Shown here: positions 1 to 64,000 of the stretch, in pieces
How the letters are laid out: each line of letters starts with the position of its first letter
How positions within the stretch are numbered: the first letter of the stretch is position 1
DNA from: Alteromonas sp. CI.11.F.A3
Lineage (GTDB): Bacteria > Pseudomonadota > Gammaproteobacteria > Enterobacterales > Alteromonadaceae
NCBI RefSeq assembly: GCF_032925565.1
Contig: NZ_CP136708.1
Coordinates: 372,001 to 436,000 of the forward strand
DNA: 64,000 nucleotides
Direction: 5' to 3'
Made by a program: the position numbers and the translations under genes
Notes under the pieces: generated by a model
Told to the model about the DNA's origin: nothing
Seen by the model: the letters and a program-made list of their open reading frames with translations, nothing else
Databases searched by the model: none

Positions 1-1166
1 TTGGTAGTCAGCTAACCGATATTCGTGCCGTAAAAGAAGCGATGACCGAAGGCGCGCGTATTTATGCCGATTTGCACAAAATGGGTTTCCCACTAGATTA
101 TGTTGATGTAGGTGGCGGCTTAGGTATCGATTACGATGGTAGCAACTCTACTAACGAGTCTTCACGCAACTACAGCATGCAAGAATACGTCGCCGACGTG
201 GTTTACGGCATGAAAGAGATGTGCGACCTAGAAGGCGTTCCGCACCCTAATTTAGTGAGTGAAAGTGGCCGAGCCATTACCGCCCACCACAGCTGTGTAG
301 TGACCGAAATTGTAGGCGAAATTAAGTCGAATGCGGCTCAAATCGACACGTCTGCAAATGAAAACGAACATGTATTTTTAAAAAATATGCGTGAGTTGTC
401 AGACGATTTCGAGAATCAAACCAATATGCACGAAGTGTATAACGATGCATCGCAATATAAAGAGCAAGCGCTAGGTGCTTTTAAATTGCGCGTGTTGTCG
501 TTGGAAGAATTGGCAAAAATTGAAACCCTTTACTGGGATATCATGGCGCGTTTGCAAGTATGGTATCGCAAAGAAGAATATGTACCGGAAGAACTGCAAG
601 AATTAGATTACAGCTTGTCGTCGCAATACTTATGTAACTTCTCGGTATTTCAGTCTGCCGCTGATACATGGGCCATTGACCAGCTGCTACCCGTAGTGCC
701 GCTTACGCGTATGAACGAAAAGCCTACGGTGAACTGCTCATTGGTTGATATTACTTGTGACAGTGACGGCAAGATTGATCAGTTTTCGATTGGCCGTGAA
801 ATTACCGATGTATTACCGATGCACCCGCTTAAGAAAGATGAGCCTTACTATATTGGCCTATTCCTAACTGGCGCGTATCAAGACGTAATGGGCGATATGC
901 ACAACTTGTTTGGTCGTTTGAATGAAGTTCACATCTTTAGCTACGATGACGATCCAGAAGATTTTTACATTGAAGAAGTGGTGAAAGGCTCTTCTGTAGA
1001 AGATGTTCTGAACATTATGCAATACAACCCACGTGCCATGGCATCTGATGTGAAACGTCTTATAGACAGACAAGTGTCAGGTGGGAAAATTAACCCGAAA
1101 GAAGGGGTTCGCTGGACCGATTTTTACGAAAATTGCTTAAGCGGTTATACCTACTTAAAGCCGTAA
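1..1166 (+). CDS. speA: Biosynthetic arginine decarboxylase, 3' part (cut by window start)
   Basis: C-terminal part (about 388 codons, first full codon at base 3) of the PLP-dependent arginine decarboxylase that converts arginine to agmatine for putrescine and spermidine synthesis. The reading frame is open to base 1 and starts mid-protein with GSQLTDIRAVKEAM, so the first Met at base 42 is not the real start. Visible family marks are the barrel motif DVGGGLGIDYDG and the SESGRAITAHH segment. The C-terminal part runs to the stop with no break. E. coli SpeA is about 658 residues, so roughly 40 percent is missing on the left. Confidence 0.93.
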   Translation, partial: GSQLTDIRAVKEAMTEGARIYADLHKMGFPLDYVDVGGGLGIDYDGSNSTNESSRNYSMQEYVADVVYGMKEMCDLEGVPHPNLVSESGRAITAHHSCVVTEIVGEIKSNAAQIDTSANENEHVFLKNMRELSDDFENQTNMHEVYNDASQYKEQALGAFKLRVLSLEELAKIETLYWDIMARLQVWYRKEEYVPEELQELDYSLSSQYLCNFSVFQSAADTWAIDQLLPVVPLTRMNEKPTVNCSLVDITCDSDGKIDQFSIGREITDVLPMHPLKKDEPYYIGLFLTGAYQDVMGDMHNLFGRLNEVHIFSYDDDPEDFYIEEVVKGSSVEDVLNIMQYNPRAMASDVKRLIDRQVSGGKINPKEGVRWTDFYENCLSGYTYLKP

Positions 1167-1198
1167 TTTAGGCGCTTTAACGTTAACCTTACGCATGA

Positions 1199-1240
1199 TG
1201 GCGCTTTTAACCTGTAATAGAAAATGGGTTTTAAGCGCCA
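1199..1240. terminator. Hairpin between convergent speA and serine hydrolase genes
   Basis: TGGCGCTT (1199-1206) pairs with AAGCGCCA (1233-1240), and the adjoining AACC/GGTT extends the stem. It lies between two convergent stop codons, so a bidirectional terminator is likely. The T-runs are short. Confidence 0.5.
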
Positions 1241-1242
1241 TT

Positions 1243-2391
1243 CTAATCTTTAGCTTCAGCCTGCTTAAAATAACGCTTCCAAAACTCAGCCGTAGTGGAA
1301 TTGATCATGTTCGATTCGGCATTCATTAGCATCACATATCCGGTTTTATAATCGGGCGCAAACGCCACATCGGCACGATACCCTTTTACCCAGCCACCAT
1401 GGTAATTAATACGCTTGCCATCAAAATCATACACTCGCCAGCCTAGCCCATAATGGGCGTCTTTTAGCATGCCGCGCCAACCCCTGCGCCTAGTTTCCCG
1501 CTGGGTTTTAACCCGTGGTGTAGTGACTTCATCAATCATGTCAGGTGAGATCACCGTAGGGAATTCGCCTAGCAAAGCCTGCAAGTAAATAGTCATATCA
1601 GTAATGCTGGCGTTTACACCTGCTGCGGGTGAAAAACGGTAGTAGTTGCTTTCAACTGCGCCTTCACGCCATCGGTCTCTGGCAATAGCAATGTGTGGGC
1701 GAGCCCATGAAGCAGACGCAAGCAATCCGCCTTTTCCCACGCTTGCTGTATTCATGCCCAGCGGAGTAAAGAGCTGTGTTTGTACTTCCCGAGAATAAGA
1801 TGAGTAGTTGTTCGTAAGGTAATACTCGAGCGCCCCAAACAGTGCATTTTGGTAGGTGTAGCACTCGCCAGGTATGCATAAAGGGTCGAGCTCACTCAAT
1901 GAGGTTAACACCCGCTGCAATGAATAATCTGCTTCAATTAAGTTGTCGTAAGCATTGGGCATAAAGCCGCTAGATTGCCCCACAATATGCTGAAGCTGCA
2001 ATGTTTCCATACCTTCCACATTGAAAGGAATGTCAGGTAACAGGGTAGAAATGGGAGTATCCCAATGTAAGCGCTGTTGCTCAACCAGTTTGGCAGAAAG
2101 TAGGGCGGTGAAAGTTTTTGATACCGAGGCTAGGCGAAATACCGTGTCTTCAGTAATGCGCTTTCCACCTTTGTGCGTTCTGCCATAAACATATACTTGT
2201 GGCGCCTTGCCTTGCTCGTAATAAACAAAGGTATAGCCGGGCACATTATATTTTGCGGCTTCGCGCTGCACATAGTTGGCGTAATCAGAAAGCCAATCGG
2301 CGCTTAATGCGGGATATGTCACGGTAAGCGTGAAAAAGAATAGGCTAATTCTAATCAAGCGCGGTACTAAATTGCGCGTGGTTTGCAACAT
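1243..2391 (-). CDS. Exported serine hydrolase, class C beta-lactamase family
   Basis: A 382-residue protein of the AmpC/penicillin-binding-protein-like serine hydrolase family. An N-terminal hydrophobic stretch (about residues 11-30) ending in an ALSA-type site looks like a signal peptide, so the enzyme should be periplasmic. The active-site SxxK is SVSK at residues 89-92. A YQN tripeptide after CYTY fits the second motif, and HGGWVKG near the C-terminus stands in for the KTG box. Members include esterases, D-amino-acid peptidases and beta-lactamases, so the substrate cannot be read from the sequence. It is convergent with speA and divergent from the repair genes. Confidence 0.85.
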   Translation of the reverse strand: MLQTTRNLVPRLIRISLFFFTLTVTYPALSADWLSDYANYVQREAAKYNVPGYTFVYYEQGKAPQVYVYGRTHKGGKRITEDTVFRLASVSKTFTALLSAKLVEQQRLHWDTPISTLLPDIPFNVEGMETLQLQHIVGQSSGFMPNAYDNLIEADYSLQRVLTSLSELDPLCIPGECYTYQNALFGALEYYLTNNYSSYSREVQTQLFTPLGMNTASVGKGGLLASASWARPHIAIARDRWREGAVESNYYRFSPAAGVNASITDMTIYLQALLGEFPTVISPDMIDEVTTPRVKTQRETRRRGWRGMLKDAHYGLGWRVYDFDGKRINYHGGWVKGYRADVAFAPDYKTGYVMLMNAESNMINSTTAEFWKRYFKQAEAKD

Positions 2392-2597
2392 GAATTGGGC
2401 TCAGTAAGGGCGCACCCCAAAGGTGGCAGGCACTATTATTTTTACGCCATTATGCGGTTGCTAGTGGCGATTATCAACTCTACTGATATTTTACTGTCAG
2501 TTCCGATTTTGTCGCACCCTTACTAGGGGAACAGGATACAATTAAATCTTAATAGCGCAGTGACGGTTTAAACCCGCACATTAACCCGAGCCATAGT

Positions 2598-4010
2598 ATG
2601 AACACGGACATAAAAGATTCAGCGCATGAAGATAATGAGCACCGCGATACTTACGCTAAAGCTAGGGTGAGTAGAGATGCCCGTTTTGATGGCCGCTTTT
2701 TTGTGGCGGTGAAAACCACGGGTATATTTTGCCGGCCAATTTGCCCAGCCAAATTGCCTGATGAAAAGAACGTGGCCTACTATAACCATGCTGCTCAAGC
2801 TATGAGTGATGGCTTTCGTCCCTGTTTACGATGCAGACCCGACAGCGCGCCGTCTTCTTTTGCATGGTTAGGTGTAGGCACAACAGTGACAAGAGCGCTA
2901 ACGCTATTAAGCGATATACCCGTGCAGTCTATTTCCACCATTTCAAGCCGATTGGGTATCAGTGAGCGTTACTTAAATAAACTCATGGTGTCGCATACGG
3001 GGTTGTCTCCTAAACAATATCAAGATTTGCAACGAGTGTTGTTCGCAAAGCAGTTGCTACAGCAATCCACCATGAAGCTTACTGATATTGCTTTAAGCGC
3101 GGGGTATGCCTCTACAAGGCAACTTCAGCGCGCAGTGCAAACTTATTGCAAAAAAACGCCTACCGAATTACGAAGTAAACGCCATACTGCACTGCCTGAA
3201 ATATCACTAAGATTGCACTTCAGGCCACCTTACCATTGGCAGCAAGTCAGAGAGTTTCTTGCATTGCGGGCTATTCGGGGCGTAGAAATGGTGTTCGATA
3301 ATACCTATAGCCGTTATATTAGCGTTAACGGGGAGTCGGGATTTATCAGTGCGACTTTTAATGAGAGCGCAAATGGCTTCGATGTAAAAATGCGTTTGCC
3401 AAATTTAGCTTACGTGTATAAAACGGTTGAACAAATAAAGCAGCTGCTCGATTTACATGCCGCCCCAGAGTTAATTGAAAAATCGCTATTAGCAGCGGGC
3501 TTGCCTGATAGCCTACTGACTAAAGGGTTGCGCCTTCCTGGTACTTGGACTGTTTTTGAAAGTGGGTGCAGAGCCATTGTAGGCCAACAGGTCAGTGTAA
3601 AAGCGGCAATCAATCAAGCGGGGCTGCTTGCAAAGCATTTAGGGGCGGTAGCCACTGAGGAGCCTGTCGAGCCAAAGCAGCATTATTGCTTTCCTGAACC
3701 CGAAGCGGTGGCTAACAGTGATTTAGCATTTTTGCGCATGCCAAATGCTCGTAAGCATGCACTTCGTGATTTTGCGGCGCTATTTTGTCACGGGAATCAG
3801 CCTACTCATGATGAAATATTGTCAATCAAAGGCGTTGGTCAATGGACATTAGATTACCTTAAGATGCGAGGTGAACGTGATCCTGATGTGTACTTGGCTG
3901 GCGACCTTATTGTAAGAAAAATGGCCGAGAAGTATCCGGTGTCGCCGCAAGAGGCTGCGCCATGGCAAAGCTACTTAACACTACAATTGTGGCAGTTAAG
4001 TAATAGTTAA
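2598..4010 (+). CDS. alkA: Ada-AlkA fusion: methyl-sensing regulator and 3-methyladenine DNA glycosylase
   Basis: A 470-residue multidomain alkylation-repair protein. The N-terminal Ada zinc domain has Cys45, Cys49, Cys76 and Cys79, one of which accepts a methyl group from phosphotriesters. An AraC-type helix-turn-helix follows (about residues 85-195). The rest is AlkA: an N-terminal domain, then the helix-hairpin-helix GVGQWTLDYLKMRG and the glycosylase Asp in AGDLIV. It therefore both senses methylated DNA and excises alkylated bases. It is followed 38 bp later by an O6-methylguanine methyltransferase gene, so the pair probably forms an adaptive-response operon. The fusion is common in proteobacteria. 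Confidence 0.92.
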   Translation: MNTDIKDSAHEDNEHRDTYAKARVSRDARFDGRFFVAVKTTGIFCRPICPAKLPDEKNVAYYNHAAQAMSDGFRPCLRCRPDSAPSSFAWLGVGTTVTRALTLLSDIPVQSISTISSRLGISERYLNKLMVSHTGLSPKQYQDLQRVLFAKQLLQQSTMKLTDIALSAGYASTRQLQRAVQTYCKKTPTELRSKRHTALPEISLRLHFRPPYHWQQVREFLALRAIRGVEMVFDNTYSRYISVNGESGFISATFNESANGFDVKMRLPNLAYVYKTVEQIKQLLDLHAAPELIEKSLLAAGLPDSLLTKGLRLPGTWTVFESGCRAIVGQQVSVKAAINQAGLLAKHLGAVATEEPVEPKQHYCFPEPEAVANSDLAFLRMPNARKHALRDFAALFCHGNQPTHDEILSIKGVGQWTLDYLKMRGERDPDVYLAGDLIVRKMAEKYPVSPQEAAPWQSYLTLQLWQLSNS

Positions 4011-4048
4011 CGTGTTTTTGGGTATACATTTATCAGTAGGAATAAGTC

Positions 4049-4534
4049 ATGACAGTATGCAAAAGCTACCTTGAGTCTCCACAAGGGCTTATTGAAATAG
4101 CAGCTACTAGCAAAGGAATTAGTGCCATTACTTTTGTCGATAGCGTTAATGCTGACGTTGACGGCGGCGTTCACAGTAATGACCTTACTGAAACAGCGAA
4201 AGCGCAGTTAGCGGCTTATTTTAATGGTAGCCTCACCCAATTCGACTTACCTTTTGATACCAAAGGCACTGCATTTCAGCAGGCGGTATGGAAGGCGCTA
4301 TGCGATATCCCTTATGGCGAAACCGCCAGTTATGCCGATATTGCCAATACGCTAAATAATCCTAAAGCGGTTCGCGCCGTGGGTATGGCCAACGGGCGCA
4401 ACCCTATTGCGATAGTGGTACCATGTCACCGAGTTATTGGAAGCAATAAAACCCTAACGGGATATGCAGGTGGGCTTGAACGTAAGCAATATTTATTAAA
4501 ATTAGAAGGGGCGCAAGGCGTACTATGGGCTTAA
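4049..4534 (+). CDS. ogt: Methylated-DNA--protein-cysteine methyltransferase
   Basis: A 161-residue suicide enzyme that transfers the methyl group of O6-methylguanine to its own cysteine. The active site is VVPCHRVI with the acceptor at Cys126. The preceding helix-turn-helix segment GTAFQQAVWKALCDIPYGETASYADIA and the tail GYAGGLERKQYLLKLE are typical. It follows the Ada-AlkA gene in the same orientation, and its last codons overlap the start of the next gene, so all three are probably cotranscribed. It could equally be named for the C-terminal part of Ada. Confidence 0.93.
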   Translation: MTVCKSYLESPQGLIEIAATSKGISAITFVDSVNADVDGGVHSNDLTETAKAQLAAYFNGSLTQFDLPFDTKGTAFQQAVWKALCDIPYGETASYADIANTLNNPKAVRAVGMANGRNPIAIVVPCHRVIGSNKTLTGYAGGLERKQYLLKLEGAQGVLWA

Positions 4535-5415
4535 GAGATATTGCTGCACTATTATTATTAGCATCTATTTGGGGCGGCTCATTTATTTTTATGCGGGTGG
4601 CGGCGCCAGAGTTTGGTATTTATGTACTGGTAGCCATTCGTACCGTACTTGCTACCTGTGTGCTATTACCTATTTTAATGATGACCGGTGGCGTGAACCA
4701 AATTTTTAGGTATTGGTTCCCCATTGCATTAGTGGGGCTAGCGAATACAGCTGTGCCCTTCGTATTATTTAACTACAGCAGTTTGCATTTAGAAGCTGGG
4801 GTTAATGCCATTTTAAACGCGACCGCACCAATGTTCGGGGCGTTAGTGGCGTGGCTATGGCTGGGTGACAAACTTACTCCCACAGCTATCGCCGGATTAG
4901 CACTTGGGTTTTTAGGGGTAACGGTTATTAGCCAGCAAAAGCTAGGGGAAGGTGATATTAGCTTTGTGCCTATTCTAACCGCTTTACTTGCTACTACCTG
5001 CTACGGCATTGCGGCCAGCATGATGAAACGGTGGCTGCAAGGCGTGCGACCTTTAGTGGTGGCTACTGGAAGCCAAGCAATGGCATCTATTATGTTAGCG
5101 CCTTTCGCGTTAAGTACATTACCAGCCACTATGCCAAGCACGAATGCATGGTTGAATGCCGTGGCACTTGCCATTTTAGGTACCGCTATTGCGTACATCC
5201 TGTATTTCAAATTGATCGCCAATGTCGGCCCAGCAAAAGCGATATCGGTGGCCTACATGGTGCCATTATTTGGCATTATTTGGGGCGTATTGTTTTTGCA
5301 AGAACACTTGTCGTTACAAACCATTGTTGGTGGGGTAATGATATTGACAGGTGTGGCACTCACTACCGGTGTGATAGGTATGATAAAACGTAGCCGGGCA
5401 GCCAAAACGGCGTAA
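4525..5415 (+). CDS. EamA/DMT-superfamily transporter
   Basis: A 296-residue integral membrane protein with about ten hydrophobic helices arranged as two EamA repeats (RhaT/YdcZ-like drug-metabolite transporter superfamily). The first helix motif SIWGGSFIFMRVAAPEFG and the repeat GFLGVTVISQQ are typical. The ATG overlaps the end of the methyltransferase gene by 10 bp, indicating translational coupling with the alkylation-repair genes. The substrate is unknown. Export of a metabolite or toxicant is only a guess from the family. Confidence 0.85.
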   Translation: MGLRDIAALLLLASIWGGSFIFMRVAAPEFGIYVLVAIRTVLATCVLLPILMMTGGVNQIFRYWFPIALVGLANTAVPFVLFNYSSLHLEAGVNAILNATAPMFGALVAWLWLGDKLTPTAIAGLALGFLGVTVISQQKLGEGDISFVPILTALLATTCYGIAASMMKRWLQGVRPLVVATGSQAMASIMLAPFALSTLPATMPSTNAWLNAVALAILGTAIAYILYFKLIANVGPAKAISVAYMVPLFGIIWGVLFLQEHLSLQTIVGGVMILTGVALTTGVIGMIKRSRAAKTA

Positions 5416-5444
5416 GAAATTTGCTTGCTCGGTTCGAAAGGGCG

Positions 5445-5495
5445 TTAGCATCATCACCGTTTAGCTAAAAGCGGCTGATACGGTGATGATGCTAA
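5445..5495. terminator. Bidirectional terminator hairpin
   Basis: A perfect 16-bp stem: TTAGCATCATCACCGT at 5445-5460 and its complement at 5480-5495, with a 19-nt loop. It sits between the convergent EamA and GGDEF genes. Confidence 0.65.
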
Positions 5496-5560
5496 GCGTT
5501 ATATATTTGAAATCTATTCATTAAATTTCAAATAGAAAAAATAAAAGCTCCGCAGCTTAT

Positions 5561-6982
5561 TTATTCAATAAGCTGCATACGCACTAAATTGTGCCCATCT
5601 CTTTTCGCCTGATACAGCGCATCTTCTGCATGGGCGGTAACTTCATTCATGCTACGAGTAGTAGCAGTAAACGATACCCCAAATGAGGCGGTTAATTGTA
5701 GCTGCGGCGATTCACTTAACGGCGTTAATGTAGCAATGCCATGACGCAAATTTTGTGCAGTATCGAAGGCTTCGTGCGGCCCTGTTTGAGGCAGCAATAT
5801 AATAAACTCTTCGCTGCTCCAGCGACCAAGCACATCTTGCTCACGCAGGTGGTCAGAAAGATACGCCACCACTTTATCTAACACGTCATCACCTGCATTT
5901 CGGCCATGGGCATCAATAATATGCCCAAAGTCGTCTACGCTGATTAAAATCACGCTAATAGAGCGCTGTTCTTTTAATAACGATTGATAGATAAGTTCTA
6001 GGTTAGTGCGGTCGGGCAAACGATTAGCATGACGCACAATTAAATCGGGCTGCATGTCTCGTCTGAAATAATAAAGTAAGTTGTAAATAAGCAAAAAGAG
6101 AGAGAAAACAACCACTAGCAGCGTCACTACACTAAAGATGAAAGCTTGTGATATCTCGGTTTGCCTGTCTTCTAATGGGCTAAGTAAAAAGACTGTCCAT
6201 CCAAATTGGTTTAATTTAACTTCCGCTATCAAAAAGTCTTTTTGATTGATAGTCACCAACTTGTTATTAAGGGCTTGCTCGTCTTGAACCGTAATCGGGA
6301 GACTGGCATACCAAGGTAGCTCTGAAAGGTTGGTGAAATCAGAATACGAGGCCACCAGAGCAGGATCGGAAGACAGCATGATGTCTCCCTTTTCATCGAC
6401 AAAAAGAAAGTCGTAGCCGTATTGTTCTTTGTAAGAATCAAAGACATTGATGAAGCTGCGTAAGCTTTTTCCTACGCCGAAGAAGCCTAAAAATCGGCCA
6501 TCGTCATCAAAAACCTTCAGGTCGATATAAAAATGGGTATCTTCCCATTTACCAATATCTGCCACTGCATCGTCAGGGCCGTCACGGTACTTAAAATACC
6601 AACTGACTTCGCCTTCAATTAAATCGATGGTAGTGCCATCAGAATTAAATTGGCGTTTGACATTTTCGCTGGCAATAAAGAAAGATAAACCGAATTCTCT
6701 TTCAAGTCGGTTTAGGGTGTTAAATATCGCGGCTTCGTCAACCTCGTCGCCTTCCATCAAGGTAACTAATTCAGTGGAATGGCCTAACGCTTCAGACGTG
6801 TGAAGAGGCTTTAATAACTGCTCGACAATAAGAGACACCGCTGGCGACAATGACTGTTGCTGTGCTCTGCTTTGCTCCGCCACAATTTTAGAAATACTAA
6901 AATGCACTAGGGTAACAATCGCTAAAACCACGACGGCAAACAGCACCAATATACTTCGGTGAAGTGTTCGAAAAGTATTCAC
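5561..6982 (-). CDS. Membrane sensor GGDEF protein with degenerate SSEEF active site
   Basis: A 473-residue c-di-GMP-type signalling protein. Transmembrane helix 1 spans about residues 11-31. A periplasmic region of about 240 residues (probably a dCache-type sensor, with FLGFFGVGKSLRSFI and DEKGDIMLSSDP segments) precedes a second helix near 282-306. The GGDEF domain occupies about 320-470. The catalytic loop reads RWSSEEF at 389-393 where GG(D/E)EF is expected, so both glycines are Ser. Whether it still makes c-di-GMP is doubtful; some single-Gly variants are active. It is monocistronic and convergent with the EamA gene. Confidence 0.85.
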   Translation of the reverse strand: MNTFRTLHRSILVLFAVVVLAIVTLVHFSISKIVAEQSRAQQQSLSPAVSLIVEQLLKPLHTSEALGHSTELVTLMEGDEVDEAAIFNTLNRLEREFGLSFFIASENVKRQFNSDGTTIDLIEGEVSWYFKYRDGPDDAVADIGKWEDTHFYIDLKVFDDDGRFLGFFGVGKSLRSFINVFDSYKEQYGYDFLFVDEKGDIMLSSDPALVASYSDFTNLSELPWYASLPITVQDEQALNNKLVTINQKDFLIAEVKLNQFGWTVFLLSPLEDRQTEISQAFIFSVVTLLVVVFSLFLLIYNLLYYFRRDMQPDLIVRHANRLPDRTNLELIYQSLLKEQRSISVILISVDDFGHIIDAHGRNAGDDVLDKVVAYLSDHLREQDVLGRWSSEEFIILLPQTGPHEAFDTAQNLRHGIATLTPLSESPQLQLTASFGVSFTATTRSMNEVTAHAEDALYQAKRDGHNLVRMQLIE

Positions 6983-7181
6983 TGACTACGCAAGCTCCTT
7001 TGCTGCTACAATCCAATTCAGTTGAAAAGTAAAGTATACCCGTTGATTTAATGAACTACTAGGCTGTTCAACTCAGATCTAGACTTAAGAATGAGCCTTC
7101 AAAAATCAATCGCTGACATATAATCACGCCTTAGATACACTAGGCAAAAGTTCGTATTATCGATTTTCGTAAAGGAATAGC

Positions 7182-8540
7182 ATGGCATTTTCAGTGGTAG
7201 TTTTAGCCGCAGGCAAAGGCACGCGCATGAAGTCTTCGTTACCAAAAGTACTTCATAAAGTGGGCGGAGTGCCCATGGTGCAGCGTATTATCAACACCGT
7301 TCAAGCCTTAGAGGCTGATAGTATTCATTTAGTTTATGGTCATGGAGGCGACAAGCTAAAGGCCACAATAACTGGCGAAAACTTAAATTGGTGTTTGCAA
7401 GAAGAACAGTTAGGCACGGGTCATGCGGTGCAGCAAGCCGCGCCGCACATTAACGATGATGAAGATGTACTTGTATTAGTTGGCGATGCCCCCCTTATTC
7501 GCGAAGAAACCTTGGCTAAACTGAAAGCCGTAAAAGCCGAGTGTGATTTAGCCTTGCTTACCGTTGAATTAGACGACCCTACAGGAATGGGCCGAATTAT
7601 TCGTAAAGACGACAACATCACCGCCATTGTTGAACACAAAGATGCTACCGATGCACAAAAGCAAATTTGTGAAATCAATACGGGCATGATGATGATGTCC
7701 GGAAGCGATTTAAAACGTTGGTTGGGTGCGCTAAGTAATAGCAATGCACAAGGTGAGTATTATCTTACTGACGTGATTGAAATGGCTGCTAAAGAAGGTA
7801 AGCGTATTCAATCGGCACAACCACAAGAGGTGGTTGAGGTTGAAGGGGTAAATAACCGCATTCAATTGGCGCATCTAGAACGCGCACTTCAGCTTCGCCA
7901 AGCAAACGAACTAATGACCAATGGTGTGGCACTGGCCGACCCTCAGCGTTTTGACCTAAGAGGCACATTAACCACGGGGCAAGATGTCACCATTGATATT
8001 AATGCAGTGGTAGAAGGTAACGTTATTTTAGGTAATAACGTAACTATTGGGCCAAACTGCGTTTTGAAAAATTGTGAAATTGCCGACAACGCGGTTATTG
8101 AAGCAAACTCTATTATAGAAGAAGCTATAGTAGGTGAAAACTGCACGGTAGGGCCATTCGGCCGACTGCGCCCTGGCGCGGTAATGCATGCAAAATCCAA
8201 AGTAGGTAACTTCGTTGAAATGAAAAAAACCGTGCTAGGTGAAGGTGCTAAGGTAAATCACCTTACTTACCTCGGTGATGCTGAAGTGGGTGCTAATGCC
8301 AATATTGGTGCGGGCACAATTACTTGTAACTATGACGGCGTGAATAAATCTAAAACCGTAATAGGTCAAAATGCCTTCGTGGGTTCGAACTCTTCATTAG
8401 TGGCCCCTGTGATCATTGGTGATAATGCTACGGTAGGTGCTGGCTCAGTCATTACCACCGAAGTAGAAAGTGCGGCACTTGCTGTAGCGCGAGGAAAGCA
8501 GCGTAATATTGCGAACTGGCCTCGCCCGACAAAAAAATAA
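7182..8540 (+). CDS. glmU: Bifunctional UDP-N-acetylglucosamine pyrophosphorylase / glucosamine-1-phosphate acetyltransferase
   Basis: A 452-residue cytoplasmic enzyme making UDP-GlcNAc, the precursor of peptidoglycan and LPS. The N-terminal nucleotidyltransferase opens with [17 protein letters not shown]. The C-terminal half is a left-handed beta-helix of hexapeptide repeats carrying the acetyltransferase, with [17 protein letters not shown] and the [13 protein letters not shown] tail. The length matches E. coli GlmU (456). The start follows an AAAGGAA ribosome site. glmS, which supplies the same pathway, lies 1 kb downstream, but a strong terminator separates them. Confidence 0.97.
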
Positions 8541-8580
8541 CCAGCATGTAATAGCTTTAGCGCGGTTTAGTGGTAAATGA

Positions 8581-8606
8581 AAGGACAACCAAGGTTGTCC
8601 TTTTTT
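8581..8606 (+). terminator. Rho-independent terminator after glmU
   Basis: AAGGACAACC (8581-8590), a two-base loop and the complementary arm GGTTGTCCTT run into a T-tract. It ends glmU transcription before the regulator gene. Confidence 0.9.
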
Positions 8607-8702
8607 GTGCCTGCCGATTTATATGTTGATAGCTTACTAGTAAAAATTGTACGAAAAACTTGCGAAATAGCCGCGAATAGCTTACATTTCTTTCACTTCG
8701 TA

Positions 8703-8733
8703 AATCATAACTTTCGTTTTGAAAGTTATGATT
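8703..8733. promoter_or_regulatory. 13-bp perfect inverted repeat upstream of the DeoR-family gene
   Basis: AATCATAACTTTC at 8703-8715 and its exact complement at 8721-8733, with a 5-nt loop and no T-run after it. It lies about 60 bp before the regulator start. It could be an operator for the DeoR-family protein or an mRNA leader hairpin; the sequence alone does not decide. Confidence 0.5.
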
Positions 8734-8794
8734 CAGGAATAGTGTAGAAATGGTTTAGAGAAGGCACTGTAGTTTCCTTCATATCAGGGTTGGA

Positions 8795-9580
8795 TTGAGT
8801 TTGAAAACGAGTCGTTCTGTAGATCAGCGCCGCGCTGGCATTATTAAATGGGTAAACACGCACGGCTACGCGCAAGTTGAATTGCTCGCGGCCCAGTTCA
8901 GCACATCTGAAGTGACTATTCGAAAAGATCTAGCCGCCTTGGCAGACCAAAAAAAGCTTATTCGCCAATTTGGCGGTGCCGCACCCCTATCTGCTTCTCA
9001 AGGCGAAACCAATGTAGTGAACTTACCTTCATCAATAAAACAGAATATAGGTAAGCTTGCTGCTAGTCGCATTCAGCAAGGGTCAAAAATAGTGTTGGAT
9101 TGCGGCAGTACCATCGCTGCGCTTTTACCCTGCCTTCGTGATATACCCAACTTGGTAGTGATGACGAATGCATTAGATGCAGCGAGTCAGCTGACCAAAA
9201 GTAATAACGAACCCACTATTTTGATGACAGGTGGTACCTGGGATCCCGCATCTCGTTCATTCCAAGGTGCAATGGCCGAACAATTGGTATCGGCTTATAG
9301 TTTTGATATGGCGTTTATTGGTGCGGCGGGTATTGATGTGAATCGCGGAACCACTACCTTTAATGAATTAACAGGGCTTACTCGCGCCATGGCACGTGCT
9401 GCTCATGAAGTTGTTGTAATGGCAACGTCGAATAAGCTGTCGAACAAAATGCCCAATTTAGAATTGGGCTGGGAAAATATCTCTACTCTTGTGACTGATA
9501 ATGGCATCAGTGACGAGGATAAATATCTAATTGAACAACAAGGCGTAACGGTGCTGGTCGCTGCGCAAAACGGAGAGTAA
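8795..9580 (+). CDS. DeoR/GlpR-family transcriptional regulator upstream of glmS
   Basis: A 261-residue repressor-type protein. The N-terminal helix-turn-helix is [37 protein letters not shown], and the C-terminal sugar-phosphate sensor domain includes [12 protein letters not shown] and the [16 protein letters not shown] loop. The start is TTG at 8795 (another TTG lies two codons in), with only a weak GGGTTGG upstream, so translation may be modest. The stop is 2 bp before the glmS ATG, implying coupled expression and probably control of amino-sugar metabolism in response to a phosphorylated sugar. GlmR/AgaR-like function is inferred from position and family. Confidence 0.88.
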
Positions 9581-9582
9581 TT

Positions 9583-11415
9583 ATGTGTGGAATTGTCGGT
9601 GCTGTTGGTGAGCGTAATGTTGTTGAAATTCTATTAGAAGGCTTAAAACGACTTGAGTATCGTGGTTACGACTCTTCAGGCGTAGCTTTGTTGCAACAAG
9701 ACGGCACACTAAATCGCATAAGAAGTACCGGTAAGGTACAAGAGTTGGTAGATATTATTGCCAACGATGAAGCGCTAGGTACTACCGGTATTGCACATAC
9801 CCGTTGGGCTACCCACGGCGGCGTGACGGTGGCCAATGCCCACCCACATTTTTCAAGCGATCGCGTTGCCGTAGTGCACAACGGCATTATTGAAAACTAC
9901 CAAGCCCTACGTGAACAGCTTTCAGCAAAAGGTTATGTATTCAGTAGCGATACCGATACCGAAACCATTGCACACACGGTTCACGAAGCGCTGGATGCTG
10001 GTAAAGACTTATTAGAAGCAGTTCAAACGTCGGTTAAAACCTTTCATGGTGCATACGGCACGGTTGTTATTGATAAAGAAGATGCTGGCCGTATGGTAGT
10101 AGCGCGCTCTGGTAGCCCGCTAGTGATTGGTTTAGGTTTAGGCGAGAATTTTGTCGCATCAGACCAAATGGCATTGTTACCTGTAACACGCCGCTTCATC
10201 TTTTTGGAAGAGGGCGATGTTGCCGATATTACTCGCCGCACCATTGCTATTTATGACAAAGACGGCAATGCCGTTGAACGTGAAATTATAGAGTCGAACG
10301 TTGAACACGACGCTGGCGACAAAGGCGCTTATCGTCACTATATGTTGAAAGAAATTCACGAGCAGCCGGTGGTAGTGCGCAATACATTAAAAGACAGACT
10401 GACCGAAAATGGATTAGCGGCAGATGTTTTTGGAAACGGTGCCGATGATATTTTCAGTAAAATTAAGCACGTTCAAATTGTTGCCTGTGGTACCAGTTAT
10501 CATTCAGGTATGACAGCACGATATTGGTTAGAGCAATACGCCAATGTGTCGTGCAATATCGAAATTGCTTCAGAGTTCCGTTACCGCAAGTCAGTAGTTC
10601 ACCCGAATAGCTTACTTATTACTATTTCACAGTCGGGCGAAACAGCTGATACCTTAGCCGCATTACGTCTAGCCAAAGAAATTGGGTATAGCGCAAGTTT
10701 AGCTATTTGTAACGTACCGGGCTCATCGCTAGTGCGCGAATCAGATTTAGCGTTTATGACACGGGCTGGCGCAGAAATTGGTGTTGCATCTACCAAAGCA
10801 TTTACAACGCAGCTAGCTGCATTCTTAATGCTTACCTTAGCGTTAGGTGAGAAAAACGGTATGGCTGAAAGTGATAGTAAAGACATCATTAGTGCCCTTC
10901 AAAGCTTGCCAGCTAAATTAGAAGAAACCCTTACCATTACACAAGGTATTGAAGATTTAGCCGAAGAATTTGCCGATAAACAACACAGCCTGTTTTTAGG
11001 CCGTGGTGACCAATATCCTATTGCTATGGAAGGGGCGCTTAAGCTAAAAGAAATTTCTTACATTCACGCAGAAGCCTATGCTTCAGGCGAATTGAAGCAC
11101 GGCCCATTGGCACTTATCGATGATGAAATGCCGGTGATTGTGGTTGCGCCTAATAACGAGCTGCTAGAAAAGCTTAAATCGAATGTGGAAGAAGTACGTG
11201 CTCGTGGTGGCATCATGTACGTGTTCGCTGATAAAGACGCGGCGTTCAAAGGTGACGACACCATGCGCGTAATCAATGTACCGCACTGTGAAGCGCCTAT
11301 TGCCCCTATCATCTATACCTTGCCGTTACAGTTGTTGTCATACTATGTAGCGTTAATTAAAGGTACTGATGTGGATCAGCCTCGTAACTTGGCGAAGTCG
11401 GTTACGGTAGAGTAG
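9583..11415 (+). CDS. glmS: Glutamine--fructose-6-phosphate aminotransferase (isomerizing)
   Basis: A 610-residue cytoplasmic enzyme making glucosamine-6-phosphate from fructose-6-phosphate and glutamine. The N-terminal glutaminase nucleophile is Cys2 (MCGIVGAVG). Two SIS domains follow ([50 protein letters not shown]), ending in the conserved [13 protein letters not shown]. The last codons are the classical recognition site of TnsD-type Tn7 target selectors, which matters here because an accessory island begins just after the stop. A GGAG ribosome site precedes the ATG, 2 bp after the DeoR-type gene. Confidence 0.98.
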
Positions 11416-11435
11416 GGTTTAGATAGTGCGGCTGA

Positions 11436-11440
11436 GGAAT
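11436..11440 (+). repeat. Candidate 5-bp target duplication, glmS side (GGAAT)
   Basis: GGAAT ends 25 nt after the glmS stop codon, the spacing of Tn7 insertion in E. coli, and is followed at once by TGT. The same pentamer occurs at 20048-20052 at the other side of the island. Five bases can recur by chance. Confidence 0.45.
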
Positions 11441-11477
11441 TGTCACATCCAAACTAAGTTGGAAAGTCATGCATACG

Positions 11478-11501
11478 GGCTCCTATTTGAGGAGCCTTTT
11501 T
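11478..11501 (+). terminator. Rho-independent terminator downstream of glmS
   Basis: GGCTCCT (11478-11484), loop ATTTG, AGGAGCC (11490-11496) and TTTTT. It ends glmS transcription. If the proposed element boundary is right, this terminator belongs to the element. Confidence 0.85.
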
Positions 11502-11564
11502 GATGTAACTTGAGTGAAGTTTTTAAGAACTAAAATCACAAGTGTGAAATGGAATAGAAGAAAA

Positions 11565-12632
11565 TTACCTTTTCTGGTAATTCTTATTTTTGATATGAGA
11601 ATTGACCCAATCTTCAAGCACTTTGTGAGTAAATGAAATATTGTTGTTTGATCTACGAATAAAACCTTCCTGTTCAAGAATTTTTAACAAATAATTGCGT
11701 TGCCGATCATTTTTTATCAAGTTTTCTTCTGGGACTAGGTGTTTATGTGTAGACAGATATTTAGCAATGTTTTCTAGCTCATCACTATCGTCATCTGTTA
11801 ATCGAGAAGTAACGTTCTTCCACATTCTTTCGATTATTGCATCTAATTCAAATTTAAGATCTTCTGTCGATGTAAGTTCTAATCTATCGCTCTTAAAGCG
11901 ACTATCTAAAAGTGAGAAGATTGTTTTAATGATAATAGGGTAGCCCATATCAATTGGCGACATCAGATTAATAATCTTCTTAAGATATTTTTTATTCTCT
12001 GATGTTTTTATCAATTGAGATATAAGCTTTTTGGTGCTTTTTTTACTTAAAGCCTCGACAGTTAGTACTTTTAAGTCATTAAAAAAACTCACGTCGCTAT
12101 ATTGAAGCCCTAACTCATCAATATTTCTACCTGAAACTACCATTCTAATTTTATCATTAGTCATTCTTAAGTGGCGCAGTTCGTCCATCAATTGCCGGCT
12201 TTCTATTTCGTTCTTAGAGTTAAGTAATTCTGTAAAGTCATCAAGAACTAGTAACAAAAACTCGTTATCATCTAAACTATTTGCTACTTTGGATGCCAAT
12301 TTACTTAGGGATGAGTTTCTAGGCGTTTGCAGCGAACTTGATTTGAAAATTGAGCCTATAAGTGAATAATTTCGATGTACTACAGACAATTCTTCAATAA
12401 GCGATTTTCTTACTGAATCTAAATTTTCTCTATCATGATTAGCATTAATATAAATAGGTTTGAAGTTGTTGCGACGATTTTGAATGACATGCTCAAGAAT
12501 ATATGTTTTTCCAATACCTTTAGGGCCAATTAGCATTAAACTAGAATATTTTAAAGTTCGCCAAATTTGTTCAACTAATTCTTTCTGTTCATCTAGTAAT
12601 GCATCTTGAGCTCTTGGTTTATCACTTGACAT
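11565..12632 (-). CDS. STAND/AAA-like ATPase with C-terminal winged-helix region
   Basis: A 355-residue P-loop ATPase if started at the ATG at 12632, which has a GGAAG ribosome site and sits just after the extended reading frame of the upstream ATPase; an in-frame ATG at 12677 is less likely. Walker A is GPKGIGKT and Walker B LLLVLDDF, followed by a sensor-like segment RMVVSGRNIDE. The C-terminal third (LLKILEQEGFIRRSNNNISFTHKVLEDWV) resembles the winged-helix tail of archaeal-type and STAND ATPases. No nuclease, NADase or membrane effector domain is visible. It probably works with the neighbouring ATPase. A defence or regulatory role is inferred only from the island setting. Confidence 0.7.
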   Translation of the reverse strand: MSSDKPRAQDALLDEQKELVEQIWRTLKYSSLMLIGPKGIGKTYILEHVIQNRRNNFKPIYINANHDRENLDSVRKSLIEELSVVHRNYSLIGSIFKSSSLQTPRNSSLSKLASKVANSLDDNEFLLLVLDDFTELLNSKNEIESRQLMDELRHLRMTNDKIRMVVSGRNIDELGLQYSDVSFFNDLKVLTVEALSKKSTKKLISQLIKTSENKKYLKKIINLMSPIDMGYPIIIKTIFSLLDSRFKSDRLELTSTEDLKFELDAIIERMWKNVTSRLTDDDSDELENIAKYLSTHKHLVPEENLIKNDRQRNYLLKILEQEGFIRRSNNNISFTHKVLEDWVNSHIKNKNYQKR

Positions 12633-12712
12633 ACTAACTTCCGACAACTTTATTTTGTAACCAAGAACGACGTACAATTGAAAACATGAATTCTACAACC
12701 TTGTCGTTCATT

Positions 12713-13786
12713 TTAAGTAAATGATTCTTTTTCTAAAGCTGATATGATGCTTTTAAACAGTTTTCTCTCTTCTTCAGTTTGACAAACTTCATTATATAAA
12801 GTTTCCTCATCTAATTTTCCATTGTCTGCCTGTGCTACTTTATCTAATATATTCAGTACAAAATCACGAATGCTATTCTCATAGTAGTCTGAGTTTTGTA
12901 ATCTTAAAAAGTGATCTTTGTCAATATGCAACAAATCATTAGCATCGCAGATCATTTTCTGAACGATTGAGTCAACGTCCGCAACTGTTAATTTATGCTT
13001 AGCACCAAATAAGCTCAATGTAATTTGCCTTATGTAAAAAGGTACGCCGTCTGCATGCTCCCATATTCTATAAAGTACTTGATCGTCGTACTCAGTGCCT
13101 TCTTCATCAAAAAGTAGTTTTGCTACAACACTCCCTTCGTCTTCTTCGAGTGTAGGTATCGGGTAAATGAATGCTGTATTTACCATCGGAGGGTTTTCCC
13201 TTATTGCACCATTTAATTTATTAAGAATATGGTGCAATCCCAAAGAACCTGCGTATACCAAAGTCAGACGCTGGGAGTTTTTTTCCCCCATAGCTCTAAA
13301 AAAATTGAGTACTTCCGCTGCTGAATTCGGGTTTTGATTCACCATAATCTTATGCAGCAACAATGGCAACTCATCTAGAAAAATAACTATTTTTCCTTTA
13401 TTGCAAGAAATTAACGAGTCAATTGTCATTTCAGCTAAACTTTTCCAAGAGGCACTGTTTAGCTTAGGTAATGTTACAGGGCCTAACTTAAGTTCACTAA
13501 GTAAACACATCCACTTATTGAATTTAGATTTTGATTTATCAAATAATTTAATTCTATCTCTAGAATAAGAGTATAGATTATCAGCTAATCCTCTTTCGTC
13601 TTCTGCGCTTTGTAAATCAATCCAAATAGGAACAAAACCATCTTTAGGTTTGTCAGTCATGTCTCTCATGAGGGTTGTTTTTCCCATTCTGCGAGAGGCA
13701 TTGATTACAACTAACTTATTGCTATTGATTATCGTCCATAATTTTGATTTTAATGATTCTCGTGGAGTTAAAAAGTCCCTATCCAT
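12713..13786 (-). CDS. STAND/archaeal-type ATPase, probably frameshifted near its 3' end
   Basis: A 357-residue P-loop ATPase. Walker A is ASRRMGKT (Lys36) and Walker B IVIFLDELP (Asp137, Glu138). A YAGSLGLHHIL sensor segment and the VPFYIRQIT motif typical of archaeal-type ATPases follow. The frame stops at TAA 12713 after EKESFT. The +1 frame continues as YLKMNDKVVEFMFSIVRRSWLQ and more, like the usual family ending, and stops at 12634-12636, one base before the next gene's ATG. The ancestral gene therefore probably ended there and this copy lacks about 26 C-terminal residues. A ribosome site GAAAGG supports the start. Confidence 0.7.
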   Translation of the reverse strand: MDRDFLTPRESLKSKLWTIINSNKLVVINASRRMGKTTLMRDMTDKPKDGFVPIWIDLQSAEDERGLADNLYSYSRDRIKLFDKSKSKFNKWMCLLSELKLGPVTLPKLNSASWKSLAEMTIDSLISCNKGKIVIFLDELPLLLHKIMVNQNPNSAAEVLNFFRAMGEKNSQRLTLVYAGSLGLHHILNKLNGAIRENPPMVNTAFIYPIPTLEEDEGSVVAKLLFDEEGTEYDDQVLYRIWEHADGVPFYIRQITLSLFGAKHKLTVADVDSIVQKMICDANDLLHIDKDHFLRLQNSDYYENSIRDFVLNILDKVAQADNGKLDEETLYNEVCQTEEERKLFKSIISALEKESFT

Positions 13787-13856
13787 TTTTTGCCTTTCAA
13801 ATTAACTTAAAATATGTTTTTCAATCATCTTACTATAGTTTTTAAAGCTCAAAGTT

Positions 13857-14206
13857 TCATAAGGTAATATTCACTTTTCTTACAAACGCTCGCATATTAC
13901 TATTAGGTTGTTCTATTTCGAACTGCCGTATGCAGTTATTAATTTTTTCCATAGGCTTGATAACTTACCACGTCTTCTGTAAAGAGGGTGGATCCATGCT
14001 GTCGATAAGTAAGTATATTCACCTTTAGAGATCACCATTGTCACTTGGCCTATTAAACACTGCCTTATCTCTAGACTGTCAATCATTTGTATGTCTTCAA
14101 CTATCTGATAACCCTCTATATCTTCCCATGCATCATTTGAAGTATCTCATCTAAATCCATCGTTATATTCTTTACCTTGATAGCGACGTAAAGCAACACA
14201 AGCTTC
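13857..14206 (-). pseudogene. Broken GNAT-like acetyltransferase remnant
   Basis: The gap between HerA and the ATPase pair still reads as degraded coding sequence. One frame gives LRRYQGKEYNDGFR, a TGA stop, then DTSNDAWEDIEGYQIVEDI and STAWIHPLYRRRGKLSSLW. Near AYG the frame shifts by one base and continues FEIEQPNSNMRAFVRKVNITL to a stop at 13857-13859. WIHPLYRRRGKL matches the acetyl-CoA-binding R-x-x-G style of GNAT proteins and the downstream EIEQPNS fits that fold's tail. At least one nonsense and one frameshift mutation, plus loss of the 5' part, make it a pseudogene. The family call is tentative. Confidence 0.55.
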
Positions 14207-14212
14207 TTAACG

Positions 14213-15946
14213 TCATGGGGTTCTCCAACTTTCAGAATAATCAGCACTTTTTGACTCTGGTGGGTTATTGGGGAACTTCATTTTCACCGTCATTGGAAAT
14301 GGAAAATCAACTCCGAGTAGGAGCGCTTCACCTTGTCCCAAAGTCGGCAAGAATGAAGCTGACCTCTGATCAATTGCACCTACAGCTTTTTTTATAATTT
14401 CTTGATCGAGTTGATTAGTTAATCGGTGAACTATAAGTGTACCAATTTGGCTAAGTACATCTTCTGGAATATCTCTTGGCCTTTGTGTTGCGATAATAGT
14501 ATTTAAACCATATTTTCTGCCTTCTTTTGCGATGTTGCCAAAGGCATCTAGTTCAAACCTACTGCTATCGTCCCCAACTTTCTTATTCAGGAATTGATGT
14601 GCTTCATCAATAAATACTAGAAGTGGCGAGTTATAATTTATCGCTCCCTTTCTGGCTACAGAAAGTAACTTTCTTCCAATAGCATTTACTAAAACCTCTC
14701 TTGAATTAGCTTCAAAAGGTACCTCGGACAAATCAAGCCTGATAACTTGTTGAGTGTTTTGAGGTGAACAAAAGTTTTCAATTACACCAGATACTGTTGA
14801 TAAGGACTGGTTTACATCTATCATCCATTTAAGGTTAGGGTTACTAGAATAGGCTTTAATCCTAGATATTAAGTTTAGACAATGGCCTACATCATTGTCA
14901 GCTCTCCCACCCCACACAGTAGGATTTGGGTTTGCAGCGTTTCCTCCATTAGGCCATACGCATTCTTGGACAATTTGTTCAGCTAAATTCGAAAAATTCC
15001 AAGGAGTCGAGTTAATAGTTTGATTTATACCTAGCAAAGCTTGCTCAAATGGATATTTAGTTTGGGCAGCTTTCTTCAGCAAGAAGTTGGGGGAGATTGC
15101 TAAACCATGGCCTTGAAGCCTATAGTAATGGGTTACTACTTTTTGACTTTCTATTGCTGCATCTAATTTAGGGGATTGACTTTGCGCCGATGGACGTAAG
15201 AAGGCTCTTATATCAGAGTCTGTAAACTGCCAATGCGGGAACGTTAGTTGATTCTGAGGTGTTGCATTTGGATGGTTTCCTACATAATAGCTATGACAAT
15301 TTAAGGAGTTATATTCTCCTGTAGGATCAATAATAATGGCCTTGCCACCGGCAAGCTGTACTTGTTCAATAATGTTTGTCATTGAAAAGCTTTTACCACC
15401 ACCTGTTGTGCCTAGAATTGCACAATGTCGTGCAAACAGCTTTTCAGGAGTAACGTTAATAGTTACAGCTTCATCATGAGGAAGTGTCGCTATTGGCAAA
15501 TGATATTGATTTGAGCGTTCATCTTGTTTTCCCTCTGCAAGTAGCGAAACTAAGTGAGGGTGCGCAGAATAAATTTGACTACCTAACCTTGGATGAAACT
15601 TGATACCTCTATAGTTGCGGCCATTAGATGGCTCAATACTTACTAATAATTGAACCAATCCAATAGGATGATTAAGCGATGGCTTATCTGTTAGAGCGTC
15701 TACAGAGAGACGTTCTCCGCCTTCAAGCCATACTTTAACTAAACGACCAAATATTGCAGTTTCACCTACATCAATGAAAACAAATTCATTAACTTCACCA
15801 GCAGCAATTTTATTACCAAATGACCAACTTGGCTCGCCCGTGCCAGCTTGGGAGAGATTAACAATAACTTCTGTCGCGGAAACGTTTATTACACTCCCTA
15901 TCCGCCTAGATGAATCATAAGGAGAAAACCAATTCGCATAATCCAT
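14213..15946 (-). CDS. HerA/DUF87-type hexameric DNA translocase of the island operon
   Basis: A 577-residue FtsK/HerA-family ATPase. An N-terminal beta-rich HAS-barrel-like region (about 15-100) is followed by Walker A GTTGGGKS (residues 179-186), IIIDPTGEYN, Walker B LLVFIDEAHQF (Asp447, Glu448) and IIATQRPRDIPEDVLSQ with an Arg-rich sensor. It is last in a tight operon, 11 bp after the SIR2 gene, with an AGGAAA ribosome site. SIR2-HerA pairs are known abortive-infection systems in which HerA assembles with SIR2 into a large NAD-depleting complex; the same partnership is inferred here. It could instead feed DNA to the nuclease-like domain of the GHKL protein. Confidence 0.88.
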   Translation of the reverse strand: MDYANWFSPYDSSRRIGSVINVSATEVIVNLSQAGTGEPSWSFGNKIAAGEVNEFVFIDVGETAIFGRLVKVWLEGGERLSVDALTDKPSLNHPIGLVQLLVSIEPSNGRNYRGIKFHPRLGSQIYSAHPHLVSLLAEGKQDERSNQYHLPIATLPHDEAVTINVTPEKLFARHCAILGTTGGGKSFSMTNIIEQVQLAGGKAIIIDPTGEYNSLNCHSYYVGNHPNATPQNQLTFPHWQFTDSDIRAFLRPSAQSQSPKLDAAIESQKVVTHYYRLQGHGLAISPNFLLKKAAQTKYPFEQALLGINQTINSTPWNFSNLAEQIVQECVWPNGGNAANPNPTVWGGRADNDVGHCLNLISRIKAYSSNPNLKWMIDVNQSLSTVSGVIENFCSPQNTQQVIRLDLSEVPFEANSREVLVNAIGRKLLSVARKGAINYNSPLLVFIDEAHQFLNKKVGDDSSRFELDAFGNIAKEGRKYGLNTIIATQRPRDIPEDVLSQIGTLIVHRLTNQLDQEIIKKAVGAIDQRSASFLPTLGQGEALLLGVDFPFPMTVKMKFPNNPPESKSADYSESWRTP

Positions 15947-15957
15947 TAAAAATTTCC

Positions 15958-17208
15958 TTAGCTTGCATTCGCAGTTAATTTCTCGAAGAGTTTGAACAGA
16001 TCTTCTTCTGGGCTCTTTCCTCTTCTTTCTGGCAGTATATTGGCAAACTCTTCAAACGTTGAATCTAGGATTGCGATTCTCCCATCTCCATGTTCGATCG
16101 CGGAAAGTAGCAACTTTCTTATATCGGAATTAAATGAACCATTGGCGTTAAAAGGATCTTTTGTGGCAACCATCATCATAAATTCTGGATTTGTTCTTAG
16201 AGCCATAGTTAAAGCATTATTGATATGTTTATCATTAAATCCAAACCCTAGGCATAAGACACCTGTTTTGGGCTGCTTAACTGCATCTAAAAACGAAGTC
16301 ATCATGTCAAGATAAGGAGAGTCGTAAGAAGATTGATATTTACTGCTGCTTGGGTAAATAAATACAGGATCATCAAGGTTACTATCTGCGTGTACTTTCC
16401 TAACTCGTCCATTAATTTTACGCCAGTCAACGGAACCGTGCATTTTGTATAATTGGATGACATTGCTTATGTATGACCCGTCTTTGTTTCCCGATTGACA
16501 CCTGTTTACAATGTCATAGTTAAACCACATTGGATTAAAATATGAAGGGTTGGAAAACTCGAAGCCATCGATCACCACAAAGCCCGAATTAGAAGCAGAA
16601 TGCTCAAAAGCTAAATCATAATTTGTGGTAAATAATTTAAGTCTTTTTTGCTGAGCACTTCTTCTTCCCACAGCTCTTAAAAATTTACCGTGGCTGGTCC
16701 ATTTTGCCTCATCGCAAATTAGATCGGTAAAGTCTGTTTTTTCCAATATTATTTTTTTAGCTTTGTTGAGAAAGTTTTTGACCTGCTTGGTTCTAGTTGG
16801 TGATAAGTCACCTACAGCTAGAGAGGAATCACAAAGAGACAGTAGCAATTCAATATCGGGTTCAGCATTTCCCTGCGCATTTTTCTTTGTCTGAAGTTTA
16901 TTATAATTTGTTGCAGCTAATGTCAGCCTAAACAACTCAGGATTAGCTTGCATGCATGCTTCCCAAAGGTGCCACATGCTCGGTGCAATATATGGCTGGT
17001 CTCGTTCATTAAAAGTTAGCGATGTTCCTGAACCTGCTAATACAATTAAGTTATCAATATCTAAAGTCTTATTGATGAACTTCAAAAGCGGCTTTAGATC
17101 TTCATTTGCTTTATCATTTATTTCGATTTCCTTCGGCTCTTTTTTCCCTGATATATCGCTTTTGGAGATATCAGCTGAAATAAATTTTATTTTCACAGGC
17201 TCGCGCAT
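15958..17208 (-). CDS. SIR2-like NADase of the island operon
   Basis: A 416-residue SIR2-domain protein of the kind used as NAD-hydrolysing effectors in bacterial immunity. The nucleotide-binding motif is LAGSGTSL (residues 58-64), TTNYD contains the conserved Asn196, KMHGS contains the candidate catalytic His257, and LGFGFNDKHI near 320-329 closes the Rossmann fold. A charged 40-residue N-terminal segment precedes the domain. No zinc-ribbon cysteine pairs of true deacetylases are evident, which favours NADase over deacetylase. It lies 14 bp after the GHKL gene and 11 bp before HerA, with a GGGAAG ribosome site. The trigger cannot be read from sequence. Confidence 0.87.
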   Translation of the reverse strand: MREPVKIKFISADISKSDISGKKEPKEIEINDKANEDLKPLLKFINKTLDIDNLIVLAGSGTSLTFNERDQPYIAPSMWHLWEACMQANPELFRLTLAATNYNKLQTKKNAQGNAEPDIELLLSLCDSSLAVGDLSPTRTKQVKNFLNKAKKIILEKTDFTDLICDEAKWTSHGKFLRAVGRRSAQQKRLKLFTTNYDLAFEHSASNSGFVVIDGFEFSNPSYFNPMWFNYDIVNRCQSGNKDGSYISNVIQLYKMHGSVDWRKINGRVRKVHADSNLDDPVFIYPSSSKYQSSYDSPYLDMMTSFLDAVKQPKTGVLCLGFGFNDKHINNALTMALRTNPEFMMMVATKDPFNANGSFNSDIRKLLLSAIEHGDGRIAILDSTFEEFANILPERRGKSPEEDLFKLFEKLTANAS

Positions 17209-17222
17209 TCTTCTTCCCTAAA

Positions 17223-19175
17223 TTATTCTTTAGTATTTTTGGTTAATTCAGCATAGTTTTTTCGCAAAAATTCCAAGCCATCAGAACTGTCTATATTGAT
17301 ATCTAGTTGTTGCCTTATAAACTCTAAGCGATGCTTGCATTCATTTATGAGCTCCCCCCAAGTTTTTACCCAAATAGTAATGCCTTTGGCGCTATGCAAG
17401 ATACCTCGGTCTAATTTGTCACCACTGAGCCTATGTTTGGTATAAGAATCTAGTTCATTTGAGATAATCCAGAAGTGCCAATTAGTATCTATAGTGTTAA
17501 ATCGTTCATCATCAGCTACCGCAAAAGCGTATGATTCGATTTGATTAATCTCTTTTTGTCCTATTTTTACTTTAGGTGCTTTCAATTCAACAACTAAGTG
17601 CTCACGCTCTGTAGGATGATTTCGAGCAATATTTCTGGTAAGCATTAAATCTACAATACCAACCGAGTCATCTAATCTTTTCACTGGTGTATCTGTGACA
17701 ATCTCAATGCCTTGGTTATCTAAATGTTTACGTAATACCTGTGTTAAAGATTGGTCGCTTACAGATAGCGCAAACTGTTCACCGAAGATCCAAGTATTGT
17801 CTTCTATTATTTTGTGCAACTGGCTTCGCTCTTTGAGCGCTTTCTTTAGTTCGGGATTAAATATTATTTCTTCAATTCCAGCTAAAAATTTTAATCTGTC
17901 GGTTATAACTTTTGTGGTGCTGATAATGGCCGAAAGAGATGCATCTTTGAGTAACTCTGCAAAGTCTTTTTGTTTTTGTTCACTTAAACTCAGTACTTCA
18001 GTCAAAATTGTGTGAAGATCACTGGGCTGAGTTGAGACAATTTGCTTTAGCAGACTCAATTGTAATTTCTTCAATTGCAATGTTGATTTGTCAAACTCAG
18101 GAACCAGTTCGTTGATATTAAGCGCAAGGAAATCAAACATTTGTTTTTCAGCAACTTCAACATGGCCACTAACGGCATTTTTATATGGATAGACATTTTC
18201 GTTTTTCCATTTTTCCAATTGATCTGAAGATTGCTCAATTTTTCTTCTTATCAAGTAATCTTTGATATGTTTAGTGGCTTCTTCTATTGGCGCTTTCAAA
18301 GATGTTTCTAATTCACCTAAACCAAGCGTACCTTGCCTGTTTAGCTCCGTAATATGATCAGATTTCAAATATGCAGTAAATGAAACATTCCCGCTTCCTT
18401 TAACCTTTTTGTCTAGTGGTAGTAGAGGAAAACCCGCTTTGTTACATAGCTGAATTTGATTTTTTGTTGATATTTTCCATTCAATTATTTGAAGTTCATA
18501 ATTAAATTCTTTTCCCTCATAAAACACCTTAGGTAACTCAATTACTTCTGTATTAGATATTACAGAATCAGGATCGATACGCACTCCATCAATATAAAGC
18601 ATTACATCTTTGTACGTGGATAAGTAGGTAGCAAATGTCGAAGTAAGATGTTCTGCTAGTCGACCATTAGTTAGTGAGGGAAATTCTTTCAGCGGTTCAT
18701 AAATAGAGACGTTAGTTCCCGGTTTAGTAATTTGGCTTTGTGCTTGTGGGCTTAAGGAGAAAGTTTTCTTGTTATCTGCAAATCCTTGTATTTTATATTC
18801 AAAAAAAACACCGTCTTTTGAGCTGAATCTAGTATTCCACTCAACGACTCGACCAATTGAAAATGATTTGAACCTGCCTTGACCTTCTTTTCCGTGTAGA
18901 GCCCTGCCTGTTGGTGACAAACCATTTGTACTTTTCCAAGAGCCACCAAGGCCCCTAAAATAAGTTGATGCTTTATCATAGTGAATACCATGCCCATCGT
19001 CTTTTATATGAATGGCAGATAGCCCTATATCGTCAGCATCTACTAATACTTCAACTTTGGTGGCATCAGCATCTACAGCATTCCATACCAATTCAGATAT
19101 AGCGTTTAGAGCGTTGGCCTTGGATACCTTATCTAAATGATCCCCCTGCACTTCTACTTTAATGTGCTTGTTCAT
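17223..19175 (-). CDS. GHKL (MORC/Hsp90-like) ATPase fused to a PD-(D/E)xK / DUF4263-like nuclease domain
   Basis: A 650-residue two-part protein. The N-terminus is a GHKL ATPase: N-box ELVWNAVDADATKVEV (Glu28, Asn32, Asp36), G1 box DDGHGI (59-64) and G2 GKEGQGRFKSFSIG (95-108). A helical middle (about 300-470) leads to a C-terminal domain starting ERSQLHKIIEDNTWIFGE. That domain has GIVDLML (Asp509), VVELKAP (Glu530, Lys532) and NQIESYAFAV (Gln545), a PD-(D/E)xK layout as in Shedu/DUF4263 proteins. GHKL ATPases act as ATP-gated DNA clamps, so a DNA sensor-nuclease is likely. It is coupled to SIR2 and HerA genes and has a strong AAGGAAGG ribosome site. Confidence 0.85.
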   Translation of the reverse strand: MNKHIKVEVQGDHLDKVSKANALNAISELVWNAVDADATKVEVLVDADDIGLSAIHIKDDGHGIHYDKASTYFRGLGGSWKSTNGLSPTGRALHGKEGQGRFKSFSIGRVVEWNTRFSSKDGVFFEYKIQGFADNKKTFSLSPQAQSQITKPGTNVSIYEPLKEFPSLTNGRLAEHLTSTFATYLSTYKDVMLYIDGVRIDPDSVISNTEVIELPKVFYEGKEFNYELQIIEWKISTKNQIQLCNKAGFPLLPLDKKVKGSGNVSFTAYLKSDHITELNRQGTLGLGELETSLKAPIEEATKHIKDYLIRRKIEQSSDQLEKWKNENVYPYKNAVSGHVEVAEKQMFDFLALNINELVPEFDKSTLQLKKLQLSLLKQIVSTQPSDLHTILTEVLSLSEQKQKDFAELLKDASLSAIISTTKVITDRLKFLAGIEEIIFNPELKKALKERSQLHKIIEDNTWIFGEQFALSVSDQSLTQVLRKHLDNQGIEIVTDTPVKRLDDSVGIVDLMLTRNIARNHPTEREHLVVELKAPKVKIGQKEINQIESYAFAVADDERFNTIDTNWHFWIISNELDSYTKHRLSGDKLDRGILHSAKGITIWVKTWGELINECKHRLEFIRQQLDINIDSSDGLEFLRKNYAELTKNTKE

Positions 19176-19190
19176 AAACCTTCCTTGATA

Positions 19191-19430
19191 TTAAATTAGA
19201 TCTGTATTCAAGCCTGCGGCCTTTAGTCTTTTGGTTAAATTTCGCATTTTACTGAATTCTGTGCCCAGACTTTGGTTTAGCCCCATTTCCTCACAAAACT
19301 CTTTAGCCGTGATGTGCTTTAACTCATCAGCAAACTTAATCATTTGTAGATGAAGTTCAGCAGTGTACTGATTACGAGGTGCTTCAGCTAAAGCTAGTTT
19401 TATTTGCTCAAATATCGCTTTATTAGACAT
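19191..19430 (-). CDS. Small HTH-like protein, first gene of the island operon
   Basis: A 79-residue, soluble, helical protein. The segment ITAKEFCEEMGLNQSLGTEFSKMRNLTKRLKAAGL looks like a helix-turn-helix core (helix, turn at MGLNQ, recognition helix). I do not recognise a named family with certainty. It is the first gene of a tightly packed operon (15 bp to the GHKL gene) and a perfect 24-bp palindrome lies 25 bp upstream of its start, so autoregulation of the module is the simplest reading. It could instead be an accessory subunit or antitoxin-like inhibitor. No clear Shine-Dalgarno sequence precedes the ATG, so the mRNA may be near-leaderless. Confidence 0.65.
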   Translation of the reverse strand: MSNKAIFEQIKLALAEAPRNQYTAELHLQMIKFADELKHITAKEFCEEMGLNQSLGTEFSKMRNLTKRLKAAGLNTDLI

Positions 19431-19455
19431 TGATAAAGATTAGATTTTAACCGTT

Positions 19456-19479
19456 TTGCTAAATTAGCTAATTTAGCAA
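19456..19479. promoter_or_regulatory. Perfect 24-bp palindrome upstream of the island operon (candidate operator)
   Basis: The half-site TTGCTAAATTAG (19456-19467) is followed directly by its exact complement to 19479, with no spacer. It lies 25 bp before the ATG of the small HTH-like gene, in the expected promoter or leader area. Binding by that protein is inferred. Confidence 0.6.
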
Positions 19480-19686
19480 TGATATGCAAAGACTACCGTC
19501 AAAGAATAACACTAGCGGTCATTTTATGTTCGTGAGTTACTGATTTTTAAATTAAGTTCCATTAATACATGTAGTTAATTACTTCCCCATGGTCCATTTG
19601 AATCCTTGTTTACTATAATTTGGTTACGTAAAAATCGTCCATAATTCAAGAATTGAATCTAGTTTTACAGTTTACGTTTAAATTAG

Positions 19687-19878
19687 AAGGTAAAGCGGAT
19701 CGCGAACTATGTTCAAAATACAAGAAAGTGTGAAAAGTGGCTTAACGAAGGTCGTGGGCAAGGACGTAATGAAGATTACAAGCCATGGTTGCATGTGCGT
19801 GAGGTGCCTTCGCACGGCTTATCTTTTCGTCATCCCATCAAAATAACCCCCTACGACTACTGGAGAACATACTCTAGA
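19687..19878 (+). pseudogene. tnsA: Relic of tnsA (Tn7-like transposon endonuclease), N-terminal fragment
   Basis: An open stretch with no start codon in frame reads KWLNEGRGQGRNEDYKPW, then LHVREVPSHGLSFR, and soon a TGA stop. This matches the conserved TnsA N-terminus (kW-x-EGRGqG...DYkPWl-v-evpS-G-s-R), for example RIKEGRGQGHGKDYIPWLTV in Tn7 TnsA. After SFR the similarity ends (HPIKITPYDYWRTYSR), so the catalytic core and everything downstream is gone. TnsA cuts the 5' transposon ends together with TnsB. Finding it beside glmS, the Tn7 target, marks the island as descended from a Tn7-like insertion. It reads away from glmS. Confidence 0.7.
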
Positions 19879-19966
19879 TGAAGCTCTTGGTATGCATACC
19901 TGATATGTGCTTTTCCTCCAACATCGCATATTTAGATTGATAAGTGACCGCTGTTTCATGTTAGTC

Positions 19967-20047
19967 AGTTTCAAACATTGATATAGTGTATTTTAGTGCG
20001 TTTTAAAGTTTAGGTATCGATAGTTTCAAACTTCAATTAGCTTGCAA
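19967..20047. repeat. Candidate Tn7-like end with AGTTTCAAAC repeats
   Basis: AGTTTCAAAC occurs at 19967-19976 and 20022-20031, with a related AAGTTTAGG near 20006. The last copy lies 16 bp inside the proposed boundary. Spaced 20-bp-type repeats are how TnsB sites look in Tn7-family ends. The glmS-side end carries an inverted TTTCCAACTT at the same depth. Confidence 0.4.
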
Positions 20048-20052
20048 GGAAT
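20048..20052 (+). repeat. Candidate 5-bp target duplication, distal side (GGAAT)
   Basis: Second copy of GGAAT (first at 11436-11440), directly after the repeat-bearing end. It overlaps the AAGGA ribosome site of the next gene. Confidence 0.4.
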
Positions 20053-20057
20053 CTCTT

Positions 20058-20714
20058 TTGTTGTACCACATTTTAGGTACCGTGAGCGCAGTCGCTTTTT
20101 TGCTGACTTGGTACGGCTTAGCAAAACAAATCCTCAATATAGAGGCGCTTCGCAAAAGTCATCAGAGCGCTACTCAAAGCTTGTCGGTAAACCAGTTTAC
20201 CTCAAGCTTTTTTGCGTTTTATGCCAATTTTATTTTCGGTATTGCGATAGAGCCGCTTAGTCATTATCTAGTGTGGACTCGTTTCGGTGCGCTGCTTCTG
20301 ATATTGGCCATCCTTTATCAAATTTGGCGAGACAGACGGTCAATATCAACGAGTTTTGTCGTTAGCTTGTGCGCCGGTGCTTTGGTGATAGGGCTAGGTT
20401 CTATAGGTTTTCGGCCTTACCCTAACCTTGCCAAGATTGGGGCAAACAGCTTGATGCTGGTAGTAACCGTGCTACTTGTTCAAGGCACGTTACACCAAAT
20501 AATGGTGCTAAGGCGTAGCCGGGTGATTGGCGCGCTATCACCAGCGTTATTCCGCAGTATTCTAATTAAAGATGTCACTACACTCGCGTTTGCGTTTACT
20601 ATGCCGTTTACCGTCGCCTGGCCCCTTATTCTACTGAATGGGGCCAGCGTAATTACCCGTGGCGGCTTGCTGATTCAAATGGGTAAAATCAAAAATAATG
20701 GGCCAGAAAAATAG
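20058..20714 (+). CDS. Multi-pass membrane protein, SWEET/PQ-loop-like
   Basis: A 218-residue protein with about seven hydrophobic helices (YHILGTVSAVAFLLTWYGLAKQI, FFAFYANFIFGIAIEPL, FGALLLILAILYQIW and others). The first helix and the loop QILNIEALRKSHQSATQSLSVNQF resemble PQ-loop/SemiSWEET transporters, but this call is weak. The start is TTG at 20058 with AAGGA 7 nt upstream; there is no ATG. The gene appears to be the first one beyond the island, and its 5' flank may have been replaced by the insertion. The substrate is unknown. Confidence 0.6.
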   Translation: MLYHILGTVSAVAFLLTWYGLAKQILNIEALRKSHQSATQSLSVNQFTSSFFAFYANFIFGIAIEPLSHYLVWTRFGALLLILAILYQIWRDRRSISTSFVVSLCAGALVIGLGSIGFRPYPNLAKIGANSLMLVVTVLLVQGTLHQIMVLRRSRVIGALSPALFRSILIKDVTTLAFAFTMPFTVAWPLILLNGASVITRGGLLIQMGKIKNNGPEK

Positions 20715-20755
20715 TGGGGTCAAAGTTAGTTAAAGGAGCTAACTAAAAAGATGAG

Positions 20756-21436
20756 TTACCCGGGCTTTTTAGCCAAGAAAATAGTGTGCTTACTCCCTTT
20801 ACCCTTGCGTGCCCTGGCAATACGAGTACTCACTACGTAGCCTGCATTTTTCAAGCGTACTGAAAACAAGTAATCAGGCCCCGCAGACCAAATGGCTAAC
20901 ATGCCATTGGGTTTAAGCACCTCATAAATATCTTCTAAACCTTCGATTGAATAAATCCAATTATTGTCAGAATGGGTTAAGCCTTCAGGGCCATTGTCTA
21001 CATCAAGTAGTATGGCATCGTAGGTTGGCGTTTTAGTATTTAGAAGGTGTTTTACATCACCTACTTTAACATTCGTTCTAGGGTCTTGAAGTGGGTTCTT
21101 AGCGCAGTTACCAAGTGGGCCTTTGTTCCATTCCACCACCTCAGGAATGAGTTCGGCTACCGTGACCTGCGAACTAGCAGTGACTTCTTTTAACGCCGCT
21201 GCAAGGGTGTATCCCATCCCTAAACCGCCCACTAAAACGTGTGCGTTAGGTGTGGATTTAAGGTGCTCACAACCCATCTGAGACAGCTCTTTTTCTGAGT
21301 TGTATACACGGCTATTCATCAACTCGCCACGAATACCGGAAAGGCGAATACTGAACTCTTCATCGCGTTGAGAGAACGTTAGTTCCCCACCATTATTTGG
21401 AATTTTAGCTGTGCCCAATTTAACCCATGGAACCAT
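20756..21436 (-). CDS. Spermidine-synthase-like methyltransferase-fold protein
   Basis: A 226-residue Rossmann-fold protein of the SpeE-like family. The binding loop is HVLVGGLGMGYTLAAAL, followed by an acidic VAELIPEVVEWN and by DAILLDVDNGPEGLTH, which fit polyamine-synthase-like proteins of unknown substrate. I start it at the ATG at 21436, where the conserved MVPWVKLGTA begins; an AAAGGA lies about 12 nt upstream, a little far. The frame is open to an ATG at 21544, which would add 36 unconserved-looking residues. It lacks the N-terminal strand domain of true spermidine synthase, so the aminopropyltransferase activity is uncertain. Confidence 0.75.
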   Translation of the reverse strand: MVPWVKLGTAKIPNNGGELTFSQRDEEFSIRLSGIRGELMNSRVYNSEKELSQMGCEHLKSTPNAHVLVGGLGMGYTLAAALKEVTASSQVTVAELIPEVVEWNKGPLGNCAKNPLQDPRTNVKVGDVKHLLNTKTPTYDAILLDVDNGPEGLTHSDNNWIYSIEGLEDIYEVLKPNGMLAIWSAGPDYLFSVRLKNAGYVVSTRIARARKGKGSKHTIFLAKKPG

Positions 21437-21544
21437 CGGAAGGTTTGTCCTTTTAACAGAATGTTGTGCTTGAACTGAATCTAGGCGCGCAGAATAACAC
21501 ATTTGCCGAGCATTGATGGAGTCAGAGCATTTATAGGAGTTCAA

Positions 21545-22165
21545 GTAATAGAGGCTTGGCTCTAATAAAACCAGTGTTTATTAAAGGTAAAAGTACTATA
21601 GATTTTTGTTTTCTAACTTCTACAAAAATATATTTTCAAGTAAGTTTTTTTCAAAAAATTCATGCGAGATGCCTTTTTAATTAAAAATTTAATATTTTAA
21701 ATTCTTGTAAGTTGCACTAATGAAAGCCTCGAAGTGTCTATTTATTTATTCAAGGTTTCTCGCTTTTTTAATTTCACTTAATTTTTTCAATTTAACCTTA
21801 ATAGTCTTTGGTTATTTTTCAATATTAAAATTTAACCCTGTAAAGTTAAAGGGATAATTTAATTCAGCTTAAGAGGGGTAGTGTTACTAATGTGCTTATT
21901 TTGTGCATAAAAGCACACAGCTTGTGCACTGCGGGTAGAAGTTCGTTTCAAAAATAATTTTAACCTTTTTTTCATGCGTTTATCGTAATTTTATGTAGTT
22001 CTATAGATTTTTTATAAAATCAAAGTTGGCATTCTTAATGCAAAATATGCATCGCCCTATTTAAATATAGAGAATATATTTTAATGAAATATATGTGCTC
22101 TCTTAAGTGGGTGGATTTAGTGAAATTATAGGTTGAATTTAAGTGCGTATTTATAGGGATGTGTT
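21545..22165. other. AT-rich 620-bp intergenic region
   Basis: No convincing coding frame, hairpin or RNA gene was seen. It is unusually rich in A/T runs, especially 21580-21720 and 21960-22110, and probably holds the promoter of the amidase gene. The composition change relative to neighbours suggests acquired DNA. Confidence 0.5.
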
Positions 22166-23893
22166 ATGAAAAAAAGTTTATTTTTATTAGTGTTGTTTTT
22201 ATCCGGTTGCGGTAGTGATGATGACAACTCGAAAGAAGCTGGCGGAGCAAGCTCGTTTGATATAGTAGGTGCGTCTATTTCAGATATTCATAATGCTATA
22301 CTAAATTCAGAAACGACTTGTGAAATTATTATTCAAGAGCAGCTGGATAGAATTGAATCACTTGATAGACAAGGTCCTGAATTAAATTCCTTAATTCAAG
22401 TTAACGAAAATGCGCTGTCTGAAGCTATCGCATTGGATGATAAGTTTGAGGAAACCGGTGAGCTGGATGCAATGCATTGTGTTGCTGTCACCTTGAAAGA
22501 TAATGTTAACACAAAAGATATGCCAACTACGGGGGGGGCATTAGCCTTTAATCAACCTGATGATGATGCCTATATTACACGTAAGATACGAGAGGCCGAT
22601 GGAATAATAATAGGGAAAGCTAATTTGCACGAATACGCATTTGGTTACACGGGAGGTAGCTTGTTAGGTGGTATCCCACGAAATGCATACGATTTATCTA
22701 AAGGGCCAGGCGGTTCTTCTTCTGGAACTGGAACATCCGTTGCCAGCAGTCTCGCGGTAGTCGGTATCGGAACTGATACTGGAGGCTCTATCCGAGTTCC
22801 ATCGAGTGTGCAAGGTTTGATTGGTTTACGTCCGTCTATGCGGTTAGTTTCACAAGATGGGATAATGCCTTTAGCTCCTTTTCAAGATACAGCGGGGCCA
22901 ATGTGTAAAAAAGTCGCCGATTGTGCAGTGTTTCTAAATGTCATTACTGGTTACGATAGCAGTACCTACAGTGGGCAAAGAGAAGAATTTGCGATTGATT
23001 CCCCATTAATGACAAACGAACTTCAGTATCAAGTGGAAACAGGTGTAAAAGACTACAGTGAAAACTTAGATGCAAACGCTTTTCAAGGAGCAAGAGTTGG
23101 TGTTATTCGCGAACTATTTGGAGATGGAGATAGTGTCGAAAATCTTGAAGTTCAGCGTATTATGAATGCTGCTATCGAAAATATGAAATTATTAGGTGCG
23201 TCGGTTGAAGATGTTACAGTGCCTGAACTCGAAGATACGCTAAATAATTTTGTGAGCTTATCTCGCTATGAATTTTCCTACAGTTTAACTGATTACCTAT
23301 CTTCTTGGTCATCTGTATCTGATTTGCATTACAGAAGTTTTGACGAAGTGTACTCTAGTGGGGAATATTTGGAGCGCAGTGAGGGAAGCTTTTCGTTTTA
23401 TGCTTTGCTCGGTGAAGATCGTTGGAACGATGAAACTTATCTAAAGAACGTGTATGAGCGCCCTACTATTGTAAGAGAACGCTTTACGAGAGCATTTGAT
23501 AACACTGATGTGTTTGGAGATCGAATAGGGTTAGGATACGACATCCTCATATATCCATCTATTACAGGGCTTGCTGGTTCTTATGGAAGCAGTCCAACTT
23601 CTTCGGGATCAGCCAATCGAATAAGTCCATTTACAGGCTTTCCTGCATTGACAATGCCTGTGGGTTACTCATCTATAGAATCAGAGCTCCCATTGCCCGT
23701 AGGAATGGAAATGTTGGGAAGAGAGTTTAGTGAAGCAGAGTTACTGTCTTTTGCATATGCATATGAACAAGCATATCAGCCTCGTATTGAACCTACGTTA
23801 ACTAGTGACATGCTACCACCGTCACTAGTTGAAGAAGGGACAGCTAAATCACTTACAATTGAAAATGTTTATGAGGGAAGTAATTTCAATTAA
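22166..23893 (+). CDS. Exported amidase-signature lipoprotein
   Basis: A 575-residue amidase-signature hydrolase with a lipoprotein signal (MKKSLFLLVLFLSGCGS, lipid-bearing Cys15), so it should sit on the cell envelope. The Ser-cisSer-Lys triad is present: Lys in TLKDNVNTKDMPTTGG, and the Gly/Ser-rich core GGSSSGTGTSVASSLAVVG with GTDTGGSIRVPSSVQGLIGLRPS. Family members cleave amide bonds of small amides or short peptides; the substrate is unknown. An insertion of about 40 residues (KDYSENLDANAFQGARV region) is longer than in GatA. The gene and its long upstream region are more AT-rich than neighbours, hinting at transfer. A strong terminator follows. Confidence 0.85.
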   Translation: MKKSLFLLVLFLSGCGSDDDNSKEAGGASSFDIVGASISDIHNAILNSETTCEIIIQEQLDRIESLDRQGPELNSLIQVNENALSEAIALDDKFEETGELDAMHCVAVTLKDNVNTKDMPTTGGALAFNQPDDDAYITRKIREADGIIIGKANLHEYAFGYTGGSLLGGIPRNAYDLSKGPGGSSSGTGTSVASSLAVVGIGTDTGGSIRVPSSVQGLIGLRPSMRLVSQDGIMPLAPFQDTAGPMCKKVADCAVFLNVITGYDSSTYSGQREEFAIDSPLMTNELQYQVETGVKDYSENLDANAFQGARVGVIRELFGDGDSVENLEVQRIMNAAIENMKLLGASVEDVTVPELEDTLNNFVSLSRYEFSYSLTDYLSSWSSVSDLHYRSFDEVYSSGEYLERSEGSFSFYALLGEDRWNDETYLKNVYERPTIVRERFTRAFDNTDVFGDRIGLGYDILIYPSITGLAGSYGSSPTSSGSANRISPFTGFPALTMPVGYSSIESELPLPVGMEMLGREFSEAELLSFAYAYEQAYQPRIEPTLTSDMLPPSLVEEGTAKSLTIENVYEGSNFN

Positions 23894-23921
23894 TCATTTT
23901 GATGGGCATCAAAATAAGTGA

Positions 23922-23949
23922 AAGCATCCTCTCATTTGAGAGGGTGCTT
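23922..23949 (+). terminator. Hairpin after the amidase gene
   Basis: AAGCATCCTCTC and GAGAGGGTGCTT form a 12-bp stem (one G-T pair) with loop ATTT, 28 bp after the amidase stop and facing a convergent gene. Confidence 0.75.
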
Positions 23950-24006
23950 GCTGTAAATAATACTTAGAATTCGGAGTTGATGAAAACTGCTAGACTATAA
24001 TTTTTC

Positions 24007-25548
24007 TTAGCGGCGATACATCGCTGGCTCACCCTTTTTAGGTGTGCTGTTTTTGATAAACTCACGTAAATCTTGATTAGACTGTTTTAGGTCGTCTCGT
24101 CGCAAGTACATCATATGCCCGCTTCTATAGCCTTTAAAGCTTAAACGGTCTTGCATGTTGCCGCTTTGATCAAGCTGCCACATGGTATATTTGGCATCAA
24201 AATAGTTGGTGGCGCCGTCGTAGTAACCTGCTTGAATCATCACATTTAAATAGGGGTTTTGTGCCATGGCAAGACGCAGGTTTTCACCAGATTTATTGCC
24301 ACTTCTGTCCCACGGGTGAACATCGCCAAACATATTATATTTGGTGTCGGTTTTGTAATTTAACTCTTCTCGCAAGTAGTAGTTAATCGCGGGGGTAAAC
24401 GAGTGCAGCCACGACGTTAGTTCGGCCCAGTAATCGGGTCTATCACCCGCTTGCTTAGCATCGATACCCAAATAGCGGCTATCTAATCGGCCTAAAGTTT
24501 TACCTTCATCACGAAGTAACGATTTCCAGAAGTAGGCGGTGCTTACATCAAGATTGTTTTGTGAAATTGCGTCTTCCGATAACCCTGAATAACGCGCTAT
24601 TTTTGCAAGCACGCTACGTTTTTCCTCAGCACCAATAAAGCCACCTTTCGCCAGCGCTGGAATAAGTGTGTTGATGGTGAAATCTTCTACTTCAGGAAGC
24701 AGTTCGGTTAAGTCTTTGTTTTGAAGTTCAGAGTCTAACTTGTTGTGGTACCACGCGGTTGCGGCAAAATACGGTAGTCGGTTTGCGGCTTTTACTGGCC
24801 CATTTCGTTCAATACCAATATCGGTAGGCGATACCAATATCACACCATTTAAATACATCCACTGGCGGTTTTGTAATTCTAGGGCTAAGCCCGATACCCG
24901 AGTAGTACCATAGCTTTCACCTATGAGGTATTTCGGTGAACGCCAGCGATTATGGCGAGTCACGAAGGTATTTACCCAATCTGCAAGGTAGCTAATGTCG
25001 GCGTTGACGCCAAAAAACATACTCTTCTGAGCATCCTTTGATGGCATTTCACCTTTTTCATTCTCAAGTACGCGGCTGTATCCGGTATTGACGGGGTTAA
25101 CAAATACGATGTCTGCCACATCTAATATTGAATACGGGTTAGTTTGAACGCCATAAGGTTGTACAGGGTAGCCTTCATCATCAATGTTTAAAATTCGAGG
25201 GCCCGTATACGCTACGTGCATCCATACTGATGCTGAACCAGGGCCGCCGTTAAAAGAAATAACAAGTGGGCGAGACCCGTCGTCTTTTAAATCGGTGCGC
25301 TGGTAATAGGTGTAAAATAATGTAGCGACAGCGTCATCTGTGTTGTTCCACACTGGCTGCGTGCCCGTTGTGGCGCTGTATTTCACGCGCTTACCTAGTA
25401 TTTTGGTTTCATGTTCGGTCACTACATGGCTATCGATGTCGATAGTACGTTCATGTGTGTCTTCTGCTGCTTTAGCGGTAATAGCGAACAATGCCACTAA
25501 AAAAAACCATGTAGCCTTGCTTTTGATTGTTGAATTTATTGAGTTCAT
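24007..25548 (-). CDS. Secreted serine carboxypeptidase, peptidase family S10
   Basis: A 513-residue S10 peptidase with a signal peptide (hydrophobic residues about 13-27, AKAAED cleavage). The oxyanion motif is FNGGPGSASVW, the nucleophile sits in IGESYGTTR, and the C-terminal Asp/His region includes YDGATNYFDAKY and FKGYRSGHMMYLRRDDL. Such enzymes remove C-terminal residues from peptides in the periplasm or outside. It is monocistronic. Its start is 314 bp from a divergent gene pair, and the Zur-like box in that gap lies nearer the other pair. Confidence 0.88.
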   Translation of the reverse strand: MNSINSTIKSKATWFFLVALFAITAKAAEDTHERTIDIDSHVVTEHETKILGKRVKYSATTGTQPVWNNTDDAVATLFYTYYQRTDLKDDGSRPLVISFNGGPGSASVWMHVAYTGPRILNIDDEGYPVQPYGVQTNPYSILDVADIVFVNPVNTGYSRVLENEKGEMPSKDAQKSMFFGVNADISYLADWVNTFVTRHNRWRSPKYLIGESYGTTRVSGLALELQNRQWMYLNGVILVSPTDIGIERNGPVKAANRLPYFAATAWYHNKLDSELQNKDLTELLPEVEDFTINTLIPALAKGGFIGAEEKRSVLAKIARYSGLSEDAISQNNLDVSTAYFWKSLLRDEGKTLGRLDSRYLGIDAKQAGDRPDYWAELTSWLHSFTPAINYYLREELNYKTDTKYNMFGDVHPWDRSGNKSGENLRLAMAQNPYLNVMIQAGYYDGATNYFDAKYTMWQLDQSGNMQDRLSFKGYRSGHMMYLRRDDLKQSNQDLREFIKNSTPKKGEPAMYRR

Positions 25549-25764
25549 CGCGTTTTCTTTTCGTTGTTATTCATTTAATAGATGTTACGTGCATCACTAT
25601 ACCTCGCCGCATGAATATAGTGCTCTTCGCACGACAGAATAGCCGATATTTTCGACTTGTGTCTGCCTTGAATTGCATTTAGCCGAGGAGCAATTCTCAA
25701 CACACATATTAAGAAAGCCAGCGCTAAGTAAAAGGGCCGTTAAATTGTACACTCTACGTAAGTG

Positions 25765-25776
25765 ATGTTATAACAT
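25765..25776. promoter_or_regulatory. Zur-box-like palindrome upstream of the DksA-type operon
   Basis: ATGTTATAACAT is a perfect 12-bp palindrome inside GTGATGTTATAACATATC. It fits the gammaproteobacterial Zur pattern GTTAT-N3-ATAAC with one mismatch in either register. It lies about 90 bp before the 72-residue gene and its DksA-like partner. Confidence 0.55.
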
Positions 25777-25862
25777 ATCTATAGTGAATTCATAATAGTA
25801 AGATTTCATTAAAAGAAACCTGTGAAATCATATTCTTAGTCTAGAGCTAATAAGGTAATCGA

Positions 25863-26081
25863 ATGAAAACGCCAATCATTCCATTAAGTTACGAACAATG
25901 GAAACATTGCATTATAGAAGAGTGTGGTATTCCCCTAACAGCCTCTTTTGTCGATGAGCGCATCGCTGCCATGAACGATGTAAAGAATGAGTACACGCGA
26001 CAGTTTTTAAACTGTTACGGAAAACATCATTATGAAAATACGTTGCGTTGGTTGGCTCAAGCTAAGGAAAGTTTGTCATGA
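25863..26081 (+). CDS. Small protein of unknown function upstream of DksA-like gene
   Basis: A 72-residue, soluble, Trp/His/Cys-containing protein (SYEQWKHCIIEECGIPLTASFVDERIAAM, then RQFLNCYGKHHYENTLRWLAQAKESL). I do not recognise the family. Its stop overlaps the start of the DksA-like gene (ATGA), so the two are translationally coupled. A Zur-like palindrome about 90 bp upstream suggests expression in zinc shortage. Two Cys and several His could bind metal, but no clear motif is seen. Confidence 0.7.
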   Translation: MKTPIIPLSYEQWKHCIIEECGIPLTASFVDERIAAMNDVKNEYTRQFLNCYGKHHYENTLRWLAQAKESLS

Positions 26082-26500
26082 ATCAGTTACTTGATAAACA
26101 ACAGCTTCTAGATGCACCGCCCGACGATTACATGTGCGATGCTCAGCTGGATTTTTTTAAAACGTTGCTCACCGAGTTAAAGAAAAAGACGATGTTGCAT
26201 ATAGAAGAAATGAAGGTGCAATTGAGCAACCCACCAGAGATAAACGATGATGTAGATCGTGCGCAATATGAAGAAGACTCACGCATTGGTTTACGTATTC
26301 TAGATAGAGAAAGAAAGCTAATTCTTAAAATTGATAAATCACTTAGGCGCATTACCGAAGGTGATTTTGGCTATTGCAAAGAGACTGGTGAGCCTATTGG
26401 CATACCTCGGCTTTTGATCCGGCCAATTTCAGAATATTGTGCAGACGTAAAACAAGTTAATGAAGGGAAAGAGCGTCATTTTCAACGAGAGCAAAAGTAA
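26078..26500 (+). CDS. DksA-type RNA-polymerase-binding protein with only two zinc cysteines
   Basis: A 140-residue DksA/TraR-family protein. A coiled-coil of about 70 residues with an acidic tip is followed by the globular end FGYCKETGEPIGIPRLLIRPISEYCADV. Normal DksA has CxxC-x17-CxxC; here the positions are C100-T103 and C121-V124, so two of four ligands are gone. Pseudomonas DksA2 has a comparable two-Cys pattern, works without zinc and is Zur-controlled. By analogy this protein would replace DksA at RNA polymerase (with ppGpp) when zinc is scarce. The Zur-like box upstream and the zinc-uptake genes next door fit. Confidence 0.88.
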   Translation: MNQLLDKQQLLDAPPDDYMCDAQLDFFKTLLTELKKKTMLHIEEMKVQLSNPPEINDDVDRAQYEEDSRIGLRILDRERKLILKIDKSLRRITEGDFGYCKETGEPIGIPRLLIRPISEYCADVKQVNEGKERHFQREQK

Positions 26501-26543
26501 CTAGCGTGTAGAAGAAAAGCGATTAAACACATTAGCAAAAACA

Positions 26544-26571
26544 AGAATGGCAATGTTTACACTGCCATTCT
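26544..26571. terminator. Hairpin between DksA-like gene and TonB receptor
   Basis: AGAATGGCA (26544-26552) pairs with TGCCATTCT (26563-26571), between convergent stop codons. The A-rich left and short T-poor right flanks make it better for the minus-strand gene. Confidence 0.6.
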
Positions 26572-26621
26572 AAACGTTGAATTTTAAGAGCTGCTTTCAC
26601 AGCTATATTAATCGACTTCTT

Positions 26622-29099
26622 TTAGAAGTAACCCCTCACACCAAGTGCAAAGCTACGGCCAGGTCGTGGCGCAATATCTTTTAAGAATGAAGTATGCACT
26701 CTGGCTTCGGTATCGGTCAGGTTTGTGCCTTTCACATACACTGAAATATCTTGGTTAAGCACATTTAAATCGTAAGACACACTGGCATCTACTAGGGTAT
26801 AGCCATCGGTAGCTGTTTCACCTTCACCAATACGGTCTTGCTCGTCGTAGCGTGTAATATCGAGGTGGGCACTTAATCGTTCAGTTTGGTAGCTAAACTG
26901 CGTACCAACTCGAAGCGGTGGAGTGCGAGGCAAATCGCCGCCATCTTGTAAACGTGCTCTCACGTAGTCGGCAAATACCGTGGTTTTGAATTCATCTGTG
27001 GTTTGCCAAGCAACTTGTGCTTCAAAACCATGCAATATTACATCGTCAGTTTTGAAAATATAAACGGGCAGTTCATCAGTGTGTTCGTCGTGATCATCAC
27101 CACCTTCTTCTTCGCCACCTTCTTCTTCACCGTGGTCATGTCCGCTTTCAGCGAAAAGGCCGGTATTGGTTTGGTAGTAATAGTTGTCGATTTGGTTATA
27201 AAACGCATTTAATACAAACCCTAAGTTACCTTCGGTTTTACGTAAGGTAAGGTCGATATTATTAGCAGTTTCAAGTTCAATACTGCCTTCACCAAGCTCT
27301 ATATGCGCTTCGCCTTCCTCTTCATGAAAGGCGAATAAAGCCCCCACTTCATAAGTACTGGTGCCAATATGTGGGCCAAATGAAAGTAGTTCAGAGGCTG
27401 ATGGCGCACGCTCTGAACGAGATACTGAGATACCCACGTTGTAGCCTGGTGCAAAGTCCCATACCAAACCTGCCGAGATGCTTAATGCAGTAAAGGATTC
27501 ATCGATAGGGAATACTAGGGTGTCTTCATGCTCGTCGTCATGAACATCGTCGTCATGGCCATCATCATTATGCTCTTCCTCATGATCATGTGTGTCCAAA
27601 GAGGGCAACAAAACGTTATCAGCTTCTAGCGACACATGTTCTATACGTGCACCGAGTTGAACAAGTACATCATCAAAGCGCTTTTCTTCCATGATAGCCA
27701 TCGCAAAGGTTTCAGTAACCGAAGGGGGAGTAAACGCTTCTTCACCTTGGGCTGATGCATCGCTATTTTTGTAATGAAAGCTTAACGCGCCGTTCCAGTC
27801 ATTCATTGGCGCGTGTAAAACATCGAGCTTTAGTTCATGGGTTTCATTTTCAAACAAGGTACCCGCTTCACCTTCTTCAATTTCAGCGTGTTCATAGTCG
27901 GTAAATCCACCGCGTAACTGAATTTGTTTTACCCAACTCCCTGCTACATTGTATTCACCTTGAAGCTGAACACGGGTTTGCTCTAGGTCGGCAAAAACGG
28001 ATTCTTCCTCGTGATGCTCTTCATCAAATTCTTCGTCGTGGTCGTCATCATGCTCTTCTTCGCCGTGGGTATGGCCAGGAATGCCGTATTCACGATTAAA
28101 TTGCTCAACTGAAAGCCCTACATAGCCTTTCTTGAACAAATAACTGGTGCCAACGGTAAAGCCACTCGACGCTTCGTTGCTGTTCTCTACTACTCGCGCC
28201 TGCTCTTCATCATGTTCATCTTCGTCATGATCGTCGTGCTCTACTTCAGGTGAAACAGGAACATCATAATCGTTAGATTCGCGCCAATACCCATCGGCAT
28301 AAAAGGCGAAAGACTCATTCCCCGTGGTTACATTGAAAGAGCCAAGCTGTTGATCATCAACCGAGTTGGTTTCAAGTAACCATTCGCCTCGCGTTGTACT
28401 ATCGGTAGGAATGCGACCATCTACTACATTCACAACACCGCCAACTGCGCCACTACCGTAAAACAAGGTTGCAGGACCACGTAGCACTTCGATTTGCTGC
28501 GCCGTTGAAGCCTCTGATGCTACTGAATGATCGGGGCCTACTCGTGAAACGTCGCTCACATCTAAACCATTTTGTGCAATAAGTACTCTTGGGCCACTTA
28601 ACCCACGGATAACAGGTGTGCTGGCTACTTTAGCGTGGAAGCTAGTGTGTACACCGGCTACTTTTTCTAAACTATCGCCTAAAGTAGATGTTTGCTGGCG
28701 GCGAAGAGTCTCACCCGCTAACACACTCACCGGTGATGCAGATTCCATCACTGACAAATGAATAGGCGTAGCAAGTACGTCAACCACTTCAATTGGAGAA
28801 CGATTTAGCGTAAATGAAAGTTGCAGCGGCTTGCCTTCTACCAGCGTAATATCTTGATGAAGGTGAGCAAAGTTGGGTGCCGAAATATGCAACTCGGCGT
28901 TGCCGTTGCTAACATCACGTAGCGAGAATCTACCTTCGCTGTTGGTCACCGTGCTTTGGTTTGTTCCCTCTACTTCAACCTTGGCACCTACTACGGCATT
29001 GCCATTTTTATTAAGCACAGTGCCTTCTATATTCTGTGCTAAAGCGCTTGTTGATAACAATGCGCTTATTAATGCTGCTACCTTGGTAACCCTAATCAT
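26622..29099 (-). CDS. His-rich TonB-dependent receptor, probable zinc uptake (ZnuD-like)
   Basis: An 825-residue outer-membrane receptor. The signal peptide ends at SALAQ, and a CarboxypepD-type regulatory fold (NIEGTVLNKNGNAVVGAKVEVEG) precedes the plug (PSPVSVLAGETLRRQQTSTLGDSLEKVAGV, GPATLFYGSGAVGGVVNVVDGRIP). The C-terminal barrel ends with Phe. At least five loops are runs of His/Asp/Glu (for example DHDEDEHDEE, HDDDHDEEFDEEHHEE), typical of ZnuD-like zinc importers. It is divergent from the ZrgA-type gene across a Zur-like box. Cobalt or nickel are less likely alternatives. It should be energised by TonB under zinc limitation. Confidence 0.85.
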   Translation of the reverse strand: MIRVTKVAALISALLSTSALAQNIEGTVLNKNGNAVVGAKVEVEGTNQSTVTNSEGRFSLRDVSNGNAELHISAPNFAHLHQDITLVEGKPLQLSFTLNRSPIEVVDVLATPIHLSVMESASPVSVLAGETLRRQQTSTLGDSLEKVAGVHTSFHAKVASTPVIRGLSGPRVLIAQNGLDVSDVSRVGPDHSVASEASTAQQIEVLRGPATLFYGSGAVGGVVNVVDGRIPTDSTTRGEWLLETNSVDDQQLGSFNVTTGNESFAFYADGYWRESNDYDVPVSPEVEHDDHDEDEHDEEQARVVENSNEASSGFTVGTSYLFKKGYVGLSVEQFNREYGIPGHTHGEEEHDDDHDEEFDEEHHEEESVFADLEQTRVQLQGEYNVAGSWVKQIQLRGGFTDYEHAEIEEGEAGTLFENETHELKLDVLHAPMNDWNGALSFHYKNSDASAQGEEAFTPPSVTETFAMAIMEEKRFDDVLVQLGARIEHVSLEADNVLLPSLDTHDHEEEHNDDGHDDDVHDDEHEDTLVFPIDESFTALSISAGLVWDFAPGYNVGISVSRSERAPSASELLSFGPHIGTSTYEVGALFAFHEEEGEAHIELGEGSIELETANNIDLTLRKTEGNLGFVLNAFYNQIDNYYYQTNTGLFAESGHDHGEEEGGEEEGGDDHDEHTDELPVYIFKTDDVILHGFEAQVAWQTTDEFKTTVFADYVRARLQDGGDLPRTPPLRVGTQFSYQTERLSAHLDITRYDEQDRIGEGETATDGYTLVDASVSYDLNVLNQDISVYVKGTNLTDTEARVHTSFLKDIAPRPGRSFALGVRGYF

Positions 29100-29141
29100 T
29101 CCTAACCCCGATACTAAGTTATAATTTTAATCTTATTTTAT

Positions 29142-29154
29142 GTTATGTTATAAT
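29142..29154. promoter_or_regulatory. Zur-box-like site between zinc receptor and ZrgA-type gene
   Basis: GTTATGTTATAAT matches GTTAT-N3-ATAAC at 9 of 10 positions, 43 bp upstream of the receptor ATG in a divergent promoter region. It could control both genes. Confidence 0.55.
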
Positions 29155-29327
29155 GTATCAAAATGAAATCAATAGATAATTTAGAAATAGATCAAGAAGC
29201 GTGTAAATTCACGTATGTTAATTGGCTTGTTCTATACAGAGATTCACGAAGCTGGCCTAGCGTGTACACATGCCACTTCGGTCAAAAGACGTCGCTCATT
29301 ATTGAAAATTTATAAGAAGGTAGATTC

Positions 29328-29933
29328 ATGAAAAAGTCCTATTTAGCAGTCTCTTTATTCTTTTTTTCTAGTTTAGGATTTACAGTTAATGCGCAGCAGC
29401 ATGTACACGGGCAAGGCGAGCTTTTGGTTTCTCAAGAGGGAAACATGCTTCACCTTCAGCTTGTATTACCTGCCGCAGACGCCCTTGGTTTTGAGCACGA
29501 GCCTGAAACCACTGAACAACTAAATAGTCGAAGCTTTCTTGCCGAAAGATTGGCATCAAATACCAATGTGATTGATGTAGAAGGACAATGCGAGTTAGTG
29601 AATGTTGAGCACACATTAGAAACGCATGATGACCATCATGAAATGCATAAGCAGCACGATGAGGGTCACGACGAAGATCATGAGAGCGAACATGCTTCGC
29701 ATAAAGAACATTACGTGCACGATGAACATGCAGGGCACGAAGAACATGAAGAAGAAAATCACCAAAATATAGAAGTTGAATATCAATTTCATTGTGATGA
29801 TGCGGTGTCGGGCATTACTGTTGCCCTGTTTGAATCTATGCCATCGCTAAGCGCTATTCAAGCTCAGTGGATCACCGAGCGTGGACAAGGTCTTTCAGAG
29901 TTATCTGCCGGTAAGCCAACGTTAAGCTGGTAA
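29328..29933 (+). CDS. zrgA: ZrgA-type periplasmic zinc-binding protein (DUF2796)
   Basis: A 201-residue exported protein: signal peptide to VNAQQ, then HVHGQGELLVSQEGNMLHLQLVLPAADALGFEHEP, the DUF2796 signature. A His/Asp/Glu-rich linker (about 103-145) is suited to zinc binding. A C-terminal strand domain (FHCDDAVSGITVALFESMPSLSAIQAQW) follows. In Vibrio, ZrgA is part of a zinc ABC system. Here the ABC genes lie 4 kb away. It is the first of three same-strand genes (ZrgA, MerC-like, CobW-like) probably driven from the Zur-like box. Confidence 0.87.
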   Translation: MKKSYLAVSLFFFSSLGFTVNAQQHVHGQGELLVSQEGNMLHLQLVLPAADALGFEHEPETTEQLNSRSFLAERLASNTNVIDVEGQCELVNVEHTLETHDDHHEMHKQHDEGHDEDHESEHASHKEHYVHDEHAGHEEHEEENHQNIEVEYQFHCDDAVSGITVALFESMPSLSAIQAQWITERGQGLSELSAGKPTLSW

Positions 29934-29973
29934 GCTAAAAATCGGGTAGGTTAAAGATAAGGAACCATACTGA

Positions 29974-30393
29974 ATGAATTTTCAAAAAATAAGCGATAAA
30001 GCTGCCATAGCCCTGTCTATGTTATGCGTGGTGCATTGCTTATTGTTGCCTGTTTTATTAATTCTGCTTCCCCCGTTAGCAGGGGCTTTAGCTTTTGATG
30101 ATGAGTTATTTCATAAAACGTTGTTATTCTTTGTTGTGCCTATCAGTGTTATTGCACTCATGATGGGGTACTTTTATCACCGAAATCACACCATGCTTTT
30201 AGTGGGTGGGGTGGGGCTAACATTGCTTATTCTAGCCGTAGTGTTAGGACACGACGTGTTAGGCGAATACGGCGAAGTGGTGTTAACGGTAATAGGCTCT
30301 AGCTTCATCGCATTTAGTCATATTCGAAATCTTAGGCTGCGCAGCCAAACAGACAATGAAACCGATTATCCGCACATCATTACACATAAATAA
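29974..30393 (+). CDS. MerC-like small membrane protein
   Basis: A 139-residue membrane protein with four hydrophobic helices. The first carries SMLCVVHCLLLPVLLILLPP, the Cys/His pair typical of MerC-domain metal permeases. It sits between the ZrgA-type gene and the CobW-like GTPase, 40 bp after the former and 21 bp before the latter, which points to transition-metal handling, probably zinc. Transport itself is inferred from the family; mercury resistance is unlikely because no mer genes are near. Confidence 0.78.
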   Translation: MNFQKISDKAAIALSMLCVVHCLLLPVLLILLPPLAGALAFDDELFHKTLLFFVVPISVIALMMGYFYHRNHTMLLVGGVGLTLLILAVVLGHDVLGEYGEVVLTVIGSSFIAFSHIRNLRLRSQTDNETDYPHIITHK

Positions 30394-30414
30394 CGGCGTA
30401 CAGGAAGGGTGTGT

Positions 30415-31530
30415 ATGACAACAGGTAAGCCTGAAAAATTAAGTGCTATTGCAACTAATATTATTAGTGGTTTTTTGGGTGTAGGAAAAACAAGCGCCAT
30501 TTTATCCTTACTAGAAGCTAAGCCAGAAAATGAGCGGTGGGCTGTTTTAGTCAATGAGTTTGGCGAAATTGGTATAGATGGCGGCTTTTTTGAGGGCGTT
30601 CATACCGAACAAAGCGGTGTGTTTGTGCGTGAAGTACCCGGTGGCTGTATGTGCTGTGCATCAGGATTGTCTATGCAAATTGCGCTTAATCAGTTGCTTG
30701 CGCGATCTCGACCCCATCGTTTATTAATAGAGCCTACGGGGCTAGGGCACCCAAGAGAAGTATTAGAAGTGTTATCTGCAGCGCATTATCAAGAAGTGCT
30801 CAATATTCAAAAGAATATCACTTTGGTTGATGCCAGAAAGCTAACAGATATACGCTACACCTTGCATGAGACGTTTAATCAGCAAATTGATGTTGCGGAT
30901 ATTGTTGTCGGTAACAAAGAAGATTTGTACCAAGATGACTTTAAGCAGCTGCTTATTGACTATGTTGCTAACCGCCGTGATCCCATGCCTGATATCGTTT
31001 TTGCACAACATGGAAAGTTAGCGCCATCGTTGCTAGACGGTGCTTCGGATGTGGTTAAAGCAATGAAGCAACCTATACCTCACCATTCTCATGATGACGC
31101 ACATCATACTCATGAAAACACTGATAGCGCTGATCACGATCATCATCATCACCACAAGCACAATCAAGCGCGCAATATTAACGATATACCCCTACCACAG
31201 AGCGGCTTCGTTAAAATTGAAAATAGCGGAGAAGGCTTTGAAAGTATGGGGTGGCGATTTTCGCCCTACATTGTATTTAACCGAACCGCGCTACATGACT
31301 GGCTAGATACGCTAAAGGTGGAAAGGCTTAAAGCAATTATGATCACCAATGAAGGTATTTTCAGCTACAACATTGTAGATGATGCAATATCAGAAAAAGA
31401 ATTGGATGATTGTTTAGAAAGCCGTATAGAAGTGATTATTAATGAACAGGTTGCTTCTAAGGCGGGCGATGATGATATTAGTGGTATGTGGGAGCAGCAA
31501 TTAGTTGCTTGCCAGCTAGATGAAAACTAG
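30415..31530 (+). CDS. CobW/COG0523-family zinc metallochaperone GTPase
   Basis: A 371-residue GTPase. Walker A is SGFLGVGKTSA, the metal-binding CxCC motif is in PGGCMCCASG, switch and Walker B regions are VNEFGEIGIDGG and IEPTGLGHP, and VGNKEDL is the NKxD box. A His-rich stretch (HHSHDDAHHTHENT, then HDHHHHHKH) precedes the CobW C-terminal domain. The ATG at 30415 has an AGGAAGG ribosome site and is preferred over an upstream frame start at 30409. Zinc-starvation members (ZigA/ZNG1 type) deliver zinc to client enzymes. The neighbours support that role rather than cobalamin synthesis. Confidence 0.88.
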   Translation: MTTGKPEKLSAIATNIISGFLGVGKTSAILSLLEAKPENERWAVLVNEFGEIGIDGGFFEGVHTEQSGVFVREVPGGCMCCASGLSMQIALNQLLARSRPHRLLIEPTGLGHPREVLEVLSAAHYQEVLNIQKNITLVDARKLTDIRYTLHETFNQQIDVADIVVGNKEDLYQDDFKQLLIDYVANRRDPMPDIVFAQHGKLAPSLLDGASDVVKAMKQPIPHHSHDDAHHTHENTDSADHDHHHHHKHNQARNINDIPLPQSGFVKIENSGEGFESMGWRFSPYIVFNRTALHDWLDTLKVERLKAIMITNEGIFSYNIVDDAISEKELDDCLESRIEVIINEQVASKAGDDDISGMWEQQLVACQLDEN

Positions 31531-31643
31531 AAGTTCGCAAAACACCAACTAAATGCCCCTTAAACGCTATAAACACCCAAGAAGATAGCTAACAAATACC
31601 TATAAGCGTTCTTGAAAAAATAGTGTCTTCTCTCTAAATAAGC

Positions 31644-32411
31644 CTAGTGAGCACGAAAGTCATCGGGCTGACCATGGTAAGCCTCAATGTCGTATACGTT
31701 TAGGATATACGCTGAGGTTCCAAGGGGGTCTTCAAACATCCCCTTTTCTAAAATACCCGTTAATGTAAATGCATCGGCCAAATTGTGATGAGCAAATCCA
31801 TCAGGGAGTTGTACAAAAATAATTTGATTGGGTGGGGGAGGTGGGAAGTGAATACAGGCGCCGTAGTAAGGCACCACGAAAAAGCTCTGTAATGTGCGAT
31901 CTTCATTCACTTCTATCGGAACAATAAAGCCGGAAATAGAAATAGCTTTGCCTAAAACGGTTTGTACTATATTGGTTGAGTGAAGGGCTGATTTGTAATT
32001 TTCATCGCTACTGGCTTGAATAGATAACAGCAGCTGATTTGTTATAGACTGAACGGTGCCGATTTGAGCAGGCGATAATTCACTTGCAGCATTACCCGAT
32101 TGATATTGTCGTAACGTAGCTTCTTCTTGTTCTGGCAGTAAGTCTTGCCAACCTAAACGCACCACACTTTTTTGTTCAATTTCCTGACTAAATAAGGCCT
32201 GTAACTCAGGGTTGCTGGTCTGATAAAGTGCTTCGCTTGTGGAAAATTGGTGTTTTATGCTGGGCCAATATAACTGAACTAGCCTGGTGAACACACTGCC
32301 AGCCACTAAAAAAACTAGAACGACTAGTACGGTCTTCAGTAGCTTACGCTTAGCGTTAATTGCAGTCTGCTCCTTTTCTTTACCTCCGGCGCTACTCACT
32401 ACCTTGTCCAT
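31644..32411 (-). CDS. DUF3299 protein, membrane-anchored paralogue B
   Basis: A 255-residue protein with one N-terminal membrane helix (about 27-45), so its C-terminal domain faces the periplasm. The DUF3299 core reads ISGFIVPIEVNEDRTLQSFFVVPYYGACIHFPPPPPNQIIFV and contains Cys and His that might bind metal. It is third in an operon with a small exported protein and a second DUF3299 protein, 5 bp after the former. Vibrio zrg zinc operons contain similar proteins, so a part in zinc uptake is likely. The biochemical function is unknown. Confidence 0.75.
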   Translation of the reverse strand: MDKVVSSAGGKEKEQTAINAKRKLLKTVLVVLVFLVAGSVFTRLVQLYWPSIKHQFSTSEALYQTSNPELQALFSQEIEQKSVVRLGWQDLLPEQEEATLRQYQSGNAASELSPAQIGTVQSITNQLLLSIQASSDENYKSALHSTNIVQTVLGKAISISGFIVPIEVNEDRTLQSFFVVPYYGACIHFPPPPPNQIIFVQLPDGFAHHNLADAFTLTGILEKGMFEDPLGTSAYILNVYDIEAYHGQPDDFRAH

Positions 32412-32416
32412 TTTTC

Positions 32417-32875
32417 TTACGCAGAGCGCAATTCAATTTTCTGATTTAGTGAAAAAGGCTTACCGTCACTCAACCCATTTATTTGAATTGAAATGTGCGA
32501 CGAGCCTGGGCGCTTAACGGTAAATGTTAAGTTATAAACGCCGGAATCTTGCTCCAATAAAACGGCGCTTTCGCCCACAATTTCAACGCCATCGCTACCT
32601 ATGAAACTCACGTTTACATCACGATAGCGTAGCGGTATCACGTAAGATATTTTCGCTGTGGCGGCTTCATCAACAACAACATCCACCTGTTTAGCGTGTT
32701 TAACCGACAGGGCTTTAAAAGCCGACGCCTGATAATGTTGCTGAGCAAGGGGGTGTAATCGGCTAAAGCCAAAACCCATATTACCACCACCATGTAGGTC
32801 GCATGCTTGCGCGGCAGAAATAACTGTTAAAGAAGCAAGCAGGGTAGATAATAGTTTGTTAAATCGTGTCATCAT
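32417..32875 (-). CDS. Small exported protein of the DUF3299 operon
   Basis: A 152-residue protein with a signal peptide ending near SAAQA, followed by CDLHGGGNMGFGFSRLHPLAQQHY. The mature part is mostly beta (VVVDEAATAKISYVIPLRYRDVNVSFIG, then SGVYNLTFTVKRPGSSHISIQI), reminiscent of an immunoglobulin-like periplasmic fold. I do not recognise the family. The Cys and clustered His/Gly at the mature N-terminus could bind metal. It sits exactly between two DUF3299 genes, its ATG directly following the upstream stop. Confidence 0.7.
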   Translation of the reverse strand: MMTRFNKLLSTLLASLTVISAAQACDLHGGGNMGFGFSRLHPLAQQHYQASAFKALSVKHAKQVDVVVDEAATAKISYVIPLRYRDVNVSFIGSDGVEIVGESAVLLEQDSGVYNLTFTVKRPGSSHISIQINGLSDGKPFSLNQKIELRSA

Positions 32876-33463
32876 TTATCCCTCGTAAGGTTGCACATTA
32901 ACGTGCTCTAAACGGTACGCCGCGGTGCCCATCGCATTTTCAGTGGTGTCGATAGCCAAGGTGCCTTCAAACCAGAATGGGTCGTACAAGCTTTCTAGCT
33001 CAACACCTTGCTCAATACTTACGTAAATAATTTGATTGGGCGGCGGTGGCGGCATATGAATGCACGCACCGAAGTAAGGTACGATAAAAAACTCTGTGAC
33101 CATTTGCGATTCGCTGCTTTCAAGCGGAACAATAAAACCAGGAATACGAATAGGCTTATTCTCAAAGGTTTTAACAACCTGCGTTGATGTCAATGCTTGT
33201 TGAAAACGGTTAGTGGCTTCGTTATCAAATTCTTGATTACCAAAGGCTTCCACCGAATCTTCTTGAGAACCATCTTCAATACCGGCTAAATAATCCGGCG
33301 GATTGAGCAGCGCGGCCAAATCTTCCTCAGGCATTAGCTGTGTCCATTCAATCTCTTGATAGCCAGGCGCTTCGATATCTTCTGCATATGTTGTAGGATA
33401 AAAAAGCATGCCTGCTATCGCGACAAAAATACCAATGCGGGCGCTTAAGAAGAACTTCATCAT
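32876..33463 (-). CDS. DUF3299 protein, exported paralogue A
   Basis: A 195-residue protein with a signal peptide (residues about 1-27, TTYAED). The DUF3299 core is RIPGFIVPLESSESQMVTEFFIVPYFGACIHMPPPPPNQIIYV, very like paralogue B. It is the first gene of a three-gene operon whose promoter region contains the best Zur-like box of the window (33504-33516), shared with the divergent ABC transporter genes. A periplasmic role in zinc acquisition is inferred from this setting and from the Vibrio zrg operons. Confidence 0.78.
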   Translation of the reverse strand: MMKFFLSARIGIFVAIAGMLFYPTTYAEDIEAPGYQEIEWTQLMPEEDLAALLNPPDYLAGIEDGSQEDSVEAFGNQEFDNEATNRFQQALTSTQVVKTFENKPIRIPGFIVPLESSESQMVTEFFIVPYFGACIHMPPPPPNQIIYVSIEQGVELESLYDPFWFEGTLAIDTTENAMGTAAYRLEHVNVQPYEG

Positions 33464-33503
33464 TTTATTTAGCCAAGAATTATTATAACAGTTAGTGTAA
33501 AAC

Positions 33504-33516
33504 GTTATAACATAAC
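33504..33516. promoter_or_regulatory. Zur-box-like perfect inverted repeat GTTAT-N3-ATAAC
   Basis: GTTATAACATAAC has perfect 5-bp arms. It lies 41 bp before the DUF3299 gene start and 152 bp before the divergent ABC ATPase, a position to control both. Confidence 0.65.
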
Positions 33517-33667
33517 GGTTTGAAATTGTACATTTGAAGTCTAGCTAAGCATACTCTTACGCCAAGTTAGGCTTAGTTTCGGCTTAAATGGCGGCCTAAT
33601 AGAATGAGAGGCCGCTACATCCACTTTTACGCAAACATGGCGTAATGCAAAAAGGAGATGATTCACA

Positions 33668-34441
33668 TTGTCAGCAGCACCAGAGCAACCTTTGAAAAAT
33701 GAAGCAGACTCCAATAAAGCAGCACCTAACCAAGGCAATGCTATTGCGCTAAATGACGTTAATTATCATTATGCAGATGCAAATAGCAGTGGGTTGCATA
33801 TACCCACGTGGAAGGTGAATTACGGTGATCGTGTTTTCTTACATGGTCATTCAGGCTCTGGCAAAACTACCTTGCTTAACTTGCTAGCGGGGGTGCTAAC
33901 GCCACAAAGTGGCGAATTATCATTACTTGGCAAGCCCTTTTCAGCTCTATCAGCTAGGCAAAGAGATAAGTTTCGCGCGCAGCATATTGGCGTGGTATTT
34001 CAGCAATTCAATCTAATTCCTTACCTAAGTGTGCTTAAAAATATTGAACTGGCCACGTATTTTGCAAAAGCGGGCAAAACTAATGTGGCCGATACGGCCG
34101 AAGCGTTACTGACCGGGCTTAATTTGCCCGCTACTATTTTGCAGCAGCCTGCTAATGCGTTGAGTGTAGGTCAACAGCAGCGGGTAGCCATTGCTCGAGC
34201 GTTAATCAACAAACCAGAAATATTGCTTGTTGATGAACCTACGTCTGCCTTAGATGCTGCCGCACGAGACGCCTTTATGACCATTCTCATCGACATGTGT
34301 AAGCAGCACAACACAACACTAATATTTGTAAGTCACGATATGTATTTGAAAAAGTTTTTTGAAACCAGTGTAGAAATGTGTTCTCTAAAACAATCTTCGC
34401 TAAAAGAGTCTTCGCTAAAACAGCCAGCGGAGACCAAGTAA
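33668..34441 (+). CDS. ABC transporter ATP-binding protein of the zinc locus (LolD/MacB type)
   Basis: A 257-residue ABC ATPase. Walker A is GHSGSGKTT, the Q-loop lies in GVVFQQFNLIPYLSV, the signature is LSVGQQQRVAIARAL and Walker B ILLVDEPTSALD. The start is TTG at 33668 with AGGAG about 10 nt upstream; no suitable ATG exists. The C-terminal tail is a short repeat (QSSLKESSLKQ). The stop overlaps the permease start. The ATPase resembles LolD/MacB rather than ZnuC, as in the Vibrio Zrg zinc system, and the Zur-like box upstream fits zinc control. Confidence 0.85.
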   Translation: MSAAPEQPLKNEADSNKAAPNQGNAIALNDVNYHYADANSSGLHIPTWKVNYGDRVFLHGHSGSGKTTLLNLLAGVLTPQSGELSLLGKPFSALSARQRDKFRAQHIGVVFQQFNLIPYLSVLKNIELATYFAKAGKTNVADTAEALLTGLNLPATILQQPANALSVGQQQRVAIARALINKPEILLVDEPTSALDAAARDAFMTILIDMCKQHNTTLIFVSHDMYLKKFFETSVEMCSLKQSSLKESSLKQPAETK

Positions 34442-35676
34442 TGTTAGTGTCGTTAGCGTGGAGTAGCCTAGGTAGTCGCAGAAAATCAGTGGTATTAACG
34501 TTTCTTTCGCTGCTAATTAGTATTAGCGTATTGCTTAGCGTTGAGCACATTCGTCAGCAGGCAAAAGAGAGCTTTAACCGAACTATTTCAGATGTTGACC
34601 TTATCGTTGGCGCCCCAAGCGGTCAGCTAAATCTCTTATTGTATTCAGTGTTCAGGATGGGCAGCCCCACCAGTAACATCAAATATGAAAGCTATGAAGC
34701 ACTGCAAGAAAGTCAATTAGTAGACTGGGCAATTCCTATCTCGTTAGGGGATTCTCACCGCGGCTTTCGGGTAATGGGTACCAACGACAACTATTTTCAA
34801 CATTTTAAATTTGGTAACAAGCAAGCGCTCAGTTTTCAAAACGGTCAAGCCTTCGCGAGCTTATTTGAAGCTGTGATAGGCGCCGATGTGGCCAAAGCGC
34901 TGGGTTATAAAGTGGGAGACCATGTGGTGATATCTCATGGTATTGGTAACACCAGTTTTACCAATCATGATAATACCCCTTTCACTATTACCGGCATACT
35001 TGCAGCCACTGGCACACCGGTGGATAAAACCGTTCACGTCAGCTTAAACGCGATTGAAGCTATTCATTTATCGGCATCAAAGCAAAACCAATTACTCAAC
35101 GATGCAGCCTCGGTAAATACCACGCCAGACAGTGTAACGGCGGTCATGCTTGGGCTTACCTCAAAATTTGCGACCTTTAAACTTCAGCGAGATATTAACA
35201 ACTACAAAACAGATAGGCTTATGGCCATACTGCCAGGCGTGGCACTGACCGAGCTTTGGCAAATGATGGGCACGGTAGAAAACCTACTGCGCGTTATCAG
35301 TATATTGGTGCTTATTTCTTCATTGTTTGGCTTATCGACTATGTTGCTAGCGTCTATGCAACAACGCAAAAACGAGATTGCGGTTTTGCGAGTATTAGGC
35401 GCGGGCCCTAGTGTTATCTTTACCTTAGTGTTGGTAGAAGCACTCATTTTAGTGTTGTTAGCTATTGTGTCAGCGGTAGGTCTGCTTAGCGTAACGTTAA
35501 CTTTATCGAGCGATTGGCTGGCGTCGCAATATGGTCTATTTTTAAGTGCTAATTTGCTGACGGTAGAAACGCTGGAAGTAGTCAGTGTGATCACTTTGGC
35601 AGCTATTGTTACCTCGGCGATACCGGCATTCGAAGCCTATAAAAATGCGCTGCACAGTTCACTTTCTGCAAAGTAG
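34441..35676 (+). CDS. FtsX/MacB-type ABC permease of the zinc locus
   Basis: A 411-residue permease starting at the ATG in TAATG that overlaps the ATPase stop; a longer in-frame reading from 34378 overlaps the ATPase too far to be real. Topology is one N-terminal helix (SVVLTFLSLLISISVLL), a periplasmic domain of about 230 residues with the MacB-core motif SDVDLIVGAPSGQLNLLLYSVFRM, then three C-terminal helices (FtsX domain, ISILVLISSLFGLSTMLLASMQQRKNEIAVLRVLGA). FtsX-type systems usually move lipoproteins or drive envelope machines. A role with ZrgA in zinc uptake is inferred. Confidence 0.84.
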   Translation: MLVSLAWSSLGSRRKSVVLTFLSLLISISVLLSVEHIRQQAKESFNRTISDVDLIVGAPSGQLNLLLYSVFRMGSPTSNIKYESYEALQESQLVDWAIPISLGDSHRGFRVMGTNDNYFQHFKFGNKQALSFQNGQAFASLFEAVIGADVAKALGYKVGDHVVISHGIGNTSFTNHDNTPFTITGILAATGTPVDKTVHVSLNAIEAIHLSASKQNQLLNDAASVNTTPDSVTAVMLGLTSKFATFKLQRDINNYKTDRLMAILPGVALTELWQMMGTVENLLRVISILVLISSLFGLSTMLLASMQQRKNEIAVLRVLGAGPSVIFTLVLVEALILVLLAIVSAVGLLSVTLTLSSDWLASQYGLFLSANLLTVETLEVVSVITLAAIVTSAIPAFEAYKNALHSSLSAK

Positions 35677-35813
35677 TTGGGTTGGCAAAGTAACTGGGTC
35701 TGAAAATTTGCCAAGCAATGCCCGATATCGCGAATCTGGGGTGAACCATGGCAAAGCACTTCGGCGTATATTGAGTTTGCGATACACTGCAAAAAACGTT
35801 TACGAGGTTAGCC

Positions 35814-36806
35814 ATGTCATTACCCCTTTCACTATTGGATCTTGCCCCTATTTCCGAAGGGCAAAGCATTAGCAATGCATTAAGTAACTCTAGAGAGTTA
35901 GCCAAGCAGGCGGAGCGTAGTGGGTATCAACGTGTGTGGTTGGCTGAACATCACGGCATGCATGGCGTGGCGAGTTCTGCTACCGCCGTTATGCTAGGGA
36001 ACATTGCAGGCGCTACCAATCACATCCGCGTGGGTGCAGGTGGTGTTATGTTGCCTAATCATGCGCCTTTAGTCATCGCTGAGCAATTTGGTACACTTGA
36101 AACTTTATACCCTGGGCGTATTGATTTAGGGCTTGGTCGAGCGCCAGGTACCGACATGGCTACCGCAAAAGCATTAAGGCGCAATCTTAATGGTAACGCC
36201 CATGTTGACACTTACCCTGATGACATTAAAGAGCTTCAACATTATTTAGGTACGCCAGAGCATGGGCAGAAAATTATCGCCGTGCCGGGTGCCAATACAC
36301 ATATTCCGTTATGGTTGTTAGGTTCAAGTTTATACAGTGCGCAATTGGCTGCATCGTTAGGGTTGCCTTATTCTTTTGCTTCACACTTTGCGCCAGACCA
36401 ACTGTTCGATGCCCTGCATGTTTATCGTTCTATGTTTACGCCGTCAGAAAATCAAGAATCACCCTATGTAATGGCAGGGGTTATGGCGGTAGTGGCCGAT
36501 ACCGACGAAGAGGCGCAGTATCTTTTCACTTCGGTTCAACAACAGTTTATGAATATGAGGCGGGGGCTGAATAAGCCTTTTGCTAAGCCCGTAGACGATT
36601 TATCGGCTATTTGCAGCGAAGCAGATCACGCTATGCTGTCTCATGTATTACGTTATGCACTGGTGGGTTCAAAAGCGACGGTTGCCGCACAGTTAGCTAA
36701 ATTTGTAGAGGCAACTGAAGTGGATGAGGTAATTGTTTCAATGCCAATTCATAACCTAGAAGCTAGGCTGAAAAGCGTGGCACTTTTGGCTGAATTAAAC
36801 ATCTAG
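35814..36806 (+). CDS. LLM-class flavin-dependent oxidoreductase
   Basis: A 330-residue luciferase-like monooxygenase-fold protein of the YhbW-like group. Typical stretches are [83 protein letters not shown] and [26 protein letters not shown]. It should use reduced FMN; the substrate is unknown. The start has a GAGG ribosome site. It is probably monocistronic, with a terminator after it. Confidence 0.88.
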
Positions 36807-36840
36807 CTGAAATAGGGCTTAAAGCAAACCTGAGTAACAA

Positions 36841-36871
36841 TAAATAAGCCTGTTTCTAACAGGCTTATTTA
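36841..36871. terminator. Bidirectional terminator, 14-bp perfect stem
   Basis: TAAATAAGCCTGTT (36841-36854) and its complement (36858-36871) with a three-base loop, between the convergent LLM and cupin genes. Confidence 0.85.
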
Positions 36872-36886
36872 TTTGAATTGGCGTTT

Positions 36887-37558
36887 CTATTTCTTATTCG
36901 CAAGGCGTTCGATAAGCGCCTTGTGCTGCGGAAATTTTTCTAGCAATTCATGCTGAAAAACTTCAATCATATCTTCAGGCTCCCACCCAGGGGATACGGC
37001 TTCGCTGACCAACCCATAGTCGCCATCAGTTAACTCGGCTGCTTTATAAGTGCCTCCGGGCACAGCAAGCTGCAACTGCTGTCCATTGGCAATATCAGGC
37101 CCTACTACCACTTTTTCGTAATGACCATCTGGGTAAATCATATGGTAAGTAATGGGCGAGCCCATATGGTAAAACTCAATACCGTCGGAGTACTTAGTAT
37201 GAAAATGGTCAATACTGTTGTCGTTGGTAAGCATGTAATAAATAGCGGTCATGGTGGTGCGTTCACCACGCGCCGTTGTTACTTTGTCTCTGTGATCTGC
37301 TTTAAAGCTTTGGCGAAAATAGCCACCTTCAAAATGATGGGAGAGGTTGAGCTGTTCAATGACTTGTTCTTTCGTTAAGGTCTTCATTTTTTCGTCTGTC
37401 ATGCTCTCGTCCTTCAATGTTTCGTTTGTTATTTCGTTGCCAGCTAAAGGCGAAAAGCTTGCCAAATACAGGCTTAAACATAGACCTAACGTTGTCATTT
37501 TATTGCTACTGCATGCATTTTGCGTAGTACTAGGCATAAGAGATTTTATTCGCCTCAT
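36887..37558 (-). CDS. Cupin DUF985-family protein with N-terminal signal sequence
   Basis: A 223-residue protein. The C-terminal cupin (about 65-215) has HHFEGGYFRQSF, TAIYYMLTNDNSIDHFHTKYSDGIEFYHMGSP and the closing SPGWEPEDMIE, which is the DUF985 pattern. A hydrophobic stretch (LGLCLSLYLASFSPLAG) looks like a signal peptide, unusual because most DUF985 proteins are cytoplasmic. The start is uncertain: ATG 37558 gives a long n-region, and ATG 37498 would give a neat signal peptide. Function is unknown; a sugar- or metabolite-binding role is only a fold-based guess. Confidence 0.75.
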   Translation of the reverse strand: MRRIKSLMPSTTQNACSSNKMTTLGLCLSLYLASFSPLAGNEITNETLKDESMTDEKMKTLTKEQVIEQLNLSHHFEGGYFRQSFKADHRDKVTTARGERTTMTAIYYMLTNDNSIDHFHTKYSDGIEFYHMGSPITYHMIYPDGHYEKVVVGPDIANGQQLQLAVPGGTYKAAELTDGDYGLVSEAVSPGWEPEDMIEVFQHELLEKFPQHKALIERLANKK

Positions 37559-37824
37559 AATATGGTTATTATCCTTAATAGACTTGGCAGTAACGGGTTA
37601 GCCAAGTTGCATGGCTCTTTAATCATAGCGACCCTGAACCATAGAAAGCTTAGTCAGCTAAGGCAGTTTTTAACTATCAAACTAGCATAAACTATCTACA
37701 AACAAATTTATGGGTATTTTAAGCCTATATTATACGAACTTCGGCTATGCAGCGGAGTCGATTAACACTATGATATTTCAAACTAATCACCTACTCACTA
37801 GCTTAACAGTTGGGCTAAATAAAG

Positions 37825-38847
37825 ATGAAAAAAATGTCACTACTCATCACGAGTATACTCCTTTGTTTTATGTTTCACGCTCAAGTAGAAGCTCAACCAT
37901 TACGGGTGGCGATCATTGAAACAAGCCCCTTGCCCATAGTGACAAATACAAGAGATGCATTTATCGATGAACTTACATTGATTATGCCTGAACATGAAAT
38001 AGACATAGAAATACATAACGCCCAGGGGTTAGAAGAAAAAGCGAAATCTATTGTGCAAACTATTACGGAGCAGGAAGCGCCGGATCTGCTAGTGCCAATC
38101 GCAACGCTTGCCACCCGAGCGGTTTACAACTTTTCAGCGGCTTCTGAGCTCCCTACTTTATTCATGACAGTGGCAGACCCAGTTAAAGAGGGCATAGTCA
38201 CTGCGTTTGGCGAACGTAGCGTATCAAACATAACCGGTGAGTCTCACGTATTAGATGCCAAAGTAAAGTTGGATATGCTTGATGGCTTACTAAAAGCCTC
38301 GGCACTAGAAGAGCCGATTACTATTGGGTTAGTGCATTCTGACTACCCGTCTTCAAAAAGTTCTGTAGAAAGCCTATTAGCACTCGAGAGCCAGTATGAT
38401 AACGTGAAGTTCGTGGCTGTAAGGACCGCCTACGTTGAAGGCACCTCAGGGTTAGACACTATGCGTGATGGTGTTGTGGAAGCACTCAAAGAAAAAGTAG
38501 AAACATCCGGCGTTGATACCTATTGGCTTTCCACTGGCCCCTTGCTTCAAGCCAACGATCTCATCAATGTTATTTACAAAGAAACTAAACTATTGCCGGT
38601 TTTTGCCGAAAGTATAGAGTCAGTGCAGCAAGGTGCGTTACTTGGCGTTGTAGCAGATGAAAAAAGTATCGGAAAATCAGGTGCCTTACGGGCCAAAAGA
38701 ATTTTAAGTGGCGAGAAGGCCAATAGCATGCCTGTCACTAGAATGGATAAATACACCATAGGGGTAAATGTATCTACTGCCATAAAGATGCATATTCCTA
38801 TTCCATCGTCGTATTTAAAGTTATCCAAAGACCACGTTTATCAATAA
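37825..38847 (+). CDS. ABC-type substrate-binding protein (family PF04392), sensor partner of the next kinase
   Basis: A 340-residue exported binding protein: signal peptide to VEAQP, then LRVAIIETSPLPIVTNTRDAFIDEL and the ATRAVYNFSAASELPTLFMTVADPVKEGIV segment typical of the PF04392 group. No ABC permease or ATPase lies near. It is followed at 39 bp by a hybrid histidine kinase and then a diguanylate cyclase, so it probably presents a ligand to the kinase rather than feeding a transporter. The last codons are partly repeated after the stop (19-bp tandem duplication). Confidence 0.8.
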   Translation: MKKMSLLITSILLCFMFHAQVEAQPLRVAIIETSPLPIVTNTRDAFIDELTLIMPEHEIDIEIHNAQGLEEKAKSIVQTITEQEAPDLLVPIATLATRAVYNFSAASELPTLFMTVADPVKEGIVTAFGERSVSNITGESHVLDAKVKLDMLDGLLKASALEEPITIGLVHSDYPSSKSSVESLLALESQYDNVKFVAVRTAYVEGTSGLDTMRDGVVEALKEKVETSGVDTYWLSTGPLLQANDLINVIYKETKLLPVFAESIESVQQGALLGVVADEKSIGKSGALRAKRILSGEKANSMPVTRMDKYTIGVNVSTAIKMHIPIPSSYLKLSKDHVYQ

Positions 38848-38873
38848 AGATCTCGTTTATCAATAAAGAGTAG
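38836..38873 (+). repeat. Tandem 19-bp duplication at the end of the binding-protein gene
   Basis: GTTTATCAATAAAGA occurs twice, 19 bp apart (from 38836 and 38855). The first copy holds the stop codon of the binding-protein gene, and the second lies in the short gap before the kinase gene. Confidence 0.7.
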
Positions 38874-38885
38874 TACCAGATATCT

Positions 38886-40787
38886 ATGCGAATTAAGTCG
38901 AAGCTTTTAGCTATATATATCCCCATTCTGTTTACAGGGATGGCGCTAACGGGCTATTGGGCCTATTTGACGGCTTATGACTCGGTAAGAGAACGAGAGT
39001 ATCAATTACTTACCCAAACCTTATCACTCACCTTTATTGAGTTTGTGCGAGAGCGGCACGAATTGCTGGTGGATTCGGGGTTAGAAAATGTGCCGGTATT
39101 TAGAGATGCCTATCAAAAAGAGGTATTTGACGAACTAGCAGAGCTTCATGAATCAACCGGTAAGCATTTTGCGGTAAGTGATAAATCAACGGGGGCTGAG
39201 CTATTTAGTACCTATGAAGCGTGGGCGCCCATTAATACTACAAACGCCAATATCACCACCATCAATGCTACCAATATTGCATTTGGTGAGTCTGAATGGA
39301 GAGATCAATACGTACTCTTTGCCTGCAGCAAGTTCGACCCTTGGAATTGGAAACTTACCGTTAGCCAATCTACCGATGAGCTAGAGTCGTCACTATCAAA
39401 AATAGCCTGGCTGACCATTGCGATTACCTTGTTCACGGTCATTTTAGTGAGCTTTTCTATAGGTAAAATTACGCAATATTTTGTAATATCCCCCATTGGC
39501 AAAATTAAAGATGCAACGAGCAGTATTGCCGGAAATCATAAGCGTGTAAGCATTGATGTAAGCGGAAAAGATGAGTTGAGTGACTTAGCCCAAGATGTAG
39601 AGGCGATGTCTGCAGACATCGAAAATTATGTGGAACGGGCACAAGCTGCCAATAAAGCTAAAACGGACTTTCTTGCCGTTATGAGCCACGAAATTCGTAC
39701 GCCGTTAAATGGTATTCAAGGCCTTGCTACTTTATTGCTAGATACGCCGTTAGATGACAAGCAAAAGCAATATGCTTCAGATTTACGCTCTTCGGCTACT
39801 ATTCTTGCCAATGTGATTAATGATGTACTCGATTTATCCAAAATAGAATCTGGCATGTCAGAAGTTGATGTGACTGAATTTAATTTAGATAGCATGCTGA
39901 ACGATCTTATTACCTTGCTTGGTATCAATGCGAGTGCAAACCACACGCGGTTAGAATATAAAAGTAAGAATTTAGACTCGGTATTGGTTACTAGTGACGT
40001 GACCAAATTGCGCCAAATAGTAATTAACCTCGCCAGTAATGCCATTAAATTCACGCACAAAGGCACAGTAACGGTTACCGCGAGTCTTAAAAAGGTAGCG
40101 AGTACTTCGGTAGAAGAAAACCGTTTAGTCATTTCTGTGAAAGACACAGGCATTGGTATAGAACCAGATAGGCTTGAACATATTTTCGATAAGTTTACCC
40201 AGTCTGATTCTTCTATTTCACGTCGTTATGGTGGCACAGGACTTGGTTTATCTATTGCTAAAGAGCTCTCACAGATACTAGGTGGCGATGTCAAAGTTAT
40301 GAGCCGAGTGGGTGAAGGGTCGTGTTTTACGATGTCTGCCATAGTCAGCGCCCGTACTATCGACAGTGCGACACTGCAAGAAGCGCAAAGTAATCTAAAT
40401 AAAAATACAATCCTTAAACCGGGTATTAGCGTATTACTGGCAGAAGATAATGCGATAAATGCCGTGGTTGCTCAGGCACTACTAGAACAGCTTGGGTGTA
40501 CGGTTACTCATGTCGACAACGGTTTAAAAGCGGCCATTAAAGTTGAAGAAGAGACGTTCGACGTTATCTTTATGGATATTCATATGCCAGTGATGGACGG
40601 TGTTGAAGCCACTAAACGTATTCGAAGTTTACCAAGTGATATAAGCCAAATACCTATTATTGGCCTTACAGCAGAAGCCTTTAAAGAGCGTCACGATGCC
40701 TTTAAACAGGACGGTATGAACGACGTGGTTACCAAACCTATCACTATTGAAGCATTAAAAGGTAGCCTACTTAAGCTAGCCTTATAG
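38886..40787 (+). CDS. Hybrid sensor histidine kinase / response regulator
   Basis: A 633-residue inner-membrane kinase. Helix 1 is at about 8-30, a periplasmic sensor region at about 31-172, helix 2 is [21 protein letters not shown], then a HAMP segment. HisKA is [11 protein letters not shown] with phospho-acceptor His268, and HATPase includes [20 protein letters not shown] and [16 protein letters not shown]. The C-terminal receiver has DIHMPVMDG with Asp564. It lacks an Hpt domain, so another protein should complete the relay. It lies between a binding-protein gene and a GGDEF gene; the three are likely one signalling operon. Confidence 0.9.
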
Positions 40788-40834
40788 AAGCGTCTATACT
40801 TACTTAAAGATGCTACCCGTGCCGGGAGAAAAAA

Positions 40835-41923
40835 GTGGAAGCGGTAGGAAAGCGTAGAGAGATATTAAGGCTTCGAGCTGCACTTCTTATCGGCGCCGCT
40901 TTGCTCGCCTCTTTTATTCTCGCCGATATGGTGATGTTACCATCCCCCTTGTACGAGTTTTATTTGCAAAATCGCCTGATATATCAAATACCCATCATCT
41001 TTACCGTTATCGCCCTTTCGTTCTCTCGATTCTTTTATGCTGCCAGAAGCTGGATTTTTGCAGGGCTAATGGTGATGTTAACCTTTGCTAATTATGTGCT
41101 TATTTACCAAAGTTGGGTGCTATATGAATTTGCTTTTCCTTACGAGGGCACCATTTTATACGCATTCTATTGTGTGTTTGCATTAGGTGTTACCTACAAG
41201 CTGGCGTTGGTGGCATCGGCAATAAGCATCGCTGGTTTTATTGGTTTGATGGTAATTGCGCCTGTGTATGACGACCGCGTCATGATTTCAACATCGTTTG
41301 TGGTGGGGTCATTATTTATATGTGCTTATGCAAAATACCGCTTAGACAGAATAGTGATCCTCTTAAAATCAACGAATAAAAAGCTAAACACCTTAAGCCG
41401 GGAAGACCCGCTAACCAATCTCCTTAATAGACGGGCCCTGATGAAAGAAGGCGAGAGATTACTGTCGCTCAGTAAAAGACAGAACCTTTCTTTCGCTGTA
41501 TTTATGCTGGATTTAGATGACTTTAAAAAATATAACGATGCTTTTGGTCACCAACAAGGTGATGATGCCATTGTGGCACAGGCTGATGTGATGCGCGCCG
41601 TGTTTCAACGTCAAACTGATATTCTAGGCCGATATGGTGGCGAAGAGTTTATGGTTATTGTCAGTGGGGTGTCTGCAAGGCAAGTAGAACAAAGCTGCCA
41701 GCAAATACTCGATACTTGGGATGATAAAGCCATACCTCATGCACCCAATGCATCGGCAAAAACCGTCTCCTGTTCTATTGGTGCCGTGGTAGTAACCGAC
41801 GTGAAAGGGCAAACATTAGAAGGCTTAATTAACCAAGCTGATAATGAACTTTATCAAGCAAAGGCTGCGGGGAAGGGCACCTATTTACTATCGACGCTAA
41901 GTGAAGTTAGCGCCGATAGTTAA
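40835..41923 (+). CDS. Membrane diguanylate cyclase (GGEEF)
   Basis: A 362-residue protein with six predicted membrane helices (about 15-170) and a C-terminal GGDEF domain. DPLTNLLNRRALMKEGERLL opens the domain and GRYGGEEFMVIV is an intact active site, so it should make c-di-GMP. An RxxD inhibitory site is not obvious before the loop. The start is GTG at 40835 with a GGGAG ribosome site. It is third in the row binding protein / hybrid kinase / cyclase, 48 bp after the kinase, suggesting the ligand signal is passed on to c-di-GMP. Confidence 0.88.
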   Translation: MEAVGKRREILRLRAALLIGAALLASFILADMVMLPSPLYEFYLQNRLIYQIPIIFTVIALSFSRFFYAARSWIFAGLMVMLTFANYVLIYQSWVLYEFAFPYEGTILYAFYCVFALGVTYKLALVASAISIAGFIGLMVIAPVYDDRVMISTSFVVGSLFICAYAKYRLDRIVILLKSTNKKLNTLSREDPLTNLLNRRALMKEGERLLSLSKRQNLSFAVFMLDLDDFKKYNDAFGHQQGDDAIVAQADVMRAVFQRQTDILGRYGGEEFMVIVSGVSARQVEQSCQQILDTWDDKAIPHAPNASAKTVSCSIGAVVVTDVKGQTLEGLINQADNELYQAKAAGKGTYLLSTLSEVSADS

Positions 41924-41946
41924 CCCAAAAAAGATAAGCTTTGGGC

Positions 41947-42945
41947 TTAAAGTTTAACGATCATTTTTCCTTTGTTATCACCAGAAAATAGCATCTTCAA
42001 CCCATCTACTGCTGACTCGATACCATCAACCATGTGTGAACGATACTGAATCTTTCCTTGCTGTACATAGGGCGATAGTTTTGCAACAAGTTGAGGTACT
42101 TCACCCCAATGATCGGGCATGGCAAAGCCACGAATATTAATACGCTTTTTAATTAACGGTATCCAATTAGGGCCGGGAGCCGGGTTTTCTGATTGATAGT
42201 CGGCAATCATGCCGCAAACCACGATACGCCCATGCGTATTCATGCGATTAACGATGTGATGCTGAATGGGACCGCCCGTATTTTCAAAGAACACGTCGAT
42301 TTTGTCGGGAGTAAGCTCGGTTAATTTAGCTTCTAAATCATCGGTTTTATAATTTACCGCACCGTCAAAGCCGAGTTCATTTACAATCCAATCTGCTTTT
42401 TCGTCGCTGCCGACTACGCCGATAACTCGAAGGCCGTCTGCCTTTGCAAGCTGACCCACTATTGAGCCGACAGAGCCTGCAGCGCCAGTGACCACTAAGG
42501 TTTCACCTTCCTTAGGTTCACCAAAGTTATATAATCCTGTGGTGGCGGTTAAACCGGGAAGTGCAAATACGCAAAGCGCCATTTCTTCGGTAATACCAGA
42601 CTGAAGTTTATTGAAGCCTTCACCGTTACTTACCAAGTACTCTCGCCAGCCAGTCATACCCATGACTTTATCACCAACAGAGAAATCAGGGTTATTCGAC
42701 TCAATGACTTCACCCACACCGCTTGAACGCATAACTTCACCGAGTTCAACCGGTGGAATATAACTCTCACGATCTTCACTCATCCAACCTAGCATTGCTG
42801 GGTCGAGTGACATGTAAGTTTGTTTGATTAGTATTTCACCTTCGCCCGGGGTAGGGATGGATTGCTCACGCGTTTCGAACAAGTGGGGACCTATTTTTCC
42901 ATCGTTAGGGCGATTGACCAATAGGATTTCTTTATTGCTAGACAT
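41947..42945 (-). CDS. NADP-dependent zinc-independent MDR oxidoreductase
   Basis: A 332-residue medium-chain dehydrogenase/reductase of the leukotriene B4 dehydrogenase / CurA group. Motifs are IKQTYMSLDPAMLGWM, the NADP-binding loop VVTGAAGSVGSIVGQLAKADGLRVIGVVGSDEK, and DVFFENTGGPIQHHIVNRMNTHGRIVVCGMIADY. There are no catalytic zinc ligands. It should reduce enones or similar alpha,beta-unsaturated carbonyls with NADPH. It is monocistronic and convergent with the GGDEF gene. Confidence 0.9.
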   Translation of the reverse strand: MSSNKEILLVNRPNDGKIGPHLFETREQSIPTPGEGEILIKQTYMSLDPAMLGWMSEDRESYIPPVELGEVMRSSGVGEVIESNNPDFSVGDKVMGMTGWREYLVSNGEGFNKLQSGITEEMALCVFALPGLTATTGLYNFGEPKEGETLVVTGAAGSVGSIVGQLAKADGLRVIGVVGSDEKADWIVNELGFDGAVNYKTDDLEAKLTELTPDKIDVFFENTGGPIQHHIVNRMNTHGRIVVCGMIADYQSENPAPGPNWIPLIKKRINIRGFAMPDHWGEVPQLVAKLSPYVQQGKIQYRSHMVDGIESAVDGLKMLFSGDNKGKMIVKL

Positions 42946-43280
42946 GTGAATTTCTCCTTAGGCTGTTAAAATTATCCTGTACTACTGTTGTGGGGCTAGA
43001 AACTGCTTATACAAGCATAATCAATAGAAAGGTCAAAAATAGGGTGTTTAGTCAAACCATCGCTAATGATTTGTAGTGGTTGGCAAATGGCCAAATTCAC
43101 AAATAGTGTCAATATTTGCAATCTATTATTTTCAAAATGTTTACATCTTCTTTAATTGTGTCGCTAAAGTTGTAAAAAATGCGATAAATCAGCGTAAATG
43201 GCGTTAACTTGCATTGAACAAAACTTACCGTAACCGTAGAATGCGCCACTGCATATTTCCTGTTCTATAAGAGTATTTTT
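42946..43280. other. Divergent intergenic region before the FadL gene
   Basis: 335 bp between the MDR oxidoreductase and FadL starts. It must hold both promoters. No clear operator palindrome, RNA gene or small ORF was seen. Confidence 0.4.
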
Positions 43281-44636
43281 ATGAAGCAATATTTTTCTTT
43301 ACGTGCCTCTGTATGCTTAGCACTAGCCTCGATGGCATCTTCTTCTGTGCTAGCTGCTGGTTTCCAAGTAAACGAGCATAGCGCGAATGGTTTGGGTCGT
43401 GCCATGGCGGGCCAAGCGGCGAAGCCAGAAAATGCCTCTATTTTAGCAACCAATCCAGCTGCGATTGGTGTATTTAAAGAAGCTGAGTTTAGTGCGTCAG
43501 TAAGCTTTATAGACCCGAATGTAGACATTTCCGGTAATGTGACTTATTCATTTGGGGATACCATAGTTGGTGGGGGCGTTGCTGAAGAAGATAATATCGC
43601 TGAAACAGCATTTGTTCCAGGATTCTTCTACGTTTCACCTATTAATGATGACTTTTCTGCTGGTGTAGGTGTTTTCACCACTTATGGCCTCCGTTCTGAT
43701 TACTCTGACGACTTTGGCGCTTTACATTTCGCTGATACTGCAGAAGTTAAAACCGTTACGGTAAACCCAGCTGTGTCATATAAAGTAAACAAGCAGCTTA
43801 TGGTCGGCTTTGGTTTAAATGTGACGTATGCAGAAGCTGAAATTGGTTCAGGTGTATCTAATACATTGGCAGCTACCATTGAAGGTTTAGAGCCAACAGC
43901 ACAGGCTTTAGGTATAACACTTCCTTCTCTTAACGCTGGATCTTCACTGTTTAGCATGGAAGGCGATGATGTGGGCTTCGGTTGGAACGTAGGCGTTTTC
44001 TGGCAACCTAGTGAGTTAACTAACATTGCGTTGTCTCATCGTGCTGAAACAAAACTAGAATTGGATGGGGCCGTATCATCAGAAACGCCTGTATTCCCGA
44101 TAGAACTCAACCAGCCTGGCAGCCTAGACTTAAATCTTGCGGCTATTACAGAGCTTGCTATCGACCAGAAAATTGATGAGCAGTGGTCTGTTCAAGCGAG
44201 TCTTACCTTCACTGATTGGAGTACCTTCCAAAAGCTTGAAGCTAACTTAGAAGATGGCGAAAATTTTCTTATTAAAGAAGAAAACTTTGACGACTCATGG
44301 CGCGGCTCTATTGGTGTAACGTATATCCTAAATGATGAGTTTACTTTACGTGCCGGTTACGCTTACGACGATGGAGTAGTATCGGTGGAGAATCGTTCAT
44401 TGAGTATTCCTGATACTGACCGTCATTGGATATCAGGCGGTTTAACTTATACTATGAGTGAAAACACATCAATTGATGCTGCGTATGTATTTATTGATGG
44501 TCGCGAAGCGTATATTAATAAAGATAGAACTATCCTAAGCGATGTTTTACCAAATACAGACTTCACCACTAACTTTACAGGTACGCAGTCAGCAACAGCG
44601 CATATTTTGAGTGTACAGATGAACACACGCTTTTAA
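43281..44636 (+). CDS. fadL: FadL/OmpP1-family outer-membrane transporter
   Basis: A 451-residue outer-membrane protein with a signal peptide (to VLAAG). The hallmark start of the mature protein is GFQVNEHSANGLGRAMAGQAA with ASILATNPAAIGVF, the N-terminal hatch that lines the long-chain fatty-acid path in FadL. The barrel ends with Phe. It should import long-chain fatty acids or other hydrophobic compounds such as hydrocarbons. It is monocistronic with its own terminator; a LysR regulator gene is convergent behind it. Confidence 0.9.
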   Translation: MKQYFSLRASVCLALASMASSSVLAAGFQVNEHSANGLGRAMAGQAAKPENASILATNPAAIGVFKEAEFSASVSFIDPNVDISGNVTYSFGDTIVGGGVAEEDNIAETAFVPGFFYVSPINDDFSAGVGVFTTYGLRSDYSDDFGALHFADTAEVKTVTVNPAVSYKVNKQLMVGFGLNVTYAEAEIGSGVSNTLAATIEGLEPTAQALGITLPSLNAGSSLFSMEGDDVGFGWNVGVFWQPSELTNIALSHRAETKLELDGAVSSETPVFPIELNQPGSLDLNLAAITELAIDQKIDEQWSVQASLTFTDWSTFQKLEANLEDGENFLIKEENFDDSWRGSIGVTYILNDEFTLRAGYAYDDGVVSVENRSLSIPDTDRHWISGGLTYTMSENTSIDAAYVFIDGREAYINKDRTILSDVLPNTDFTTNFTGTQSATAHILSVQMNTRF

Positions 44637-44684
44637 GCTAAATCATCAAAAACTAGCAGCGTATTGGTTTGCTACTTACTGACG

Positions 44685-44716
44685 AAAAAGGCCTAAACGC
44701 AAGTTTAGGCCTTTTT
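44685..44716. terminator. Bidirectional terminator after the FadL gene
   Basis: AAAAAGGCCTAAAC (44685-44698), loop GCAA and the perfect complement (44703-44716). Confidence 0.92.
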
Positions 44717-44741
44717 AGTGAAGGCGACTAATTCGGATAAC

Positions 44742-45626
44742 CTAGATCTCAGAAAACCAGTCTTGCAAACATGTAATAGCCGCACTGATTTTAGCAGGCA
44801 CCAATTCACGTTTAGGGGTAACCGCATATACGGTGTAATCAGGTAACGACCAGTCAGTGAATAGCTGCTTCATTGAGCCTTCACTAAGTAAGTGGCGCAC
44901 CTCTGGTTCAGGCAGCACTGCATACCCTAGTCCATCACGCGTAAGCTGAATTAAGGTTTGCATTGAATCAAGCTCAATACGGCTAGACGTTAGCGGCACT
45001 TTATCAAACTTGTCGTGCTTCATGACGTATTCTTCTACATGGCGGTGGGACATATAGGAATACTCTTGAAGAATGTCGGGTGACTCTAGAGGCGTTTTTG
45101 CCAAAGGGTGGTCAGCTGATACACATAGAATTCGACGCCACGTGGCCAATTCCAAACTGCTGAAATTAGTATCAGAAACCGGGGTGAAGCCAAGCAGTAA
45201 GTCGGCACCAGAAACAATAATGTCTGTAGGTTGGTCGGTTAGCGTCAGCGATACATTTATTTTTGGAAAATCCTCACATAACTTCTGCAAGGGCTGACTC
45301 AATAAGCCGCCACCAAAACCTTCTGGAGCAATAATATTGACTTTACCTGAAGGTGCGTCTTGAAGCGTTTCAATACGTTCTTGTGCTTCAACAGCGGTGT
45401 CTAACATTTTTTTGCTGGTGTCGTAATAGATCCTTCCAGCCTCGGTAAGGCTCAAGTTTCGGGTATTACGATTGAATAAACTCAGCCCAATGTCTTGTTC
45501 AAGCTTTCTTAGTTGTTGGCTAATGGCCGAAACGGTCATATGCAGGTTTCGGGCTGCAATACTCATGCTACCGCTTTCAGCGACCTCAACAAAAATTTGC
45601 AGAGAGCGAAGTAGTTTCATGTTCAT
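44742..45626 (-). CDS. LysR-family transcriptional regulator
   Basis: A DNA-binding regulator of about 294 residues with the usual N-terminal helix-turn-helix (MKLLRSLQIFVEVAESGSMSIAARNLHMTVSAISQQLRKLEQDIGLSLFNRNTR) and a substrate-binding domain. I start at the ATG at 45626 because AGGA lies 11 nt upstream; an in-frame ATG at 45644 has no ribosome site. Its target is unknown. The FadL gene is convergent, so regulation of it is not implied by promoter sharing. Confidence 0.87.
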   Translation of the reverse strand: MNMKLLRSLQIFVEVAESGSMSIAARNLHMTVSAISQQLRKLEQDIGLSLFNRNTRNLSLTEAGRIYYDTSKKMLDTAVEAQERIETLQDAPSGKVNIIAPEGFGGGLLSQPLQKLCEDFPKINVSLTLTDQPTDIIVSGADLLLGFTPVSDTNFSSLELATWRRILCVSADHPLAKTPLESPDILQEYSYMSHRHVEEYVMKHDKFDKVPLTSSRIELDSMQTLIQLTRDGLGYAVLPEPEVRHLLSEGSMKQLFTDWSLPDYTVYAVTPKRELVPAKISAAITCLQDWFSEI

Positions 45627-45644
45627 TGGTAATTGTATCCTCAT

Positions 45645-45986
45645 CGATACGAGTAAGTTGGTCTCGCGTTGCTTTTTTAAGTCCTTTTATGTCCTATAAA
45701 TGTAATCCAATAAGGGTAACGGCACATCCGTGTTCAGCTTATGAAACTGCAACTAAGCGCGTTTTATTCTATTGAAGAGAAAGAATTAGTTGAAAAAGCG
45801 AAATAAGATAACCTTCGCTAAATGTCATTTGTTAGGGGGGTGTATCCAGTGTTTTTAATATTTGTAAAATGCCGATATAACACTTTCTTTCATACCGAAA
45901 GCTGGTACGTTAATAATTAAACAACGCAGAGCGTACAGGCTTTTGCCTCTGCCCTTCCAATAAAAAACTAAATAAGAATGGTGATT
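45645..45986. other. Divergent intergenic region between LysR and nucleosidase genes
   Basis: About 340 bp holding both promoters. I see no ORF, RNA gene or strong palindrome. A LysR-type binding site may be here but none could be picked out with confidence. Confidence 0.35.
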
Positions 45987-46994
45987 ATGAAACTTCGTGT
46001 TATCTCGTTTCTGTTGTGCATGTCATGTGCTGTTGTGATAACTGGGTGTGCCAACACTTCATCTATCACTCAGCCTCAATATGGTCCGGCGTCTTTTACT
46101 GGCGATAAATTTACCGCTGTGATGGTGGCTTACGCCCCAGAAATGGAAGGTATTTTGGGCAAAATCGATTCTGATCCTAATGCACAAATACACACCACTA
46201 CCACAATCAAAGGTATTACTTATCGTATTGGGACCTATCACGATGAACCTATTCTTGTTTTCGCTACCGGTATGAGTATTGCCAATGCGGCCATGTCGAC
46301 ACAAATGGCGCTAGATTATTTCCCTGTAAAACAGGTGGTTTATATGGGCATTGCTGGCGCGGTAAATCCCAAGTGGCAACCAGGTGATGTTATCGTGCCA
46401 GAGCGTTGGTACTACCATGATGAAAGTGTTTACACCAATGAAGACGCTGAAAACCCAGGTGAGTACGTGCTACCTGAGTACTACGCTAAGTTTATGGAAG
46501 AGCAGCCAGCGCGCATAGCAGAAGACCCTCATTACCCTAAATATAAGCCTTTCCAGTTTATTCACCCAGACGAAGTGCTTATTGTAAAAGATGGTATGGA
46601 TAAACCAGAAGATACGCCTTATTTCACCGCATCACCTAGGTTGTTGAATGCGGCAAAAACAGCAATGGCAGAAATGCCTGTTCAACGTATTTTAGATGAA
46701 CGTGATGCCAAGCTGCATGTTGGCGGAAATGGTGTTACCGGTTCGGTGTTTATGGATAACCGAGAATACAGAAAATGGGTACGGGATGTTTTCACGGCTG
46801 AAGTGACCGAAATGGAATCTACGGCGATTGGCCAAGTATGCACAATTAATGATGTAGACTGGGTGATCATTCGTGCTATCAGTGATTTAGCGGGTGGCCA
46901 AGAGGGTGTAAATACAGAAAACATGTACGATAAAGAAGTCTCCCGTGTAGGCGCTAACGTACTGTTTGCTGTGCTTGATGAGTTAGCTGATTAG
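45987..46994 (+). CDS. Exported MTA/SAH-nucleosidase-like lipoprotein (PNP/UDP phosphorylase family)
   Basis: A 335-residue protein from the ATG at 45987 (an ATG three codons earlier is possible). The lipoprotein signal is LCMSCAVVITGCANTS. The enzyme domain has AYAPEMEGIL, GIAGAVNPKWQPGDVIVPERWYYHDE, VTEMESTAIGQVC and RAISDLAGG, matching the catalytic Glu, the substrate Met-Glu pair and the Asp of MTA/SAH nucleosidases. Most relatives are cytoplasmic, so a lipid-anchored form suggests salvage of nucleosides outside the inner membrane. An insertion around residues 150-200 enlarges the domain. It is monocistronic, with a terminator downstream. Confidence 0.82.
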   Translation: MKLRVISFLLCMSCAVVITGCANTSSITQPQYGPASFTGDKFTAVMVAYAPEMEGILGKIDSDPNAQIHTTTTIKGITYRIGTYHDEPILVFATGMSIANAAMSTQMALDYFPVKQVVYMGIAGAVNPKWQPGDVIVPERWYYHDESVYTNEDAENPGEYVLPEYYAKFMEEQPARIAEDPHYPKYKPFQFIHPDEVLIVKDGMDKPEDTPYFTASPRLLNAAKTAMAEMPVQRILDERDAKLHVGGNGVTGSVFMDNREYRKWVRDVFTAEVTEMESTAIGQVCTINDVDWVIIRAISDLAGGQEGVNTENMYDKEVSRVGANVLFAVLDELAD

Positions 46995-47068
46995 AAAGTT
47001 TTTGATCTAATCAGAAGGCTACACAGGTCGGTAGCTGCGGATGAATGACATCGCCCAACCGACAAAAT

Positions 47069-47111
47069 GCGAGGAAAACCTATTAAATTATAGTGTTTGC
47101 CTCGCTTTTTT
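47069..47111 (+). terminator. Hairpin and T-run after the nucleosidase gene
   Basis: GCGAGG plus AAAC (47069-47078) pairs with GTTT plus CCTCGC (to 47105), followed by six T. Confidence 0.7.
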
Positions 47112-47130
47112 GTTTTCACAGATTAGTGTT

Positions 47131-47574
47131 TTAGCGAATAGTACGCACCATATTGATGGTGGTGGTAGCCAGTTTCACTTCCACTAAAAAGACAACAAGG
47201 GCACAAATTAGAAACATCATTGCCAATATAAAAAGTGAAATGACGGGTGTTTTTAAATCGACAAACCACAAAGAACCAGCAAATAAAGCCACAATAACGG
47301 TACACACCATTAGCCCCGAGGCCACACACAAACCAATGGCCCAGTTGATGACTTTCACCCTGCGCCACAGTACTTTTATTTCTCGTTTGGAACGGTCAAC
47401 AATATGAGGGTCTGAGAGGGTATGAATTTGCCTTTCTGCTACCCTTACTCTGTCTGATATTCTGCCAAGTCGAGACGACATAACATTCAAAAAACCTGCT
47501 ATACCCGTAAGTAAAAAAACAGGGGCTACCGCAAATTCAATAAGTTGAGATAGGCTAGGTATTAAGGTGTCCAA
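47131..47574 (-). CDS. DUF2721 membrane protein
   Basis: A 147-residue protein with three hydrophobic helices. The N-terminal LIEFAVAPVFLLTGIAGFLNVMSSRLGRISDRVRVAER and the following Arg-rich segment with LWRRVKVINWAIG are the DUF2721 pattern. Function is unknown. It is divergent from a TonB-receptor gene, and the same 14-bp sequence lies in front of each gene, so shared control is possible. Confidence 0.82.
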   Translation of the reverse strand: MDTLIPSLSQLIEFAVAPVFLLTGIAGFLNVMSSRLGRISDRVRVAERQIHTLSDPHIVDRSKREIKVLWRRVKVINWAIGLCVASGLMVCTVIVALFAGSLWFVDLKTPVISLFILAMMFLICALVVFLVEVKLATTTINMVRTIR

Positions 47575-47617
47575 AAATTCCTCCGGTATTGCTGCTGTGC
47601 TATCGACTTTACGAAGC

Positions 47618-47631
47618 TTATACGTATGTTA
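47618..47631 (+). repeat. 14-bp direct repeat TTATACGTATGTTA, copy 1
   Basis: An exact copy of the sequence at 47806-47819 in the divergent region between DUF2721 and the TonB receptor. It contains the 8-bp palindrome ATACGTAT. It lies 44 bp before the DUF2721 start. Confidence 0.5.
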
Positions 47632-47805
47632 GTCCAATCCCGAGCACAAGTACTGAGCGGTGAGTAAAAGCCTGCAGTCAGTTTCCGCCATCAAAACCGT
47701 CACGCTCTAGTGCGGTAAGTCATTATTTTTACTATTCATCACGCAATAGTTAACGATACAATTGATGGTGTAACTAACATCAATATTGTGGTCGAACGAC
47801 ACATA

Positions 47806-47819
47806 TTATACGTATGTTA
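47806..47819 (+). repeat. 14-bp direct repeat TTATACGTATGTTA, copy 2
   Basis: Second exact copy, 30 bp before the TonB-receptor start. The placement of one copy near each divergent start suggests a regulator-binding site. Confidence 0.5.
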
Positions 47820-47849
47820 ATCTCGCCAAATCTATAGAAAGGACAAGCA

Positions 47850-49955
47850 ATGAGCTCCACATTCAGGTTATTTTTACATAGCCTAAGCACCGTGACTGTC
47901 GTGTCGTTTTCTTCTCATGCTGCCGCGCAAATCCCAGAAGGCGCAAACACTGCCAAAAGCATAGAATCAATAGAACGTGTGGTGACAACAGGAAGCAGAA
48001 TTGCTAATTCCACCTCAAATTCAGGGTATGTGGTATCTAGTGTTTCAAGCGATAACATAAGCTTTGTATCACCAAGCCATATACAAGAAGTGTTAAATTT
48101 CATTGCAGGCGCGGGTGTTCAGCGAGGAAATGGCCAGGAATATTTACCTGCACTACGCTCGCCAGTGCTTACAGGGGCTGGGGCTTGCGGTGGTATACTG
48201 GCTGCTGAAGATAACATTCCTTTACGCGCAGCCGGTTTTTGTAATATTAACGAGCTGTTCGAAGCCCATGGTGAAATGGCTGAACGCATCGAGGTCTTAA
48301 AAGGCCCTGCTTCACCCCTTTATGGCTCCAACGCTATTCACGGCGTGATAAATGTTATTACCCCCGATGTTACCCAAGACACCGCTTTATACGGAATTGA
48401 TTATGGTTCTTACGGCTATAGCAGACTGAAGCTAAGGCAAGGTAAAGACTTTGGTGATTCGGGTGTAGGTATAAACGCGAGTATTACCCGCGACGGCGGG
48501 TATCGAGACGAAGAAAGCGTGGATCAAGAAAAGGTTAACCTTCGCCACCGCTACGAAGTTGATAACCTAAAGGTAACCAGTGGGCTGACGTACACTCATT
48601 TAGATCAAGAAACCGCCGGTTACATTACTGGGTTTGAAAGCTATAAAGATGAAGATATCGCCCAAGGTAACGACAACCCTGAAGCCTTTCGAAAAGCGAA
48701 AAGTTTGCGAGTGTGGAGCAAAGTAGATGTAGCATTAAGCGGCGCGAACGCACTATCAGTTACACCTTATTTTCGCGACCAAAGCATGGAATTTCGCATG
48801 CATTTTTTACCCGGTACACCGCTTGAAGAAAACGAGCAAGAAGGCTTTGGTGTACTTTCCCAATATCATCATGTGGTGAACAATACGCTAAGCATTGACG
48901 CAGGATTAGACGCCGAATATACCCAAGGCAGCTTGGTACAATCCCAAGATAGCGAAACTGTGGGCTCTGCTTTTCTAGTGGAAACCGTGCCTGTAGGGCT
49001 TCATTACGACTATCAAGTAGACGCCACCCTGTATGCACCATTTATTGCGCTAAATTGGCAACAAGCAGCGTGGGCGGTTTCATTGGGTGGGCGGTATGAG
49101 TATATGGATTACGATTACACCAACAACATGATATCGGGTCGTACTCGTGATGATGGCACTGAATGTGGCTTTGGTGGCTGTCGATACGCAAGGCCTGAAA
49201 GTGGTACTAACGACTACAGTAATTTTAGCCCTAAACTCTCGGTTAGTTTTCAAAGTAGCGATGCAACACTATGGTATGCGGGGTTATCTCGAGGCTACCG
49301 TGCCCCTCAGGCGACTGAGCTTTACAGGCTTCAGCGCAGTCAACAAATTGCCGACTTAGACTCTGTCACCGCCACCAATGTAGAAGTAGGTGTTAAAGGG
49401 CAGTATAAAGCCTTTAGCTATGTAGTGTCTGCTTATAGCTTAACCAAAGACAATGTGATTTATCGTGATAGTGATTTTTTCAATGTAAGCAATGGTGAAA
49501 CCTGGCACAGAGGGGTAGAGCTAACCCTAAACTATCAAATTAGCCAAGGGTTTGATGTCGCGTTTGCAGGCAGCTATGCCAAACATACGTATGAGCACAG
49601 TGAGCTTTTGGGCGAAGTCGATATTAAGGGCAACGATATTGATACTGCGCCAAATCTTACTTTCAATGCTCGCGTAGGGTACAGCTTTACGCAAAACACC
49701 CGGGCTGAAATTGAATGGCAGCATGTTGATGAATACTATACCGATGCTGAAAACCTGAACGAGTACGAAGGTCATGATTTATTGAATCTACGCGCCTCTT
49801 GGGCAATGTCGCCAAAAATCTCAGTGTACGCAAGAGTGAATAACTTGCTCGATACCGCCTATGCTGAGCGGGCGGATTACACAACCTTTACCGCAGATAG
49901 GTACTTTCCAGGGCGGCCAAGAAACGTAATGTTTAGCGTTGATTATCAGTATTAG
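47850..49955 (+). CDS. TonB-dependent outer-membrane receptor
   Basis: A 701-residue receptor with a signal peptide (to AAAQI). ERVVTTGSRIANSTSNSGYVVSSVSSDNI is the TonB-box/plug start, and MAERIEVLKGPASPLYGSNAIHGVINVITPD the plug core. The barrel ends FSVDYQY. A plug loop contains a Cys pair (GACGGILAAEDNIPLRAAGFC) that may form a disulfide. The ligand is not evident. Carbohydrate or siderophore receptors share this shape. A terminator hairpin follows. Confidence 0.88.
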   Translation: MSSTFRLFLHSLSTVTVVSFSSHAAAQIPEGANTAKSIESIERVVTTGSRIANSTSNSGYVVSSVSSDNISFVSPSHIQEVLNFIAGAGVQRGNGQEYLPALRSPVLTGAGACGGILAAEDNIPLRAAGFCNINELFEAHGEMAERIEVLKGPASPLYGSNAIHGVINVITPDVTQDTALYGIDYGSYGYSRLKLRQGKDFGDSGVGINASITRDGGYRDEESVDQEKVNLRHRYEVDNLKVTSGLTYTHLDQETAGYITGFESYKDEDIAQGNDNPEAFRKAKSLRVWSKVDVALSGANALSVTPYFRDQSMEFRMHFLPGTPLEENEQEGFGVLSQYHHVVNNTLSIDAGLDAEYTQGSLVQSQDSETVGSAFLVETVPVGLHYDYQVDATLYAPFIALNWQQAAWAVSLGGRYEYMDYDYTNNMISGRTRDDGTECGFGGCRYARPESGTNDYSNFSPKLSVSFQSSDATLWYAGLSRGYRAPQATELYRLQRSQQIADLDSVTATNVEVGVKGQYKAFSYVVSAYSLTKDNVIYRDSDFFNVSNGETWHRGVELTLNYQISQGFDVAFAGSYAKHTYEHSELLGEVDIKGNDIDTAPNLTFNARVGYSFTQNTRAEIEWQHVDEYYTDAENLNEYEGHDLLNLRASWAMSPKISVYARVNNLLDTAYAERADYTTFTADRYFPGRPRNVMFSVDYQY

Positions 49956-49980
49956 TTAAAAGCATTATCTACTTCGGTAC

Positions 49981-50018
49981 AAAAAGCGGTAGCGTGTATT
50001 TCACGGTTACCGTTTTTT
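49981..50018 (+). terminator. Rho-independent terminator after the TonB receptor
   Basis: CGGTAGCGTG and CACGGTTACCG arms around TATTT, flanked by AAAAA on the left and a run of seven T on the right. Confidence 0.8.
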
Positions 50019-50199
50019 TGCCTTTTTTATCGTACGCCCTGCTAGAAACAACCTGTCAGGCTTGCGAGAAAATGCGTTCAGGCGTACTGTTAACCCCATA
50101 TATGCAGCGAATACCTTTAGTCGTGCCAGGTATATCATTTCAATAATCGTAGATTATGAAAGATGAGATACGTGGAATGATTAAATTATAGGTAAACCC

Positions 50200-51492
50200 A
50201 TGCAAAAAATAGTTGTTGTCGGTGGTGGCGCTGGAGGTCTTGAACTTGTAAGCCGCTTAAGCCGCACCCTCGGGAGAAAGAACGAAGCAGAAATAACCCT
50301 AGTTGATAGAAGTCGCACCCACATTTGGAAGCCCTTGCTTCACGAAGTGGCTGCAGGCGTTATAGACAAGCACTCAGATGGCGTTGATTACGCTATTCAT
50401 GCTGCCGCTCATCACTACCGCTTTCAGTTAGGGAGTATGTGTGCCATTGATGCAGAGGCCAAAACTATCACTCTCGCGCCATTATCCGATGATGAGGGCG
50501 TGGCGATATTACCCGAACGTAAAATACCTTACGACCAGTTGATACTGGCGATTGGCAGTGTCAGCAACGACTTTGGTACGCCAGGCGTTGCACAGCATTG
50601 CTACTTTCTTGATTCACTGGTGCAAGCCGAGCGATTTCATCGTGGCTTGTTAAATCAGCTTATTCGTATTAATCAGCAGGAAGATGAGAATAGCTTTATT
50701 AAAGTGGCTATTGTGGGCGCGGGTGCGACGGGCACTGAATTAGCCGCTCAGCTTCATCATGTCGCTAACTTATCGAAAACCTACGGCATGCCAGGCATGT
50801 CAGCGTCTCGTTTAAAAATCACCATTGTAGAAGCCGGTGAGCGAATACTGCCCGCATTGCCTGAGCGTATCGCCAATTCAGCCCGTAAGGCGCTGCATAA
50901 GCTTGGTGTGGATATTAAAGAGCGCACCATGGTGGCTGAAGCTGATGAAAATGGCCTCATTACCAAAGACGGCAGTCGTGTGGATGCTGATTTGATGGTG
51001 TGGGCGGCAGGCGTTAAAGCGCCGGATTTCGTCACCAAAATGGGTATCTTTGAGACTAATCGCGCAAACCAAATTCTTGTTAATGAACACTTGCAAAGTA
51101 CTGGCGACGGTAACATTTGGGTCATTGGCGATTGCTGTGGTTTCAAGCAAGAAAATGGTAAGTGGGTACCACCAAGAGCGCAGTCTGCGCATCAAATGGC
51201 AAACACGGCGGCAGACAATATTATTGCATTGCGTCGGGGTAAAGAATTAAAAGGCTACGTTTATAAAGATTATGGCTCGTTAGTGCATTTAAGTAACTAC
51301 AGCACAGTAGGAAGCTTAATGGGCTCGCTTTCAAATTCAAGCATGTTTATTGAAGGTCGTTTAGCGAAGATAGTTTATATTTCTTTGTACAACATGCATC
51401 AATTTGCTGTGCACGGAAAGCTTAGAGGTGCGCTTAAACTGCTACTCAAGAAGCTGAGTTATGCAATTAGCCCCAAGTTAAAGCTACATTAA
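50200..51492 (+). CDS. ndh: Type II NADH dehydrogenase (NDH-2)
   Basis: A 430-residue membrane-associated flavoprotein passing electrons from NADH to quinone without proton pumping. The FAD-binding GGGAGGLELVSRLSR starts the protein. IWKPLLHEVAAGVIDK is the NDH-2 hallmark, VAIVGAGATGTELAAQLHH binds NADH, and VIGDCCGF plus PPRAQSAHQMA complete the FAD site. The C-terminal amphipathic helix is basic (LRGALKLLLKKLSYAISPKLKL), fitting membrane attachment. It is monocistronic, with a strong terminator. Confidence 0.92.
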   Translation: MQKIVVVGGGAGGLELVSRLSRTLGRKNEAEITLVDRSRTHIWKPLLHEVAAGVIDKHSDGVDYAIHAAAHHYRFQLGSMCAIDAEAKTITLAPLSDDEGVAILPERKIPYDQLILAIGSVSNDFGTPGVAQHCYFLDSLVQAERFHRGLLNQLIRINQQEDENSFIKVAIVGAGATGTELAAQLHHVANLSKTYGMPGMSASRLKITIVEAGERILPALPERIANSARKALHKLGVDIKERTMVAEADENGLITKDGSRVDADLMVWAAGVKAPDFVTKMGIFETNRANQILVNEHLQSTGDGNIWVIGDCCGFKQENGKWVPPRAQSAHQMANTAADNIIALRRGKELKGYVYKDYGSLVHLSNYSTVGSLMGSLSNSSMFIEGRLAKIVYISLYNMHQFAVHGKLRGALKLLLKKLSYAISPKLKLH

Positions 51493-51544
51493 TTTATAAG
51501 GTATGAGTCATGCTTAGGTAAGTCTATTGAGCCTGTTAACGTAA

Positions 51545-51566
51545 AAAGCCCGCATTAGCGGGCTTT
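51545..51566. terminator. Bidirectional terminator
   Basis: AAAGCCCGC (51545-51553), loop ATTA and GCGGGCTTT (51558-51566), between the convergent ndh and YceI genes. Confidence 0.92.
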
Positions 51567-51587
51567 ATTGTTTTATAAGCGTTTAGC

Positions 51588-52166
51588 TTACTGTTTAACA
51601 CCTTCAACGTGAAGTGAAAGCTCAACAGTTTGTGAGGCTGGGCCTAAGTCGTAGTCAATACCATAGTCTTTTAAGGCAATAGTGGTGGTGCCTGAAAAGC
51701 CAGCACGATAGCCACCCCATGGATCGCTACCTTCACCAATCTTTTTAGCTTCTATAGTAACGGGTTTAGTCACACCATGCAGCGTAAGGTTACCCGTAAT
51801 GTCTAACATGCCGTTGCCTTTGTCAGTCACGTTAGTGCTAACGAATTTGGCTTCTGGGAAATCATCTGCATTCAAAAAGTCGTCGCCTCTTAAATGCTTA
51901 TCTCGTTCTGAATGGTTTGAGTCTACGCTATCGGTTTCGATAGTCACCGATACAGACGCCGCAGCAGGGTTATTTTCATCGTAGCTAAAGGTGCCTTTAA
52001 AGTCGTTAAAGCGTCCTGTTAGCCATGAGTAACCTAAATGCTGAATTTTGAAATTAACAGATGCATGAGCACCTTTTGAGTCAATAATATAATCAGCGGC
52101 GTGAGCTGAACTTAGCGCTGAATTTAGTGCTATGGCCGTCACGATTGCAAGTGTTAACTTCTTCAT
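51588..52166 (-). CDS. YceI-family periplasmic protein
   Basis: A 192-residue lipocalin-like exported protein. The signal peptide ends at SSAHA, followed by [40 protein letters not shown], and the body has DFFNA-like ([18 protein letters not shown]) and [16 protein letters not shown] motifs. The family binds isoprenoids such as polyprenols or quinones. It lies 22 bp after a cytochrome b561 gene in the same operon, the usual arrangement, suggesting a quinone-linked envelope role. Confidence 0.92.
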
Positions 52167-52188
52167 AAAATCTCCTTAATATCAGTAT

Positions 52189-52716
52189 TTAGCGAAGCCT
52201 TAACATCTGCTTCAGTGTGTCGTCTTTATCAATGAAATGGTGTTTCAATGCCGCCAACCCGTGTAAAGAAGCCAGCACGATTAATGTCCAAGCTAGGTAA
52301 AAGTGAACCTCGCCGGCCAGGTCTTCTTGGTTTTCAATAAATGCGCCAAGCCCTGGCACTGCAAACCAATCGAATACTTCTATGGCTCTGCCATCGGCGG
52401 TTGAAATAAGGTAGCCCGAGGTAAAAAGCGCTAAAAGGACAATATAAATAGCACTGTGTCCTAATTTACTCGCTAATTTCTCAAACTTGCTACCAAAAGT
52501 CGGTGGTCTCTGGGTAGATGCGCGCGAAATCAGCCTAACTAACGTTATTGCGAACAACAGAAGCCCTACACTTTTATGCCAGTGGGGTGCGGTTTTGTAC
52601 CAATCGCTATAGTAGGTCAAATCTACCATCCATAGCCCAGAGGCAAACATACCTATTACTACCAGTAAGGTGAGCCAGTGGATTAAGATCAGCCAAAGAG
52701 GCCAGCGTTTTTTCAT
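52189..52716 (-). CDS. Cytochrome b561-family membrane protein
   Basis: A protein of about 175 residues with four hydrophobic helices and haem-ligand histidines (LILIHWLTLLVV, HWHKSVGLLLFAITLVRL, KLGHSAIYIVLL, SLHGLAALKHHFIDKDDTLKQMLR). It is a diheme b-type cytochrome exchanging electrons with the quinone pool, and in some species dismutating superoxide. I start at the ATG at 52716 (MKKRWPLWLILIHW); the upstream TTG at 52740 adds eight residues. It is upstream of and probably cotranscribed with YceI. Confidence 0.88.
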   Translation of the reverse strand: MKKRWPLWLILIHWLTLLVVIGMFASGLWMVDLTYYSDWYKTAPHWHKSVGLLLFAITLVRLISRASTQRPPTFGSKFEKLASKLGHSAIYIVLLALFTSGYLISTADGRAIEVFDWFAVPGLGAFIENQEDLAGEVHFYLAWTLIVLASLHGLAALKHHFIDKDDTLKQMLRLR

Positions 52717-52979
52717 AAGTGAACTAAGCAATAGAACCAAATTTTAAAACGAGTCTACTGGAACAATTAAAAAGTGAATATTTCAAAGCTTATTACAGTG
52801 CATTCTATTTATTAGAATGAATACACAAGTTGAAACGGCACTTAAATTTAGTAATTAGAAAATAAGCGATAAATCGTCTAAAAATTGAGGCGGGTTTAAG
52901 TGATAGTGAATAAAAAAGCCATATAGTATTAAGTAAGGGTGAGTTAACCCGTTTTTTAAATGTCGCTGGAGTTCTTCTT

Positions 52980-53270
52980 TTGAATCTTTTGCTGTTGCTA
53001 CTCACAATGTCATTCCTAGTACCTGAAAATGGTGCTGGTAATGTATTGAGCAAAGAGATATCACAAGTATCGAATGACATTAGCATTCAATATTTAGCCT
53101 CAAATCTAGAGCAAGCCAGTGATAAAGACGAGCTTGATGATGGCGCCTACTTTTTAAGTGCTTTCTTCGCGAGTAGCATTGTTCCCAATACTCGCTTTTG
53201 TACTTACACCCTGCTTAGCGATGCAGACTATGCAGCACATCCCATTCGCGCACCACCCCACCTTAGTTAA
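52980..53270 (+). CDS. Possible small exported protein of unknown function
   Basis: An open frame of 96 codons starting at TTG with a GGAG about 11 nt upstream. The N-terminus (NLLLLLLTMSFLVPENGAG) could be a signal peptide, and the rest (NDISIQYLASNLEQASDKDELDDGAYFLSAFFASSIVPNTRFCTYTLL) is not low-complexity. I do not recognise it. It stands alone before the CBS-domain gene. It may be a real short gene or a chance frame; the weak start keeps confidence low. Confidence 0.45.
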   Translation: MNLLLLLLTMSFLVPENGAGNVLSKEISQVSNDISIQYLASNLEQASDKDELDDGAYFLSAFFASSIVPNTRFCTYTLLSDADYAAHPIRAPPHLS

Positions 53271-53322
53271 ACAAAATATTCATTTATCTATTTAATTTGT
53301 TAACTAATTTAAGGGGAAGGTA

Positions 53323-53886
53323 ATGCATACCTTACAACTTCATAAAACCGATGCCGCCGATCGTCTAGCTTGGCCTGTTGTTGAAAATAAAGTGTCTGTC
53401 ACATCATCAGCGATGGCGGTATTTACAGACTTCAAACAATACATGCCATTGGTGATTGACGAAAATGCACCTGCGACACGAGTCGAAAAAATCATGCGCC
53501 AATCTCATGTTCGTATGATGCTGGTAGTAGATGCCACGAATGCATTCACCGGCATTATTACGTCACAAGACGTGAGCGAACAGCATATTGTACAAAGAAT
53601 TGCTGAATTAAAAGTGCCTAGAGATGGAGTAGTGGTTCGTGATTTCATGCAGGCGAAAACGTCATTAATGTCATTTGATTTCACAGAATTGACAAAATCG
53701 TCAGTAGGTGATGTGGTAGAAACCCTGAAAGATTATGGGCAGCATCATTGCTTAGTACTCGATAGAGACTCTCACGAGGTGCGCGGTGTTATTAGCGTGA
53801 GTGATATTGCTCGTGAATTAAGAGCTCCTCTTGATGTACAAGATAAGCCTACGTTTTCACAGTTGATTCGGGTGTTAGCTGCATAG
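53323..53886 (+). CDS. CBS-domain protein
   Basis: A 187-residue cytoplasmic protein with two CBS motifs: MPLVIDENAPATRVEKIMRQSHVRMMLVVDATNAFTGIITSQDVSE and VVRDFMQAKTSLMSFDF through DYGQHHCLVLDRDSHEVRGVISVSDIARELRAP. CBS pairs bind adenine nucleotides and act as energy or nucleotide sensors. The start has an AAGGGGAAGG ribosome site. No enzymatic or channel domain is attached, so it probably regulates a partner by contact. The neighbours, two more small regulatory-looking proteins, do not identify the partner. Confidence 0.85.
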   Translation: MHTLQLHKTDAADRLAWPVVENKVSVTSSAMAVFTDFKQYMPLVIDENAPATRVEKIMRQSHVRMMLVVDATNAFTGIITSQDVSEQHIVQRIAELKVPRDGVVVRDFMQAKTSLMSFDFTELTKSSVGDVVETLKDYGQHHCLVLDRDSHEVRGVISVSDIARELRAPLDVQDKPTFSQLIRVLAA

Positions 53887-54072
53887 CTTACTCCCGTTTA
53901 CCCCTGCCAATGCCACGGTAGAGGGGGGTAACTTTGCCGGTATCACGCTTGAAATAGCTCTAAGTTATCCATCGCGTCCTTAACCGCATTAAGGCCGCGA
54001 TGGCTTACTACATTTCGAATTTTGAAATCATTGTCTATAGTTTGATTGTGGAGTATTGAAGAGCAAAGAATT

Positions 54073-54522
54073 ATGAAACCAGTACATGGCTCATTTGTAG
54101 TTACTCGGTGCGGTAACGTTATGCTTACCCAAGCCTACGGCCCCTGGAATTGTGAGTGTGTTCATGGCTTAGTACTTGATTATCGAGAAAAATCTATCGA
54201 TATGCATGGCAGTCACTGGGGTGATATTGTGGTTCTTGAAGGGGAGTCCCTGCTTATTCCCGATGCTGAGAGCCTTCTGGCTGAACGTATATCCGCAGTT
54301 CGTCATCTTGGGTTGAGTCATTTAGCGTTAGTACTTGAATCGTCATTAGTAAAATCGACTACCAGAAATCAACTTGAAGCGGTATACCGTCAAACCGGTG
54401 TAGACTTTTCGTTCTTTGATACCTACGAAGAAGCAAGGGCGTGGTTAACTCAACTGGATTACACGCTTAATGAAGATGCTGAGCGCGCGCACTTCGTGAA
54501 AACCAAACAACACTGTCAGTAG
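54073..54522 (+). CDS. STAS/SpoIIAA-like protein of unknown function
   Basis: A 149-residue soluble protein starting at the ATG at 54073 (an upstream GTG at 54046 is less likely). HGSFVVTRCGNVMLTQAYGPWNCECVHGLVLDYREKSIDMHGSHWGDIVVLEG, then FFDTYEEARAWL at the C-terminal side, follows the layout of SpoIIAA-like STAS proteins with a final helix. No phosphorylatable Ser is clearly placed. The partner and role are unknown. It lies between a CBS-domain gene and an Xre/ParS-like gene. Confidence 0.65.
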   Translation: MKPVHGSFVVTRCGNVMLTQAYGPWNCECVHGLVLDYREKSIDMHGSHWGDIVVLEGESLLIPDAESLLAERISAVRHLGLSHLALVLESSLVKSTTRNQLEAVYRQTGVDFSFFDTYEEARAWLTQLDYTLNEDAERAHFVKTKQHCQ

Positions 54523-54608
54523 TTGTAAGCGACTCGGCAAGTTGGAATGATTTTCGCAATATTCTCGATAAGTAAGATGTTTTAAACGACTTAAATCGAG
54601 GCCAAACT

Positions 54609-55034
54609 ATGATCCATAGCACCTATCCACCCAGTGTTGTTATAAAAGCTTTCACTTGGGCTTACCAAGAAGTTGGCTTGAACCAAGCAGAGGCTGCTGA
54701 TTTACTTGGCGTTTCTGAAATATCCCTATCGCAAACCACCCTACTTGGGTTCGAGCACGGCACAACAGAGTATCGTAGACAGCTCTCTTTCATCCGCATG
54801 TATCATTTACTCATTGCGTTGTCAGAAGGGGACAGTGAGGCCATGCAAACATGGTTTCAGCAATACCAAAGTGAAATAAAAACCTCGCCTAAAAGCTTAT
54901 GTTTTACATCAGACGGTATTGAAAAGGTTACTGATTACTTACGAGAGCTAAAGCAAACTGTTGAACTTAGACCAAGTCTGTCGCATTTACGAAGTGCTAA
55001 ACCAAGTTCTGCTGCCAGAGTGGTTACGCATTAA
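54609..55034 (+). CDS. Xre/MbcA/ParS-like HTH protein without adjacent toxin
   Basis: A 141-residue protein. An N-terminal helix-turn-helix (FTWAYQEVGLNQAEAADLLGVSEISLSQ) is followed by a helical region (RRQLSFIRMYHLLIALSEGDSEAMQTWFQQYQ) like the dimer/toxin-binding half of Xre-MbcA-ParS antitoxins. The usual RES-domain toxin gene is absent on both sides, so it is either an orphan antitoxin or a plain regulator. The family call rests on overall layout and is moderate. Confidence 0.6.
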   Translation: MIHSTYPPSVVIKAFTWAYQEVGLNQAEAADLLGVSEISLSQTTLLGFEHGTTEYRRQLSFIRMYHLLIALSEGDSEAMQTWFQQYQSEIKTSPKSLCFTSDGIEKVTDYLRELKQTVELRPSLSHLRSAKPSSAARVVTH

Positions 55035-55075
55035 GGAATGACGCGGTGTACAAATAGACGAAACACTTAACATTG

Positions 55076-56032
55076 TTAAGCGAGCCCTAGCTGAGCATCT
55101 ATTTTATTCACTTTGTTTATGAAGTTAGAACAAGCTTCAGGCTGCGTATTAATAATCATATGGCCAGCGTTAGGAATAATTTCAGCCATGCTACTAGGAA
55201 GCGACGTAGCAATATAAGACATATGCGCATCGGGCGATAAGATGGCGTCTTGTTCACCATACAAAATACCCACCGGGCACGAAATAGTCTTGTAGTGTTC
55301 GAATTGTTTATACAAACTTTCTGTTGAAGCTACCATGTCACAGCTAGCCTGATAAAAACTCTCTGAATGCAGCGCAAGTGCGCCACCGCTCTCACTTCCA
55401 AAATTTGAGGGTACACGTTCTGGGAAAAAGACTTGAGCAACCTGTTTCTTACCAAAAACTATACGCACCGGCGCGGCCAAAGTTTTACTGATTAAACTGC
55501 GCAACTTTTGATAAGGAATGTACAGTACAGACAAGGGACCAGGCCCTTTTGTTAAGGGAACCGTTAACGGGCAAAGCAGTGAGACAGACTTAATTTTTTC
55601 TGGTGCATCCAGTGCCATGCGTAAAGCAATAGCGCCCCCCATAGAGTGCCCAGCAACAAAGGCTTCGCCTAAATTTAACTGTGACATCCAGGCTAAAATG
55701 GTGGCGCTTTGAACGCTAAAATCTGCCGATGTGTTACGATGACGTGTAGAAAAGCCGCTTCCAGGGCGGTCAATACTGTACACGGTATAGTGCTTGGCTA
55801 ACTGATTCGCTAAGGCAGTAAAATTAAGCGCATTACCTGCAAGTCCATGAATAAGAATAAGGGCGGGGCCTTGCCCTTGTTTGGTGTAGTGAATTTTTTC
55901 TTGCTGTACGTCTGAAAATTGGCCTGGTGGACGGAAGTTTTTTTCAATTTTCTTATCGATATGCTGAGTGAAAAACCACGATGCCACTAACAGGCAGAAG
56001 ATAAGTGCGACAACGATATAAATGAACACCAC
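55076..56032 (-). CDS. Alpha/beta hydrolase with N-terminal membrane anchor
   Basis: A 318-residue alpha/beta hydrolase. An N-terminal helix (FIYIVVALIFCLLVASWFF) anchors it to the membrane. The oxyanion loop is LILIHGLAGNALNF, the nucleophile elbow GHSMGGAIALRMAL, the acid is in GEQDAILSPDAH and the His in NAGHMII. A lid segment lies between LCPL and FPERV. The fold suits an esterase or lipase; the substrate is unknown. It is monocistronic. Confidence 0.88.
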   Translation of the reverse strand: MVFIYIVVALIFCLLVASWFFTQHIDKKIEKNFRPPGQFSDVQQEKIHYTKQGQGPALILIHGLAGNALNFTALANQLAKHYTVYSIDRPGSGFSTRHRNTSADFSVQSATILAWMSQLNLGEAFVAGHSMGGAIALRMALDAPEKIKSVSLLCPLTVPLTKGPGPLSVLYIPYQKLRSLISKTLAAPVRIVFGKKQVAQVFFPERVPSNFGSESGGALALHSESFYQASCDMVASTESLYKQFEHYKTISCPVGILYGEQDAILSPDAHMSYIATSLPSSMAEIIPNAGHMIINTQPEACSNFINKVNKIDAQLGLA

Positions 56033-56170
56033 AATATGTTTCCTTTATTAGCGTAATTAGTAAACTAATAAGAAATGAATAAACAGTCAATGTAAGCCTT
56101 TTTCTATGGCGCTAAGTACAACCTATAAACTGTCAAATAACTCACAAGTGAAGAATATAACCGTTAAGCT

Positions 56171-56584
56171 ATGATTACGATTACCCCTACTATCACGCTA
56201 GAAGATAGCGACATTGAAATGCAAGCCATCAGAGCACAAGGTGCTGGCGGGCAGAATGTAAATAAAGTGAGCAGTGCTATTCATCTGCGCCTTGATATAC
56301 CTGCCTCATCTTTGCCTCAAGAGGTAAAAGATACGCTGCTCAATACAAAAGACAGCCGCATCTCTAACGATGGTGTGTTTGTTCTAAAAGCGCAAAATTC
56401 TCGAACTCAAGAACAGAATAGGGAAGATGCTATTGTGCGTTTAAAAGCATGGATAGTCAGTGCCACTAAAAAACAAAAACCAAGGAAGGCAACCCGCATG
56501 AGTCGTGCAGTAAAAGCGAGGCGTGGCGAGGCCAAAAAGCAACAAAGTGTGAGAAAATCTATGCGGAAAAAAGTGGATATTTAA
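56171..56584 (+). CDS. arfB: Alternative ribosome-rescue factor B (peptidyl-tRNA hydrolase)
   Basis: A 137-residue GGQ-domain protein: RAQGAGGQNVNKVSSAIHLRLDIPASSLPQE contains the catalytic GGQ that hydrolyses peptidyl-tRNA on stalled ribosomes. The C-terminal tail is highly basic (KKQKPRKATRMSRAVKARRGEAKKQQSVRKSMRKK), and in E. coli YaeJ this tail enters the empty mRNA channel. The length equals the family norm (about 140). It works independently of tmRNA. Confidence 0.93.
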   Translation: MITITPTITLEDSDIEMQAIRAQGAGGQNVNKVSSAIHLRLDIPASSLPQEVKDTLLNTKDSRISNDGVFVLKAQNSRTQEQNREDAIVRLKAWIVSATKKQKPRKATRMSRAVKARRGEAKKQQSVRKSMRKKVDI

Positions 56585-56734
56585 CCTACTTTAGCCTAAA
56601 GTATAGCTCTTCAGCGACTTCGTCTCGTAAAATGAATGGAACATTCTACGTATTAATGAGTTAAATACGAAAAATATACGATTAAAGAATACGTTTTACG
56701 CTCAAGCTGTGATGGATATTAGGGAATTTCTTCA

Positions 56735-57412
56735 ATGACACGGTCTGACATTATACCTATGGTACTTTTCGCTGCCATCGTTGTCTCGCTTGGGATAAAT
56801 ACGCCACAAGCGGCTAACGAAATAATAGCGAAACTCTTCGGTAAATCTATTTCAAATAGCGAACTACAACCTAGTCAAAGTGATGTAGATCGTTTCCAAT
56901 CTATTCTTAGTGACAAATCTGAAGTTGAGATCCGCAAACTTTTAGCTCAGCGTGCGTTAGGCACTAAAATTAGTGAATCTGTTATTGCTGACTTTGCCGA
57001 CGAAAACAACATTGAGCCTTCAGAAAGCGAAGTAGAATCTGCTTACGCGGTTATTAAAACTTGGACAGTCGATTTAAGCCACAATGCTGAATATTCAGAT
57101 GAAGAAGTTGAGCGTTATCGTTTAGCCATGGCAGAAGGCATGGCCAAAAGTTGGAAAGTGTCTAAGTCACTGTATGAAACCTTTGGTGGAGACGTTGTTT
57201 TCCAGCAAAGTAACCCGCTTACCCCCGTTGGTGCCTATAAGGATTTGTTCGAGCAATATCGCTCACAAGGCGAGTTCGTCATTTACGATCCTGTATTTAA
57301 AGCGGCTTTTTGGGAGTCGGTAAGAATGCGTTACTCTAATGTACTCCCCCAAGAAAATATCGATTACTCATCGCCTTGGTGGGAAGCTGGATTAAATGCT
57401 TCTGGTGACTGA
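56735..57412 (+). CDS. Exported or membrane-anchored protein of unknown function
   Basis: A 225-residue protein. An N-terminal hydrophobic segment (IIPMVLFAAIVVSLGINTPQAAN) is a signal peptide or anchor, and the remainder is acidic and largely helical (SKSLYETFGGDVVFQQSNPLTPVGAYKDLFEQYRSQGEF). The start of the mature part (AKLFGKSISNSELQPS) vaguely resembles SurA-type chaperone N-domains, but I cannot assign it. It is monocistronic, with a strong terminator after it and the ECF-linked genes beyond. Confidence 0.7.
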   Translation: MTRSDIIPMVLFAAIVVSLGINTPQAANEIIAKLFGKSISNSELQPSQSDVDRFQSILSDKSEVEIRKLLAQRALGTKISESVIADFADENNIEPSESEVESAYAVIKTWTVDLSHNAEYSDEEVERYRLAMAEGMAKSWKVSKSLYETFGGDVVFQQSNPLTPVGAYKDLFEQYRSQGEFVIYDPVFKAAFWESVRMRYSNVLPQENIDYSSPWWEAGLNASGD

Positions 57413-57463
57413 AGTTCTCGTATATTCTTGTTTTAAATAATAATTTAAATATAGTGAATTGAA

Positions 57464-57497
57464 CAAAAACACCCCGCTTTAAGCGGGGTGTTTTTGT
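57464..57497. terminator. Strong Rho-independent terminator
   Basis: CAAAAACACCCCGCTT and its complement form a 16-bp near-continuous stem with T-run, ending the 225-residue gene. Confidence 0.92.
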
Positions 57498-57523
57498 TTG
57501 TGGAATATTTTTTATCGTTTGTT

Positions 57524-57552
57524 TGGAATAAAAGAGGAGGTTCATTCGTTAT
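57524..57552 (+). promoter_or_regulatory. Possible ECF-type promoter of the Ser/Thr/Ala-rich protein gene
   Basis: TGGAAT at 57524-57529, 17 bp, then CGTTAT at 57547-57552. It resembles the GGGAAT-N16-CGTTAA pair found twice in front of the sigma factor gene, with one changed base in each hexamer and one extra spacer base. Confidence 0.35.
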
Positions 57553-57587
57553 TTAAGTGTCTTTGATGAAAAACAGGAAATAAACGA

Positions 57588-58247
57588 ATGAACAAACTAC
57601 ATACTGCTTTAATTGTTGCATTAGGCCTTACTTCAAACGTGGCGTTGGCTCAGACTGTAGCTGCATCTGTTTCAGTGTCTAATAGCACCCAAGCTTCAAC
57701 CAATGTGTCTGGTGAGCAAGCAAGTCTTACCCAGTCAATGTCTTCACAAACTTCCGCTTCGGCAAATGTTGATGCACAGCCTAGTGCGGTTACCGACACT
57801 GAGGCAAGCCCTGAAACTGGCAGTGAAATGCAAAACGCAGACCAAGCTGATGCTACTGCTACTACTAACGACACATCAGAAGCATCTGATGAAACAAGCG
57901 GTGAAATCCTTACTCAGCTCACCAGTGCGCAAAGTGCTCTTGAAGGTAGTGTTGCGGTAACGCAAAGCATTGCTACAAATGCTTCAGGAGCCTTAGATGT
58001 TGCCACTTCTGCCGCCACTGACGTGGTATCAGGGGTTGTTGATAGCAGTGTATCGCAAGCGGCTGATGTCAATGGCGTGGTGTCTTCAACATTAACTCAG
58101 TCGGTTGAAGCGGTAGCGCAATCACAGGTTGAAGAGAGTGTGGCTAGCCAAGTATCTGGTCAAGTAAGTGGGCAAATCGAAAATACGGTTTCAACCACTG
58201 TTGAAAACACAGTAAGCGGAAGTATTGCTGGCATTCTAAACCAGTAA
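57588..58247 (+). CDS. Secreted Ser/Thr/Ala/Val-rich low-complexity protein
   Basis: A 219-residue protein with a clean signal peptide (MNKLHTALIVALGLTSNVALAQ). The mature part is almost entirely Ser, Thr, Ala, Val, Gln and acidic residues with no Cys, aromatic or Lys/Arg residues worth noting (for example SVSNSTQASTNVSGEQ, SVSQAADVNGVVSSTLTQSV). It probably forms a disordered or beta-helical surface or matrix protein. It has an AGGAAA ribosome site and possibly an ECF-type promoter. The outer-membrane-protein gene behind it is likely co-regulated. Function is unknown. Confidence 0.7.
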   Translation: MNKLHTALIVALGLTSNVALAQTVAASVSVSNSTQASTNVSGEQASLTQSMSSQTSASANVDAQPSAVTDTEASPETGSEMQNADQADATATTNDTSEASDETSGEILTQLTSAQSALEGSVAVTQSIATNASGALDVATSAATDVVSGVVDSSVSQAADVNGVVSSTLTQSVEAVAQSQVEESVASQVSGQVSGQIENTVSTTVENTVSGSIAGILNQ

Positions 58248-58409
58248 AAGTCACGCAGATTAAGATGTTCGACGCACCGTGAACAGCCGCCACCCTCGTT
58301 ATTCCTGTCACTATGAAGGTTATAAAAATAGAAGGGTGGCACTATTCCCAGCCCCATCTTTTATTCCATGTGTTAATGCCGTGAGTATTCGATTTAGTAG
58401 GAAACCTAC

Positions 58410-59414
58410 ATGAGTCTTAAAACCCCCATACCATTGTTAAGCGTATTGAGTGTATCTATTGCCTTAAGCTTGATTGGCAAAATTGCCATGGCGAGTCAGT
58501 CAGAAAACAGCACAGAAACTGACGAGCACAAAATGATAATAGTGACTGGAGAAGCCTATGTCGGTGCTCATCACGATTCAAACGTTAACGTTAGCGAACT
58601 TGATACCAATACCGACACATCAGACTCAGCAATAAAAGGAAATGCAAAGCTGAAGGTAGCGATAAAGCCTACGGATAAATGGCAAATCACCGCGTCTGCA
58701 CAACATAGCGAAACGCGCTACAGCGAACTGTCGGATTTTGACCTTGCTATTACGACCTTGTCGGGTGAGGCGAGCTATCAATCATCTTGGGCTAAAATTG
58801 GCATTCATCACTACTATGCAAACGCCGACCTTGATGACAATGCCTTTCTTACTTATCAACAAAGCGGTATTTCATTGGCCAACAGTGCGTTTACTCAAGG
58901 TTATTGGCGTATTAGTGTGGATACCATTGATAAGTCGTTTGAATCTGTGCCAGAGCGCGATGCCAAGGCGCTATCAAGCCGCATTGATGGTTTCTGGTTT
59001 TTTGAAAACCACAGCTTTATCCAAGTGGGCGTGAAATATCAAAATGAAGATGCGTTGGCTCAAGCGTTCGACTATACCAGCCATGGTATTGACGCCAGCT
59101 ATACCTATCCGTCCAATTTGTGGGGTAAAGCGCTCGACATCAAGCTCGGCTATGAAATGGAGAGTAGGCATTATGGTAAAGGTAGCCAGAGCAGTGAGCC
59201 TACCACTTCAGCAGTACCTTTTAGTGAGATTGAACAACAGGAAGATGGGCGACGAGAGGATAATAGGCATGTCTTTGAAGCGAGCATAGAATATGCTGCT
59301 ATGGAAAACGTAGATTTTATCGTAAGCACGCAATACAAAGACTATGGCTCAACCCTAGTGTCAGCAGACTATCAAGAAACACTAGCTGAAATTGGTGTTA
59401 GATTTCACTTCTAA
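58410..59414 (+). CDS. Outer-membrane beta-barrel protein of unknown function
   Basis: A 334-residue exported protein (signal to KIAMASQ) made of alternating-pattern strands (KLKVAIKPTDKWQITASAQHSETRYSEL, ASIEYAAMENVDFIVSTQYKDYGSTL) and ending in RFHF, the C-terminal Phe of outer-membrane barrels. No plug or catalytic motif is seen. It sits between the Ser/Thr-rich protein and an S8 protease next to an ECF sigma module, so it may belong to that envelope response or be a partner of the secreted proteins. Confidence 0.75.
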   Translation: MSLKTPIPLLSVLSVSIALSLIGKIAMASQSENSTETDEHKMIIVTGEAYVGAHHDSNVNVSELDTNTDTSDSAIKGNAKLKVAIKPTDKWQITASAQHSETRYSELSDFDLAITTLSGEASYQSSWAKIGIHHYYANADLDDNAFLTYQQSGISLANSAFTQGYWRISVDTIDKSFESVPERDAKALSSRIDGFWFFENHSFIQVGVKYQNEDALAQAFDYTSHGIDASYTYPSNLWGKALDIKLGYEMESRHYGKGSQSSEPTTSAVPFSEIEQQEDGRREDNRHVFEASIEYAAMENVDFIVSTQYKDYGSTLVSADYQETLAEIGVRFHF

Positions 59415-59443
59415 TCGCGCATTGGCACTCACTTTTGATTTCA

Positions 59444-60826
59444 TTACTGGAGAATACCTACTCCAAACACCGGGTCCCGTCCCGGTGATCCAGCATCTAC
59501 GGCTTGGTCGCGTAGTATGGCCAACGCTTGGGCCTGATTTGAACTCGCACGAAATAGGCAGGCATAACGGGCTGAAACGAAAGGCGTTGCCATCGATGTG
59601 CCGGTCTCACGGCTAATCGTACCATCTGGATGTGCGACTTCGACTGAAACACCGCTGGCCGCAAAATCGACATAGTTACCTTGATTGGCCCATCGATAGA
59701 TAGCGTGGTTACTGTCTACCGCCGTTACCGCAACAGTTGACGGGTATGCTGCGGGAAACAAAGGTGGTGAGGCTGGCCCTTCGTTTCCAACTGCTGCAAT
59801 AATTTGTACCCCTTGCTCACTGATTTTTTCTATCACTTTGGCAAGCACTGGATTTTCTGGCCCTGCTAGACTCATATTAATCGCATCAACATGCTGGGCG
59901 GCTAAATAGTTAAGACCATCAATTAATGATAATAAGGTCGCACCCTGGCTAATACTGTTCCGCGTATAAAAGACGCTAGCATTATAAAGTTGACTCCCTG
60001 GACGCATATTATCGGCTAATAAGCTGGCCACTGATGTACCGTGTACTTGTGTAGTTGGTAACGCTTGTGGAAGAAAAGACTGCTGTTCAATAACAAGGTG
60101 TTTTAGTGCCTGGTGGTTGTGCGCAATGTTGGTATCTATCATTCCAATTCGAACAGGTACTTGGCAAACTTTTGGCTTATCAGTAGTTTCAATACTAGCT
60201 TGCTTGTCTTGGCTGTTTTTCTGGTTTTCAGGATTTTCAGGGATTTGGTAAGTCTCTGGGCTCTGTAGGTTGTCCATGCTTTGCGCTAAATAAATGTGAT
60301 TTCGGCCTACTTGTGCTTTTAGTGATGTCGGTAAGTTGTTTCTTATTTGAGACAGTTCATCAAGGCTAGTACTAACCTTCAAACGGTAAATCCATTGGTC
60401 TATAGCGGTTAAATAGTGCGACGATTCAATCGTAATGTCGGGGTGTGTAAAGTGAGCTTTGTCAGCCTCGCTACCCACCACCAACCACTCTCTTTTTACC
60501 GCTAAAAACCCATCAGGGGTTTTTACTTCCTTTAGTAAAAGATTGCCTGCAGGCGAAGTAAGGCTAAGGGGCGATGGAACAGTAAATTGCGGGGCAGGTA
60601 TGTTGTTCAAGGTTTCAAAAGTACTTCCCACACCTTGCTCTACCTGATTTTCAAGCACATCTCGCACGGTGCCAACATCAACGGGTACTCTGTCAATAAT
60701 AGGCGTTACGGGTTCGATTATTTGACGGCCAATAGTTAACTGGGCACTGACATCAGAGCTTAACACGCTGCCCATTGAAAATATTATGCCGCCTACTACG
60801 AGCTGACAAGCCGATCTGCACTTCAT
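59444..60826 (-). CDS. Secreted subtilisin-like serine protease (S8)
   Basis: A 460-residue exported protease with a signal peptide ending near SAQL and a prodomain-like region (about 30-205). The catalytic domain has the triad: Asp in RIGMIDTNIAHNH, His in QVHGTSVASLLADN, Ser in GTSMATPFVSARYACLF. The oxyanion Asn is in IAAVGNEGPASPPLFP. The C-terminus ends shortly after the domain, with a DPVFGVGILQ tail. It is divergent from an ECF sigma operon, and an ECF-type promoter copy points toward it, so it is probably a target of that sigma factor. GAGG precedes the ATG. Confidence 0.88.
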   Translation of the reverse strand: MKCRSACQLVVGGIIFSMGSVLSSDVSAQLTIGRQIIEPVTPIIDRVPVDVGTVRDVLENQVEQGVGSTFETLNNIPAPQFTVPSPLSLTSPAGNLLLKEVKTPDGFLAVKREWLVVGSEADKAHFTHPDITIESSHYLTAIDQWIYRLKVSTSLDELSQIRNNLPTSLKAQVGRNHIYLAQSMDNLQSPETYQIPENPENQKNSQDKQASIETTDKPKVCQVPVRIGMIDTNIAHNHQALKHLVIEQQSFLPQALPTTQVHGTSVASLLADNMRPGSQLYNASVFYTRNSISQGATLLSLIDGLNYLAAQHVDAINMSLAGPENPVLAKVIEKISEQGVQIIAAVGNEGPASPPLFPAAYPSTVAVTAVDSNHAIYRWANQGNYVDFAASGVSVEVAHPDGTISRETGTSMATPFVSARYACLFRASSNQAQALAILRDQAVDAGSPGRDPVFGVGILQ

Positions 60827-60976
60827 AATTTACCTCACTTGCGTTGCGGCTAACCCCATACGGGCATCTCATGGCCTGAGGTGCTTGTTACTCGCCACGA
60901 GCGACTTACTTAATCCATCCGTAAAGCTGGCATAAAACGTGCCCTTATTGATGGATAATCCTTTTCTATTACTTAG

Positions 60977-61004
60977 TTAACGTTTGTTGATGAAAAAAAT
61001 TCCC
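60977..61004 (-). promoter_or_regulatory. ECF-type promoter facing the S8 protease gene
   Basis: On the minus strand GGGAAT (61004-60999), a 16-bp spacer, then CGTTAA (60982-60977). It is the mirror image of the promoter facing the sigma gene. The predicted leader to the protease ATG is about 145 nt. Confidence 0.55.
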
Positions 61005-61011
61005 TATTGTT

Positions 61012-61039
61012 GGGAATAAATCACGGCACCAAACGTTAA
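61012..61039 (+). promoter_or_regulatory. ECF-type promoter of the sigma factor operon (autoregulatory)
   Basis: GGGAAT at 61012-61017, a 16-bp spacer, CGTTAA at 61034-61039, about 34 bp before the ATG. The wider -10 region TAGTTAACGTTTG (60974-60986) recurs inverted as CAAACGTTAACTA (61030-61042), a perfect 13-bp inverted repeat. Confidence 0.6.
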
Positions 61040-61072
61040 CTAGGTATAAAGCGTGATTTCATAGGAAATTGT

Positions 61073-61561
61073 ATGAAAGAAGAAGTAACTGAACTCGTTC
61101 CATCATTGAGAAAATTTGCGTTTTCACTTACCGGCAATATACATGATGCTGATGATTTACTGCAAAATACGATTGAGAAACTACTGACTAAATCTTTGCC
61201 ACAAGATGCCACACTGATGGCATGGGCATTTCGAGTTTGCCGAAATTTGTGGATAGATGAATATCGTGCGCAAAAAGTAAGAGCAAGTGCGGCGGTTAAC
61301 CCTGAATTGCAGGCGCAGGATGAGGCGCACTTGGATGAAGCGCTTTCAGGTGGCATTACATTAAAGCAGGTGAGTAAGGCCATGGGAGAATTACCCCCAG
61401 AGCAGCGAGAGACCTTGTCGCTTATTGCGATTCAGGGCATGAGCTACTCAGATGCTTCAGAGGTCCTTGAGGTACCGGCGGGGACCATTATGAGCAGGCT
61501 TGCTAGGGCACGAAGCAAACTCAGTAATATGCTAAATCCACAACAGGAGGTGGTGCTATGA
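61073..61561 (+). CDS. ECF-family RNA polymerase sigma factor
   Basis: A 162-residue sigma-70-family ECF protein. Region 2 (LRKFAFSLTGNIHDADDLLQNTIEKLLTK, MAWAFRVCRNLWIDEYRAQK) and region 4 (MGELPPEQRETLSLIAIQGMSYSDASEVLEVPAGTIMSRLARARSKL) are complete. It should direct RNA polymerase to its own promoter and to the divergent S8 protease. The stop overlaps the next gene by four bases (ATGA), typical for a sigma/anti-sigma pair. The start has AGGAAA. Confidence 0.93.
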   Translation: MKEEVTELVPSLRKFAFSLTGNIHDADDLLQNTIEKLLTKSLPQDATLMAWAFRVCRNLWIDEYRAQKVRASAAVNPELQAQDEAHLDEALSGGITLKQVSKAMGELPPEQRETLSLIAIQGMSYSDASEVLEVPAGTIMSRLARARSKLSNMLNPQQEVVL

Positions 61562-62406
61562 CAATATCTGACGAAATGCTTTCAGCATTTTTAGATGCAG
61601 AACTTAGCGATGAAGACATGGAATACGTTAGAGCGTCGATTGCCAATGATCTTACTTTGTCAGACCGTTTAGCGTCTTTGGCGCAGGTAGACATGATGGT
61701 GAAAGCGGCAGCTGATGCGGCAACGCAAAAACCTTTACCTAATAGCGTAGTGGCATTGCTTGCAGACGATGTTTCCTCAGAAGCCTATCTTGAGCAAGCG
61801 GACTTCGACTCAGATCAGGTAAGTTCAAGCCATACAGGTGAGCGCATACCAAGCAACGTAACCTCACTTAATCGCAAGACTCAAGAATCTGAAAGTAGTG
61901 GGAAGTGGAAAGTACCTTTGTCGTTAGCGGCTGGTGTGGCGTTAGTGGCAGGGCTAACCTTGATGCAATCGGAGCATACAGCCCCCCTTGACCCAGCAGT
62001 CACTTCGACAACGAATAGCCATTGGGCGAATGTATCTAAAGCCCTTGATAATAACTTAACGGGCGAGATGATGGTAACCGATGCGGGCATGGAAATAGTG
62101 CCACAATTGTCGTTTATGAATAATCAATCTCAGTTGTGTAGGCAGGCGCAGATACAAGGTGAAGATGAACTGAATGTCATGATCGCATGTAAAAATAATC
62201 AGGGCATTTGGCAACTTCACGCCAGTAAGCTGATAACAGCGGGGCGCGATAAAAGTGAATATCAAACGGCAAGTGCCAACAAAGTGCTTGATGAAGAGAT
62301 AGATTTGTTAATGGTGTCCACACCATTAAATAGAGAGCAAGAGCAGCAAGCTATTAATCATGGATGGCAGTCTAAGGCTGCCGAAGGAGTAGTTAATGAA
62401 AACTAA
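61558..62406 (+). CDS. Putative membrane anti-sigma factor
   Basis: A 282-residue protein translationally coupled to the ECF sigma gene. The N-terminus (ISDEMLSAFLDAELSDEDMEYVRASIANDLTLSDRLASL) is the usual anti-sigma opening. One membrane helix (VPLSLAAGVALVAGLTLMQ, about 120-138) separates it from a periplasmic domain of about 140 residues with one Cys pair (QLCRQAQ, IACKNN). No HxxxCxxC zinc motif is present. It should hold the sigma factor until an envelope signal releases it. Confidence 0.8.
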   Translation: MTISDEMLSAFLDAELSDEDMEYVRASIANDLTLSDRLASLAQVDMMVKAAADAATQKPLPNSVVALLADDVSSEAYLEQADFDSDQVSSSHTGERIPSNVTSLNRKTQESESSGKWKVPLSLAAGVALVAGLTLMQSEHTAPLDPAVTSTTNSHWANVSKALDNNLTGEMMVTDAGMEIVPQLSFMNNQSQLCRQAQIQGEDELNVMIACKNNQGIWQLHASKLITAGRDKSEYQTASANKVLDEEIDLLMVSTPLNREQEQQAINHGWQSKAAEGVVNEN

Positions 62407-62917
62407 ATTTATAGCGTTTCTAGCAGTGATAGTAATGACAGGGTGTGCGAGCCAACCCGATTACCGACAGGCATCTAAAGGGGGCTTCGGGTATACCGAA
62501 AGTAAATTAAGCGAAACCCAATACCGTGTTCACTTCAAAGGTAGAGGGTCGGATAAGAGTAAAGCCATGGATTATGCCATGTACCGCTCGGCGGAATTGA
62601 CCTTACTAAAAGGTTACGATTGGTTTGTCGTAACTGATCGGGAAACCATGGTAGATAAAGAGCGTGTACAAACATCACCTCAGGTTGGCTTTAGCCAACG
62701 CTATGCGAGGGTAACTGAGTGTGGCGTTATTACTTGTAGAACGTCTTACCACCCTACAACCCAGTTTGAATCTGGTATTTTCGTAGGTGGCTCACAAAAG
62801 AGCGAAATCGAAAGTATTTTGAATATTGAGATGGGCAAGGGTACTCGACCCACGTCGTCTACAAGCTTTGATGCAAGAGAAATTAGCAACAACTTAAAGC
62901 CTGATACGGAATCTTGA
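62396..62917 (+). CDS. Lipoprotein of the ECF sigma operon (CC0125/CC1285-like)
   Basis: A 173-residue lipoprotein: lipobox VIVMTGCASQ, then YRQASKGGFGYTESKLSETQYRVHFKGRGSDKSKAMDYAMYRSAELTLLKGYDWFVV, a conserved pattern of CC0125/CC1285-type envelope lipoproteins. Two Cys in TECGVITCRT may pair. The gene overlaps the anti-sigma gene by 11 bp and is third in the operon, so it may sense or protect the envelope. Function is otherwise unknown. Confidence 0.8.
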   Translation: MKTKFIAFLAVIVMTGCASQPDYRQASKGGFGYTESKLSETQYRVHFKGRGSDKSKAMDYAMYRSAELTLLKGYDWFVVTDRETMVDKERVQTSPQVGFSQRYARVTECGVITCRTSYHPTTQFESGIFVGGSQKSEIESILNIEMGKGTRPTSSTSFDAREISNNLKPDTES

Positions 62918-62973
62918 TGTTAAGTCCTGACAAAGGGGTTTAGCCCTGACGGTTAGGTTGTTTTACGCATAAA

Positions 62974-62995
62974 AAAAGCCCCGAATGGGGCTTTT
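62974..62995. terminator. Rho-independent terminator of the ECF operon
   Basis: AAAAGCCCC (62974-62982), loop GAAT and GGGGCTTTT (62987-62995). Confidence 0.92.
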
Positions 62996-63031
62996 CTTGT
63001 ACTGCTAGCCATTAAGGCTTAGGTGAAGTGC

Positions 63032-63223
63032 CTAGTTGAAATGGCTATCCACTTCTTTTTCGGCTTCTTCACGGCTCTTGCCGTACGCTTGCTGAATCTT
63101 GCCTACTAGCTCTTCACGACGACCATCAATGACGTCTAGGTCATCATCGGTAAGTTTACCCCATTGCTGTTGTACCTTACCTTTCATTTCTTTCCAGTTG
63201 CCTTCGATACGATCATTGTTCAT
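63032..63223 (-). CDS. CsbD-like stress protein
   Basis: A 63-residue cytoplasmic protein: MNNDRIEGNWKEMKGKVQQQWGKLTDDDLDVIDGRREELVGKIQQAYGKSREEAEKEVDSHFN-type CsbD/YjbJ helical repeat. The ATG at 63223 has an AAGGAGC ribosome site and is preferred over a longer frame from 63271. Such proteins rise in general stress or stationary phase; their molecular role is unknown. Confidence 0.92.
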   Translation of the reverse strand: MNNDRIEGNWKEMKGKVQQQWGKLTDDDLDVIDGRREELVGKIQQAYGKSREEAEKEVDSHFN

Positions 63224-63440
63224 ATGTTGCTCCTTTAAAAAGAATAACCGAGTGGTTATTGTGAACTGCACTTAATAAGTAGCAATCCCCATTCCAAAGA
63301 TTAACATCTTGATCAATATAGATTTTTGTTGGTTTTTATAAAGGAGCTAATACCAGCGCTCTGCATTATTTACAGGGCGCTGAAAGTCGTACAGGGTTTT
63401 ATGCTTTCGCGGCACAGCAAAATTGTTGCTTTAATGCTAA

Positions 63441-64000
63441 TTAAGCAAGCTGTTTCGCAAAGGCTTCAACATCTTGGCGTTTATCTATCTTATGTTGATC
63501 TTCGCTGCGGCCTTCACGCCAATAACTACTAATATAAACTTGGCTGTGAGGTACCTGTTTTTCGTCTTTTAGCCACGAACGAATTTTTCTCATCTGTGAA
63601 AATTCACACGCCACCCATACCGCAGGCGTTCCCTGTGGCCACTCAGAACGCTGCATGGCGTCAGATAATGTTGCTTCTTTTTTAGATACCCACTGAACAG
63701 TAACGCCTTCAGGTTTTTCTAGCACGGTGGCATCCGTTTCATGTTCAATAGCAATAACGGCAATGCCCTTAGTATGGCGAGGAAGCGTTTGTAAGTAATT
63801 ACGAATGCTAGGCAGTGCAGTCATATCGCCCGCGAACAGCACCCAATCATAATGTTCTGCTAATGCTTTACTGCTGCCAGGGCCTGCAATCGTTAGTTTA
63901 TCGCCTTCTTTTGCTCTTAGGGCCCATGCGGCAGCAGGGCCAGTTACGCCGTCCTTTACATGCACCACCATATCAATGGTCATTTGTGCTTTTTGTCTAT
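63441..64000 (-). CDS. Siderophore-interacting flavoprotein, 3' part (cut by window end)
   Basis: C-terminal part (about 186 codons) of a SIP-family ferric-siderophore reductase. The frame is open to the right edge (RQKAQMTIDMVVHV), so Met 63983 is not the start. KDGVTGPAAAWALRAKEGDKLTIAGPGSS is the family's FAD-domain end. DWVLFAGDMTALPSIRNYLQTLP and AVWVACEFSQMRKIRSWLKDE followed by SSYWREGRSEDQHK are the NAD(P)H-side hallmarks. It releases iron by reducing imported ferric siderophores. Confidence 0.92.
   Translation of the reverse strand, partial: RQKAQMTIDMVVHVKDGVTGPAAAWALRAKEGDKLTIAGPGSSKALAEHYDWVLFAGDMTALPSIRNYLQTLPRHTKGIAVIAIEHETDATVLEKPEGVTVQWVSKKEATLSDAMQRSEWPQGTPAVWVACEFSQMRKIRSWLKDEKQVPHSQVYISSYWREGRSEDQHKIDKRQDVEAFAKQLA

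Follow-up and report, generated by a model that had tools for sequence, protein, structure and literature searches.

A probable mosaic anti-phage operon with an RptR-family repressor, a paraMORC3-like GHKL protein and a Nezha-type SIR2-HerA pair at a glmS site

The activation of anti-phage systems is far less known than their action. Shedu (SduA, DUF4263) uses a PD-(D/E)xK-type nuclease domain in defence. A second family, paraMORC3, combines a GHKL-S5 ATPase with PD-(D/E)xK motifs (Iyer et al. 2008, PMC2292703); the terms Sir2 and HerA are absent from the main text of that paper. Nezha is reported to deplete NAD+ (PMC11559045). The repressor RptR of the EPEC RRDM defence island was published together with its operator in 2025 and shown to bind and repress (Zhang et al., PMC12255303; PDB 9r2z). 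According to that paper, the RptR boxes are 6 bp long (TAGCTA, TAGATA, TATCTA or TATATA), strong repression needs two intact sites, and RptR is mostly linked to Type I systems (54/117). At least two boxes are present at 54 of the 80 promoters given there and are thus not needed for RptR membership. Residues E25, E58, S60, K61, L69, A72 and L74 are described there as the conserved DNA-contact and dimer residues.

This work describes an operon in the window, i.e. the whole 64-kb stretch of DNA that was analysed (G000:C1:372001-436000), which belongs to a complete 4.66-Mb chromosome. The original prediction of four co-directional genes with gaps of 15, 14 and 11 bp behind a palindrome was borne out by the reading frames, which all lie on the minus strand (19430-19191, 19175-17223, 17208-15958 and 15946-14213), and by the palindrome, which was found again. 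The features of the operon are:

19456..19479, no strand: probable operator, perfect 24-bp palindrome TTGCTAAATTAGCTAATTTAGCAA (RptR box definition from PMC12255303)
19191..19430, minus strand: predicted RptR-family repressor, 79 aa (PF24718 HTH_73, Pfam E 3e-29)
17223..19175, minus strand: paraMORC3-like GHKL-S5 ATPase with a C-terminal PD-(D/E)xK-type domain, 650 aa (Pfam, alignment, PMC2292703)
17307..17858, minus strand: C-terminal nuclease-like domain of this protein, residues 440-623 (alignment of 15 members)
15958..17208, minus strand: SIR2 NADase-type protein, 416 aa, with Asn196 and His257 (PADLOC PDLC04075, 2e-206)
14213..15946, minus strand: HerA ATPase, 577 aa, Walker A at 179 and Walker B at 444 (PADLOC PDLC04103, 5e-298; 8xau, 1e-33)

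The two distal genes, separated by 11 bp, both match the PADLOC models for SIR2-HerA (Nezha), in agreement with the defence pair that had been proposed. The TTNYD and HGS motifs claimed for the SIR2 protein (SIR2_2, E 2e-10) were confirmed at Asn196 and His257, which, in an alignment, fall on NYD and HGS in the solved SIR2 chains 8yhx and 8j4u. The HerA assignment also held (HerA/DUF87, E 6e-19), with GTTGGGKS at 179 and VFIDEAH at 444. The two proteins would thus form a Nezha-type pair, for which NAD+ depletion is expected by homology. SIR2 relatives were found in 147 plasmid records; a search of viral contigs with the single SIR2 sequence yielded nothing.

The second gene was said to encode a GHKL ATPase with a PD-(D/E)xK/DUF4263-like domain carrying Asp509, Glu530 and Lys532. 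The ATPase and the nuclease-like C-terminus are supported by Pfam, with HATPase_c_3 at E 1e-15 and a weak HSDR_N_2 match (24.8 bits, cut-off 25), and the motifs of the N-terminal GHKL and S5 ATPase are intact. The named residues stand as well: D509, E530 and K532, together with Q545, are invariant in all 15 aligned homologues. The Shedu label was rejected, as DUF4263 was matched by 0/15 family members at E <= 0.01, whereas HSDR_N_2 was detected in 12/15 and PDDEXK_9 in 2/15. On sequence, the protein appears to match the description of paraMORC3 better than Shedu. The predicted strands and helices of the C-terminal domain follow an order that fits PD-(D/E)xK, and together with the motifs and HMM matches they point to a putative nuclease fold. 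Searching the profile of this domain against PDB sequences gave no match, and the VIA-align rows for the full GHKL model held no PD-(D/E)xK chain; this model is dominated by the ATPase and is uninformative on the C-terminal domain. A gene of Marinomonas atlantica shares 95% identity with the GHKL gene of the window.

Co-occurrence of the four genes was tabulated in other genomes. The 58 GHKL loci collected include three that are the window itself and seven second copies, leaving 48 places: three genome contigs, seven of 48 plasmid records, both phage records, nine further genomes and 27 viral contigs. None of these 48 places matched the SIR2, HerA or 79-aa protein of the window at E < 1e-5, with some flanks being short and some viral places near-identical; locus L003 holds one weak HerA-like match (E 3e-5). 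Conversely, a SIR2 match is present in 26 of the 247 genomes of the order (own genome included), seven others being close (E <= 1e-50). HerA adjoins SIR2 in six of these seven, and the GHKL or 79-aa gene was found at none of the seven places within the 7-17 kb around them. The suggestion that the four genes make up a distinct conserved system was consequently abandoned, the set being conserved at 0/48 and 0/7 of the places opened.

A weaker form of this idea is a true composite in which the GHKL clamp-nuclease and SIR2-HerA act as one machine, for example with DNA-end sensing licensing NAD depletion. Such a machine would fit the narrow gaps (14 and 11 bp) and the common operator, and the spacing of 11-15 bp along the operon could mean a real coupling of the effectors. 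Both parts also share a setting, since SIR2-HerA follows a Type I HsdR (L039, L040) and the GHKL gene adjoins Type I restriction genes (L130, L002) in other genomes, and genome G180 (L053) carries SIR2-HerA with a distantly related GHKL protein (23% identity) some 18 kb upstream of SIR2. The 0/48 and 0/7 counts nevertheless make a single machine unlikely. Because the GHKL gene and SIR2-HerA did not co-occur at the other places opened, we read the GHKL protein as probably independent of the pair.

The operon is part of an insert next to glmS, whose features are:

11441..20047, no strand: 8.6-kb insert from glmS to the next host gene, absent from the same-species genome G047
11436..11440, no strand: left GGAAT of the 5-bp direct repeat on either side of the insert
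20048..20052, no strand: right GGAAT of the same 5-bp direct repeat
11441..11467, plus strand: putative left end of Tn7-like type (TGTCACATCC...), carrying a single GTTGGAAAGT box
19687..19836, plus strand: remnant of tnsA that shares 86% identity across 50 aa with the first piece of the broken L133 tnsA
12713..13786, minus strand: AAA-type ATPase, 357 aa, same insert (reading frame and domain scan)
11565..12677, minus strand: AAA-type ATPase, 370 aa (AAA_22, TniB-like), same insert (reading frame and domain scan)

In G047, the host gene directly follows glmS, which represents the empty site. As in Tn7-like elements, the insertion lies downstream of glmS and has a 5-bp target repeat. We take the TGTCACATCC end with its GTTGGAAAGT box to be a Tn7-type end. 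In genome G007 (L133), three GTTGGAAAGT boxes are found at 20-bp spacing, and the second piece of the broken tnsA matches TnsA (PF08722, 5e-12). The left end, the boxes (tripled in G007) and the tnsA remnant point to a Tn7-like element. The insert was searched for intact transposition genes and both ends, and only the tnsA remnant and the one-box left end were found, so the element is regarded as a relic and not as active; no clear Tn7 end was seen on its right side and no inverted repeat was found between its left and right ends.

The HTH-like nature predicted for the 79-residue protein was upheld by the HTH_73 match. The protein is 73% identical to RptR (PDB 9r2z), matches the solved repressor in sequence and fold and has all seven DNA-contact and dimer residues listed above; by homology it is an RptR-family repressor. 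Viral contigs contained no match to the single 79-aa sequence, and a search with an alignment of the family retrieved one RptR relative (54% identity). The palindrome TTGCTAAATTAGCTAATTTAGCAA is the sole perfect one of 24 bp in the window. It holds one exact RptR box (TAGCTA within TTAGCTAA), with one-mismatch 6-bp boxes 9 bp away on both sides, and is the probable operator of the repressor. As PMC12255303 ties strong repression to two intact sites, control from one exact box may be weak.

Boxes were first spotted in five loci and then checked in 39 other (held-out) PF24718 copies, the 48 copies collected having been reduced to 44 by removing four with near-duplicate upstream regions. The exact TTAGCTAA sequence lies upstream of 25/44 copies, with 32 sites against 0.39 expected from dinucleotide shuffles, and in 2/242 control upstream regions of the same loci. 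Within the subfamily of the window's protein, which was defined post hoc by an APRN-like string, 20 of the 29 held-out copies have an exact box and 23 have two near boxes, against 0/10 outside it. Site pairs at most 40 bp apart in the held-out set (n = 40) are spaced by 9 bp in 19 cases and by 18 bp in 15. When the published box definition (PMC12255303) was applied to the 100 bp upstream, 28 of the 34 subfamily copies have at least two boxes, five (including the window) have one and one has none; outside the subfamily, at least two boxes and one box each occur in 1/10. The own genome was scanned with one 14-base pattern (at most one mismatch), giving eight strand matches in all versus two for the reversed control pattern. 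Six places besides the operator of the window were hit, each within a long reading frame or at its margin and none clearly ahead of one. This suggests that RptR control is local to the operon and not part of a wider regulon, within the reach of a scan that would miss single or variant boxes.

The single exact box, the decayed element around it and the published bias of RptR to Type I systems would also suit a chance relic of little function, in which the present genes are unrelated leftovers behind an RptR that formerly governed a different system. We consider this improbable: all four reading frames are open, the catalytic residues are retained, and the gaps of 11-15 bp offer no space for remnants between genes. 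That the 79-aa protein instead serves the enzymes encoded after it as antitoxin or chaperone, as its position as a small first gene before possibly toxic effectors might hint, is barely credible given its 73% identity to a published binding repressor and the finding of one or more RptR boxes ahead of 33/34 subfamily copies versus 2/10 outside.

We therefore favor a mosaic anti-phage operon, in which an RptR-family repressor, a putative, probably independent paraMORC3-like clamp nuclease and a Nezha-type SIR2-HerA pair were likely imported at the glmS site by a now-decayed Tn7-like element. The operon is a new assembly of parts that are each of a kind known in print. By analogy with the published RptR, the product of the first gene would bind the 9-bp-phased operator and keep its own operon down; upon infection, repression would be lifted and the three effectors raised. 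SIR2 and HerA would, by homology, form the known complex that destroys NAD+. Judging from its predicted fold and motifs, the paraMORC3-like protein may be an ATP-driven clamp that closes on DNA and positions the PD-(D/E)xK nuclease and, in line with the lacking co-occurrence, it would act as a second, independent module and not as a SIR2-HerA subunit.

RptR-type genes were also followed by other defence genes. In 25 of the 34 non-redundant subfamily copies, the next same-strand gene within 300 bp is a recognisable defence or restriction gene, a raw count without a background rate, in which nine assignments (L048, L049, L051, L084, L085, L090, L098, L100 and L102) were drawn from record annotation, from a twin or second gene that had been scanned, or from first residues in common, and not from scanning the first gene itself. 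The sample is uneven and comprises 16 of 74 plasmid records, 4 of 810 E. coli records, 24 of the 25 matches that the search of the order gave outside the own genome, and three other genomes of the class with a match. The payloads are Type I restriction (L048, L049, L084, L096, L098, L099, L102), Type III restriction (L051, L100), GmrSD (L097), Avs2 (L101, L104), Gabija (L085), Hma (L124), NsnABC (L106), the C3a139 HKD-Snf2 kind (L087, L090, L103, L107), a DruE-like helicase truncated where its contig ends (L116), a set of cytosine methylase, GHKL/HEF_HK protein and response receiver (L108), an N6-type methylase accompanied by a HerA-like ATPase (L110), an Mrr-helicase recognised by Pfam alone (L112), a methyl-directed Type II enzyme (L122) and the SIR2-HerA/GHKL set of the window. 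Outside the 25, TrlF lies 465 bp after the RptR-type gene in L050, the gene faces a Type II enzyme on the opposite strand in L088 and L093, and nothing recognisable was found behind six copies (L089, L091, L092, L105, L109, L123; neighbours scanned for all but L089 and L109). The predicted regulator and operator thus stand, but not their dedication to the four-gene set, as RptR-family genes also precede unrelated defence operons.

Among 5426 E. coli genomes, 797 have a DNA match to the RptR-type gene, mostly partial. The whole operon gave no match in a search of E. coli genomes. Four E. coli loci were opened: L121 and L124 lead Hma, and L122 and L123 occupy the thiM site, followed by a single small gene or by nothing. 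Many copies may therefore be orphans. Within the genus, glmS is present in all 57 good-quality genomes, and the repressor in only the own genome (G000) and G007 among 59. At glmS, G007 and the window have in common the left end, the repressor with its operator and, next to the repressor, a tnsA remnant; the payload of G007 consists of NsnABC and other genes. In G238, from another genus of the same family, an RptR-type gene (68% identical) at glmS leads a methylase-GHKL-receiver set. These few cases indicate payload exchange behind the RptR-type gene at this site; since only two of the 59 genus genomes carry the repressor, the exchange is deduced from very few examples. They offer a natural comparison of the same kind of switch with different payloads.

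RptR and its phased operator may form a portable control cassette for anti-phage defence generally, not only for Type I restriction, kept at one chromosomal site by Tn7-like or other mobile elements while the defence genes swap; we regard this proposal as evenly balanced. If true, one phage-triggered derepression signal would serve NAD depletion, STAND sensing, restriction or DNA-clamp nucleases. If many unrelated systems depend on one repressor and operator, knowing what releases RptR would account for how a whole class of defence operons is controlled, and new defence genes could be sought by means of the operator. The open-access papers searched contain no description of this assembly in one operon or of RptR-type genes before Avs2, GmrSD, Type III or SIR2-HerA.

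Compared to the described systems, the locus would share with Shedu (SduA, DUF4263) a PD-(D/E)xK-type nuclease domain in defence, but its ATPase is of the GHKL type and all 15 family members are without a DUF4263 match. With paraMORC3 (PMC2292703), it shares the GHKL and S5 ATPase and the C-terminal RE-fold nuclease motifs; paraMORC3 is partly standalone in proteobacteria, whereas the member in the window sits in a SIR2-HerA operon. It resembles the EPEC RRDM system (PMC12255303) in having a 79-aa repressor with conserved helix-4 residues as first gene of a defence operon and TAGCTA boxes at 9-bp spacing ahead of the start codon. RptR leads a Type I system with DarTG2 there, whereas the copy in the window leads SIR2-HerA and the putative GHKL nuclease, has only one exact box and lies beside a tnsA remnant. 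Finally, SIR2 and HerA are encoded by adjacent genes with catalytic and Walker motifs as in Nezha, but here the pair is preceded within the operon by the putative GHKL nuclease and the RptR-type repressor.

The paraMORC3-like gene of the window's operon was also found in viral DNA, being carried by 27 viral contigs (loci L157-L183), and in two Pasteurella phages (L010 and L013) it is surrounded by tail genes. Together, these occurrences suggest that the gene is defence cargo carried by prophages.

The glmS insert that contains the operon also holds:

11565-13786, minus strand: two adjoining AAA-type ATPase genes (370 aa and 357 aa)

A domain scan gave a TniB/AAA_22 match in the 370-aa ATPase. 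The pair is possibly further cargo, or possibly a degraded transposition ATPase.

Relatives of the RptR-type repressor were observed at other loci as well. The thiM region of the laboratory strain E. coli BL21-AI (L122) encodes an RptR relative with operator boxes, accompanied by a small methyl-directed-restriction-like gene, and is a convenient locus for studying RptR biology. Three diverged HTH_73 copies lie in a single stretch of another genome (L115, G751:C2:1805000-1814700), in which the operator motif TTAGCTAA is absent; these copies are a second branch of the HTH_73 family.

In a member of the window's family (G238; L108 / L134), the glmS site holds an RptR-type gene followed by genes for a C5-methylase, for a 990-aa protein that combines HEF_HK with two GHKL ATPase domains, and for a Response_reg_2 protein. 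In G007, which belongs to the window's genus, the same glmS site (L106 / L133) carries an RptR-type gene and a tnsA remnant as in the window, whereas the payload differs: NsnABC is joined there by a small ATPase of the AAA_17 family and by a PDC-M11A protein.
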